A stretch of DNA of 64,000 nt, from NCBI RefSeq assembly GCF_022539665.2, contig NC_081331.1:6594034-6658033 (forward strand), in the 5' to 3' direction. The translations under genes and the position numbers were made by a program. The stretch comes from Daphnia carinata (Eukaryota; Arthropoda; Branchiopoda; Diplostraca; Daphniidae). Below the pieces are notes generated by a model. That model had not been told where the DNA came from, did no database searches, and saw nothing but the letters and a program-made list of their open reading frames with translations. Below are positions 1 to 64,000 of this stretch, piece by piece (position 1 is the stretch's first letter; the number at the start of each line of letters is the position of its first letter).

Positions 1-2538
1 GGTTTCCAAGTTGGCTGATTCAGATTGGCCATCTATGCGGGATTCTGGAGAAATCATTATCTTTTTCGACTACCTCGGATTGTTCATGATAACTTTCTCC
101 AATTTATCATGGCATCTTTTAAATATCACCTTAATCACTTTAGCATTTTATCAATCTATCGCCTGGGTCACCGTTCAGGATGGTAAATCATATTTTTTAT
201 GCATTTTTTCTAGTACTTTACTAAACATTTTTACATTTATTTTTATGCAGCCGATTCCCCGTCCGGCCAAATTGGAACTGTATGCAAGCAAGTCGTCTTT
301 AGCTGTTTGACAGGTGTTTTCCAAATTTTGGGTGGATTTTTCGCTGCTTGGCTAGTAGTGGGTGTCATAACATTGGCTGGATTCACCATGTCATGGTATA
401 GTCGTCCCTACCTGCTAGTGGGGCTTTACGGGATGCCGGCTCTTGCGGTGGCGCTATTCATCTTCCTTCAAGTGTCAGCTGCGCAAGAACGAGCCCTCAA
501 ATCCACTTTCTTGGTTGAACGAGTTCAATTCGAAGGCGCAAAGCTAAATCTGACTTTGATCGTTCTCCTGACTTATATGTATGGTATTCGATCCAATGTG
601 CTCTTACTTCTTTGGCTGTTCTCGGCTATTTTTGGCCGTTGGTTTTTGGACAAGGTGTATCAGCGGAAAACTATAGGTAATAATGGTAATCTCTCAACTG
701 AATGTTAAAGGAAATTGATGGGAAAAAACTTTTAATTCGGTTGAAAGGTCAATAATCATTTTACTGTCTTGTCTATACGATAGATGGCGGTTGGCTCCTT
801 CTACATTTTTTCTCGTTCGCCGTACCCATTTTACAAACCCTTTATCTCTCCGATAGCGTCGTAATTGATTTAATTCTTCTTTTTCTCTAACCACATCCAC
901 CGAAGCTAATCAATTTTTATTTATTTATTTTTTTTTTTTACCTCACTCAATTTGTTACTAAAGATTGCACTTCTTGTACCGATTTCTGGTCGAAACGGTA
1001 TTAATTCCAACCCTGATCTATTGGTGGCCATGGTGACGGTTGCCTTTGGATTGCTGATCGCAGCATTTCTCGTATGCTCTATTTCTATTCGAATTGATTC
1101 TTTTCATGTGAAACGGGAGCTTCCGGATGACCTAGACATCTTTTTTTTTTTTCGTTCTTGGCAGTTTCCCTTGGCGAGCTTAGTCCGCCATGCCCGCCGG
1201 ATCTTGTTTCTACTGATGGCTGGCCATCTTCTTGTGGCTTTTGCAGTTACAATCACTCCTTTGGGTTTCCCTTACTCGGCCGGTCTGCTTGAAGTCAAAC
1301 CTCAGAGAGTCCAAATTCTGGTAATGCTTTGACCTGAGAGTCCAAGTCCCGGAAGATTGACCGTAAAAATTTGAGAGAGCGATAGATTTTGAACCCGCTT
1401 TTTGGTTTATATCTCTGTTTTATTTCAGCACGTTGAGAGGACCTTTTACGAGTCAAACGGGTTGGTGCGCCGGCGGGAGTCGGGGTATTGGCTTTTCGGT
1501 TGGGATCACCATATTAAACCGGAATTGCTGGCGCCACTGGAGCTAAGAGAGGGCGTCACGCGTGTCGACGAATCGCACTGTCACACCCTCCCGTACTGCG
1601 GTCTGCCTTATTACTTCCCTTATCTTAAAAGGATTCGGTAATGCACCATTTGACATGCAATCCAGCAAATGCATTAGAAAGCCGCCTATTTGAAAAAGAA
1701 AACATGTGTTTTTATCTTTCCTATTCGATGACAGATCTTCTTATTGGGCGCCGGCTCCACAACCATTAATTTACCATCCAACTCGAATCGAGTTGATTGA
1801 TCTAAAGCTTACGGGCGTAGATAAACGGAGTCTAACGTTTACGTTGACGGGTGAGCATTTATTCTGCACCGCAGCCTTGTCTAAGAATCCTTTTGCCGCC
1901 TAACGTTGAAATTCTACTTTTCTTTTACCTCCTCCATCAAACAGGGCCTGATCATATGACTTTGATGATATGGCCCATCAGTGGAGTTAAACTGGTGGGT
2001 TGGTCGGCCAGCAAAGAGCTACCGCACGCGGATTCCTTTTACACGGAACGGCCGCTTTATTTTGTGACTTACTTCTACGGCGTTCAACCCAATACGCCAT
2101 ACGAATTGACAGTCACATTAGAGGTTAGTTTTGTTTCTCATTTATTTATTTTTTGTGGCTATTTTTGGTTTTAAATATTTGACGGCCGAGGGTTTTGTAA
2201 GGGGGAAAAAAAAATCTAGTCGGTTCGTTAAGATGGTGTTAAAGTCGTAAATTGCCTTAACTAATGATTCACTTTTTTTTGTTGTTTCTTCTTTCGTTTT
2301 GTGCGTGTGTGTGTTTGTATTCCGGCTTGCACCTTTCTTGTCTTGCTTCTATGGTGTGGTGATGACGCAGGTCCCACCCTCTTTGAGTGGGAAGCAAGTG
2401 CTGGAGATGGCGGTGACGAGCCACATCCTGCACGGCCACGAATCCGTAGCAAATGAATTTGCTAGCACGTTGAAGAAGTTTCCGCCTTGGATGTACGCAC
2501 ACGGATGGACTGCCACCTACTCTCACTGGTCTTTTTAA
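1..2538 (+). CDS. ERMP1: Endoplasmic reticulum metallopeptidase 1 (ERMP1/FXNA), C-terminal exons; 5' part outside window
   Basis: Only the 3' part of the gene is present; the M28 zinc peptidase domain lies upstream of base 1. Exons read as 1-182, 251-654, 964-1320, 1429-1637, 1735-1850, 1945-2123 and 2371-2538 (TAA), joined by GT-AG introns with matching phases. The protein shows at least six hydrophobic segments, as expected for the multi-spanning C-terminal half of this ER membrane peptidase. A lumenal tail follows with family-like blocks such as ESHCHTLPYCGLPYYFP and the terminal KKFPPWMYAHGW. By family knowledge ERMP1 is an ER-membrane M28 peptidase; nothing visible here tests catalysis. 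The acceptor for the 964 exon is weakly defined and was chosen because it keeps the frame. No frameshift is seen. Confidence 0.9.
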
Positions 2539-3861
2539 AGGCAAAAAACAAGGAATTCATTTAGAAGTATACTTGTATAGACGCCGTGTCTGTGTCTACT
2601 AGGTCGAAGAGAGCGCCGCGCATCGGGCGTTGGTGTTCCTTTCTCCCATTTTTATTTGACCGTTTTCACAAAAAAAAAAAAGAGAAATAAGGTGTTTATT
2701 ATGAATTGATGATGCATGTGCTTTATGAGAAGAACCTGCTTTGGTGCGCCGAACATTCTTCTGCTGTTTGTGCCAAAAGTGTTTTGTGTGCTTGCGTGTC
2801 TGCAGTGTGTTAGGTGCTTAACCGTCATCACTTTCGCAGTCCAACTTATTATTTTTCCTCTACCTTTTTATTTTCCTTTCTTCTTTATTTTTTTTTTTCT
2901 TTTTTGTTATCTTGCTCCTAGTCTTCCATTACACACGTCAATTTGCCAGCAGACATCCCCCCTTGGTTTCGACCGGTTTCTTTTCTTTATTGTGGCTTTT
3001 CTTTTTTATTATTATTTTCTTAAAAAAAAAACATGTATTCCATTTGATTTGATTTTACCTTATTTTAGATTCAGAGTTCCTTTGTTTTTGTTTCTTGAGG
3101 GATTGGTATTTTGGTTATCCCTCTGCTTTGCGAAGGTTTCCCCGCGGCTTTCGGACTTTGGATCACGTGATGAAGATGGATTGACGGGAGCGAGTCATTG
3201 CGGTGCCTCGCCTTCACTTGCGTCAAAAGGTGCTCCGGAGAAAATGGGCGACTAGAAAATTCAAGCTTTTCTTGAAGAGCCGAGGCATTGATAAATAACC
3301 CCCTCCGCTGTTGTGGTTAAAGAATCCACCACACATAAAGGGACCCTAGCGTACACATGCATCCTTTCGTTTGTACGAGATCTTCCTCGCTTCAGCATCC
3401 AGCCGAGATAGAATTTTCATTCTGCGTTTCGTTCATTAAATAAGATTTTATTTTCTGAAAACAAGAATCGTGTATGGCAGTGTTCAAATTTGACGTAGCA
3501 GCCTCCCTACGTGAAAATGCCAAATTCATATGACTGCCAACATCTCTCTATATCGGCCCCCCTATTGTGCATGATTTACTGTTAACCGTCACTCGTGAAT
3601 CACTCGTTTGAAAAACCTTGATATCATTGGCGAATCCATCAAAACGAAAGAAAAAAGAAAAATCCTCATGTGGCAAGTTCTAAAATAGAAGCACCATCCG
3701 GGTCGAGGCACTAGATGCTACCACGAGTCCCAAGAATAAAGCACAATTGTTATATACAAAAACATATAGTTGTTCTTGGTGCGGGCATGCATGGTTCCTT
3801 CTTTGTAATAACGAACGCTCTCAGTTTGGAGTTGTGACATCATCGACGCATATATAATGAA

Positions 3862-3890
3862 CAGAGAGAAAGAAAGAAAGAAAGAAAAAA
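3862..3890. repeat. GAAA microsatellite
   Basis: Short run of imperfect GAAA units in the non-coding region downstream of ERMP1. Confidence 0.8.
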
Positions 3891-6800
3891 ACGTGTTGTA
3901 GGTCGTCATCCCAGTTCTTAACGTACCTCCCCCCCAACCTTTCTTTTCTTTTGCCTTTGACAAGAAGAGATGATTCACCATCAAAGAGGTTAGTTACTTG
4001 CTGTAACGAATATATTTTTTCTACGCGTATCCTTGGCTTGTATGGAACAACAGCAGCATGAAAAAAGACGACTCAGCATGCGTTCGAATTAACCCGCGTT
4101 ATGTGTGATTAGATTTATCCGTTTGCTTGCTGTACAGCTGTGAGTTTTCAGCTGGATTCCGACTCCTTTTCATGCAGAAGTCAAACAAAGAGAAAGATGA
4201 AAAAAGAAAAAAAAAGTTGGAAGAAGATTGAGCGGCCTGTGCATTCAGTACGTGATGATGTGTGGCCACCTCTTGGATCACGTCACCAGAGAAACACTAG
4301 CCGATTCAAACCACCCATAAATGTAATACACGTTATTTTGCTTTTTTGCTTTTTACTTGGCTTGTTGATTCGTTTTAACTGCACTCGCATCACCCACAGC
4401 ACATAGACAACGATACATGCTCATTTATGGCGTTGAGGCTGCACAGCTCGAGGCTAAGGGTAGAGCTGGCGCCCTCTTTGCCATCATATATGCAAAACTA
4501 ACCAAAAGAGCCCCTCCTTTATTTTCACGACTTTTAAATGAAATGGTATTTTATTTGTATATTTTTCTAATTTAGCCTTTTTTTTAATTTTTTTTCCCTT
4601 TCCTTCAGGAAAAGAGAATGCCCATTGGCGTTTGTAAATGATACACAATTGGATTGCTTTACACGTCAAAGCACGCGTCAGTTATTCAGCAGTTAATTAT
4701 TATTATTACTTGATTCAAAACGGTGAACGGCTTGCGCAATGAAGAAGATCTGAAAATATGATTAATTTAACACAGCTACAGGCATGTGTTACGCTAATGC
4801 ACTTGCTAAACTGGGATCCTCAACTTGATCATTGGACTGAGCAGTGCCCAAACAACGGGTATAAAAACAAGAAATAAAAAGAAAATATACATCCAGTGGC
4901 CGATTAGAAAATTTTCTATTTTTTCTTTTTAAACTTCCAAAGAACAGGACGTACATGGATCGTGATTGGGGACGTCTCGCTGCTATTGGCCATTGGCAAT
5001 CCTCCGCCTCGAGTAGGATGACTGCATCAGCGATAGGAGAAACGATTTATTCGTCACGGCAGCCCGAAACGTGCAAAAAGGTTGGCCTCTTTCATTTGTT
5101 TTGCTTTTGACTGCAACGCCTTTGTCAGCCAAAGTAATCTTGGAGGATATTCCTCTTCTTTGGGCAAGGACGGCCGCAAATCTCATTTTTCATATGGTTA
5201 ATGCCCAGGCAACACTGCTGCATGACGAATGGACAAGCTTCCATAGACATAACTCTGTTCACGATGATGCAGCTCCAGCAAACACTACAGCTGGAATTTG
5301 ACGCTGTTGCTGGCAATGTTTATCCCAACGATCGATTATGAATGGATGCGACGATCTAAGAATTTCTCTTTCTGTTTTCCAACGGCGAGGAAAGTCTTTT
5401 TTTTTTTCCCAGTAGAATAACGATATGCACCGACACTACAACATTAGAGAATCCTCCAACGTGATTTGCTGCACTGATTGAATGCCGTGACAGCATCGAC
5501 GTTCTTTGTTGATTATCGGTGGTTGATGATCGTCCAAGACCCGTTTTCAATGCGTTGAACATGGCGACCTAATGGCTCCTCCGCCTAATACGTCTGCTGT
5601 GGATGAATCGGTCGTAGATGGTCAAGGAACTACAAATGTGCGGCATGACCTTCTTGAGAAGGGAAAAGGAAATTCAGCATTCAAATTATCGATATTACGT
5701 TTGACTGCATAATAACCGGGTGATTATCATTCATAATTTTCCACCTAGACTTGGGGGTGGGCAATGTGTTACACGACCTCAGCCTCGAACGGAGCAGCGT
5801 AGTTTGAGTGATGATGATGATGATGGCTGGCTGTACGGTGAAAGAAAGAATTGCTTAAAAAAAAAAAAGAATGAAGAAAAGAAAACAGACGATGTTGTGA
5901 GTGAGAGGGGGAGGTCGCTAACAGGAAACTGATATCACGGCAACGTCGAAAAGGGAGAAGCTAAAAGGTTCGAAAAGAAAAAGAAAAACACGTTTGAAAA
6001 GAAAATGAATCGACGTATCACGTTTCTTCGGCCATGTTGCATAGCGAGAGAAATAAGCCAAAGGCACCCGCCCAATTTTGCCATTGCGGTTGCTGGCCAA
6101 AAAGCAACGGCCATACACACACATGAGGTCCCAGGAGTGCCAGCCGGCAGAATTGTTGACTTTTTTTTCAGGGCGTGTAAAGCTATAGGCGGTACTCCAA
6201 CATCCACCATTAAATGAGGCGGTGAATCAACTAAACAAAAAAGAGAAAAAAAATTACAACAACACAGTGTGGTACGGCACGGCACGGCAAAATCGAGACA
6301 TTGCCCAGCTGGGCTCCGCTGAATGCGAACTTCCGATCCTTCCTCACAGCGGGGTAAGGGAAAAGGCAACACTGAAAACTATTTGTTGTTACGTGCCTGA
6401 GTACAGTTTACCTGCCTTTTTTTTTTTTTTTTGGTTACAATAAGCTCACTCTGTCCATCGTCGTCGTCTAGGGCGGCCGGCGCAGCAGCGTGTGGAATGT
6501 TGTTGGGTAGACCCAACAAAACAAAACGAATGAAAAAAAAGGATGGCGTCATCGCACGGCTCATCATGTCAGAACATAGCGATGCGAATCGCGAATCGTT
6601 CATTGACATCACGCCCGGCCAGCCCCGAAGGCCGGCAGAAGAGAGGAAGAGAGAGAGATGAAAAATAAGCGAAAAGATGGAGGAGGAGGAAGGTTCAGGT
6701 ACGCATGGAATGAATTCAACACCAACAGAAGACGAGAGGACCAGAGATTGAGTGTCGCAACGGAGACAAAGACTTCGTTAATCAACGAGTCAAACGGGCG

Positions 6801-9800
6801 GATGCGCGTACACAAGAATATGGTAGACGAACGAGGAAGGATTATGATGTAGCATCCGCCCACCTCGAGGAAAAAAAAACAGAAACAGTCATCAGTGAAA
6901 CGCTAGAAAATGAATAAAAACGAAGCAAAAAGAGAAACAAGGAAAAGAATGGAAAGAGGAAAAAGCCGAAAAGAACAAAGAAAGAAAAAAACATAAGGTG
7001 GATACAAAAAAAAATTATGTGGACGACAGCGGGGTATTATGAAGTCATAGGGAGTTCACGTTGGCACGATGTAACACAGCTACACTCGGATTAGCACGTC
7101 AGCTATGCCGACATCTTGCCTTCGCGCGAAACCCTCCATCAGTCACGCGGCTTCGTTGCATCGGTCGCACACATCCTGCAGGTACGGAATCGATCGCAGT
7201 TAAACAACAGTCGATGCGGAGCAATAAAAATTCAAGCGCCATGGAAATCGCCGGTGTAATGGCTACGACACACCAACTCACGCTCAACGTTCAATTCGTA
7301 ACAGCATTCGTGAGTGAGCGGGCAAAGGAAGAAGTAAATAAAAAAAAATATATAGGTAAACGATGACCAGAAAAGGTAAGAATCAAAAGCAATCGAAAAG
7401 AAAAAGAGCAGGGAGTGTAGACGGAAAGAAAATAAATAAGCCAGGCCCAACTTGGAAAAGGTGGGTTTCGCTCTTTTTCTCCTTTGAGTCACGGATGAAG
7501 TTCGAGTCACGCGCTCGCACGCGCCCCTCATATAGATAAAAATACAGATACAGTACACACTTTTGCTGTCTATGTATGTAGACTTCTATAAACTCCTTGC
7601 GGCACTTAGAATGAGGGAGTCTGTAAAAAAAAAAAACAAGAAGAAGATAGGAAAAAAAGAGGGACGAAAGGCGTTGGAGGTCGGTATGGACGCAACCGAA
7701 CAGGACGGAGACGAAATCAAGACTAAAGCCGCTTCCCGGCTCCACGCGTGGGTTATCCTCTCTCTCTCGCCCTTTTTCTTATTCCCTCACCCAACTGCTC
7801 TGTTCCTGGTCCCAGGTGGTACTGGGCGTTTCACTCTTTCAACCAAAAAAAAAAAATGTACAACCTGAACCTGGGAACTACACACACACACACACCTATT
7901 CATGCATTTGAAACTTGTGCAAGTGAAACATAAAAATGAAATAAAAAATCACGCTGCCTTTTAGCTGTAGGCATAACCGGAGTAATCAACAAAGGGGTGG
8001 CTGGGTGGATTTAAACAGGAGTCTCGGGACCCTTGATGTGAAAGATAAGGATATCGCTGGAGGATCTTCTGCTTCAGAGAATAGTGACTGAAGGAAAAAT
8101 GAGTTATACACGAAGAAGCCAAGTGTTATTCCGAAAAGCGTAAGGTGATAAGCTTTTTCTTTTCGGCTACGCGAGAAAATTTAGACGGAAACTTAAAAGG
8201 TGTGTGCGTGAGATTACCGATGAAGACGCAAGATGGCCAGTCGACTGTGAAAGGCGAAAAAAAAAAGACGCAAAAGGAAAAATACACAAATAAAATATGT
8301 GACGTGATGCGTTTTAGAAGGTGAGGCAGCATCCAAGGAGTACAGGGTTGGGCAGATGAGCAAGAGTGGCCGCCGAGCGGTAGTGACGAGTGATCACGTC
8401 ACGTCTTTAACAAAACGGATGACAACCGATGCCAACATGCCGTGGGGTTGGTCTCTATATTCACCCAACCCACCCTTTTCTCGTAACTACCCACGCCTAT
8501 ATTTTCCCATTTTTCTTCTTTTGATTTGCCGGATCTAGAAGTGGGAATGTTTTCTAATTTTTTTTTTTTTTTTTTGTTTTCTCCTTTCTTTTTTTAAGGA
8601 AACAATTTCTGGTTGTCGGCAGGGGGAGAGAGAGAGCGCCTTCCTCCGCAGAATCCGCGCCGCCGACACGTTGCATGTATAGAATGTATACACACCATGC
8701 GCGTCTATATACATTCACGGCTTTACCTCCCACGAGTTCCGAGACGCGAAGAGGGGTTGGTTCGTTTTCTCATAAATAAATAATTACCATAGCTGGGGAT
8801 TCAGACGTGTTTTGGTGGATGGATGTATACACCTCTGGCTAGCGGACCTGTAAAAAAATAGCTGTCTCGATTGATGCCTCGGTTAAAGCAGCTGCTCACG
8901 GGGGTTGAAAATCAACAGTCACAACGAATATTGATCAGGTTCCGAAGATCTGAATAAATGAAAAACATACATAGATCGGCGTAAAAATGTTGTACTTGTG
9001 CTTCTACAATTCTCGAAAGTATGTAGACATCATTTTGGTGTGGATGCGCGGACGGAGTTGCATTTGGGTGGGTGGTTTAGGTGATGTGGAGTCTTTGCCC
9101 CGCGCGTGTGCACGTAAAAATCGAATGACTATTAAACAAAAGAAAAAAATCGAAGGACATGGAGAGAATGAGTTGACATTATGATGAATGGGGAGTTGAG
9201 ATCTTATCTTTTACTATTCACCGAACGCATCGTGATTCAAACGCGTGCTGATGACGTAGCCAAAATATGTTTTTTCTTCGAGGTCTTTCTCCCGAATGGC
9301 TTTTTCTTAAATACCAACACATATGACGGGCCAATATACACCCGCTGCTTTTCCAGCTGTATAAGGAGGCAACAGGAATATTAGAAAACCTAAAGGTAAG
9401 AGACAAGGTATAGGATCGATCTTGCTTTACAATATCCAAACAGTTTCTTATGTTGTTTAAGTTGCACAAGAGAGCCCATCTCTCGTCAGAAACATGGTAA
9501 GGCTCTCTGGTCCAGTCAAGAAGTTAACGTCTATCTGGAAGTTTTTATTACTGTTTGACTGTTTGTTTTTTTTTAAACCAGCAGTGTGGGCTATTCGCAT
9601 GAAGAACGGTGAAAGGAAACAAATAGATACAGCGGAACAATTATTATTCCGAACTATAGGAACTGTGGAATGAAAAAGTCATTTGGTAAAAGATAATGAA
9701 TAAACGAACTTATTCGATATCTAATTTTCCTTAATGGGTTTCCTCCCCCGGTGGAGGTGATTACGAGAGAGGTTTGTTGAGAGTTCCTTCGGTACACTAG

Positions 9801-10149
9801 CCGTGTGTGTGTTCTTCCTATGTGACACCTGTTTTGTATTTGTCCCCCTTTTTTTTCGATTGGGTGTGTGCTTTCAATTACATCCGGCCCGGCTGCTCTC
9901 GCCACGGAGTCATTTAAACAACAAAAAAAAAAAAAATAAAATAAAATAAGAGATAATAATAATTAAAAAAAAAACGAAACGATCCCTGACGCCCGGAGGA
10001 GAATTCAATCGGTCAATGTTATTTCGATGTTTCCAGCCATGAATACTTTTATTCTTCTCCGTTTCATTTGTTTGTATTTTTTCTACTCCACATGAAGCCT
10101 CTCTTTGACTATTTTATTTATTTTTTATTTTTACCCTATTCCTTTCTTC

Positions 10150-10151
<2 letters not shown>

Positions 10152-10189
<38 letters not shown>

Positions 10190-10200
10190 ACACACACACA
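10152..10200. repeat. (AC)n dinucleotide microsatellite
   Basis: About 24 AC units with one interruption near 10184. It accounts for a spurious His-Thr ORF on the + strand. Confidence 0.95.
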
Positions 10201-11652
10201 GCGAAGCTGATGTGCTTTCAGAAACAGGAAAAGATCCATCGCCGTAGAAATGGCGGGAACAAAAGGCGGACCTTTTCCGTCACGCTGGCGAGTGGGGTGT
10301 GACGTGCGTATTTTGTTTTATATTATTTTAATTTTTTTTTTTTCAGTCTCTCCCTCCTTTTTCTCTTTCTACTACAACTAATTTATTCGCCGACTGTAGC
10401 TGACGAGATGGAAGAAAGGTGGGGGCAAAATGGGCGGGTCTCCAACTGCACGACCATAGCTTGTAGCGTGTTATCAATACTAGACGGAGAGGCCGTCCAT
10501 CAACTCTCACGACAGTCGATCGACAGGCGCAGACTACCTGGCACACACTGCCACAAGAGAGTAGGTGGCGGGTTGGGGTGTGTACGCGATGAACGCGTGC
10601 CTCTTTTGTTTTTTAAGCCTCTGGAGGGTCTACAACCCGGACTACCGATTTCCCGACAAATAAGGAATCGACACTGGTCACAAACGGCGATTTAATACGC
10701 AACGCCGCAGGTGTCAATCGAAGTTGATGAGAAATATGTGTGTACATCACAGTTCCAATATTTAAAGGAAAACAAAATTGTAGGAAAACGAAAGTCACCC
10801 CCCACTCTGCCAACACCAATTCCGGATGAGTACACTCGACGACGAAACTCAACGGTAAACAATGGGGGGGGGATGGACCTGTGTGCACGCTTACTTTTGG
10901 GGCGAGGTCTCGCAATATTGTCGATGACACATTGCCAAGAGTAGGCCAATATTGACACGACCACTAGATACTCTCCTTCCTGGTGGAACTTTTCTCCGCG
11001 CCTTTAGACGCTCTGTAGCCATAGAACATTCCACAATGGAAACGGTCTCTGTTTCGTTTTTCTCCCTCTTCAAGCCCATTTTTTTTATGCATCGAACGGG
11101 AGAAAAGAGTCATTGAGCTATACTAACAAAAAAGTTCAACAAAAGATACCGGTATGGCGTGCCGGGACACCCCACGCTGTTTTGTTAGTCCTCTATTTTC
11201 TCTTTTTATCCCATCCTCGTTTCTCTTTTGAATACCTTCGATAACAAAACAGGCAGAGACTATTATTTTCTTTCTCGGCATGTCGAATATCCAAACTCTT
11301 CATGAACGAGTTAGTTCCCGATTTTTTTTTTGTCATTTTGTAACAAGAACAGACTAAAGGGGATATCCATGCGTTCAGGAAAAGACAGACGCGATTTGTC
11401 ATCATAATTTCTAAACAAATTTGAAAGGGAATGACGTGCAATTCTGGTCAGTCGCCATTCTGTCACTTTCTGATATTGAAAAACAAGCCATCTGACGTTT
11501 TTATCCTAACTGTTAACCTGGCAAGACACTTTGGCCAAAGGTACCATAACGGGGACAGAAAGAAAATGATTGACAAAAGAAGATTGTAAATAGTCACGCT
11601 TATCTCCGTGTTAATTTGAACAGAGCAAACGAGGCAATTCAAAATAGAGAGA

Positions 11653-13528
<1,876 letters not shown>

Positions 13529-16500
13529 CTTTCATGCACACAAATCCGCATGCATGCAGGCGAATTTTTTCCAGCAATGACACTGGATGTGTTTGGTGAG
13601 TAGGGGCTTTTCCAATAAAACAACTCACGATACTCGCGAAGTTCCCAATGGCCACAAGGTTTTTAAAAATTTTACTTCGTGCACCGCGTACGGCCGTGAT
13701 CTGCGCAAGGGTTCTAAAGTGAATATCAAAGTTGTAACATCTGTGATTTTTCCAAAAAAAGCTGGGAGTGGTACGCGTAAACGGATGAAGGATGGCGGAA
13801 ATAATAAAAGGGGGTGGGGATTAACTAAACAATTTTTCAAAAGTTTTCATTCCACGAAAACTCATAATTTTCCCATTTTCAAAAAGCATACTATTGTAAT
13901 GCTAGTCCCAGAATAATTTACAGTGGTATGTGTTTTTTCACGTTAAAAAGACGCCCGTTTAATAATCTGGAAGCAAGTTAAGCTTGATTTAAAGCTTGAT
14001 GCATTTTTCTATTAACACTAGATGGCAGGATGTTGGGGGCTACTAGTTCAAATCTATGGCAATCCGTTTTACTCAAGAAAAAATCGGCCTTTTTTACTTT
14101 TTCGTTGCATCGTCAGATACCGGCCAGGTTCGCAGTTTATCCTCTACTGATAACTTTATATATTCTGGCTATATAAAAATAAAATTTAATTGAATAAAAT
14201 AAGCCGAATGTTTGGCAAATGCTAGCGCGCCAGTACGCTACAGCGCTAGCACGATGCAGCAGAAACTTTCGGTGTATTTCCAAAGCGGTTGACTTAATGA
14301 AAAAAAAAAATTTTTATCAGAATCAACAATCATTTTTGAGTATATCCTGGGATACTCAATCAATCCCGAAGAGAGCTGGTTTTTGTAGAAAAACATTTTA
14401 AGCCCGACTAAATAAGCCCGACTTTTCTTATTATTTGCACGAATATTCGGTGTAATTCAAAAACGGCTAACCTGACAAGATAACGAGTGGCATTTTCTAA
14501 ATCAGCGTTGAATTTTGATTAAACTGTATGATTTTCATCGCATTCCAAGAGATGTCATTTTTGGCCGATTTTGACAAAAGTGGTAAGGCTATAGCCTTTG
14601 CACTTTTTCATTTTTGGCTAAATTTTAAAGTTCGCTTAAAATGCATGATTTCGATTCAGAATTGAACGCTTATCATGGAAAACAAACTTATTTTGCAATT
14701 GGTCTTATGGTTCTTTAATTAAACGCAAAAAACGCAAAAATGAGAAAAGTCGGGCTTATTTAGTTGGGCCAACTGAAAATCATCGGAATTGGTTGAGTAT
14801 CACAGGTTATACTCAGAATCGGATGCTGATTCCGGGAAAATTTCTATTTTTTTCATGAAGTTATTCGTTTTTGAAATATTCCGAATATTTGACGCACTGC
14901 TAGCGCGCCAGTACGCTACAGCGCAGCTCCATCGCATTATTCAGTATAATTAAAAAACAACTGCTTTAATGAAAAAACTAATAATTCGCCTGAAATCCGC
15001 TTCTAATTTTGAATATGATGTGTAATTTACGATTGAATTCCAAGTGGTATGCTTTTCGTCAAATTGTTTGGTTGAAAAATAAGCCCGACAAAATAAGTTA
15101 AGCCCGACTTTTCGACCAATTTAGTTAGTTTTTTTCAAAAATCTTCAGCTTAGCAACATATTTGCTTTAGATTCGAGTTCAACGAGAAGCACGAAATCGA
15201 ATTCTTATTTTTCATGAAATTCAAAATTTCTGAAGTAACTGGAAAAACGGTAACATACGTTGGCGCTCTAGTACGCTTCAGTAGTCGTGCTACATCGTGT
15301 ATTTTATCATGAAAACGCATCATTGCTTGGTGAAATCATATTTTATAAAATAGTAAAAGATTTAGTAAGGATAAAAACATTGTATTGCATAAATATAAAT
15401 GAGGCTGGATCAACAATCGCTGAATACAAACAATAAAAGTATGTTCAAGCGAAGAGATGGCATTGACATTCAGCAACTGCAATGAGGGAAAACGGCGGCA
15501 CTAAGTTGGAACAGGTATTCCATAACGAAATTTCAGCCAGGCTGGGAAATGAATCTTGATCACGCCGAACGGCTTAAAAAAATAGATCAATCGTAACAAA
15601 ATTTGACCACTCGGACGCACTGATACGTCCCTACAAGCTGACATCCTTTTCGGCGTGACTGCTTAAAAGTTGCAAAAACGTAAAAGAGAAAACTGAGAAG
15701 CCGTCTCGAATTCAAAGCACCAGCTCGCGGCAAAAGGGGTCCGTCGAATATACTCATAAGACACATTGGATAGAATCCCTATCGGGAAATTATGACTTAT
15801 TGTGGAATTGGCTTTCGAAAAACCGTGGCATGGAAGAAACTACCGTTTAAAAGTGGTAACTTGTTTAAATCTTCAAATGAAACAGGCAGAATGCTCAGAC
15901 ACCGTAATTTAATCTCAGGCATTTTAAAAGGCATCCTTTTTACAAAAAATGTACAATTATTAACGAAATTGGGTGATTTGGTCTCTTGCACAAACTTCAG
16001 CGATTAAACGAGACGCAAATAGGTCGAAAAAATTGGGAAAGCGAAATGAGTAAATTTTGCAATGGCGAACAAAGGAACCCAATGCTCATGTGGATTTCGG
16101 TCGTTGACATATGAAGCGTTAACAGGCATTGTGGTGGAATTATTATATTTAAAAATTTTGCCAGAACCTAAACGGGGGCAGGATAATACACAATCGGAAG
16201 TTAAGGAATCGCTCTCTTTAAAAATTACGAGAACGTGTGCGATGACACGTGAATGCCTCTAGTGCCAAACTGACTAGTTAAACAATTCCCTTCTGCGATG
16301 AAAAGGGGCTAACTATGATGGTATACATGAGGTGGTAATTGAATTTAATATTAAACAAAGAGAACAATGATTACGAAATGGACCTCAACTTTGAATTAGG
16401 TCCCGTATCCCTGCGACACACACAAACACAAGAACAAACACACACACATACACACACAAAGTAACGTGGAAAAAGGGCGGCAGTAGGACAATTTTAAATC

Positions 16501-17414
16501 AACTAAAACTTAACTACGCGAGATCAGACAGTCTCTGCTGTCTCGAAATGAACATGAGGGGCTTTGGTCGGCAAAGGCGAAGGTTTTGTGGTACAGATTG
16601 GGTATACAAACAACAGTGTCCGAACCTCAGGTACCTTTACTGCCGGCCAAGCTGGCAGTGAAGTGGACAGCGAATGAAGAATGGTTCTGAAAGCTCGGGC
16701 ATAGTATTTTGAAGAAAAAACATTGAGGCGCCCCAAAGCAACAGGTTTTGTCTTCCTGCGTAGACTTCTCCCAGGACTATACAGTTTGGCTTCATTACTT
16801 CTACAATAAGCTATATTGGCTGTATTCACGAAGATATGGGGAGGTAGGTCAGCTCACGTTATCGCCGCGACGAGAGGAAAACGTTCCGACTCTAGAATAG
16901 TCCATCCGCAATCGATGTCAGAATAGTGGCACAGGGCAGCGCGGAGTCCAAACAGACGAAGTGTCCAGTATGTTAATGGGTCGCAAGGCAAATTAAAGGA
17001 AAACATTTGGATGAATCCGTCAATGCCGTAACCTGAATCACACTTGTTTCTTCGTAAGAAATTTCACGTTGATTCAGCGAAGCTCCTAAGCCGAACCACA
17101 ATGAATTCCTGCGTTGACTAACGATATACCTGGTAAAACCAAATTCACATATACCGCGCAGAAGTTGGGCTTGTTTGTTCAGTATCCACCGAAACATTTA
17201 ACATCCTGCACTTATCTTGTTTAACACGGCGCCTTACCAGAAAAAGTACCATCGATCTTTGCGGAAGAAAATATCTGCCATAACATTAACGTGGCGATTG
17301 CTTAATCTGTTACACCGACTAAGATTAGCAGGGGAAAATTGTAGATAACCTAAAGACAATTACGGACAGTGGAAACTGAAAAAATCATACCCCATATTCT
17401 CGCAAGACGTCATG
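13529..17414. other. Intergenic DNA between METAP2 and the DRAK-like kinase
   Basis: No gene recognised. It should contain the METAP2 promoter (just above 13528) and the 3' UTR of the minus-strand kinase (just below 17415). A degenerate repeat family occupies about 14.2-15.3 kb (separate entry). ORFs of 60-109 codons in both strands show no family resemblance and no consistent splice structure. Confidence 0.5.
14213..15320. repeat. Degenerate direct-repeat block with two shared motifs
   Basis: A core GCTAGCGCGCCAGTACGCTA appears at 14220 and again at 14899, with a diverged third copy near 15260 (GGCGCTCTAGTACGCTTCAG). A second motif, AATAAGCCCGACTTTTC or its complement, occurs near 14400-14430, 14745-14765 and 15085-15115. 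A third, looser block (GTAT/GTGTAATT...AA(A/C)(A/G)GC) recurs near 14263, 14450 and 14942. Spacing is irregular (about 680 then 360 bp), so this is not a clean satellite. It may be a decayed non-autonomous element family. No coding capacity is seen. Confidence 0.65.
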
Positions 17415-20400
17415 TCAAAAACGAAAAATTGCATATTGTGTTAAACTATTTTTGGTGGGTGCTGTACCAATCCGTTTAGGAATAACGACTAGCTTTGAAG
17501 ACTCCGTAACCAAAGGCACCGCATTTGCAGCACAAGCGACCCCTATTTTGGGAGTTGTCTGACCACCAACACCACAAACAAACGGGTTGTGGAATGCGCT
17601 AACCGCGCGCTTCTGACGGTCTTCGAGATCCTCGTCATCGGGAAACGGAATGTTATTGCAAGAGCGTGCGGAAGAATCTTCAGACGGCAAGAAGGACGGG
17701 ATTTTTTCGGCGGTGGGGCCGATATTTAACCACGGGTGATGAAGGCAACATTGAGCAGTCAGCCGAGTACTAAATTTTCAAAAAAGTAAAAAATTAAAAA
17801 AGAATAAATAAACAAATAGAAAAAATATGTATATATAAATACATATATGCTAGATATGATATGTTAATATAACATTTCACCTTTCATGTTCCAAAATTTT
17901 TATAGTATTTTACATGGCTGTGTATCACAAGAATCAAGATGGATAACGTGAAAATAAGCACAAGGTAAAGGATTCAGTAGCCGAAATGATCGCAATATTA
18001 GGATGGCGTCTCCATCACCATTAATGATTAGCGGTTTAATGGTTTACCTGGGATCGTGGGTAAGCAGGTTAGAAATAAATTCGATGGCTGTTGGTGAAAC
18101 ATCCTGGAAAAGTTCGTCAGGGAAGTCCAGTTGGCAGCGAGTGATATTACAAAAGGTTTCCTGTTTGGTCTCTCCTCCAAACGGTGTACAACCGGTGAGC
18201 AATACATATGCTAGAACACCGACCGACCTAAAGGTGTCAAGGTAATCACTATTTTCTACTTAGCTCCTTCTTTAACACGTAAAAATAATCTGGCTACATT
18301 TCATTAAAACTATAGTCTTTTTTCACTAAAACGTTAAAGGTGTATCGGTTTAATCTAAGTTCCAATCGACGTGGCATTCCGTTGAAAGTTGGATTGGAAC
18401 TCCTGAAGACTTCACTTACCACATGTCTGTTGCTAGGCTGATGGGCTCATAGTTCAATATTTCCGGTGCTGTGATGATGAACGCTTGTCTTAGCACAATA
18501 AATTATCAATGAGTGAAAAGCTTATAATACTGACCAACATAATCAGGAGTTCCCATAATTTCGCGCATATCCACCCCACGAGCGATATGCCTTGCTAAAC
18601 CGAAGTCACACAGCTTAATATCACACTCGGGGAACGGTCCCGTTAATAGCAAATTTTGAGGCTAAAGAAAGACGTTTCGTTGAGCATGAGTATCTGATAA
18701 TTATCTTCGTAATATAAACTTGTGTGATACCTTCAAATCTAAGTGTGCTATGTCAAAGTCATGAAGGAATAGTAAACCCCCCAAAACTTGGCGTAGAAGA
18801 CGGACAACGTGTTTTTCTTCCGGTATTTCATCGCGATCTAGCACACTTTGCAGCTCCCCACCAGTAGCTCTAAAACAAACAAAAAAAGGTAAATATGCCT
18901 TGATGTTCTGAATTTTCTTTTCTCAATCACATCAATTGGGTTTGTGTCATTGTTAATAAAATGAATTAACAGCACTTACAGTTGCAAAATGAGGATAGTT
19001 TCCAAAGGTGTATCGTACAATTGTACTAGTTGAACGATGTGCGGACACGAGCGACACAAGTCCAAAATTGCTGCTTCATGCAACGATTCCGGTGTAGGAC
19101 CGCCACCTCGACGTCTTTTGCGGATCACTTTGTCAGCAAATTGTTCTCCGTTCAAAATATTTTGACATCGCTTCACAGCAGCAAATTTGCCCCTGGTAGG
19201 AGGAGATTCGAAAAGCAAAATTTTTTATTAGCAAGATTGATCGGTGTTGACATTAATGGAGATTTGTTTGATCTATCAAAGCCATACAAGTGTGAAATTA
19301 AGAATGTGCAATCGTACAGAAAGGAATGCCTATAAGGAACAACAAATTAAATTTACAAAGTTTTGCGTTACGTATCGCCATAGAGCTTTTATGATGATCA
19401 GGGTAACGAACATTTTGGCAGCTTTCCTATTTCGGTTGTAGGTAACTGCTGCAAGGGCGTGACCCAAATAGTACCAGACTTTTCAACGAGCTTACGCCTA
19501 TCCTTTGGAAAGGTAGCAAGCCATAAATATAAGGTTAGTTTTCTCTCAAAGATCGACGAGGAAAAAAAACTTGTAAATGACGCACTGCACGGACTGTATG
19601 ACTGAGGTTAACGCCCAACTTTTGTTTCGTTCAAACTGGAATTTAAAGTAGTACACGGTGAATACTAGTAGAGCTTTCTTTTTCATATACCTTTTTATTT
19701 CCCGGATGATTGTACGGTTTCTCCTACATTCTGTACGAAAGTCCTAGCCCACTATTTATTCCTTACGAGTAGGTATATGTGAATTGCGATGCTGCAAACT
19801 GTATTTATCTTTGCCGAACCACGCTTTTTCTCTCAAATTTAAACTAGAAAGGGCCAAAGGATCGCTAATAAATGATCAATCGATAAAAGCCTATCCGTGT
19901 GTTTTTCGAATCGAAGATTTACACACGCAAATCGGTGGTATGTGAATGCCGCCCGCAAGTTGCACGTCCCACATGCCGCGGAATTCTATCAGTTTTCCTT
20001 TCATCATAACTAAAATTGAAAGTGAACACGTACTGTTCCCTGCTTACGCAATAATATGCCGAGTGCGTCTTTATACGTGAACCCGCTACAAAATCCTTCT
20101 TATCACGCTTCAACCCTCCACCACACCGAAATGCGAAAACATTTCGAGGAACGAACCAATAACCTTTACACCTGTAATCGCCTTTCGTTATCGTTCATAG
20201 AACATTGATAAAATAAGTGCATGATGCACGTAGACTTCAAACCCTTCCGAGACGTTTATACGTGGGTAAACATGATAAGAGTGAGCTAAAGGCCATCAAA
20301 ACTGTACTTCGTGAAGGACGAACGTGTTTATTTATTTCAGTAAATTCCGTTTTTGCCAAAGTCCGCCTCTTCAATAGTTTATATAAACACGTTTTGATGT

Positions 20401-21964
20401 ATAATCTTAATTGGCTAAGTCAAACGGACTAGGTAATCGGTTTTTATTACTGTTCAATTTTCCATGGTACTGAACAATGAGAAAGCCATTTAATTCATCA
20501 AAGAGGCCTTCGTATAACCAAAAATGTAAAGGCAAAAACATTTAAAACTTTTCCTTTTTGGCTTCCATTATCCCCGAGTGGGTGACGACACCCAAGAGTC
20601 CGCGTGTATCCGTCGAATGCTAACGGGACAAGCGCTAAGAATGCCACATTAGGTAGTTTGCTATTTTAGGGCAAGGAAGGTCGACTACTTTGGATACACG
20701 GTCCAGTAGCCGTAAAAGGGCAAAGAACTACGAAAAACAAAACCGAAAGAAGACGTTTGGCGATAGTGGGAGGGATTGGTGAAAATGGCTTGGTTCTCTG
20801 CAGCTAAATAACAACGTTAGAGCCATGTCTAACGTTACTTTCTTCGTAAATATTACAACAGCTTTTCGTTGCACGATCACATGCTCATCACCAGTTTTAT
20901 CGGCCACTTATATTTACTTTCACGAGCTACGTATATTGGGACGAATCACTCGTTCGTTCTAACGGTCAAGGCAAATCAATCAGTTTCGTCATTATCAGCT
21001 GGTCATTTCTAAATGCACAGCAAAACCTACTCAGTTTTAATACATTAGCTGTTAGTGAGTACCTCAGTACTTCCATTGTGGAATCTATTTAAAATTATAT
21101 CTACAAGGGTTGAGTAATTGCCCCAATTTGTTTGGGAACGGCAATCTTGATGTATGCGGTTTATGAAAACAATGACGATAAAATCAAAAATTGTGGTTGC
21201 CAAACATCCGTTAGATTTGTGTACGATAAAGCACATCTTTGTTAAAGTTATGTATGAAAGCGTTTATATGGGAGGAAGCAAAATTTTCTACGCTAGTGCG
21301 GTGCGTCGATTTTAAAGTAATAAAAACAACGGCAGTTATCTAACGATAACCGGAGAGAAAACCTGACCACGAATGAATATAATTTTTACAAGTAACGACA
21401 AATCCAATCTGAATCTGTATCATAACTGAGAAGTGCCTTTTTTAAATGTGAGAAGGGAAGTCAATGAATAGAAACAGGAGAGAGGAAACGAGGAGAGAGT
21501 CTCAATAAACCTAATGAACCAATTTTTTTTATTGCGTAAAAGTTGCCGAAACCCATGGCACGCAAATTGAATAAGAACTATCGTTTATGGTGTTGTTAAA
21601 TCCGCTAAGAATAAGCTCATTCAAATAGGAATACTTGGAACAATTGAAATTGATTTATAAGTGTTAAACTAGTATTTCATAATGATAGTATCATTATTGT
21701 TTTATGTGATAAACAAACCTTAACACTGCTTCTAATGCACATGTCATTACTTGTTAACCAAAAACTTCCTTTTTCATTGCAGCTTTATGAATTCTTTTAG
21801 CAGTATCTATAAAATGCACACTAGATAAGAAATACGTAATTTAATTTGACATACCTTGCGAATGGTTGCTTTTCCACTGTATACAGCTGGTGGAGTGGTT
21901 CCCGGGCTACCAATAATTCAGCCCTAGATGGGCATAAAGTCAGCAAACCAGGTATTGAACTCAT
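17415..21964 (-). CDS. STK17: DRAK/STK17-like serine/threonine kinase (DAP-kinase family)
   Basis: Seven exons: 21855-21964, 18980-19192, 18731-18869, 18535-18661, 18420-18468, 18048-18227 and 17415-17769 (TGA). They total 1173 nt (390 aa) with every phase consistent. The kinase core is complete: ARGKFAAVKR glycine loop, FADK lysine (about K58), HLDLKPQN catalytic loop (D152), DFGLARH (D173), GTPDYVAPE and the αF region SLATDMWSVGVLAYVLLTG. The HLDLK (not HRDLK) loop and the basic RKRRRG segment after the lysine are hallmarks of DAPK/DRAK kinases, linked to apoptosis and actomyosin control. After the kinase domain comes a short tail of about 110 residues, as in DRAK and unlike long DAPK1. The first exon is the least certain: its ATG at 21964 follows an upstream open frame, and intron 1 is about 2.7 kb. 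Confidence 0.82.
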
Positions 21965-23006
21965 CGTTTGAGATGCCACAAAAGAACACTCCAATCCGAT
22001 TGCTTCGGCAGATTCACTATCTATTGCACCTCCACCCACAATAGTTTTTTTCTTTTGTTTTGTTCAAATTTCAAAATGCTTGAAATGAAAAAAAGTTGAA
22101 TTCTAGCTATTGCCCCTGGGTTTGTTGACTATTATGTTTTATGGTTTACTGTACAAAATAGTAAAACCAAAAAACAACAAAACGCGATATATATCGGAAT
22201 CTAAGTTGTAATAAAAAGTAAATCTGGAGAACGAAGTCTAGACCCGACCGTTCGACTACACTATTAAAGTTCACTCCATAACAAACTAGTACTGCCAATA
22301 TTACAACGGGTGGCACAAATCACATTTATTCCTGTAGCAAATTCATTAGATTACCACTCGGTTTCCAACCCGGTTTACATGTGTTTTCTACCTGTTTATA
22401 ATGCTGTGTATACCATTTTGTACAGATTTTTTCTACGAAACTTCATACTATTATTATTATAGATATTCTTGGTAAATGTCTCTTTATAAAATTAGTATTT
22501 TAAAGCTGTCAATTTTAAAACTCTTTCACCACCCAGTATGAAAAATGATTTACGTTTCACCGGTTTCGCCCTAAAAAGACTAACATTGATGATGGACCAA
22601 TCGGTTTGGCAAACCGGGGTAAGAGGCTGCGCGGGGCCAAGCCTTAGCGGTGAGGTCTCTCAACTTTCGTTTTTAAAATTGTGGCAATGTAGCATTTGGA
22701 CGTACGCGCACGAAGATGGCGGGACATTTAATTTGTTTTTCTCGACAATTTAAATGGCCATTTAACGCTATCGCCTCCATGAATTGTGTCATGCACAATA
22801 TTTTTCTTAATAAACTATTTTATTAACTATCCTATATCATACAAACATATCATGCTACCATAAATAACGCCAAACAGTAAACGAACCCAAAATAAAACAC
22901 TGATCAAGTAATAACCATTTTTTAAAATGGAGTAAAACCAAACGTCAGTTACATTTTCTGAAACATTCTAGTTTTTCGGTTCACGATGGTTGCAGATACA
23001 TACGTT
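21965..23006. other. Intergenic DNA; probable promoter side of the kinase gene
   Basis: The open frame of the first kinase exon extends upstream to about 22039 without an ATG. Beyond that, up to the protease stop codon at 23007, I see AT-rich DNA with no recognisable gene or repeat. Confidence 0.4.
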
Positions 23007-24690
<1,684 letters not shown>

Positions 24691-24939
24691 CTGGAATTCA
24701 TCTTTTGTAGATAATTTTAATTTATTAATTGCAGTTTGTATGTAGTTACAAGAAACATTTACCATTGGGGAGTTTAATAGTACTGGAAGATACGAGTCCG
24801 AAGAGGAAGGAAAAGTTTATCGCCTATACCATTGAAAATAAAATTAGTTCTTTCCTAGAAAACAGCAAAAGAAAACAGCAGTAAGTGGGCAAAATACTTT
24901 TCATTCTAGAATTAGAATATAAAAATAAACAATATTTAC

Positions 24940-25075
24940 CCAAAAAATTAAATGCATCCTGAAAATCTTTATGATGAACAGCGATTTCCACCAAATAATG
25001 TAGGCATAGAAGTTGATCAACTAGTGACCGGTCAAATTCCAATGCCTTGCCTTTTTGTTTGGAAACGTCACGAGA
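24940..25075 (-). CDS. Candidate internal exon of an unrecognised gene
   Basis: Open reading frame bounded by a plausible acceptor (ttgttag before 25075) and donor (gtaaat after 24940). It encodes a helical-looking sequence including ALEFDRSLVDQLLCLHYLVE and HHKDFQDAFNF. Composition looks like real protein. I recognise no family and cannot connect it to the protease or to UBL4A, so it may be a stray exon or a gene fragment. Confidence 0.3.
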
Positions 25076-25583
25076 CTAACAACATTTGGCTATTAACGAG
25101 CAGCTGAAGAACAAAACAAGTAAAGGAACAGGTAATGGTAGCCAACGGTCATTTTTCGGCTAAAAAGGAGGGTGGGTGAGGAACTCACGTTACCCCTTTT
25201 TCCACGAAGAAGATAATTTAATATAGACTCATGAAATCAGGTTTTGAAACATATAAGCATATGGAATACATTGTCTTAAATATACTCTTTGCCTTCAGGT
25301 GACTGTAAATACAGGTCAGTTAAACCCTGAAATGAATCTGGGTAGAGGAGAATGAACTAGTTTATGTGCAGCTATGGCTAATAGCAAAAATTCAATGTAT
25401 AGGCTACATGTAGAGAAAAGTGATACAGTAGAATGAAGTTGTGATCACCAACTGCATTAGGAAGATGTATCATGAATCATGCTTTGGTTCAAATGTCATT
25501 CCTGATTCAAATGGTGAATGGACATGTTGAAAAAGTTTTTATTAATCAGTTAATCATGAAGAAATTTTTGAAAAAGATAAATT

Positions 25584-26099
25584 TCATCGCAATAAGTTAA
25601 CAGCCAATCTTTCAATGTCATCAAGGCTATAATTAGTGAATGCTGTCTGCAGCTCCTTATTGAATTCAGTTACAACTCTTTCTATTTCTTCTTTGGTTAA
25701 ATGACTTTTCAGGGCATTAAAAAGTGCAATATCCAAGCCACTCCGTTTGGGACCATCATCAACCTTTTTAGTGAAGAGATGAATCTTTGAACCTTCCGTA
25801 AGTTTTGATATTGATAATGATGAACCATCTAAAAAATCAAGCGGTTTGTAACATTCTAGACATCTATTTTAGAAATGTTTCACCTGCGAGGGTTTTGCCT
25901 AAGAGAACAAGGCGCTGATGCTGTGCACCTGGCATATTACATTTCTTTTCAATCAACTGCTTCAAATGCTCGACATCACATTCTGGATTCACCTAAATGT
26001 AAGCAAACTCAACTGGTGTTTTACGATCTCTACAAAAATTATTTTGTTAACCTCGAGCTCGAATTCTTTTCCCGTGAGAGGCTTTATAATTATTTTCAT
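25584..26099 (-). CDS. UBL4A: Ubiquitin-like protein 4A (GET/TRC pathway)
   Basis: Three exons, 26052-26099 (ATG), 25884-25992 and 25584-25828 (TGA), give 133 aa with consistent phases. Residues 1 to about 72 form a ubiquitin-like fold (MKIIIKPLTGKEFELEV..., QRLVLLGKTLADG, SKIHLF). The C-terminal part (SHLTKEEIERVVTEF ... YSLDDIERLAVNLLR) matches the Tugs/BAG6-binding region of UBL4A, including its DDIERLA signature. By family knowledge UBL4A works with BAG6 and GET4 to hand tail-anchored membrane proteins to the ASNA1 targeting factor in the cytosol. It is somewhat shorter than the human protein (157 aa). I chose the second in-frame ATG because the family begins directly with the ubiquitin-like strand; an upstream ATG at 26177 would add 26 unrelated residues. 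Confidence 0.88.
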
Positions 26100-26901
26100 T
26101 TTTGTCGACAGCCGATATTGAAACTCAACTGTAAAACTGTAAACACAACACTGTGAGCAAATTACCATGGTTGCCAAAGTGCCGTATTGCTACATATTCT
26201 TCTTCGTTATTAATTTGTTATTGGAAATGCAAAGAATATAATTCTGACATATTTTTTTTTGTGTGAAGATGCCTTCAAATATAAAAAACAACCGAGAGAG
26301 GCTATATAGTTTTAATCCATCGGCAATGTATTGTACGTAAAGTGTGTAGGTCTCGTGAAGTAATACTAAAAAAAAGTGCTAATAAAAGCCCATTATTTGC
26401 AGTACACCAGTAGCATAGCATCAAGTACCTCAACTAAGTCCGCTAGTTTGCTGAAACCTGAAACCTACAAAATAGATAAATCTAAAAAACGTCGTATTTT
26501 AACAAGCAACATCATTAAGCTTGCGTGATAAGCTGTTTCGATCATGATGTTCAAGTCATGTTACCATGATGCTGGACCTGGACCCCGGGTTTCGTTCCGC
26601 ATTGCGTTACCCCAGGCAACCAGTCCTACATTCTTGTCTCCCCATACATTGCAACCCGGCTGTCAAACTGTTGTCTTTGCGGACGTGAATCACGTGATCT
26701 TTACTCTTCCCTTCATCGCGTATCTATGGGAAAGTGACGTACAGGCCACTTTTGGAAACACAGTGGATCATCTTAAAATTTGTTAAGGTATAATAGTGTT
26801 TTAGCAATATTAGTTTATTATGTTTTTGCTTGGCATTACAAATTATTTCTGCTGCCAAAAAGGTTTTGTTGTCTTTATATTAGACACTTTCCTCTGGTGA
26901 C
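26100..26901. promoter_or_regulatory. Head-to-head intergenic region between UBL4A (-) and METTL7 (+)
   Basis: About 0.8 kb separates the divergent start codons, so it must hold both 5' regions. The 5' UTR of METTL7 probably contains an intron, since AG-rich and pyrimidine-rich acceptor-like sequence occurs just before 26902. No specific motif is claimed. Confidence 0.4.
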
Positions 26902-28027
26902 ATGTCTACACCACAGGATGATGGTAGTAAAAAAAGCATGGGGATTTCCACCTATTTAACTGTTCCCCTATTTGTTGGGCTGCTTCTGTATTTGATAAAC
27001 AAGAAGTTTGGAAAGACAATCAAGAATTGGTTTGTATAATTACAGAAAAGGGGCAGTTGAGCACCATATGCAATTTTTTTCTATAGCACTTTTGCCAATT
27101 ATAGGTTGTTTGCTTTATTTTGGAATCGTGTAATGAAAGAATACCACTCAACAATGAGAGACATGAAAAAAACACATTTTGACTCTATGCTTGAGCACAA
27201 GTCTACAGATGTTGATCAGAGGAAAAAGTCTGTTTTGAGAGTTTTGGAAATTGGAGCAGGCCCTGGTACTTATTTCACATGTTACATTAATTCAGTTTAA
27301 TTGTAATTTTTCTTGTTAGGGGCCAATTTTGAGTTCTTTCCCAAAAATTCTAAGCTTACGGTTGTTGAACCAAATGCCTTTTTTGAGCCTATGTTTTATG
27401 AGAACCAACACAAGTATCCTGACATCAAAATGGAAAAATTCATAGTCAGCAATGCAGAAGACATGAAAGAAGTTGAAGATAACAGTATTGGTATAGAAGC
27501 AAAACCAACTACATTAGATACTTTATGCTGTACTAGTTTAATTTTATTTGTTTTTACTTTTTTTTTGTTGTTTTTTTTTAGACATTGTTGTTTCCACTTT
27601 AGTTCTTTGCTCTGTTACTAGTGTTGAAAGGACCCTTTCGGAAGTTCAGCGCATACTAGAGCCAGTATGAGTATATTTATTATTATTTCATCCTTTTATT
27701 TGCCATCTGTTCTATTCATTCGTTATTTTTTTCTCCTTCGTAAAGGCCATTTAAAAACAGATTTCTATTCAAATATAGGGTGGCAAATTTTACTATTGGG
27801 AACATGTTCATGATAAGCCTGGAACTTGGCTCCACTGGGTCCAAAACTTACTTACACCTTTATGGAGTTTCCTTTTTGATGGCTGCAACCTGAATCGCAG
27901 CATTGATCAAACTGTTGTCGGCTGCAAGGGCTTTTCACATGTTGAGCAAAAGCGTTTCAATGCCCCGCTGAAGAAAGGAATTTCGGGTCTTATTCGGGTT
28001 CACGTTATGGGTCAAGCAACCAAATAA
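26902..28027 (+). CDS. METTL7: METTL7-family (TMT1) thiol methyltransferase
   Basis: Five exons (26902-27029, 27105-27265, 27320-27490, 27582-27664, 27779-28027) total 792 nt, 263 aa, all phases agreeing. An N-terminal hydrophobic helix (about residues 15-33) should anchor it to ER or lipid-droplet membrane, as in METTL7A/B. The SAM-binding motif VLEIGAGPG is at about residues 89-97. It is followed by LTVVEPN (motif II acidic residue), SNAEDM and VVSTLVLCSV. The signature PGGKFYYWEHV...WLHWVQNLL continues into the DGCNLNRSID cysteine block. Known members methylate small alkyl thiols. The protein is close to the usual 244-residue length. I cannot tell A from B. Confidence 0.93.
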
Positions 28028-29514
28028 ACTCGCTGACAATTTCTGACGAAATTTAATCCTGATTTTCTTTAATATAAAATCTAAGATATAACGACATACC
28101 TGAAGTTTAAGGATCTTCCTGTACCCTTCTAATTTTCCCGTCATGGAACATCCTCACGCACTAAAACCAGTGACACATCAAAGTGCACCACCCGTGAATA
28201 GCACCATCATCAACGTTCATTATTTCAGGCATCAAATTTAAGAATACCCAGTTTGGTTGAAAGTTCTGGGAACAACAGTCTAGTACAAAAATACGGAAGG
28301 CGGAAAAATATACTGAAATCTAGCGATTCATTACCTTTTTGCCAAAAATAGGAATCAGAAACATTTTAATGTCTGCTGAGCATTAAAATGATATACTCCA
28401 TCGGTATAAAAAAATAAGACAACTTCATGTGGGAGCTACGGAAGCAAATCATGAAGCTAAAAATGAGTTACGGACATACCTTATCCATGTGAAAGTAGAA
28501 AGCATGATTGTAAAGTCATAATTTTGTTTATTCCCTTCGTCTAACGCTCGGAGGCGGAAGCTTGGCGTACCACTAAAAATTCCCAGTTAGTACTAGTGTT
28601 ATACGATTAACAAGAATAGTACTACACATATCATTGTATGCTGTTTTGTATTCTTCCATCACAGCGTACGCTTTTTTCCACATTTGTTCACCAACGTTAA
28701 CCGAGGAACTTTCTCTTTAGTTAGGATCGTATTTCGTTAAAATGCTTTACAGCTTTTCTAGCTGCATTTGGCCTTCAGTGAGAAACTACTAAGTATTTCT
28801 GACTTTCGCTGGAGTGATGGTCCTGTTACTTTACCCCGCAAGCCACATTTATTATTTCGTTTCTATTAACTTTTTTTTGTTTTTTTTGTTTTCCAAGTAA
28901 AATTTTACTTGCAATTTTTATTGACGCCAATAAGGTAATCGTACCATCGGCTCACAGTCAAGGCTCTTGTTTTAGTCAAGGCAGTTTCAGCTAAGGCTGT
29001 AATAAAGGCGTTTGTGTACCAGTCTTTGTCCTGCGCGTGAGAAACATTGAAATCCAGTGGGGTATGTATAATTATTTGATCGTTCCTTATATAACTTAAA
29101 GAAACCTTGCGCTTCATGCTGATTGGCATTTCGTCCTTTACATATGATTAGCAAATGGCTTCTTCATTAAGCAAACGTGTCATGTAATTCTCCTGTTTGC
29201 ATCTTGCCGTTTCACGCTGAGCCGCATTGCCTTGAAGTGAAGCGCTGTAGTGTGCCTCTTTTGCACCGTCATTGCGTTTAATCTAGCTCGACGCCATTTT
29301 TGCCAATTACCTTAAGTCAATAATCAGAGGGTCTAAGGCAGTTATACTGGCAAAGGATTTGTTTGTGTTTTCAATTGTTGTCTCTGTTGTATCATTGCTT
29401 GATCCATCAGATGTTGCACACAGTCATTCAACGCAGAAGGGTTTCACGTTTGTTGACCTTCAACAGGAAATTTGAGGTCTACTTCTCACAGAAGCCCACC
29501 ACCAGTCTGCGAGA
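28028..29514. other. Intergenic DNA with decayed coding-like fragments on the minus strand
   Basis: Apart from the pseudogene-like fragments listed separately, nothing is recognised. The last few hundred bases should include the promoter of the ankyrin-nucleotidyltransferase gene. Confidence 0.4.
28528..28780 (-). pseudogene. Possible decayed gene fragment, family unknown
   Basis: Reading the minus strand, one frame gives protein-like sequence interrupted by two stops (EGQMQLEKL, stop, SILTKYDPN, stop, ESSSVNVGEQMWKKAYAVM...EEYKTAYNDM). A possible last exon 28528-28572 then gives WYAKLPPPSVRRRE and a stop. A further open frame at 28905-29129 (HAQDKDWYTNAFITALAE...) could belong to the same remnant. 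In-frame stops and the lack of any ATG point to a pseudogene. I recognise no family. Confidence 0.3.
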
Positions 29515-32500
29515 ATGGTTGGTACGAAGAGGACTGTCCGCAAAATGAGTCCGGAGTTACCAAAGCCTCCAGTGGACCACTTTTGTGAGCTTCAAAAACT
29601 GCTTTCTCCAACGCTGAGTGAGGTATGAGAACGATTTTTGTGTCACGTAAAATAACCCTTTTTAATCCCGTTGTTTCGCAATTTATCTGCCAATTATTGT
29701 CTTTCTCGTTATTTAGTACAGTAGCATAATAAAGCTATAACTAATCAACGCGTGTCAATGGAAAAGAATCAAAATTAGTTAAATTTTGGCACAATTCAAT
29801 GGGCTTATTGAATTGCAAAAAAAAAAAAATACAGGATGAAAAAGAATTCCTTACGATATGTTACTATCGTTCTGACCAAGAGCCGAGAGCAGTTGAAATC
29901 ATATCGGATTATCTGGACCGAGGAGTTAACGTCAACGTCATATCCGCGTATTCTGCTACTGCCCTCGATCTTGTCTGTTTGACGAACTCCAAGCCGAACG
30001 CCATTGACCTAGTTCGCTTGCTACTACAAGTAATTTTCGAATCTTTAACAAATAAAATACGAATAATAATCACGTTGTTCTATTTTTCTCAGCACGGCGC
30101 AAATCCGAATAAAAGATCTGCCGACTCGAGCACGCCATTACATAAGCTTATATGGACCAATCATAGCGCCACTCTTATTCCACTGATGTCTCTTCTCATC
30201 CAGTACGGAGCGGATGTTAATGCCCGCCAAGAGAACGATGAAAATGCTTTACACAGTAAACTGGTTTTGATTATCTTCCTCGATTTCTGCCATTGTACTT
30301 AATTCACTGCCTAATTAATCATCAGAGTTGCTACGAGTGAATCAAACGCCCGACTTACTTTGCGCCGTGCGTCTGTTAGTTGAGAGCGGGATCCGAATGA
30401 ACGAGAACGGTGGTCGGGCCAAAGGATTTGGATCGGCGCTTCACATATTATGCGAGGCCAATCAAACGTCACATCTGCTTAACGTGGCCCGATGTTTGGT
30501 TGAGAGTGGAACTTGTGTGAATTTGAGAGATGACAAAAACAATACTGTCCTTCACATCCTATGTCGCTACAACCAAACCGACCATCTACTTCCCGTGATG
30601 CGATTTTTCGTAGAAGCTGGCATGACGGCAACAGATGTAACGGCCAAGAACGCACAAGGCCAGACTGCGCTTCACGTACTATGTCAGTATAACCAAACGA
30701 AAGAGTTACCAAGCGCCGTCGAATTCCTTGTTCAAAATGGCTTTCATGGATCGAACACTAGTAACTCGCAGTCGGCACTGTCATTTGTATGCAAATACAA
30801 TCAGACGGATCAGCTACCTGCTGCGATGAAATTGCTAATCCCTTTGGAGGATGTTAATCAGACAGATTATTATGGCATCCGCGCTACTCATTTATGCGCG
30901 CAATATCAGAAAGCTTGTATCATCACGTCGCTGAACATTTTGGCTGATAACGGTGCGGATCTCGCGGCCACTAACTCGGACGGTGAAACCATTTTGCATC
31001 TGACGTGTCAGTACGCTGATAAGCTCAATTTATTTTTATTTTTTTCATCGCTGAGTGAAGAACTCGTACGGAAGCTGGTCGATTTGCCAGATGCACTTGG
31101 CAGGACACCCCTTCATCAAGCAGCTAAGAGTGGTTGCATGAAAACAGTTCAGTTCTTGGCTGGTTTCGTCAGTACCCGTATTTTGGACGTCAATGGCAAA
31201 TGCTTCATCAATTATGTGGATAACTTTGTACGACAGAAAGGTACTCCTCTGTGTACCTGCTGCTCGTGGGACAGCTCTTTCGTTCTGAAGGATATTGACA
31301 ACCTTCACCGAAATCTCTACTCCAAACCGACAGTTCAAGCGACTTGTATTCCGTGCTCTATGGCTAGGATAGAAGCCTCCATTCCAACTCACATCGACCA
31401 CGTCTACATTTTCAATGCGACAGACAACTACGTCAGAGCACCGCAAATCAACCATTGGGAGAATTTGTTGCGGGTTTGGAACAATCTGGACGATAAATTA
31501 GATTTCGCTGGTAGGTACATATAGCAGATTTTATTTACAATTCATTACGTTGTATAACTTTTAAAGTAGTAATTCAATCGTAGCAATTGGGATACATTTT
31601 CTTGTTTATCTTTCGTTTAGCTGTGACTGCTGTTGCAGAAATCGGTATGAGATGCGGCCGATTGTGTGTCTATCGAAATTGCGTCTGGTGCCACCTCCAA
31701 TTATCCGTCAACAGTTACATCCGGTGTTTAATCGACGAGGTAGAGAAACTGGACCCTCGTTTTGCTACGCAGCGTCTCATCTTCTATGGAAGCAGCGCTG
31801 AACAAACGAGGCTTTTTCAACTGGACGAATTTGATTTCCTGGTGGTGCTGTCGCATTTTGTCGAAGACAAAGACGATTGCGGCTGCGTATCGTATTGTGG
31901 CAACAGCCAGGCTACCTTCCTGTGTCACGAGAATGGGCGACATGGAATCTCCTCCGGAAGAGCTGTTTATTATTTCTACCAACTTCTCCGAGCAGCAACA
32001 AAACGCGTTGGTTGTTTCAACATCCATGTTCGTGACATCTCGTTTGGCGAGACTTGCACGACGCTCCACCTCACATTTTGTGGTTACGGCCAGGTTATAT
32101 CTATTAGTATCGACATCACTATTGGTATATCTCGTTCTAACTTGCTGCGGCCTGGAAGCGTTAGAAGGTTTCCAACATCTTTGCGTGACATGACATCATC
32201 ATCGGATAATTCGGAGGAAGAAACCGAATACTTAGTACCGTTTCGTGACAAATGTGGCCCACCGGAATGGCGACTGTCTTACCCTACTCTAGAGGTGAGA
32301 AGTGTTGATTAGAATTTCGGAATGTGTTCGTCGTGAAGTGACGAGAATGCGCGATAGAACAAAGCAATCCACTCTAATAATTGTTAAATTGAACTTCTAG
32401 AGGGATACGTTACTACAAACTGGCGAAGAAGTTCGCATGTGTTACCGTGTTCTTAAACTGCTGGTAATGCTGTGTCAACGAAATATATCAGCGTATGCTG

Positions 32501-32775
32501 ACGATGCGCATCAACAGCTGATTAAGCAGAAGACGAAGCCTTCAACTTACTGCTTAAAGACCTGCCTTTTCCGCTACATGGAGTTCAACAATCCGCCATG
32601 GAGTCAAGAAGATACGATCTGGCATTGCATCGGCATCCTTGAAGTGCTCCTCACGCATCCGGGAGTTCACTTAAAATCATTTTTCAACCCCCAGTTAACT
32701 GTTGCTTATATCGATCACGAGGCATTGGCTGTTTGTTCCCAAATCTGTGAGCGACTTCGTTCATGCAGGATGTAA
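29515..32775 (+). CDS. Ankyrin-repeat protein with C-terminal Mab-21/cGAS-like nucleotidyltransferase domain
   Basis: Six exons (29515-29622, 29835-30029, 30093-30255, 30326-31510, 31621-32294, 32401-32775) total exactly 900 codons (899 aa) with phases agreeing at each junction. Residues of about 50-430 are ankyrin repeats of a distinctive kind (ALHILC.YNQT..LL.....LVE.G), repeated at least eight times, the last one classical (GRTPLHQAAKSG). From about 480 the protein becomes a Mab-21-type nucleotidyltransferase. It has GSS at 607-609 in FYGSSAEQT, E620 and D622 in LDEFDFLVVL, and a third acid D715 in ISISIDITIG, the pattern of an active cGAS/Mab-21 active site. The C-terminal WRLSYPTLE...RVLKLL...YCLKTCLFRYME matches the Mab-21 helical half. 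Predicted function: a cGAS-like receptor that would make a nucleotide second messenger. Ligand and product cannot be read from sequence. Confidence 0.85.
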
Positions 32776-33417
32776 TACAAATCCCTCTTCTCCCTCGAAA
32801 TATTTCTTGTCATTTGACGTATGCGCATCACCTTTTTTTTACCAAAGTTCTCAGTTGTTTTAATTCCGTGCTCCCTAATCAACACGATAAATTAAATTTT
32901 CATTTACTTACCTAAACAATCACGAATGAGAAGCCGGTACTGTACATGTTTATATTCAAAGGGAAAAGAGAATTTACGCAGTGTCAAGCCATTTGGCCTC
33001 AACAGCAAATATTTTTCGTTTTCCGCGTTGCGCGGAGTATTATGAAATATTAAAGCTTGTATTCAGTTTTACGTTGCTCGCGTTGATGCTGTACATGTTG
33101 GAGTGATCCAACTGGTGGGACGAATGAGAATCTCCATATCGTTGTTGATTTTTGTCGTATTTTCGATTTTCGAAAACTGTTTTATATAATTTATTGTCTC
33201 AATTGTGTGTGATAAACAAATTGAAAAGAGAAAATGTAAAATTTAATGACATGCTATTGAAATTGTATGTTTCAAATTGAAATTTGGAGTTGGGACGACG
33301 GTCGCAAAAAACTCTTGTATCAGGTAATTGTACATAAGCAGTCGTATATACGTACGAATTTATCTACATTTTTCTGACATTAAAGTACGCTCTCAGCAAC
33401 TTTAAAAGTTATCAAAA
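32776..33417. other. Short intergenic region
   Basis: AT-rich DNA holding the 3' UTR of the ankyrin-nucleotidyltransferase gene and the 5' flank of the next + strand gene. No ORF or repeat of note. Confidence 0.5.
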
Positions 33418-34512
33418 ATGGCTTTCAATACTTCTTTCCCATCCCCCAAACCTCTTCCAGGATCGAAAAAGGCTTTCCCACATGTATCTGCGCGGGTCAA
33501 TTCTTTCACCGGACGCAAATCTGTTTCCAAGTTACCGGACACCAGCGTTCCTGCTGCACCTGCAAAACCCGGCAAAGATTCCCGTAAGATTGACCCCGCT
33601 GTCGGCCACCAGAAACGCTCAGTACCTGCCAACGTGAGCCATGCCAACAAGATCCGGACTCATCACGATTCCTCGGCCGTTTCGGCTTGCCTTAAAACTG
33701 CAACTGCCACCAGAACCCAGAAGGTGCACGTTAAATCAACAGCACCTGTGCAGAAACCTGATATTACCACCAGTCGTACGGCCGGGCAGGCAAAACCAGT
33801 GAAGCCAGAGACGATGGATCGGACGGACAAACTCTTCGCCATGAAACCTCTTCCAGGGAAAAAGAAGACTCTGGAGGATTTTGTGCGTAAACCTTTCCGG
33901 GCCAATCCTGTTCCTTTGAGCACCTACAAACATCCAAAAGATTGCTCGGCAGTTAAGCAGGAGCCTCACCCACCGGCTAAGAAGGTCATGGTTCAAACAT
34001 CCCCACCGCAAAAAGTAAAACCCGTTCCTTTCCGGGCTCGACCTCTTCCGGCCAGCACATACAGTCCATCTATCCACCCGGGACGTAAAATCCACAAGGT
34101 CCAAATCGAAAAGACTGACGAATCTGTCGTCACTATGGACAAACCGGACGTCGACAACGATGTGAAGGTTTCCGAGCCGATAGATGAACCTGCTAGCTCC
34201 GAAGCAGAGGCGATTCATCTTCCACCAGTCAAGAAGATCGTGGTTCAAACCTCCCCACCAGAAAAGGTGAAACCCGTCCCATTCCGGGCCCGACCTGTTC
34301 CGGCTAGCACATACGTTCCATCTATCCAACCGGCGGCGCGCAAAATACACAAGGCTAAAATCGAAAAGACTGACGAGTCTGTCGTACCTGTGGATGAACC
34401 GGCCGTCGACAACGATGTGAAGATTTCAGAGCCGATACATGAACCTGCTAGCGGCGAACCGGAGACGGTTAGTGGCCCCAATGGCCCTGAGGTTGAGGCT
34501 GCAGCCCTGTAA
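33418..34512 (+). CDS. Basic, proline-rich repeat protein with TPX2-like FRARP motifs; function unknown
   Basis: An uninterrupted 364-codon frame starts MAFNTSFPSPKPLPGSKK. The whole protein is low-complexity, rich in Lys, Pro, Val, Ser and Thr. The core repeat is VQTSPP(Q/E)KVKPVPFRARP(L/V)PAS followed by TY. It appears twice, about 80 residues apart, each followed by RKIHK(V/A)(Q/K)IEKTDESVV and an acidic stretch. An earlier weaker copy reads PFRANPVPLSTYK. F-x-A-x-P-x-P motifs are found in TPX2-type microtubule proteins, so a cytoskeletal role is possible but unproven. The stop overlaps a strong donor (CCT|gtaagt at 34508-34513), so the last residues may be altered by splicing to 34607 or 34727. 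No membrane or signal segment. Confidence 0.7.
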   Translation: MAFNTSFPSPKPLPGSKKAFPHVSARVNSFTGRKSVSKLPDTSVPAAPAKPGKDSRKIDPAVGHQKRSVPANVSHANKIRTHHDSSAVSACLKTATATRTQKVHVKSTAPVQKPDITTSRTAGQAKPVKPETMDRTDKLFAMKPLPGKKKTLEDFVRKPFRANPVPLSTYKHPKDCSAVKQEPHPPAKKVMVQTSPPQKVKPVPFRARPLPASTYSPSIHPGRKIHKVQIEKTDESVVTMDKPDVDNDVKVSEPIDEPASSEAEAIHLPPVKKIVVQTSPPEKVKPVPFRARPVPASTYVPSIQPAARKIHKAKIEKTDESVVPVDEPAVDNDVKISEPIHEPASGEPETVSGPNGPEVEAAAL

Positions 34513-35935
34513 GTGCATCGATGAGTCTTTTTCCTTTCTCTTTCAACACTGTGTAAACCAAAATGCTTAATCTTGTTTTCGGCTTCTCTCTAATTCTATA
34601 CTTGTGAAGATGTCCTTCCCCAGTAGCAAACCAAAAGAGCTGGGCGGAGAACCCGTAAACAGAGTTGTTCGTTGTCGTATGTGGGGGCTAACCAATTCAT
34701 GTTTTCTTTCTGTTTCAGTTGTCTTCTTCGTGGCACAAGCTTGCGTTGCAAGTGACGGGATGGCGAGCAATATTGTCATCTCTCACTAGCACGCACTCGC
34801 CGGAAGAAGACCATCACGAGAGTTGATTGTCTCGTGGTGATGGCAGAGTTAACAGTTGTCCCTCACGAGAGTTGATTGTCTCGTGATGTGGGCAGAATGA
34901 ATAGGTTGTCCCTCACCTCTGCGACAATGCGCAATTACCTTTAGGGGGGAGTTTTTCCTTAAATGAGCCAACCAGTTCTGGAAGTGTGTTACTGTAGAGA
35001 CATCTGAGCAAGCATTCCATCTTTTTCTTCCCTTTTTCATCCCTTTTTCTTCCGTTTTGCTTCCCTTTATCTTTCCCATTTCTTTCTTTTTTTTATACTT
35101 TTGTTTTGGCTCTCGTTCGGCTTGTCTTAATGGTAATTCGCTGTTCTGTCAGTTGATTACAAACAAAACATTGAAGCAATTGAATGTTAATTTACTGTTC
35201 TGTCAGTTAAATACAAATAAAATTTAAAATCAATTTTTTGTCTTTGTTTTATTTATTAACAATTGGATTTCAATCTAATCCGTGCGTTATAGGATTACCC
35301 GCAAAGTATTTCCAAATCATTACACTTATCCAGTGGGAAACTCTACCATTATCAGGCAAAGGTGGCACGGTAGTAGAGGAGATGGCCAAGACGAGCTTTG
35401 GCGGCCAGTTTCCTTATTTGTTAAACAGCAAACAAATTTTGAATTAACAGACAACCAAAGTTTGAAAAACTTGACGTTAATTGAACTGTGGCCGGTGATG
35501 CTTCCAATGTATCGCTCTCCCACACTTTCCGTGCCCTTTCTACATCATCTAATCAAATATACGTAATACTATAAACGATTGATTTGTTTCCGTAGTATAA
35601 TAAGCTGTGTTAGAATAATCTTAGTGCTTTTTGATCATGGCTTCGAGCGAATTTGGAGGGAATACAAATTCAGTTCAATTTTATAAGTCTTTCTGACGTG
35701 TCTTTGACTGAAGGTATCCAATGTATTGGCAAGAGATGTTACAGATGACAATTTTCTAGTCGTACATTTTAAACAGACAGGATTAACCAACAGCAACTTG
35801 GATCTCCTATTGTTTTACTGCTGGGCATAACATACCAAATTCAAAATGAACCTTCAAGTTAAAGAAACGCTAGTGCTTTGGGATGAAATGCTTATCGTCC
35901 TTTCTGTCGGTCTTACTACGTATATTGTCAACGTT
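34513..35935. other. Intergenic DNA between the repeat-protein gene and the pseudokinase-caspase array
   Basis: Contains possible 3' UTR exons of the repeat-protein gene (34607-34678, then a gtatgt donor), a pair of hairpin repeats (separate entry) and AT-rich DNA. A segment near 35338-35400 (CTCTACCATTATCAGGCAAA...) recurs at about 41337-41395 inside the array, so it was part of a duplicated unit. ORFs at 35238-35566 have no family match. Confidence 0.5.
34811..34910. repeat. Two tandem 50-bp units, each a short hairpin
   Basis: Unit 1 (34811-34860) and unit 2 (34861-34910) share CACGAGAGTTGATTGTCTCGTG, a 7-bp stem (CACGAGA/TCTCGTG) around an 8-base loop, here read as two arms. Each unit ends in GTTGTC. 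In unit 1 the stem can extend by CCAT/ATGG beyond a 3-base bulge. Confidence 0.8.
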
Positions 35936-38252
35936 TTAGGCTTTACGTTTGCGAAATCGAAGGTATTTACTCAGACATGTTTCCCATTGCATGGTTTGCC
36001 ACACCTCTACTTGTTTTGACAATTCATTGATTTCTCCCTGAACACGTCGTCTAAGTAAATCTTCTAGATCACAAGAGGAATTTTCGTCCAAATATTCTTC
36101 TGACAAAACCTTACAGAGAGCAAGGATAAAAGAACTACCCAGATGCGTTATTTCAGCAGGATTATTAGCCTTTTCTTGGAATAACCGATAGGATTCGAAG
36201 CCGGCCAGAGCTGCTTTGATAGTTATGAAATCCATTAGTGGAGGATACTTCAGAACGTCTTGTCTTATTTTGATTTCAAGGTTGGTGTTAATTTCCGCTT
36301 TTGGCGTTCGGACTGTGGAAGGTGATTGCCATTTACCTGGATAGCAGAAATACAAAATCAAATTATTTCGCACGAAGGCTATTGATAAACTGAGAAATGT
36401 GAGTAGATGAGTTACAAACCGAAAGCAAATGAAAAAGTATCGCGAATGTGGGAAAGCCAGTCCGTTTCATTTAGTGGCACCTGACAAGCCTGGACGATGA
36501 AAATTTTCGGTTTGCCGCATAGACTGGGGCAATTATTTAAAGAGAACTCGTACTTGAGTTCATTAATATTAACGAATCGACCATCGGAGCATAGGATTGC
36601 GTTTTCGACTCCATGAGACAAAAGACACACAACAAGGCAACCATAATCCTTCCAATTTCTTTTGGCCAGATTACTGATTTGGGTTTTCAAATTAACGGAT
36701 GCAACATTATTAAAAACTTCGGTTTCGAAACCCCATTTTTTAAACGTATCCTGTAACGCATCTCGGTCCTTGTCGCTCCCTCCGCGGTTCTGGTTTAAAA
36801 CACAATAAAAGTAAATCAATAAAAATGATGAGGTATTAGAACTTCCATCGTGATACCTGTTTTTTTTCTTCAAAAACCTGCTGGTTAAAGATAACACAAT
36901 GGCCACGTATCTTATAATCGTATATCGCATAACTATCATCAATGGAAGGGTTGTAATAAGGTTTGTCAAGGATTTCTTGTAACGTTGGACGTGCGCTCTC
37001 TTCAAAATTCAACATCGACTCTATAAGCTTTACCAAGTCTTCGTTCATTTTTTTTTCTTCCTTAGTTTCACTGAGAACGAACTTATAGTGCTTTTTGTAG
37101 TCTGAATAGTTTCGAACTTGCATGTTGGCCCGACGCTGAGTGTCATTGTCGCCGAATGGATGTTTGGGTGTTTTGTTGCCCGTCCGTGCGGTTAGGACAT
37201 AGTGATAGAAACAGCCGAGAATGAAGACATCCAATTTTTTGCTAAGATCTTTTGTCGTATTCTTGCTTTCCGGTGCTTCCCATCCTTCTGATGCAGCAGA
37301 TCCCGATAGCTTTAAATCGTTCTCAGGGTCATACTTTCTGGCCAGACGAAAATCGGTTATTTTAACCACAAATCGGCATGTGCGGTTTGTGTCCGTGTCC
37401 GTTTTCACGGACGAATCCAATTTCTTAATAAGAAAGTTATTTGGCTTGATGTTTCGGTGGATGAAGTTGTTATCATGCAAGTAATTGAGCCCTCTCGTTG
37501 CCTGTCGCAGGATTTCTTTCTCTGGCAATTTCAACAGAATATCCGCATTCATGTAGAATTTATTTCCGAGCTCTCGATCCAAAAGATCTGCCACAGAACA
37601 CAGACATAGTTCTGTGGCAAGGTACCTGTGTACAAAATTTAAAAAAAGGTTTCAAAGAAAGAATAAAAGAATAAACGCAGGTTGCTGATTCCTACACAAA
37701 GTTCATATCTATTTCTTGAGAGTAATAGCGGATAAAATTTTCGTGGACTTCGAGTTCTTTCAATATTCGAAACTCCCGTTCCATTTCTTTCTTCGTCTGT
37801 TTGCCGGGGACCAGCATTGTCTTTACGATGGCTACTGGAACATCGTAGTTGTAGAACCCTTCAAAAATTTCCCTCTTTTTCGGATCTGTGGAGCTTTTTG
37901 GTTTTCCTCCTAGATTGCCGGTAAGGTACACATATTGACGACCGGCCGTTCCATCTTCGCTTTGAATGCAAGCTCGAAAAAGCTTACCGTTACTCCCATC
38001 ACATCCTGGCTTTCTTTCTACGAACAGAAATAAATTTCGCACAAGTTTCTTAGTGATTAAACGCTTTTTGATTTCTTCCACGTCAAACAAAATCACAGAA
38101 AAGTGGGACATACTGACAATTGGAGTTTCGCCCCTAATTACTGGTGTTTCAACTTGCTCGGTTGGACTGAACTCCTCAATATTGCGCCCTAGTGCCAATC
38201 GGTTGGTAGCCGCTGCAGCACTCCTAGAGTTGTCAGCCTGCTTAGAATACAT
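35936..38252 (-). CDS. Copy A: IRE1/RNase L-like pseudokinase fused to a caspase
   Basis: Exons 38114-38252, 37696-38017, 36857-37625, 36420-36789 and 35936-36336 (TAA) give 666 aa with all phases agreeing. Residues of about 75-385 are a kinase fold closest to IRE1/RNase L: VHENFIRYYSQE, YLATELC, GLNYLHDNNFIHRNIKP, SEGWEAPE, LDVFILGCFYHYVLT, HPFG and LNFEESARPTL. The catalytic Asp is Asn (HRN, 210-212) and DFG is DFR (245-247), so catalysis is unlikely although VAIVK keeps a lysine. From about 390 the sequence becomes a caspase: CVIFNQQVF, SDKDRDAL, CLLSHG (H469) and IFIVQACQ (C512), then a small subunit with PPLMDFITIKAALAGFESY and ILALCKVLSEEYL. Both catalytic residues are present. There is no KEN nuclease, CARD or DED. 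The kinase replaces the usual prodomain, suggesting a caspase activated by kinase-domain dimerisation. Confidence 0.88.
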
Positions 38253-38592
38253 TTTTTATTTTTCGAACGTGGCCCATTCACTTTTTCTTCAAATGGACTA
38301 AAGCACTATTCTGTGTACGTGACACAGTGTTTGATAAGTAGCCTGCTTCTGTCCAAGTCGTTCTTCAACTATTCGTTGTGTCCGTTAACTGAACGTTTTC
38401 TCATATCAGAGATATTTACGCATTGCTTAAAACTTATCTACAGTAAGTTGTTCGCTTTATGCCGGTGTATTGCACCATATGTTATATCAGTTGTTAACAG
38501 ATTAACTTTTTCACCCGTAGATATGAAATTATAGCTGGCCATTGCCTGTCCTATCAGTTAACAGTAAAATTTACTAAGTAAATAGCCACACA
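38253..38592 (-). promoter_or_regulatory. Conserved 5' flank of pseudokinase-caspase copy A
   Basis: The sequence upstream of the copy A start (e.g. GTGACACAGTGTTTGATAAG, then GTTGTTAACAGATTAACTTT) is strongly conserved upstream of copies B (about 40905-41220) and C (about 44310-44633). It separates the caspase gene from the divergent small ORF, so it should hold both promoters. Individual motifs cannot be assigned. Confidence 0.5.
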
Positions 38593-38778
38593 ATGGGATC
38601 TCAAGCTAGCGCATGTGTGGAATCTACTAATGCATGGAACGAAAAGCCCATACAAGCTGGACAAATTTCTTGCAATCAACCTGGACCCATGCAGTGCTCA
38701 AGTTGGAATAGAGTAGCATATCCTAATTGCTATTATGATTTCCAGCAAATAGCTGATGTTACTAATCATTTCATTTAA
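38593..38778 (+). CDS. Small ORF with N-myristoylation-type start, divergent to copy A
   Basis: A 61-codon frame begins MGSQAS and ends YDFQQIADVTNHFI. The MGxxxS start is the consensus for N-myristoylation, and five Cys are present. The same ORF start lies at the matching position upstream of copies B and C, but B has a stop at codon 4 (41221) and C is frameshifted and ends early. Either copy A keeps a small real gene or all three are remnants of a larger one, possibly the first exon of a lost gene. It ends 8 bp from the tRNA-Ile 3' end. Confidence 0.35.
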   Translation: MGSQASACVESTNAWNEKPIQAGQISCNQPGPMQCSSWNRVAYPNCYYDFQQIADVTNHFI

Positions 38779-38786
38779 AAGTGCTT

Positions 38787-38893
38787 TCTCCAGGCGAGGC
38801 TCGAACTCGCGACCTCGGCATTACTTCGTTCTTTAGTCACAATAAGTTACTGTCATATAAGTACCTTGCGCTAACCAACTGCGCCACTGGAGA
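38787..38893 (-). tRNA. tRNA-Ile(UAU) with intron, copy 1
   Basis: Minus strand reads TCTCCAGTGGCGCAGTTGG... and ends with the matching acceptor arm CTGGAGA (7 bp). The D-loop (TTAGCGC), anticodon loop (CTTATA...AT), T-arm (GCGAGTTCGAGCCTCGC) and B box are normal. An intron of about 33 nt follows the anticodon UAU after the usual one-base gap, as is typical for eukaryotic tRNA-Ile(UAU). Lies directly beside the small divergent ORF. Confidence 0.92.
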
Positions 38894-39148
38894 TATCATA
38901 AAGCAATGATGCTTTCACGAGGAAGAATGAGATTAGATACGCGATAGACGTTCCTAACGGATCGGGATGATAAGAATGAAGAAAAAAACAATTTTTTTGC
39001 TAGATGGATACTAAGGAACTGTTGAAAATCTGAGAAGTTAAGTTACATACGGAAAATAGCACCATAAGCGCGAAATGGCGGACGATGAATTGCCGTGAGC
39101 AATGATTCCCGTGTTACCCTGTTTCAGGCTTCCTTGACGAGGCATTTA

Positions 39149-40879
39149 TCAGTATTCCTCGAAAGTTTTCTTTATTTCCTTGATTTGATAAGCTTCGAAG
39201 CCGGCCAGAGCTGCCTTGATTGTTATGAAATCCATTAGTGGAGGATTCTTCCTAGCGTCTTGTATCATTTTGATTTCATGGGTGGCATTAATTTTCTTTT
39301 TTGGCCATTTGACTGTGGAAGGGGATTGCCACCTACCTGGAAAGCAGGCATACAAAAAAATCTAATTATTCTGGATGAAGGGTATTAATGAACTGAGAAA
39401 TGTGAGTAGACGAGTTACAAACCGAAAGCAAATGAAATGGTATTGCAAATGTGGGAAAAGAGGTCGTTGTCATTCAGTGGCACCTGGCAAGCCTGGACGA
39501 TGAAAATTTTCGGTTTGCGGTACAGGCTGGGGCAATTATTTAAAGAGAACTCGTACTTGAGTTCATTAATATTAGCGAATTTGCCGTCGTAACACATGAT
39601 TGCGTTCTCGACTCCATGAGACAAAAGACACACAACAAGGCAACCATAATCCTCCCAATCTCTTTTGGCCAGATTTTTGATTTCGGATTCCAAATCAAAC
39701 GATGCAACATTTTCAAAAACTCTGGTTTCGAAACCCAATTTTTTAAACGTCTTCTGTAACGCATCTCGGTCCTTGTCGCTCCCTCCGCGGTTCTAGTTCA
39801 AAACAAAATAAAAGTAAATCAATAAAAGTGATGGAGGATCAACTGGCATTTAGGCATTATAACTTCCATCGTGATACCTGTTTTTTATCTTGAAAAACCT
39901 GCTGGTTAAAGATAACACAAAGGCCAGGTATCTTATAATCGTCTAGCGCATAAACATCATCATCATTGGAAGGGTTGTAATAAGGATTGTCAAGGACTTC
40001 TTGTAACGTTGGACGTGCGCTCTCTTCAAACTTCAACATCGACTTTATAAGCTTTGCCAAGTCCTCGTTCTGATCATTGAGAACGAACTTATGGTCTTCT
40101 TTGTAGACTGAATAAATTGAAGATCGCATGTGGACCCGGCGCTGAGTGTCATTGTCGCCGAATGGATGTCTGGGTGTTTTGTTGTCCGTTCGCGCGGTTA
40201 GGACGTAATGATAGAAACAGCCGAGAATGAAGACATCCAATTTTGTACTGAGATCTTTTGTCGTATCCGTGCTTTCCGGTGCTTCCCAGTCTTCAACATA
40301 CAAAATAAAAAAAAAAAGGTTTTCAAAGAAAGAATAAAAGAATAAACGCAGGTTGCTAATTCCTACACAAAGTCCTTATCTATTTCTTGAGAGTAATAGC
40401 GGATAAAATTTTCGTGGACTTCTAGTTCTTTCAATATTCGAAACTCCCGTTCAATTTCTTTCTTCTGCTGTTGGTGTTTCTCAGACAGTTGGCTGGGGAT
40501 CAGCATCGTCTTTACGATGGCTACTGGAACATCGTAGTTGTAGAACCCTTTCAAAATTTCTCTCTTTTTCGGTGCTGAGGAGGGTTTTGGTTTTCCTCCT
40601 GGATTGCCGGTCAGGTGCAAATATTGATAAACGGCCGTTCCATCTTCGCTTTGAATGTAAGCTCGAAAAAGCTTACCGTTACTTCCATCACATCCTGGCT
40701 TTCTTTCTACAAAGAGAAATAAATCTCAAACAAGTTTCTGAGTGATTAAACTAAAGTTCTTCTACGTCAAATAAAATCACAGGAAAGTGAGACATACTGC
40801 CAATTGGAGTTCGCTCTTTAAGTAGAACGGGTAGCGACGCTTCGTGGTCCGATTCAACCGGTGTTTCAACAGAAGACAT
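39149..40879 (-). pseudogene. Copy B: broken pseudokinase-caspase gene (internal deletion, chimeric 3' end)
   Basis: Recognisable exons are 40798-40879 (ATG), 40367-40706, a kinase remnant of about 39880-40292, 39423-39792 (p20 with CLLSHG and IFIVQACQ) and 39149-39336. Compared with A and C, about 110 residues are missing between the αC region and WEAPES. That removes the hinge, the HRN loop and the DFR motif, and no AG acceptor in the remaining sequence restores the frame. The caspase small subunit stops after LAGFEAYQIK. The last codons and stop come from DNA homologous to the far 5' flank of copy C (45065-45238), giving a clear junction near 39183. The remaining domains are 80-90 percent like A by eye. 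It may still be transcribed as a caspase-only fragment. Confidence 0.8.
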
Positions 40880-41330
40880 TCTGTGTTCTTCGAACATGTT
40901 CCGTTCGCTTTTTCTTCAAATGTACTACAGCAATATTCTGTGTACGTGACACAGTGTTTGATAAGTAGCCTGCTTCTGTTCAAGTCGTTCTTCAATTATT
41001 CGTTGTGTCCGTTAACTGAATGTCTTCTAATATCAGAGATATCTACGCACTTGTCGGAAATTTATCTGCAGTAAGTCGTCCGCTTTACGACAGTGTATTG
41101 CACAATACGTCATATCAGTTGTTAACAGATTAACTTTTTCACCCGTGGATATGAAATTTTAGCTGGCCTTTGCCTGTCCTATCAGTTAACAGCAACATTT
41201 ACTAAGTAAATAGCCACACAATGGGATCTTAAGCTAGCGCATGTGTGGAATCTACTAATGCATGGAACGAAAAGTCTATACAAGCTGGACAAAATTCTTA
41301 CAGTGTAAAAAAATAATAAAAAGTAATAAA
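40880..41330. repeat. Duplicated 5' flank, unit B
   Basis: Matches 38278-38680 and 44310-44740 almost base for base, including the small-ORF start at 41221, here ended by TAA at codon 4. Homology stops near 41305, before the tRNA, so unit B lacks the tRNA-Ile. Confidence 0.85.
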
Positions 41331-42035
41331 TAAAAAACTCTACCATTATCAGGCAAAGGCGGTATTATGGTAGAAGATATGGCCGAGACGGCGGGCGTTC
41401 AAACGGACCGTATCTTAAAAAATTTATTTCGTTTTCCAAGCAGAAATTTGCGAGCTCAGCAAACCCGCACTAAGATCAAAGGTACGGTACATCACACATC
41501 CAGTTACGCAATACGAATAAAATCGAACACATAATAAACACTTACTGATAGTGCCACTAGGGAAACAAGATGATTTCATACACCATATATTCGTTGTTTC
41601 ATAAACGCCGATGAAGTTTTTGGCTTCAAACAGTCTGATTTTCTAAGAAAATCATCTACGAGCAATAAATATATGGGACACCTAGAGTTCATTTTCATTG
41701 TTCAAGAACAATTTAGATCTCTCATCGATTATTATTGGATATTACATGCGAACGTATTGTTGCAAACTAAGCACGTATAAAGCGAAATCCGATGTAGCGA
41801 ATGAAAACGAATACGAGTAGGGTAGAAAAAATGCTATATTAAGCTTAAGACAAAAAACGGGACGATGCGGAAAAATGGCGACACGACAGGTAATCGGCAG
41901 AAAAGAATCTACGCGATTGACACGTCATGAATCATGCCGTTGTCTACGAAAAAGAACAAAAGACTTAAGACGAGAGAAACAATAGGCCAACAAATTAAAA
42001 GAAGGAAGGGAAATCAGGGCGTGCGCGAACCCCGT
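41331..42035. other. Spacer between array copies
   Basis: Begins with a block shared with 35338-35400, then AT-rich DNA up to the copy C stop codon. No gene seen. Confidence 0.5.
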
Positions 42036-44285
42036 CTAAGTTGCAATGGCAACTCGGGAACACGTATCTTTTTCGAAATTCAGTGACGTAAGGTCAATAC
42101 CTTCGGTGCAACTATTGCGAAATCGAATGTTTTTACTTAGGCATGCTTCCCATTGCATAGTTTGCCAGCTATTCTTTGAATTTTTGTCGATTTCGTTCTG
42201 AACACATCTAAGCAACTCTTCAAGATGACGAGGTGACGTTCCCGTTTCCTCCTCCAAATATTCATTTGACAAAACCTTACACAGTGCTTGAATGAACTTG
42301 CTACCTTTCGTGCGACTTCGCTTTGCATTAAGACCAGGTAGAGTTGATTTGATTGTAATGAAATCCATAAGTGGTGGAATTCTTTGAGCGCTGTCCTGAA
42401 TTTTCATTTGTTGTAACTTTGCGTAAGCGCTGTTTACCAATTGAACTCTGGGTGGTGGTGATTGCAATGTACCTAGATAGCAGGAATACAAAAGATCAAG
42501 TTATTCTGCATGAAAAGTATCGATGAACTGAGAAAGACGAGAAAATAAATTTCAAACCGGTTAAATACAAGTTACCTGAAACGGAGGTTGATAGGGAACG
42601 ACGAACAACTGTTTTTCTTTTCCGCGGTTCCGGGTTACTCTGACAAGACTGGACGATAAAGATTTTGGGTTTTCCATACAGACTGGGACAATTATTCGAA
42701 GAGAACTCGTATTTGAGCTTGGTTATGTTAACGAATTTGCTATCGTAACATAAGATTGCATTCTCAATTCCATGAGACAAAAGACATACAACTAGGCAAC
42801 CATAATTCTCGAAATTTTTTTTGTTGGCCAGTTCGTTGATTTCAGATTCTAATCCAACCGAATCTAGATTTTCGTAAACTTTAAAGTCAAAACCAAGCTT
42901 TTTAAATGTATTCTTTAACGCTTCTTTGTCCTTGTCGCTCCCTTTACGGTTCTGGTGGAAAATAAAATAAATTAATAACAAAATCTTGGAGAATTAGAAA
43001 AAACAAGTTGATTGATTGACAGGTAAGAACTTTCGTGGTACCTGTTTCGGATCCTCAAATTCTTGCTGGTTGACGATAACACAAAGACCGGGTTTAAGAT
43101 CTTGATCGGCATCTTGATCAGCATATATCATGTAATCTTCGGAAGGTTTGAAATAAGCATCATCAAAAACATTTTGTAATGTTGGACGTTTGTCCTCGTC
43201 GAACTTCAACATCCACGTTATAAGCTTTTCCACCTTTTCCTTCTCCTTGATCTTTTTGGGAAGCGACAGACGGCCATCCGTATATAATGAATAAGACGGA
43301 TTTCGGATGTTTGTCGCACGCTCTTCTACAGTGCCGAATGGATGTCTGGGTTTTTCGTGGCTCGTCCATGCGGTTAGGACATAATGATAGAAACAACCGA
43401 GAATGAAGACATCCAATTTTGTGCTGAGTTTTTTTGTCGTATCCGTGCTTTCCGGTGCTTCCCATCCTTCTGATGCAGCTGGTCCCGATAACGTCGAATC
43501 ATTTTCAGGATTATATTTTCTCGACAAGCGAAAATCTGTTATTTTAACCACAAATCGGTAAGAGCTTCCGCCTGCTTTGTTAATCTCTTTAATAAGAAAG
43601 TTATTTGGTTTGATGTTGCGGTGGACAAATTGGTTATTGTGCAAGTAATTGAGTCCACTCGTTGCCTGTCGCAGGATTTCTTTCTCTGGTATTTTGAGAA
43701 TATCTGTTTTCATGGGTATGTCCTTGCCGAGGGCTGGATCTAAAAGATCTGCCACAGAACACAGGCATACTTCTGTTGCAAAATACCTGTGTGCAGAATA
43801 AAAAAAAGTTTTTAAAGCAAAGCAAAAAAATAAAATAATAAACGCAGGTTGCTAATTCCTACACAAAGTTCTCGTCTCTTTCGTGAGCGTAATAGCGGAT
43901 AAAATTTTCGTGGCGTCGTAGTTCTTTCAATATTCGAAACTCCCGTTCAATTTCTTTCTTCTGCTGTTGTTCTTTTTCCTGCTGTTGGCTGGAAACCAGC
44001 AATGTCCTTACGATGGCTACTGGAACATCGTTGTTGTAAAACCCTTCAAAAACTAGTCTCTTATTATGGGAGAAATATTGAGTAAGGTTCCCCTCATTTG
44101 TTTCAATGTAACCTTCAAAAAGTTTACCGTCCCCTAAAGAGAAAATTTCAAACAAGTTTTTTAATGATTCAATGCCGTTTGGTTTCTTCCGCGTCCAACA
44201 AAATCACAGGAAAGTGAGACGTACTGATAATCGGAGTTTTCGCCTTATGTAGCTTCTTCGCATTGGGTGGCAACGGAGAAAACAT
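42036..44285 (-). CDS. Copy C: IRE1/RNase L-like pseudokinase fused to a caspase
   Basis: Exons 44225-44285, 43863-44133, 43042-43786, 42576-42951 and 42036-42472 give 629 aa with all phases agreeing and the same intron positions as copy A. The kinase part has VAIVRT, RHENFIRYYAHE, YFATEVC, HRNIKP (no catalytic Asp), DFRLSRKY (DFR for DFG), SEGWEAPES and HPFG, so it is a pseudokinase like A. The caspase part has VCLLSHG (H419) and IFIVQSCQ (C462). After the Cys the linker is basic (EPRKRKTVVRRS) and differs fully from copy A, where PLNETDWLSHIRD follows. The small subunit (PPLMDFITIKSTLPG, FIQALCKVLSNEYLEE) is intact, with a C-terminal extension of about 25 residues. The N-terminal region before the kinase is shorter than in A. 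This is the most diverged copy and looks functional. Confidence 0.88.
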
Positions 44286-44633
44286 TGTTGTGTTCTTCGA
44301 ACGTGATCCGTTCACCTTTTTTTTTCAGATGTACTAATGCACTATTCGGTGTACGTGGCACAGTGTTTGATAAGTAACGTGATTCTGTCCAAGTCGTTAT
44401 TCAACCACTTCGTGGTGTCCGTTAACTGAACGCCTTCTCACATCAGAGATATCTACGCCTTTGCTTAGCACTTACCTGCAGTAAGTCGTTTGCTTTACGA
44501 CGGTGTATTGCACAATACGTTATATCAGTTGTTATCAGATTAACTTTGTCACCCGCGGATATGAAATTATAGCTGCCCGTTGTCTGTCTTACCGGTTAAC
44601 AGCAATATTTACTAGATAAAAAAAAGCCACGCA
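44286..44633 (-). promoter_or_regulatory. Conserved 5' flank of copy C
   Basis: Homologous to the flanks of copies A and B, with point differences. Presumed shared promoter region of the array unit. Confidence 0.45.
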
Positions 44634-44756
44634 ATGGGATCTCGAGCCAGCGTATGTGTGGAATCTACTAATGCATGGAACGAAAAGACTATACAAACTG
44701 GACAAACTTCTTGCAATCTACCTGGACCGTGCAGCGTTCAAGTTGGAATGGAGTAG
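44634..44756 (+). pseudogene. Frameshifted copy of the small MGS ORF
   Basis: Starts MGSRASVCVESTNAWNEK, as in the 38593 ORF. It then loses frame after the NLPGP position and stops at 44754-44756. Sequence beyond the stop still aligns with the copy A ORF up to the tRNA. Confidence 0.6.
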
Positions 44757-44826
44757 CATATCCTGATTGCTACTAAGATGTCCAGCAAACAGCTGATGTT
44801 ACTAATCATTTTATTTAAAAGTGCAT

Positions 44827-44934
44827 TCTCCAGGCGAGGCTCGAACTCGCGACCTCGGCATTTCTTCGTTCTATTATTCGCAATGAGTTACTGTCATATA
44901 AGTACCTTGCGCTAACCAACTGCGCCACTGGAGA
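44827..44934 (-). tRNA. tRNA-Ile(UAU) with intron, copy 2
   Basis: Same mature sequence as the 38787 gene, with a slightly different intron (…GTAACTCATTGCGAATAATAG…). Acceptor stem TCTCCAG/CTGGAGA is intact. It lies at the equivalent place relative to copy C, showing that it was duplicated with the array. Confidence 0.92.
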
Positions 44935-45964
44935 TGTTATGAAGCAATGATGCTTTCAGGTGTAAGAATGAGATAAGATACGCGATAGACCGTTCCTAAT
45001 GGATTGGGATGATAAGAATGAATTTTTGATGAAAGAACAATTTTTCTGCTTGATGGGTACTAGACACTGTTGAAAACCTGAGAAGTTAAGTTACATACGG
45101 AAAATAGCATCATAAACGCGAAATGGCGGACGATGAATTGACGTGAGCAATGATTCCCGTTTTACCCTGTTTCAGGCTTCCTTGACGAGGCATTTATCAG
45201 TATTCCTCGAAAGATATTTTCTTTATTTCCTTGGTTTCAAACCGACCTTATAAAGTTTGTTAAACTCATTAGAAAAGTGCAATGGGAAGGTACTACTAAC
45301 CGAACTAGAATCGAATACATTGGCGACCTAAATTACCCGCAAGTAAGTAAGCAGTCAAAACCAGAGTTCAGAAACTACAAACGTATATATTTGGTTTGGT
45401 TTACACTGACAATACAATAAAATACTCTATCTAATACGAAAAACATGCAGTCATCCGTCATAGGATCTATACAAGCAAATGTCAATCTCGTCTTTCACGC
45501 CAAAGATTGACTAAAGTTTACACAAAAGATTGCCAATAGTTCAAGCCATCTTTTGAATTTTACGGGTTCCAACATACTTTGATTGCGTTTAGATCTACCT
45601 ATTGATCGCAATCTCCAGCGAACACTCACAAGATCGAAAGAGGAAAAACGAAGGATATGTTTCGTAGAAAAAATCTCCTACAATGCTTTTTTTACGAACT
45701 TGTCAATTTCGCAGTTGCCCAGGATCACTGGTAGCCAATAGCAACCTATAATTCAGTTTATTTCTTTTTTTGATCTTTTTTTTCCCTTCTTCTTTTTTTT
45801 TAAGAAATAAAAAGTTGTCAATAACTCGGTAAATTTATACAAGGAAGACTCGAGTGGCTTATCTATGCTCTACTATAAATGACACAGTTTATAACGTTAA
45901 ATGGAGACGCACTCAAATGTGCTGTTACAGCACACCCAAAAAGCCCCACGGCAAGAACAGCTTT
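44935..45964. other. Non-coding; distal part of duplicated unit, then unique DNA
   Basis: 44935-45238 aligns with 38894-39183, which ends inside broken copy B. Beyond 45238 the sequence is unique and AT-rich, down to the 3' UTR of the phosphatase gene. No gene recognised. Confidence 0.6.
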
Positions 45965-48900
45965 TCATTTCTTGGATCCATCTCGATGCAAATAGTGGAG
46001 GACGTAGTGGAGAACCAGATCATAGCAATATTTAAACTCGGTCTGTTGTTCAAGAATAATAGAAGAGGATCATCACGTCAGATCCATTTAAAACGAATGT
46101 TATTGTTCATTATTTTTTACCAAATTTTCAACCAGCTGAGGCCGGTGTCTTCTAACATTCTTGACCGCCTGGAAGACGTCCACTTCACCGTGTTGGATAA
46201 CTTGTTCTATGCAAGCGTTGGCTGCAAAATAAACTCCAACGCGAGATGTTCCGTCCCTGTTTAATCAGGATGTTAGATTAGTACGTACGTGCGTCGGAAT
46301 AATTGAAAACAAAATATCATGAATGCTTTACGAAGAAATGACGACAACAGGTCCGTAATCTGTTCGCTGCCTCCATCGTTCCACCATGTTCATTAATTCA
46401 ACTAGTGCGTTGGTGGACGTGGGAACTTTATGTCCCTCTGGCCAGCACATGAGCTGGAATAATTGACAGGTTTTTGGTGTGGCTTTAACGCCTGCCATTA
46501 ACTCTGTCAGCGAAACAATCTGCATAGATTATGCGAAAATTTTAGAAAACATTGATTCACCATAATTTGTGGAATTTACAAGACATGTACGACAGCTATC
46601 AAATTTAACGTTCGAAGAAAAGCCACTACTAACTACAAGTATACAAGATGGAAGATAAGTAAGTTGATATTGTTTAGATTTTCTAACGGAGCAGTATGAC
46701 AAGCAAGCAAGCCAAAGAAAAGATGCATACCTTTCCGTTATGTCTATGATTCGCCTTTCGGGTCTCGTCAACAATTTCAGCTAATGTTCTTCGATGAGGA
46801 GCAATATCCTAATCAGGCAAAGGCTATCATGCTCATGCGACATGCCCCACAATGCCCTCATAACATCGTGCATTTTAACTTGTTGACATTTTACGTAATT
46901 CTAAACTGATTACAGTCAAGAAGAGAAAGGCCATATCATACCTTCTTGTTGATACGAAAGATCCAGCTTTTGATGTTTGGATAATGATTGTGGGAGACAT
47001 GATCAACGGTGAAAACAGGGCCGTACTTGACGGAACGACGACCGTCAGGCCAAAATGCGGGGAAACTCTAAATGACAAAAGGATAGTCCATAAAGCGTCT
47101 GACAATGTGGACTGCAAAACAAAATGAATTGAGGGGGCGAACTCACCGAACTGGGAGGTGGGTTTGTTAGAACAACAACAGCGCTGCAATCGTAATCGTA
47201 CACGAGAGACCAGAGATCGCCGAGTGTGTGTGGTAAGGGCCATTCAGTTACAATGTATTCACGAGGACGAGTATATCCCTGTAGATAAAAGGAGAATATT
47301 GAAATTCGATAAAATCGATGCTTAATGTCACGCATTGGTGACGCTGATTACATACGTCAATAAAGACAGCGTTGATGTAGTCGGTGAAGCTGTTGCCTTG
47401 GAAAGACGTTAAATAAGGCCGGAAGTTGTCGGCTGAAAATAAAAATATCAGTTTTTAATGATGGTTTTATTACATGAATTAATGTCATGTGTTTTACGTG
47501 GTATGATGAGGACGTCACGATTTTTATGGCGATTGTCTGATCTGTGTCCTCCAGCACAATCGCCAATGGTGAAACGCGGAGTTAGTTTGCAGATTTGCTA
47601 TTTGTTCAACAAAAATCACAATTATTTCATGCGAAAGGGAGATTGCTAATGCCAATTGAATCTTACAGCATATTCTCTCTGATATTCGTTCATTTTCGTG
47701 ACTGGATATCGGATAGATTTCTGTTTGAGACGGGTTGTCAATTCGGAAACGGGAAACCAGGACCATCCGCACGTGATGCTCTCTTCCAACGTGTCATAGA
47801 TGAACTTGAATTGCTCCTATAAAATTAGAACGCAATATGCAATCAAACAGATGAAAGGAGCTGGTTTGATTGTCAATCCCTTCCGCCAATCTTAGAAACG
47901 CAATGTACCAGTGTTTCCACAAGGCCGCGTCGAGCCTGGCGCAGTTTTTTCATGTAGCCGAAGATGTCAATAAGGCCGTCCTCTTCTACCAGTTCCATAT
48001 TGGCGTCGATAGCCATGAATACGCCAGATCTGCCACCTCCATCGCTACGATAAAATCATAGGGGATCATATAACAAAACATATTGCACAGCCAAAACTAC
48101 GCAAAATACAAAAGGTACACATCAACGTGAAAAGAAAGAAAGCTTCAAATTACTTGCAATGAACGACCATGGGCCCAGTGCTGTGGGTAATGGAAGTGCT
48201 GAGTAGTGCAGCCCGCACTCGACGTCGGAATTCCACAATGTTGTTGGAATACGGCTGCATACGTTTATTGACAGAATGGAATTTTAAAACGAAAGACTGC
48301 TTTATAGGATGCGGGTCGAATAGAAGGCTATAAATAGTTACACAAGTGTGAGAATGCCATTCCGTGTAGTGAAACTGGAGCAACGTCCTCTCTTCTTTCC
48401 CTTTCTTCACGCACGGCGGACGAAACAAAATTAATAAAAAGAAAAACATAAAAAAAATTGCATGACTGCAAATATGAAATTGTTTGTGAAAGAAAAACTC
48501 ACGGGCCCTTCTTTCGTGATTTTGAAATTGCGAATGACGAAATTGGCCAACTGCTCCTCGTGATTGTAACTAACAGTGATGCCGTCGTAGACCTCCTCTT
48601 TCCCCTTGGATGCCGGCCAATATTGAACACACATGACCTAGATAGATAAAAGAGCATTTGGAACGAATGTGATGCACTGTAAGCAACGGATATAGCGGCT
48701 TTTATGTGTGTGCGCGCTCGACTGAAATCAACATACTTTGATAAAATCGAAAGTCTTGGTGAGCATGACGATGCAGCTGGCGTGAACTTGCCAGACGAGG
48801 CGCCAAAAATCGGAAACGGTCCTCTCGTTCGGTCCCTGAGTCACCACGTAGGCATTTGGTTTGAGGATACTCTGCCGAGAGAGGCAGAGCGTGTTAATTA

Positions 48901-51814
48901 CATTCCAGACGTTCAAATGTTACAGCTATATTAAACATGGGCAAATGACGTACATCGACATAGCTACCGTTGACGTAATCCGAGTCTGGAATTCCAGGTT
49001 GTAGGTCGAGCACAACGCGGTTATAGTCATCTGCAGACAACAGGAAAATTATTCACTCAATTTGCTTACAAGCTGAATGCAATTTAAAGGCTGATTGTTT
49101 GGGTGAAAAGGAAAATGTTTGAAAGAGAGCTGATGTACAATGGATGTTTTTATGTTACGGAATAAACGAAACACTTGACTTTGCAGCATGTTATGGAGCA
49201 AGTTACGAAGATTTCCCTAGTGGTCTGGAAATGCAGATTCAATAAACCATGCAACCAAGCAAAAAGTTTGAGACAGGTCCCAACGAGACTCGAACTCGTG
49301 ATCTCCTGCTTACTAGGCAGGCGCTTTGCCATCTAAGCCATGAGACCGTGGCACCGGTTTTTGCAACAGGAGATCTAATCGGGAGAAGCTGTATTTGGTT
49401 TCATACATTTGATACTGCTTGTAATAACGTACGGGCTACGGCTTCTTTAATTACATCGTGTTGTTTTACTAAAAAGCATCTGTATTTTAAGAAGGAAACT
49501 CAGATAAGCAATGTTCTGTTCATTAAGGAACATTAACTCACGAAACATGAGTTGTTAATATAAAAAATTATTAGGTCCCAACGAGACTCGAACTCGTGAT
49601 CTCCTGCTTACTAGGCAGGCGCTTTGCCATCTAAGCCATAGGACCATCGCATGTGCGAGTCGGCAATATTTAAATAATCGAAGGTTAATAGCGGTAAATC
49701 GTTTTATGCTTATCGGGAAACGACGTCAATCTCATTCAAGTTCGAAACTTTATGACATGGTTTTAATAAATGCTAGACGACCTCTGATTTTATAAACAAT
49801 CAAACAGTCTAATCCCCCCCCCCTCTAAAGAATAATTACAAAATGCGACTTACAGGGAATGATTTTCTGGTTTTGATTTTTTGGTCTGTTTTCTGGCTTG
49901 GAGCCGTGGCGAGTCGAATGACCCTCCACTTTGCACGCCGTCTGTAAAAAAAAAAAAAAGAAAAAGAATTAACATTAAAAACATGGAAGCTCGTTATGCG
50001 TCGGCTGATACGACGATGTTGCTTGCTATAAAAAGACCTTACTTGAAATTCGACACGGAGAAGTACTGGGTACTTTCTCCTTTGTTCGCAATGCTTGACA
50101 AAATTAGCCACTTCGACCGGCTTGTCGGCTATGGCGGCCATTGCATTCCCTTCTTCAGCTGTTTCGCCAACATCATCCCCGTTCGGAAGCAGACGGTTTA
50201 ATCGATAAATAAGACACACACACACACGCACAAAAAAGGGGGAAAAAAACAAACATAAATTATGTTAGAACCACGTCGGACAGCTCTCTGACCACAATAT
50301 CAATATTGACGCACACACACATTAGTCCATTAGGGACAAGTGATTCTTTAATGATCGATTTAAAAAATATATATATAAAATCCACTTTGTCCTATCAGAG
50401 TAGTGGTTCCAATTAGGATAGGATCACTCATCAATATAGGAAGACATTCCACGTAAAAAAAAAAAAAAAAAAAAAAAAAAATGGTATCTTGTTGTTCCAA
50501 AGTTCCGGCAAGCGCTTGTATTTTTTGCTGTTTTGGCCGAATTCCAGGCCAAGGTTGGCTTTATAAAAACCGGGTAAGAGGTAGAGTAGCTAACTATCTT
50601 TAGATCTACACAATATTATAAGCTTAGCACTTTACGTACTAGCATTATTTTATGTTATTTATTTATTTATTTTTTTTTGCCAAACTTTGACGTCAGAATT
50701 TCGAGACACTAAAAGCCTGTGCTGAAATCATAATAATAATCCTGTTTTTGCTGATTAACTATTCTGATAACGTCGTCGTGCAGGATTTTGCGGTGGCTTA
50801 AAACAAAATTCGATGGAAGGGTATATACACAAATAAATGAACGATGTAGCGGCCAAGCCCCAGCTGATCAAACCCTTCTCATTCCGTTGTGTGTGTGTGT
50901 CAGCGTTGTGTACGTGTGTGTTGTGTGTGTGTAGAGGGTCCTTTTGTGCGTGCGGACTTTATTTTCGGACCCATTGGGGATCGACGTAAGGACGGCAACA
51001 AGAGCAGCAAACAGACTTTTGCTGCAGCTGTGTCATCACGTTCTTCTATATAGACCCTAATATTTGTGCTTTTTCGTCGTTAACCGGAACTGACGTCATA
51101 GAATTCGGCAGTTCATTTGCATACGTAAATTTTTTTTTTTTTGAGGGGAGGGGGTATTTATTTTTTAAGGCGACCAATCTCACCGACAGAGAGGAGACCG
51201 CTGTTGAGCATCGACAGCTTGATGGCATTGGGGATGGATGTCAGGGACGTGCTGGCCGTGCCCAAATAGCGTCTGGCTTTCTTAGGCTTGGCCGATGAAG
51301 GATTGCGACCGCTGCTCGAACATCCAGTTGTCTTGGGAGTTGACAGAGATCTGTGTTTGCGATTGGAGCCATTCTGATGGCGCGTCGGAGAACGTTCCCG
51401 ATGGGATCCTGGCTGATCGTCCGGCAACGTCAGGAAATTGTCCAAGGAATTCCGGTCTTCCTGGACGCGATGGAGACGAACTCGGCCGTCGCTCGACATG
51501 TTCCACGTCTCACTGCTCGGCCCGTTCATTCCGATGATCAAGAGTAACGATCGCTTGCCGTTTGACTCCGTTTGGATGGTTACGCAACTGATTGAACTTT
51601 GATAATCAGGAAACGATGGAAACCAAAATCGAAAATTCGGCCGTTCGATCACACTATTCTCTGTTTTTCACTGCCTTTTTTTTTTTTTTGGTTTAAATAT
51701 TCAAATCAGACGATAGTAGTGCTACTAGTCGGAGCTGTGCAACAGTTGAGACTGGACTAATCTCACCGATCCTACCGGTACAACAACTAGACCGGTAAAC
51801 TATGCGTGTACCAG

Positions 51815-51846
<32 letters not shown>

Positions 51847-53246
51847 AGGGGAACCAGAAGGAAAAAAAAGGGGGGAGGGTAGAAATATCGAAGGGCGACT
51901 GCGCAGTTTCACGGTCGGATGTCTTTCACGTTCAACTCTTTTCCCTCAAAAGATGGCGTTTAACAATAGAAGTTTGTCGAAATAACCAGAAAACAAAAAA
52001 TTTCAAAGTCCCGTTTTATTTTAAAGAAAAAAAAAAGAGCCAAAGATGAAACATTTAATTGGTCAATCAGTTATTTCAACTTGACATAATGACCTCTATT
52101 TTTGGATTATTTATATTCTCAATTTGCATTAGCTTTTTTATGTTCAATTTTTTTTTCTTTTTCAAATTTAATCAATGCGTCGTACAAACGATTGAATGTC
52201 ATTATCTGATGATTCGATTAAATTTTTATGAACCGGTGTATGAATATTGGCAGCCAATCAGCACACAACGACGTATTGGCAGTGAATACAAATGATTCCC
52301 CCCCCCCTCTTTTTTTTTCTATTTATCCATCTACGCATTCCTTACTGCACGATTTATGACATTTTTTTTTTTTTACGACCACCGAAATACATTTAAGGAA
52401 CGTGATGGCCTTAAAATTTGTTATGCGAAAAAAAAAAAAAAAACAGCGCAGAATTTTCACACATTCGTTCGCTGTCGCAATCGAACGTGTCGTGCGTTCT
52501 TAAACAATTTGCGCACAAGGGTTAACCGTGAATGGTAATTTTCGTTACGTAATCAGACGTCCTTTTTTGTTATTCTTTACGCCAGCGCGCATTAGCGTTT
52601 TCTTTTCTTTTATTCCCCCTTCCATTATCGAATTATTGACTTTGGTTTTTCTTTTGTCTATCCTTATATTTTGGCATCGATGTGGTTAGAGACAAAGGAA
52701 AATCAAACGTCCTTCCCAGCCGACGTATTAAAAAAACTGGGAGCCAATCGCAAAGCAGGCCATTATGGTAAGCATAAAACATTGTGTACAGTTAACATAA
52801 TCTAAATGGCCATGGGGATCGGTTAGATTGAAATCAAAACACATAAATCCAATTTCCTTTTTTTTTTTTTTTTTTTTATCAATCACCTTGTCATTTTGAA
52901 ATGTTGCATATGTTTTAAAAATAACTAAATTGGGTAAAACTCGACGGTTTTATTTTTTTCCGCTCCCACCAATTTTATTATTTGAATCGTTTAAATTTCT
53001 TTTGGACACGTTGCCGATGGCTGTAATCATTTTGAAAAGTCAAGACACGTAGTCAATTTTCGTTGTTGTTGTTGTTGAGAGCTACACTATATACTAGCTC
53101 TACTCTAAACGAGGAAGAATAGTAATAAATATCAAATGGTAGCGAACCTATTTGGTATTTCCTCAATAGTCGGTGGTGTTTTCTGGCTGCTCGGGGGGTC
53201 GAATATTTTTTGCTGCGGAATGATAATCACATTTGAAGTTGCCGCT

Positions 53247-53280
<34 letters not shown>

Positions 53281-53609
53281 CATCATACAACACATAACGT
53301 GCCAAAATTCAAATTAAATGTCTACTTGAACGTACCTGAGAAATTTGATGGTGGCCACGCCGAGGAAGAAGAGCGTGACTGATATGCATCCCATTAAAGT
53401 GTACACACCTTCGGTCAATCTACAGCAGCGGGAATGGGCCACGCGAGTGGCGTGTAGAACAATATCGTTGTTATTTCCATCAGCAAACAGGTCCCCTGTC
53501 GTGCGATTAACGTCAAACACATCGAACTCGGCACTGGCATTCACACGGTCACTAATGACGGACGAATCCATGTCGTTCGAACGTTGTCGAACGAATGCGG
53601 CCTCTGCGT
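45965..53609 (-). CDS. Receptor-type tyrosine phosphatase with two atypical PTP domains
   Basis: Exons from 5' to 3': 53336-53609, 51184-51512, 50043-50158, 49854-49941, 48954-49030, 48737-48871, 48503-48637, 48342-48404, 48154-48254, 47909-48044, 47667-47816, 47498-47597, 47356-47432, 47147-47278, 46942-47067, 46332-46519, 46121-46256 and 45965-46042 (TGA). Every junction keeps phase. The first exon carries one transmembrane helix (GVYTLMGCISVTLFFLGVAT); the next is a Ser-rich juxtamembrane region. Domain D1 has KIIPYDYNRV, YVVTQGPNERTVSDFWRLVW and HCNDGGGRSGVF (Cys and Arg present), but the WPD loop reads YTEWHSHTC, without the general-acid Asp. D2 has VTEWPLPHTLGDLWSLVYD and GPVVVISSDGTSRVGVY, with Ser in place of the catalytic Cys. 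D2 should be inactive and D1 impaired. The ectodomain start is not resolved. Confidence 0.85.
49275..49347 (-). tRNA. tRNA-Thr(AGU), copy 1
   Basis: 73 nt without intron. Acceptor arms GGTCTCA/TGGGACC pair. Anticodon stem CCTGC/GCAGG encloses CTAGTAA, giving anticodon AGU. T-arm ACGAGTTCGAGTCTCGT is normal. Lies within a phosphatase intron, same strand. Confidence 0.93.
49573..49645 (-). tRNA. tRNA-Thr(AGU), copy 2
   Basis: Nearly identical to the copy about 300 bp away; it differs at the acceptor stem (GGTCCTA). Anticodon AGU, no intron. Same phosphatase intron. Confidence 0.93.
50455..50481. repeat. Poly-A tract
   Basis: A run of about 27 A in a phosphatase intron. Confidence 0.9.
51815..51846. 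repeat. (TA)n(GA)n compound microsatellite
   Basis: TA repeats pass directly into GA repeats within the intron between the transmembrane and juxtamembrane exons of the phosphatase. Confidence 0.9.
53249..53277. repeat. Poly-T tract
   Basis: About 29 T just downstream of the transmembrane-exon donor (poly-A on the coding strand of the phosphatase intron). Confidence 0.9.
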
Positions 53610-53664
53610 CTGGGAAAAGATGACAGGACTAAAAACCTACGACGTCAAAAAAAAAAAAACATAT

Positions 53665-53952
53665 TCACAAAGCAGCCAAAAAGGTCAATCGATGTGATGG
53701 ATCTCCCCGCATAATTTTTTTTCCCCTCCTTTTCACTGTGGCGACGCTGCCCAGACGATATTCTTGCACGCCGAATGTCGGTCTGAATTGAATGCCTTTG
53801 CCTATCTTTGCGTACGAATATAGACGTGACAGAGCGCAGTTTGTATCTGTATATGTACGCCTCTTGTCCGTCGTCGACGTGGTCGCTTTTTCGTAAAGAT
53901 TAGTTAAACCGGGCACGTTCACTTGGCCAGAGAAAAATGCACCGCTGTTCGG
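53665..53952 (-). CDS. Candidate ectodomain exon of the receptor phosphatase
   Basis: An acceptor (cattttag) at 53953 opens a frame reading PNSGAFFSGQVNVPGLTN then LYEKATTSTTDKRRTYTD and GKGIQFRPTFGVQEYRLGS. It lies directly upstream of the transmembrane exon. Its 3' donor is unclear: a gtctgg site near 53753 would keep phase with the next exon, but it is weak. I recognise no domain, and it could be the first visible part of the extracellular region. Confidence 0.4.
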   Translation of the reverse strand, partial: PNSGAFFSGQVNVPGLTNLYEKATTSTTDKRRTYTDTNCALSRLYSYAKIGKGIQFRPTFGVQEYRLGSVATVKRRGKKIMRGDPSHRLTFLAAL

Positions 53953-54621
53953 CTAAAATGAAAGAAAAAAAAGACAGAAACCAGACGTGTGATTCTTGTT
54001 TTCAAGCCAAACAGATTGTCAAAATTACACTTTATCTGCAACGTATACGTACTATATACAAATCTCATCATCATCGATTACATTATTATTTTATTTATTC
54101 ACACAATTCTATTTTATCTTGTTGGGGCTATCAGTTTTCTCACGCTTAACGTGCTGTTGTACGCGTCCTCATCAAGAACCCAACGATCGTCACGATTTGT
54201 GGTTCTTCCGGATAAATTCGGAAATAGCGCCCTCTTTTTTGGGTATTCCAACCTTGGTGTCGATCGTGTACTTAACGCTTAAAAAAAAAAAAAAAAAAAA
54301 AAAAAAAGCCTTGAAATTATTTATATTCATTCGTGATCGAAATCATGAAGGGATCAGATTCCGGTTCGATATAGACGGCAGGTGGGTGTAAAGAAACACG
54401 ATCGGGACGAAGGCAAACCACAAAATAGCATGTATTATCTGTTAAGTAGTCATATAAATGTTGCTTGTCGGCAAGGCAGGTTTCATTTCGTAAGTAATCA
54501 ATCATTTGTTTTCTTTTTTGTTCAGCGCAACCGCTGGTGGGTGGTCATGCTAATGAGGCGGAGGACCTACATCACGTATACGTCTCGGGAAGGTTATTTA
54601 CTCGTGAACAAGTTTAGAAGG
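53953..54621. other. Short region between SSX2IP and the phosphatase gene
   Basis: Contains the SSX2IP 3' UTR and a poly-A tract at 54281-54307. Upstream phosphatase exons may be hidden here; I could not identify one. Confidence 0.4.
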
Positions 54622-57600
54622 TCATGACGGATTTGCTGAGTAGATGCTGGTTGCCGGAGCAACGCGACGAGTCGCTTGTCGTTGCTGGACAACGCTGACT
54701 TTAGCCGTTATGGTACCGCCGTAGCCGCTGTTCAAGTTGACGGTCGTGCCAGACTTTTGGGCACATATCGATGCGTCATTGGAAGGTCTACGACCGTTCC
54801 TGACCAGAGTGGCGGCGGCGTCGCACGTTCGATAAAATTGTTCATCGATTTCCGTAGTGGCATCGATCTCCGATCGCTGGGATTTCCAACTGCTGTCGCT
54901 CGAAGTACTGGAACGGCTTGGGCTGTTGCTGGCACTCGGACAAGGTGTGTCCAAAGTGGCCATTTCATCATGGATCACGTCGACCCTGTCGTCTGTTTCA
55001 CGGGATCCAACAAGGAACGAAGCCTCCGTTCCAATCGTTGGCTGTCCAAGTGTAACCGTATCCTGACGGCTGGAAAGCGGACTCAATGCTGGGCTATCCA
55101 TCTTCAGTTGGTTCCAATCGACTTGATTAATAGCTGCTGGCGGTTGGGTGCTACCCTTCGACGGTTTTCGTAACGCACGGCTATCGAATTGGCCCGTCGA
55201 AACGGGCTCCGGACGGACGCATTTCGCCATTTGCATTGGGTTTTCATGTGTCGGGGACAATGTCGAAATCGTACGTGACTTGCTGATAATAACATCGTCT
55301 TTCACAAGAGGACCTATCCGGTTATGAATCGCAGTTGGACGATGTTCACCGGAGGCTACATGTTCCGATTGGTCGGTCACGGCATTGATTTCAATTTCAT
55401 CACGACGGTCTGTCGTATTGAAATTCTGTCCGCTCTGTGAAACTGTTGATGTAACGAGGGCACACTCTACGAGATGAAGAGCTTCCTCCAACCGATCTCT
55501 CATGGAACTGACTGGAAGACGGATCCATTCCTAGCCCAATAAAAACCAGCTATTCGTTCTTGCCCTTCACGTAAAATTATTATATTAAATTAAATTGAAA
55601 AAAAAAAAAATGTACCACGACGTTGAAAAAGATATTGTTTGCCGGACGACGGCCACCTAATGTGTCTGCGCAATTTGTCAAAAATCGGCCGAGCGTGTCG
55701 ACCAATTGGAGGTAATCAACTCGTAAGAGTTGATGATCCTTTTCTAAAGAGTTTAACGCCGTCTTCCACATGACTTCAGCGTGCCTAACGATTGATAATG
55801 TGAAAAACAAAAAGGGAAAATTGGGAACATGAAAGTTTGAAAAAAAAAAAACGTCTGTAGATATACTTTCGAGTTTCGTCGGCTGTTCGGTCCCATTGTT
55901 TACGCAACCTTGTCGAATCGGAGGATGAGGCACGCGCAGCCAGCGATCCACGGATTTCAACTTGGTGAGGGATGATGCCCCCACTGCCGCTACCACTCGA
56001 TTTACTATGCAAGAATTTCAGCAATTGCTGTTGTAATCTATGGTTTTCCTGGTCACGACGACGTAGTGCGTGCAGCCACTGTGTATAACAACAAGAGAGA
56101 AATATTAATTGAAAAAAAAAAAGGGAGGAAAAAAGAAAAAAACAGATTTCTCATTTAGTTTTCTCTTTGATTGATTAGAGTTAGAAAATGAAAGAAAAAA
56201 GAGAAAATAACCTGATTCTCCTTGAGTTGGCATTCATGAACCAACTGGCGGTTTTCTTCCGTCTTCTTTTTTAAAAGCGTCTCGGCCAATTGGAGACGGA
56301 CATTGGCCTGGCGCTCTTTCTCGCAAGCTTCGGCCGCTTCACGCTCCCGTTGAACGGTCAGTTCCTTTTCCTTGTCCAGCAACCACTAATTTTTTTTTTT
56401 TTTTCGAAACAAAAAATATATAAAAATTTATAGTCTTTTTTCATGTGACGGTTAATGGACACGCCATTTTAGGACACGCTACGATCGTCAACAATTTGGC
56501 GAGTAATTAAGTTTCGGGGGTATAAGAAACATAAAGTAAATAAAGCGAAAGGAAAAGAAAAAAACCTGAGAACGTTGCAAGTCGTGGAGTAGCTGCTGTG
56601 CGTGATCTTCCCTTTGGCGTTTGGAACGTTGAAGATCGCGAAGTAGGCCGATGAGGTCATAAGATGCGCTTATCAGATCGCTGATCACGTCCACAGCGAT
56701 GGCGCCATCGTTATAATCTACCTGCTGCTGGCTGGCCAAACCGGGCAGACCCATCAACTCCAGTTCCTAAGTCATACGTAAGTTTCAAAAAAGAAAAAAA
56801 AAAGAAAATGGTGATTTGAGTGTTACAAAGACCATATCAATCGCCGGTCAAATTTATGAATATGATTATTCATATTTTTTTTTTTGTTTTTTGTTTTTCC
56901 CCTTTGGGGCTTTGTATACATATATGCTGGAAAACGATGCCGGCCAATCAAATGCTAACGACGGATCATTTTTTTTTTTCATCTACTCAAATTTTCATTT
57001 TCCCCTTTTTCCTCGCAGAGAAGGACGAACCAGAAGAGAAATCTCTTTGTTGACTTGGTAAAGCCAAAAGTTCTTTTGAATTCGAAAAGAATATCTTTAA
57101 AAAAACAAAAATGTATATGTATATACAGTATATAAAAAAAAATAAAGAAAACAAAATATGGAGGCTGTAACGAAAAGGATGGTGAGCCCACCTGGCATTA
57201 CCACGAGCTATTCGGGTATATTGAGGCCTATTACATTATTAATAGTTTCCCACCACAAGAGCTCGGCAAAGGTGCGTAAAATGTTTGAATAAATAATTAC
57301 GGATCAGTGTGGTATGCCGTGTTTTCCTTCCTGCGTGTTCTATTTTTTCTTTCGTATCTGTGTGCCGTGTAGGAGGAATGCAACTTAACAAGCCCCAGAA
57401 TCGGTTAACGAGCCTCATTCATCCGCAACGTTGATTACACCTCAACGATAAAGGTAACACGCGGTTAAAGCTGCCGACGAATCGTTAATAATCATCACGT
57501 TGCTAAGGGAAGCGCATTTCTGTTTTGAAAAAAAAAAGGGCACCGTATTATCTAATAATGTGAAGAAGCGGAGGGGGGGGGGATATTTTCTCTTTTTTTT

Positions 57601-58697
57601 TTTTTAAACTAAAGTTCACGACGTTGCGCGGAACCTTCGTCGACGTACTAATCACACGTAAAAAATAGACTTTCTCAGTTTTATCCCGACGAAAAACGAG
57701 AATCTTGTCTCTATTTTGAATCGTTTCACCGCAAGAAGAGCATCAAACAAGCACCAACTCTCTTCTTTCCATTTCTTCTTTTCCCCCCCTCCAACCGGAA
57801 GTGTTTGATGGATGGTCGAGCCGACCGCAAACTGCGGTACAACGACGATTTCAACTATGTTGTGGTCTCGTGGTGTTTTCTCTCTTCGTTTCGTTCTTTT
57901 TTCGTATTAAAAAAGACTTTTGCTGGTGGCTTTCTCTCTGCCTGCCAGTCTCGAAAAATCAAGGGAACAACACGATTACTTCTGGAACGAATTCGACCGC
58001 ATTTTTCGTGTACACTCGGGATAAGAACGTATATTTCAATCGGGAATAGAAGAAAAAATAAAAATAAAAGTTTAGACGTTCATCCCAATGGAGTCAGGGA
58101 GCTAACAAAAAAAAAAAAAAAAATCTGCGTAGGCTTTCCCCCTTATTTTGGATGGCTTTCTTTACTGCAAGTTACGAACGACATGCAGTAACTATTCATG
58201 GGAGGAGTTGCCTTTTTTTTTTTTTTTTTTTTTTTTCAAGACTCTGTCTAATAAGTTTTCTGTGTGTCCATGTCGACGATGTCTTACGCCCATTGCGGAC
58301 GAAGGACGGCCCTACATCTTTCGCCACCAACGACTCGCCTTACCAACAGCCGGTAAAAAGAGAATGGCAACTCTAAGAACAACCGGCCTAATTGATGCCG
58401 TTTGTTGACTGAAACATTCAAAGAGGCTGGCCAAGATATCACCAATGGACGTTTGGGCATGACCTCGAAGAAAAATTTCGTGCTCGGGGCGTTGCAGAAA
58501 AAAATAAAATCCATCAAAAGTCGAGCCCACGCGAATCCTATTTCCTGACCCCAATCTATCAGTTTACAACCATTTTTTAGGCTAAAGGAAAAAAAAGCCT
58601 TCAGTCTTTACACTGTATGTCAAAAGATCGTTTTACCTACCTTGGATAGACGAATGACAATGGCGCCCAAATCTTCCATCGATCCGGATGTTGACAT
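54622..58697 (-). CDS. SSX2IP: Afadin- and alpha-actinin-binding protein (SSX2IP/ADIP/Msd1 family)
   Basis: Six coding exons: 58641-58697 (ATG), 56566-56766, 56212-56385, 55867-56078, 55616-55784 and 54622-55530 (TGA). They give 573 aa; lengths and phases agree. The first half is coiled coil: ELELMGLPGL, VISDLISASYDLIGLLRDLQ, KEKELTVQREREAAEACEKE and RQLVHECQLKENQWLHALRR. The block RLRKQWD...ADETRKYHAEVMWKTALNSLE follows, matching the conserved core of ADIP proteins. The C-terminal 300 residues, all in the last exon, are Ser/Thr-rich and poorly conserved. Family members sit at centrosomes/centriolar satellites and adherens junctions and help anchor microtubules. Intron 1 is about 1.9 kb with many homopolymer runs. 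Confidence 0.82.
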
Positions 58698-60312
58698 GGT
58701 CTTCGACAACCCAATGGACGGCCAAAATGAAGGCAGTATGTTTCCTTTGATGGACGTAATTTCAGTTCGGGGGTTGAATCACGAAAGAGAATGAAGCGAG
58801 AAGAAAAATAAAAAAGAGGGCGTCTCTCGGAGATGGACTAGAAAAAAGAAAAGTAAGAGTATAGTTGGGTATAGATTTGTTTGAGTTGGGGAGCGTCGAA
58901 CACACACACACACCGTCGACGTCGCGGTTAATAATAGCTGCACGCGCTCTCTCTTCTTTCACTCTCCGTCGTGTCTCTCCATCTACGTTACGTGTACGTT
59001 GGGTGCCCAAAAGTTGGTAAGAAAACAAAAACGAAGAAGAGCAACAAGAAAATCAAATAGCTCTCGATTTTACGGCGGTGTTCTGTCTTTGCTGCTCCAA
59101 TTTCAGTGGATGACGAAAACGAAGCAGATCCACCACGTCTACGAAAACACGTTGGAATTACCACTGATTGAGAAAAAGGTAAATAAACTTTCCAGAATAC
59201 CTTAGAAATGTTACGCTTTGTGGTAATGTCGGAAGCTCCTACTGGTTGAGTCAGTTTAACCACGAAGGAAAAGTGAGTCGAAGCAAACAAAAAACAACAT
59301 TCGTTTCGGTAGGGAAGGATATCCCGCGAGCAGCCTGCCATCTATCCACGATCCTGCACCTTTCTCTCTCCGTGATCTAAGACAAAACAAAACAACAATC
59401 AAATGAATTCTTTTAAGATACTATGCAATTCAGTTTTTATTACTATTTCAAAAAGTTAACATTTTCGCGAAACAAACGAGCACAATCTACTAGAAATTAT
59501 TTCTAAGAAAAACCATTCACTTGTACCTAGAGCCATCTAGCGTTAGCCGAGTAAGCGTGATGGGCAATTTTAATCAAATCGACAAACTCATTTGCCCCCT
59601 GAGGGAGTAGAAGAAGAAGAGAGAGAGAGAGAGAAAAAAAACACATACTCGAAGGGGAGGAAGAGAAGCGAGGCCCATGGCGCGCGCGCGGTACCCACAC
59701 ACACATCGAGACAGGGGGAAGAGGAGAGAGGTTCGGTTCGATAAAAAGTCTGGAGCCGCATTATAGAACCGTATGTGTTGTCGCGAGTGTTGGTGCCTTG
59801 TGTGAGCGTGTGTAAATGTGAAAAAAAAAAAACGAAAAAAAAAAAAAGTGTGTGTGTATGTGTGTGGTTTTTCAGTTGGTGTCGAGTGGTGTTTGCCAGC
59901 GTCACAATCTAAAAACTCGTTTTTTTTTTTTTTTTCTGTTCTGGCGTTTTACCATTCGCCAAAAACGACTTGAACTTCGTGAAACTGTTGGGTTCACCAC
60001 CAAACTCGATTGTAGACGTCATTTCTTAGTGGCCGTATCGGCAAGTAAGTCACTTAATCGACCCGATTTCCAATCAGCTGTTGTGTTATCGCTCGCCAGG
60101 GTTAGGATGTTCGTTGTTGGGGGAACTCGTTTCCAGCCTTTGCTTTCCATGGGGTGACATACTGTGTGTGTGTGTGTGTGAGTGCATTACCAATGGCCGT
60201 CCCCGTTCCCCTCCACCCCACACTAGCTCGGGAAATGAAAAGCCGACTCGAGTTAGAATACTATTTTGACTTGATATGTCTTTTGTTATATTTCTTTTTC
60301 TTTATTCTTTGT

Positions 60313-60359
60313 AAAAAAAAAAAAAAAAAAAAATGGGAGGGGGGGGGGGGGGGAGGGGG
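60313..60359. repeat. Adjacent poly-A and poly-G tracts
   Basis: About 21 A followed by about 25 bases that are almost all G. Confidence 0.9.
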
Positions 60360-60835
60360 TCAGGCACTTGTAAAGAATCTGGAGGACTATAATCTACGAT
60401 CAGCAGTACGTGATAAGAGTGAAAGATCCCCATCTCCCCACGTTAAATACTGACCTCGTTGTTGCCGAATCGGGCAAAAACAGTTTCGTGGAAGCAGATG
60501 ATGTATGACCGAGGAACGAAACAAAATTGGAAAAAATGGCCGTGGATTAAAACAGAATTTGTGTCCTTTTTGCATTCAAGTTTGCGAATTCAGCAAACAT
60601 TAGGCAAAACAGATGTGTGAATTTTGAGATTTTTTTTCGTGGAGCTTGTCTTGGAAAAAAAAGAAAGAAATGTCTGAGCTGTTTTTCCCATTACACACGA
60701 AATGGGTTTTTGCCATTAAACTCGAAACGATGGACGGGCGCGTCTGCTGTTGGATTCATTAAATACTTGGGGCGCTTCATCATCACGTGGCGCCGTTGGA
60801 AACAACACAATTATCTCGAATCTATTCGATTATCA

Positions 60836-60837
60836 GT

Positions 60838-60875
<38 letters not shown>
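60836..60875. repeat. (TG)n microsatellite
   Basis: About 19 TG units with one interruption, followed by poly-T. Confidence 0.95.
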
Positions 60876-60878
<3 letters not shown>

Positions 60879-61253
60879 TTTTTTATTATTATTTTCCTTT
60901 TCTTTTACGAGCGCATTTATTATTACGATCTTATCATCGAGTGAAGGGATCAAAAATTTTTAGCATCTCGAAAACGATTTAAGATATCAAACAGCTGGTT
61001 AGGTTGGTAAACGTGAAAGACAAAAACTAAAAAATCTGTATGCCATGTTTTGCGTGTGCCTTTTGTACTTACTTAAGATATTGTGTGTTATCTTCCTGAT
61101 TGTATAGAGACGGCGGCTCTAGTGTCGGTGGCAGCCATCATGGGAGCGCTGCCAACTTGAGATAAATAAAAGCGAGCAAAAAAGACAATTTCTGACCCCC
61201 GCGACGAAACGACGCCGCCATCGCTACTTACACACACATACACACCAGACGCC

Positions 61254-61276
61254 ATGATGATGGTGAACGAAATGAG
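61254..61276 (+). CDS. Possible first coding exon of a gene running out of the window
   Basis: ATGATGATGGTGAACGAAAT then GAG, ending at a consensus donor gtaagc (MMMVNEM plus two bases). There is no supporting downstream exon, so this rests only on the start context and donor. Confidence 0.15.
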
Positions 61277-61291
61277 GTAAGCAACATCAAC

Positions 61292-61300
<9 letters not shown>

Positions 61301-61323
<23 letters not shown>

Positions 61324-61377
61324 CTTGATTTCATTCCAAGTTTTTTTTTTTTTTTTTTTTTTTTTTTGGGGGGGGGG
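61301..61377. repeat. Poly-A, poly-T and poly-G runs
   Basis: A(23), then T(27) followed directly by G(10). Confidence 0.9.
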
Positions 61378-62633
61378 TTGTAATTATTCATTTATACGAG
61401 TCATTAGCCTATTGTCAATCATACGTCATTCGGGTTTGATTAATCGAACGACAATCGTCACACACGAAAATTAAAATTCCAAAATTATTTTTTACTTCTT
61501 CAACATATTCCCCCTTCCTCCTTTTTTTTTTTTTTTTCCTAACTTGTATGGCATTCAAAATGACCACCTTTTAGGGACATGGAATGTTGTGAGATTACCA
61601 TTTGTAGGCGGGTTTGATAACTTGATCGTTTCCCTGTTTGGCGTCGTTCCGGGTACCCAAATTGAGATGGAAAGATTTGAAAAAAAAAAAAAACAACAAC
61701 AAAACAAAACAAAAAAACTATTATTTATTTTTGTTGTTGTAAAGCCTGAGCAACAATGTATTGATGTAACAATCGAAATTACTTTCAATCCGAGCCGTAG
61801 AAAGCGACCGTAACAGGGCGGTGTCCCCAAAACCAACCACCTCGTCCTGACCTTCCCATAAAAAGAAGTTCTTTCTTTTTATTAAAATTTTATTCTTTTT
61901 TTGTTTTTTAATTTTTTGAAAACGAGTCCTCTAGGGTACTAGTAACGTGATCACACAGCAACTAATCCCGAGGCACATTAAAATATAAGGATATAAAAAA
62001 TAAAAAGGGAAAAAGAGAGAGAGAGAGAGACAAAAGAACAAGTGATTATCATTGGATTTTGGGTGGAGTTCAAATGTTACGATAGGACGTAGAGGATAGA
62101 GAAAACGAAATGAGGAGAAGAGAGAGAGAGACAGAGAGAGAGAGAGAGATCGCGTATCTGCTGTGGATGGGCGTTCGTGAGTGACTGGAACAACTGCGAG
62201 GGGTAATTCCCATAGTTTGAAGCTATTCCTTAAATGGCTCTTTGGCCCCCTTCAACAAAATTCAAAATGAATGGCCGTATAAACGGGTTTATTACCGACA
62301 CGTTGACATTTCAAAGTACTAAAAACTAAGAAAGTAAAAGAAGAAAGAAAATATCACGAAAACAAAATGGCGATTTTTGTTTTAACGCCACCCGCGTCTG
62401 GCATTAAAAATTTGTGAAAGTTCTTTTTTATTTTATTTTTTCTTTTCTTTTCTTTTCTTTATTATCTATGCCACTGTTTTTCCATCGAAAATGATTGTTC
62501 TTACCGGCACTTAATCACGTCGTTTGCTTTCCTCTTGCGGCTAATTTACCGGATCTTTACAACTTCAAAAATCATAATTTTTTTTCGAACCCAGTTGTCA
62601 ACAATTGAACTTAATTTCTTTTTCGTGTGACAA

Positions 62634-62637
<4 letters not shown>

Positions 62638-62668
<31 letters not shown>

Positions 62669-62719
62669 GGCTCATTGTTGTTTATTAATAAGCAAAAAAA
62701 AAAAAAAAAAAAAAAAAAA
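62638..62719. repeat. Inverted homopolymers T(28)...A(26)
   Basis: A poly-T and a poly-A run separated by about 28 bases could pair into a long A:T hairpin. Confidence 0.85.
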
Positions 62720-63322
62720 TACCCAACTAGAAATCAAAGTTTGAACCGGACTAGACCGGCCCAAAAATCAATGGCCTAACCTCATTCCGTGAGTTCATCA
62801 TCACCAGGAAATTTTTGAAAAACAAAAAAACAAAAAAAAATGTTGATGTCGTTGACGGTTTTTGTGAAAAAAAAAAACAAAAAAACAAATCAGGTTACAC
62901 AGGACCTTATGACGTGCGTCGGGGCAATGAGAAACCGCGGGAATATGAAATCATCAGCTTTAGGGTTCGGTCAAGACGTGTGTGTTGGTCACGGACATCT
63001 TTTTCTTTTTTTTTTTTTTCTTTCTTTCGTGCACGATTTCGCTCGTTAGCAACAGTCGTTGGTAGAAACACGCACTTTAACACGAATCGGCAAAAAAAAA
63101 AAAAAAAAAAAAAAAGGCATTCAATTTGTAATTTGCATCAGAGCTTCCATTTTCTTATGGGATGATTCCGTATAGCGCTCGTACAACACATGTTTTTGAT
63201 AGGGCACAGTAGGAATGAAGGCCAGATTTGAATATTAGAAGAAGAAGGAGAAGAAAGTATTACGTTACTTCACGTGAAATTACCTTGCTCTCATCACTTA
63301 TCATAGAAATTGTTGTATATGC

Positions 63323-63344
63323 CCGCGCGCGCGCGCGCGCGCGA
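63323..63344. repeat. (CG)n microsatellite
   Basis: Alternating C and G for about 20 bases, a potential Z-DNA former. A second run is at 63719-63737. Confidence 0.9.
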
Positions 63345-63718
63345 GCCTGCTAACTCTCAGTCGTATATATATGTGTACGGTACATCGCGGCGCATTCATT
63401 ATTCAACCCCGGGAGCTCGTTTCACGTGAATTTTTTTTATTTATTTATTTATTTTTTTTGGGTTGCACATTAAATCACCGAAAATGATGCAATCTTTCGT
63501 TTTTCTGATTATTTATTCATCTCTCTCTTTTGCCAGTCGAGAAGACTTTCCTCAAGATTCTCAATTTGATTGTGGTAGACGTGGCATCTCCATTTTTCAA
63601 TGACAATTTTTCGTGTTCAACATTTTCTCTCTCGTGATGGTTGCGGATGTCTGGGAGAATCCAGCTCACGGTCAGCAGGCAAGGTTAGCAAATGAACGAT
63701 GGTAGACACGGAGACGCT

Positions 63719-63737
63719 GGCGCGCGCGCGCGCGCGC
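63719..63737. repeat. (GC)n microsatellite, second run
   Basis: Alternating GC for about 19 bases. Confidence 0.9.
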
Positions 63738-64000
63738 AAATCGAATGTTAAATATTGCGATCTTTCGTGCGCTTTACGCCGAGATGATTGAATGTTCAAC
63801 ACCTCTTTTCTTTTTTCTTTCTTCATATAGATTTCGAATTTACACACAGGCACACAGTTCGTCAGTTCTAGCGAAAAACAGACTTCCAGCTGCGCGTTTT
63901 GTTGTTATGAGGCAGCAGCGCTTTTTTTTTTTTTTTTTTTCTTCTCCAGTTGGGAGAAACGATCTATTGTTGTCCAGTACAAAAATCCCGCCGCCCGTTG

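Follow-up and report, generated by a model that had tools for sequence, protein, structure and literature searches.

A predicted Daphnia gene family joining an IRE1-type pseudokinase to a caspase

On the minus strand of a 64,000-nucleotide stretch of the Daphnia carinata genome (the window), positions 35936 to 44285 contain three tandem gene copies, A, B and C, with B lying between the other two, whose predicted architecture is an IRE1-type kinase followed by a caspase. At the level of sequence, the domain order, a conserved junction, the loss of kinase catalytic residues, the retention of the caspase residues and the spread through Daphnia are established. As to function, we consider it somewhat better than an even bet (roughly 55%) that the product is a cytosolic initiator-type caspase in which an IRE1-derived pseudokinase dimerisation module has replaced the CARD/DED prodomain.

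Gene models and the kinase-caspase junction

Copies A and C each consist of five exons, encoding 666 and 629 amino acids respectively, and the four introns of each are all GT..AG with the phase kept. The models agree letter-for-letter with uncharacterized Daphnia carinata proteins at NCBI, LOC130691350 (P0008) for copy A and LOC130691221 (P0001) for copy C. They contain the junctions 36857/36789 and 43042/42951 and the quoted kinase motifs, bearing out the earlier note, which had proposed from the letters an in-phase run from the kinase exons into a caspase. A Pfam search of the 666-aa and 629-aa proteins, likewise in agreement with it, matched Pkinase (E 4.9e-33 in A, 9.4e-35 in C) and Peptidase_C14 (1.4e-35 and 1.5e-44) in both.

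In copy A, exon 1 (38252-38114) holds the start ATG and the N-terminal region, exon 2 (38017-37696) the kinase N-lobe with helix C, exon 3 (37625-36857) the kinase hinge and C-lobe, a linker and, from 36904, the first caspase strand, exon 4 (36789-36420) the caspase p20, and exon 5 (36336-35936) the p10 with the stop. Copy C has the start ATG in exon 1 (44285-44225), the N-lobe and helix C in exon 2 (44133-43863), hinge, C-lobe and linker in exon 3 (43786-43042) together with the first caspase strand, which starts at 43089, p20 in exon 4 (42951-42576) and p10 with the stop in exon 5 (42472-42036). Copy B (about 39152-40879, also minus strand) is incomplete: its kinase exon 3 lacks the opening portion, and its p10 is cut short. 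Its 3' part, comprising the kinase end, p20 and the shortened p10, corresponds to the NCBI protein P0043 (269 aa; coding pieces 40129-39878, 39792-39421 and 39334-39152), and counterparts of exons 1 and 2 of copy A are present upstream (start near 40879; exon 2 at about 40706-40367).

Exon 3 is stop-free over about 256 codons in A and 248 in C; it opens at the kinase hinge, covers the C-lobe and continues into some 16 caspase codons. Since the kinase C-lobe and the first caspase strand share a single open exon, the fusion does not depend on splice prediction, and a gene-model artefact was ruled out on this ground for A and C. That gene prediction merged two adjacent genes is extremely improbable for the family at large. 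The NCBI models are themselves predictions, and D. sinensis P0039 (1194 aa) may, judged by length alone, be two merged neighbours; however, domain order and spacing are shared by 12/12 D. carinata loci, the junction is common to five Daphnia species, and P0017 is an uninterrupted 745-aa frame in a 2381-base contig. The contig most probably represents a spliced transcript, given that P0018, a D. carinata paralogue of 707 aa, is interrupted by introns and takes up about 2631 genomic bases. The predicted domain architecture, an IRE1-type kinase and then a caspase, is secure.

Residues and relationships of the two halves

Residue counts refer to the rows of a family alignment that have the column in question (usually 22). 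This alignment holds 23 family members among 38 matches, with P0039-P0043, P0095, P0097 and P0109, found later, outside it. In the kinase half, HRD is replaced by HRN and DFG by DFR in all 22 rows (HRN Asn at 37453-37451 in A and 43617-43615 in C; DFR Arg at 37348-37346 and 43530-43528, minus strand). The glycine-loop motif GxGxxG was found in 0/22 rows by a test that does recover it from the IRE1 of D. carinata and of human, and the beta-3 Lys position is K in 13, R in 7 and Q in 2 of 22. Judged by these residues, the kinase half is a fixed pseudokinase, with a kinase fold whose catalytic residues are lost, as had been suggested earlier. A kinase half that is still active, or a nucleotide-operated switch as in IRE1, would fit the retained DFG Asp (22/22), catalytic-loop Asn (20/22) and helix-C Glu (20/21), but is opposed by the HRN Asn and DFR Arg in every row, the variable beta-3 position and the missing glycine loop. 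Nucleotide operation is therefore unlikely on these residues, and we give an active or nucleotide-switched kinase half very little chance. The same features weaken the ligand control of the IRE1 kind that the earlier note had envisaged.

The earlier description of the kinase as "IRE1/RNase L-type" holds for its IRE1 part; the RNase L part is putative, and RNase L is absent among the 60 PDB matches and the further matches listed. For 17/17 fusion kinases the best match in the panel was an IRE1, ahead of three further IRE1-type Daphnia kinases, L032, L034 and the partial L035, and in a kinase tree (17 of the 23 members and 9 others, with L035, P0069 and P0062 dropped) the fusion kinases fall on the IRE1 side, weakly (83/75). 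An origin from the large ankyrin-kinase array is not favoured by these matches and, weakly, by the tree. A kinase-only alignment covered 10 of the 23 members, and a kinase-only structure model, of low confidence, serves as support only.

Pkinase, PK_Tyr_Ser-Thr and Peptidase_C14 are the only Pfam domains in the 23 members at E 0.001. KEN (PF06479) and ankyrin repeats were each found in 0/23 and a luminal Pfam domain in none; a search of the D. carinata genome placed PF06479 at just two sites, C1:1.476 Mb and C3:11.879 Mb. No membrane segment was detected in the 23 members (mean hydropathy over 19 residues nowhere exceeds 1.54), the most hydrophobic stretch lying inside the kinase or caspase in 22 of them and across the junction in one.

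The caspase fold, with p20 and p10, is present in the family. The catalytic His and Cys are each conserved in 22/22 rows and are present in both A (36615-36613 and 36486-36484) and C (42774-42772 and 42645-42643), which bears out the p20/p10 caspase with catalytic His and Cys that had been read from these two copies. Arg, Gln and Arg, which we take to form the aspartate-binding S1 pocket, are found in 21/21, 22/22 and 20/20 rows; in exon 4 the Arg lies at 36786-36784 in A and 42948-42946 in C, and the Gln at 36492-36490 and 42651-42649. Within the QACxG region Q, C and the next Q are invariant (22/22), and the residue two past the catalytic Cys is Gly in 19/22 rows; in the window it is Val in copies A and B and Ser in copy C.

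No CARD, DED or Dredd_N prodomain was found in the Pfam scan of the 23 members (E 0.001), in keeping with the absence of a CARD/DED prodomain noted before. A genome-wide CARD search gave zero matches, as did its control, and is therefore uninformative, and a DED search gave one sub-threshold match (C4:7.608 Mb), with a match in 0/14 control genomes. True Dredd is a separate D. carinata gene at C3:3.459 Mb (Dredd_N, E 7.1e-18). In caspase trees the fusion caspases group, on a long branch, with D. carinata Dredd (L037), with support of 95/92 (12 of 23 members) or, when a partial Dredd row is included, 99/90 (18 of 23); a grouping with the caspase-8 proteins of vertebrates and sea cucumber is likewise not rejected (p 0.204). 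Among the matches listed, named proteins from outside the family are mostly called caspase-8.

Extent of the family and its evolution

In the D. carinata genome a caspase exon lies 52-100 bases downstream at all 12 strong kinase loci, which are grouped in three clusters, consistent with tandem duplication. Relatives with identical domain order are found in D. magna, D. sinensis, D. pulex and D. galeata, so the predicted fusion is a Daphnia gene family of at least five species. Its members carry unrelated names in NCBI/UniRef (caspase-8, Dronc, MAP kinase 4, ire-1, uncharacterized), a conflict in Daphnia gene naming that the fusion explains. Earlier homologue searches scored only candidates sharing most words with the query. 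Pfam found both domains in 15 of the best 120 of 156 matches, namely 12 named Daphnia proteins and P0095, P0097 and P0109; no named non-Daphnia kinase-caspase fusion was among these best 120, a list that recovers just 12 of the 22 known two-domain members. Kinase-only and caspase-only pieces (P0044-P0057) also matched. Literature searches found no description of an IRE1-type pseudokinase and a caspase in one protein, in agreement with the earlier note.

Selection was assessed in seven D. carinata members with DNA sequence, compared in 21 pairs. Saturation at synonymous sites left 5 pairs without a ratio for p20 and 6 for the kinase; resampling used 8 hand-chosen, non-independent pairs among the 21. 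The kinase half has a dN/dS of 0.58-0.89, which, like the loss of its catalytic features, would suit a kinase that is a non-functional remnant, or that passively aids solubility or localisation, in a protein working as an ordinary (executioner-like) caspase that a protease upstream of it cleaves, as would P0021, annotated as a kinase half without a caspase, and P0043, a caspase half with little kinase. We regard this as quite unlikely, however: HRN and DFR are kept in 22/22 rows, in D. pulex and D. galeata as well as in D. magna, D. carinata and D. sinensis, mean identity of the kinase half is 57.9% compared with 64.2% for p20 and 52.3% for p10 (19 of 23 members), and a domain without use would more probably be missing or disrupted in many of the copies.

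The same data bear on an integrated decoy, in which the pseudokinase would mimic the surface of IRE1 or another IRE1-type kinase, and a parasite or virus factor directed against that kinase would bind the mimic and so fire the attached caspase. dN exceeds dS in kinase windows 46-85, 246-285 and 286-325 (3, 2 and 2 of 3 pairs), a conserved core of low dN (166-245) lies inside the fast-evolving kinase half, the loci have multiplied in tandem, and the D. carinata genome has many further IRE1-type kinase exons. Yet 40-codon windows are noisy, dN also exceeds dS outside the kinase half, for 2/3 pairs in the p20/p10 linker (486-525) and for 1/3 in a single p20 window (366-405), no pathogen ligand is known, and relaxed constraint accounts for identical data; we hold such a decoy to be unlikely. 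A broader and still tentative reading, which we rate as a minority possibility, is that the IRE1 module is a cytosolic immune platform of Daphnia with exchangeable KEN, ankyrin and caspase partners, the caspase firing once the pseudokinase is engaged, be it by a factor from a pathogen or by a partner of IRE1 type; this would be an animal counterpart of plant integrated-decoy receptors.

Proposed mechanism and comparison with known systems

For the initiator-type caspase that we favour, the pseudokinase would have lost phosphorylation and kept the ability of IRE1 to gather two or more chains. The caspase appears to be placed after the last kinase helix, the position of the KEN RNase in IRE1, and because it follows this helix directly, dimerisation of the kinase domains would bring two caspase domains together. 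Activation would then probably occur by induced proximity, in the manner of initiator caspases, and the predicted output is cleavage after Asp, leading to cell death or Dredd-like immune signalling. If so, one protein would link a stress-sensor module to proteolysis, and the family may show, as an experiment of nature, whether the fold of the IRE1 kinase is enough by itself to serve as a dimerisation switch when catalysis is lost. It is also a candidate immune gene family in Daphnia, a leading host-parasite model.

IRE1 and the initiator caspases are each activated when copies gather, and belong to separate pathways. The fusions share with IRE1, which in the unfolded protein response couples a kinase to a KEN endoribonuclease, the kinase family and a C-terminal effector directly after the kinase, and the border between kinase and effector presumably matches that of IRE1; they differ in that the effector is a caspase rather than KEN, in that no luminal or membrane part was found, and in that the kinase catalytic residues are lost. 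Evolution seems to have exchanged effectors behind one kinase scaffold. RNase L is a cytosolic, IRE1-related protein of the order ankyrin-pseudokinase-KEN, and similarly places a pseudokinase before its effector, whereas the Daphnia family has neither ankyrin repeats nor KEN. To Dredd and caspase-8 the fusions may be related through their caspases, which branch with D. carinata Dredd in the trees, but the Dredd_N, DED or CARD regions were not found in the family. Kinases of the RIPK1/RIPK2 type are tied to caspase pathways as well; these carry death-fold domains and recruit caspases, whereas in the Daphnia fusions the caspase is part of the same chain.

A kinase and a caspase joined within one open exon

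Three tandem copies of the kinase-caspase gene, A, B and C, lie on the minus strand at 35936-44285 of the window (C1:6594034-6658033 in the 108 Mb D. carinata genome). Copies A and C are intact genes of 666 and 629 aa, each with five exons and GT..AG introns; the NCBI models are the same as those built here, and model C is identical in every letter to D. carinata LOC130691221. In copy B, situated between A and C, the opening part of kinase exon 3 is missing and p10 is truncated.

The fusion of kinase and caspase is real. The earlier note had read an IRE1/RNase L-type pseudokinase running into a caspase, and profile searches of the 666- and 629-aa proteins bear out the order of kinase and caspase, with Pfam Pkinase followed by Peptidase_C14 in both A (4.9e-33 and 1.4e-35) and C (9.4e-35 and 1.5e-44). 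Both domains share exon 3 in these copies: the exon is open over about 250 codons and encodes the kinase C-lobe, the linker and the first caspase strand, so that joining kinase to caspase needs no splice prediction. The linker measures 13-19 residues. A further family member, P0017, is unbroken over 745 aa on a contig of 2381 bases. Its relative in D. carinata, P0018, covers about 2631 genomic bases, introns included; judged by this comparison, the contig is most likely a spliced transcript linking both halves.

Two tRNA genes with an inserted stretch (Rfam RF00005, both minus strand) lie upstream of A (38786-38893) and of C (44826-44934); they are 92% alike over the stretch searched, apparently were duplicated together with the two copies, and resemble intron-bearing tRNA-Ile(TAT). 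An ankyrin-repeat open frame adjoins the cluster (30319-31521, plus strand), and an Rfam mir-31 precursor match (52.9 bits, cut-off 51) is located at 7050-7132 (minus strand).

Distribution in the genome, in Daphnia and in the literature

Across the whole genome, each of the 12 strong kinase loci (main exon E 8.1e-39 or better; next other kinase 3.0e-16) is followed on its own strand by a caspase p20 match, 52-100 bases downstream. C1 holds five of them at 5.81-5.83 Mb and the three of the window, copy B included; the other four are at C2:6.05-6.08 Mb. One more caspase fragment of this family, the thirteenth, is a p20 at C4:419680 (L038). It has stop codons within the match and no kinase match nearby among the matches listed in the genome kinase search; it is probably a remnant.

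The protein search gave 38 matches, 23 of which belong to the family (P0001-P0023): 22 are labelled D. carinata, D. magna, D. sinensis, D. pulex or D. galeata, and one has no species label. At E 0.001, Pkinase was found in 23/23 and Peptidase_C14 in 22/23, with no other Pfam family save the related PK_Tyr_Ser-Thr. The database entries carry conflicting names (caspase-8, Dronc, MAP kinase 4, ire-1, uncharacterized). Among the matches listed by a profile search and by one that used the caspase half of the D. pulex member, none was a fusion labelled as non-Daphnia; the second was not exhaustive, since it listed just 12 of the 22 known two-domain members. The same searches listed three further two-domain proteins without species label, P0095 and P0097 with HRN and DFR, and P0109 with HRN and an altered DFG. 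P0039 (D. sinensis) is 1194 aa long; judged by its length, it may be a predicted merger of two adjacent kinase-caspase genes.

No description of a kinase-caspase fusion was found among the matches listed from open-licence PubMed Central titles and abstract starts, a set with subscription papers mostly outside it. The D. pulex immune genome survey counted eight caspases, placed two paralogues in the Dredd clade and left out prodomains as too variable (PMC2685406); the word kinase is absent from the text searched, and our guess is that the caspase half of a family member may be among those counted, its kinase unnoticed. Amphioxus and bivalve caspases carry novel prodomain combinations, including DED+DD and double-stranded RNA-binding domains (PMC3196919, PMC7836458), and the searched portions of these papers do not contain the word kinase; a term search of a Lepidoptera caspase paper found neither Daphnia nor kinase (PMC3141678). 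Caspase prodomain novelty is thus of a known kind, and the IRE1-type pseudokinase prodomain is, as far as found, new.

Selection and possible exchange among paralogues

Among D. carinata paralogues, p20 dN/dS was 0.12-0.30 in 13 of the 16 pairs giving a ratio and 0.49-0.64 in the three that pair A, P0015 and P0019 with one another; over 15 pairs, the range was 0.58-0.89 for the kinase half. The kinase ratio exceeded that of p20 in at least 99% of resamplings for six of eight resampled pairs, and was not above it at that level in the two A-like pairs. In the three resampled comparisons that cross from the A-like to the C-like group, the kinase half had diverged less than p20 at synonymous sites (0.42 versus 1.06 for A-C), an order reversed in 0.4-0.7% of resamplings; the five within-group pairs gave no clear difference (reversed in 8-57%). 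The lower kinase-half divergence between groups suggests that the copies have traded sequence by gene conversion or exon exchange, as though exon 3 had been swapped or converted. Unequal synonymous divergence of the two halves was seen at window 35936-44285 and at loci L010-L014.

Related kinases and a proposed mechanism

A large array of IRE1-type kinase exons takes in C6:9.807-9.872 Mb (L032, L033) and more matches over C6:8.67-10.07 Mb. The two sampled stretches read ankyrin repeats and then a kinase with intact HRD and DFG, the order of RNase L, and none of the KEN matches in the genome fell at the array. At C3:12.36 Mb (L034), an IRE1-type kinase is followed by ankyrin repeats; it reads HRN and DFR like the caspase fusions, yet keeps GxGxxG, and the likeness may reflect either shared ancestry or convergence. 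A degraded IRE1-like kinase (HGN, NFE) adjoins a KEN match at C3:11.879 Mb (L031); in the kinase tree it sits on a long branch and, of all rows, lies nearest the fusions. The IRE1 locus is separate, at C1:1.475 Mb.

The fusions combine a conserved anatomy with dead kinase motifs and an intact caspase dyad. In the simplest reading, a scaffold pseudokinase would activate its own attached caspase through proximity, with dimerisation, activity and role all inferred. Initiator caspases are activated by dimerisation, and in IRE1 the effector sits directly behind the kinase, whose dimers unite the effectors. In the fusion family, a caspase occupies the effector's place behind the kinase.
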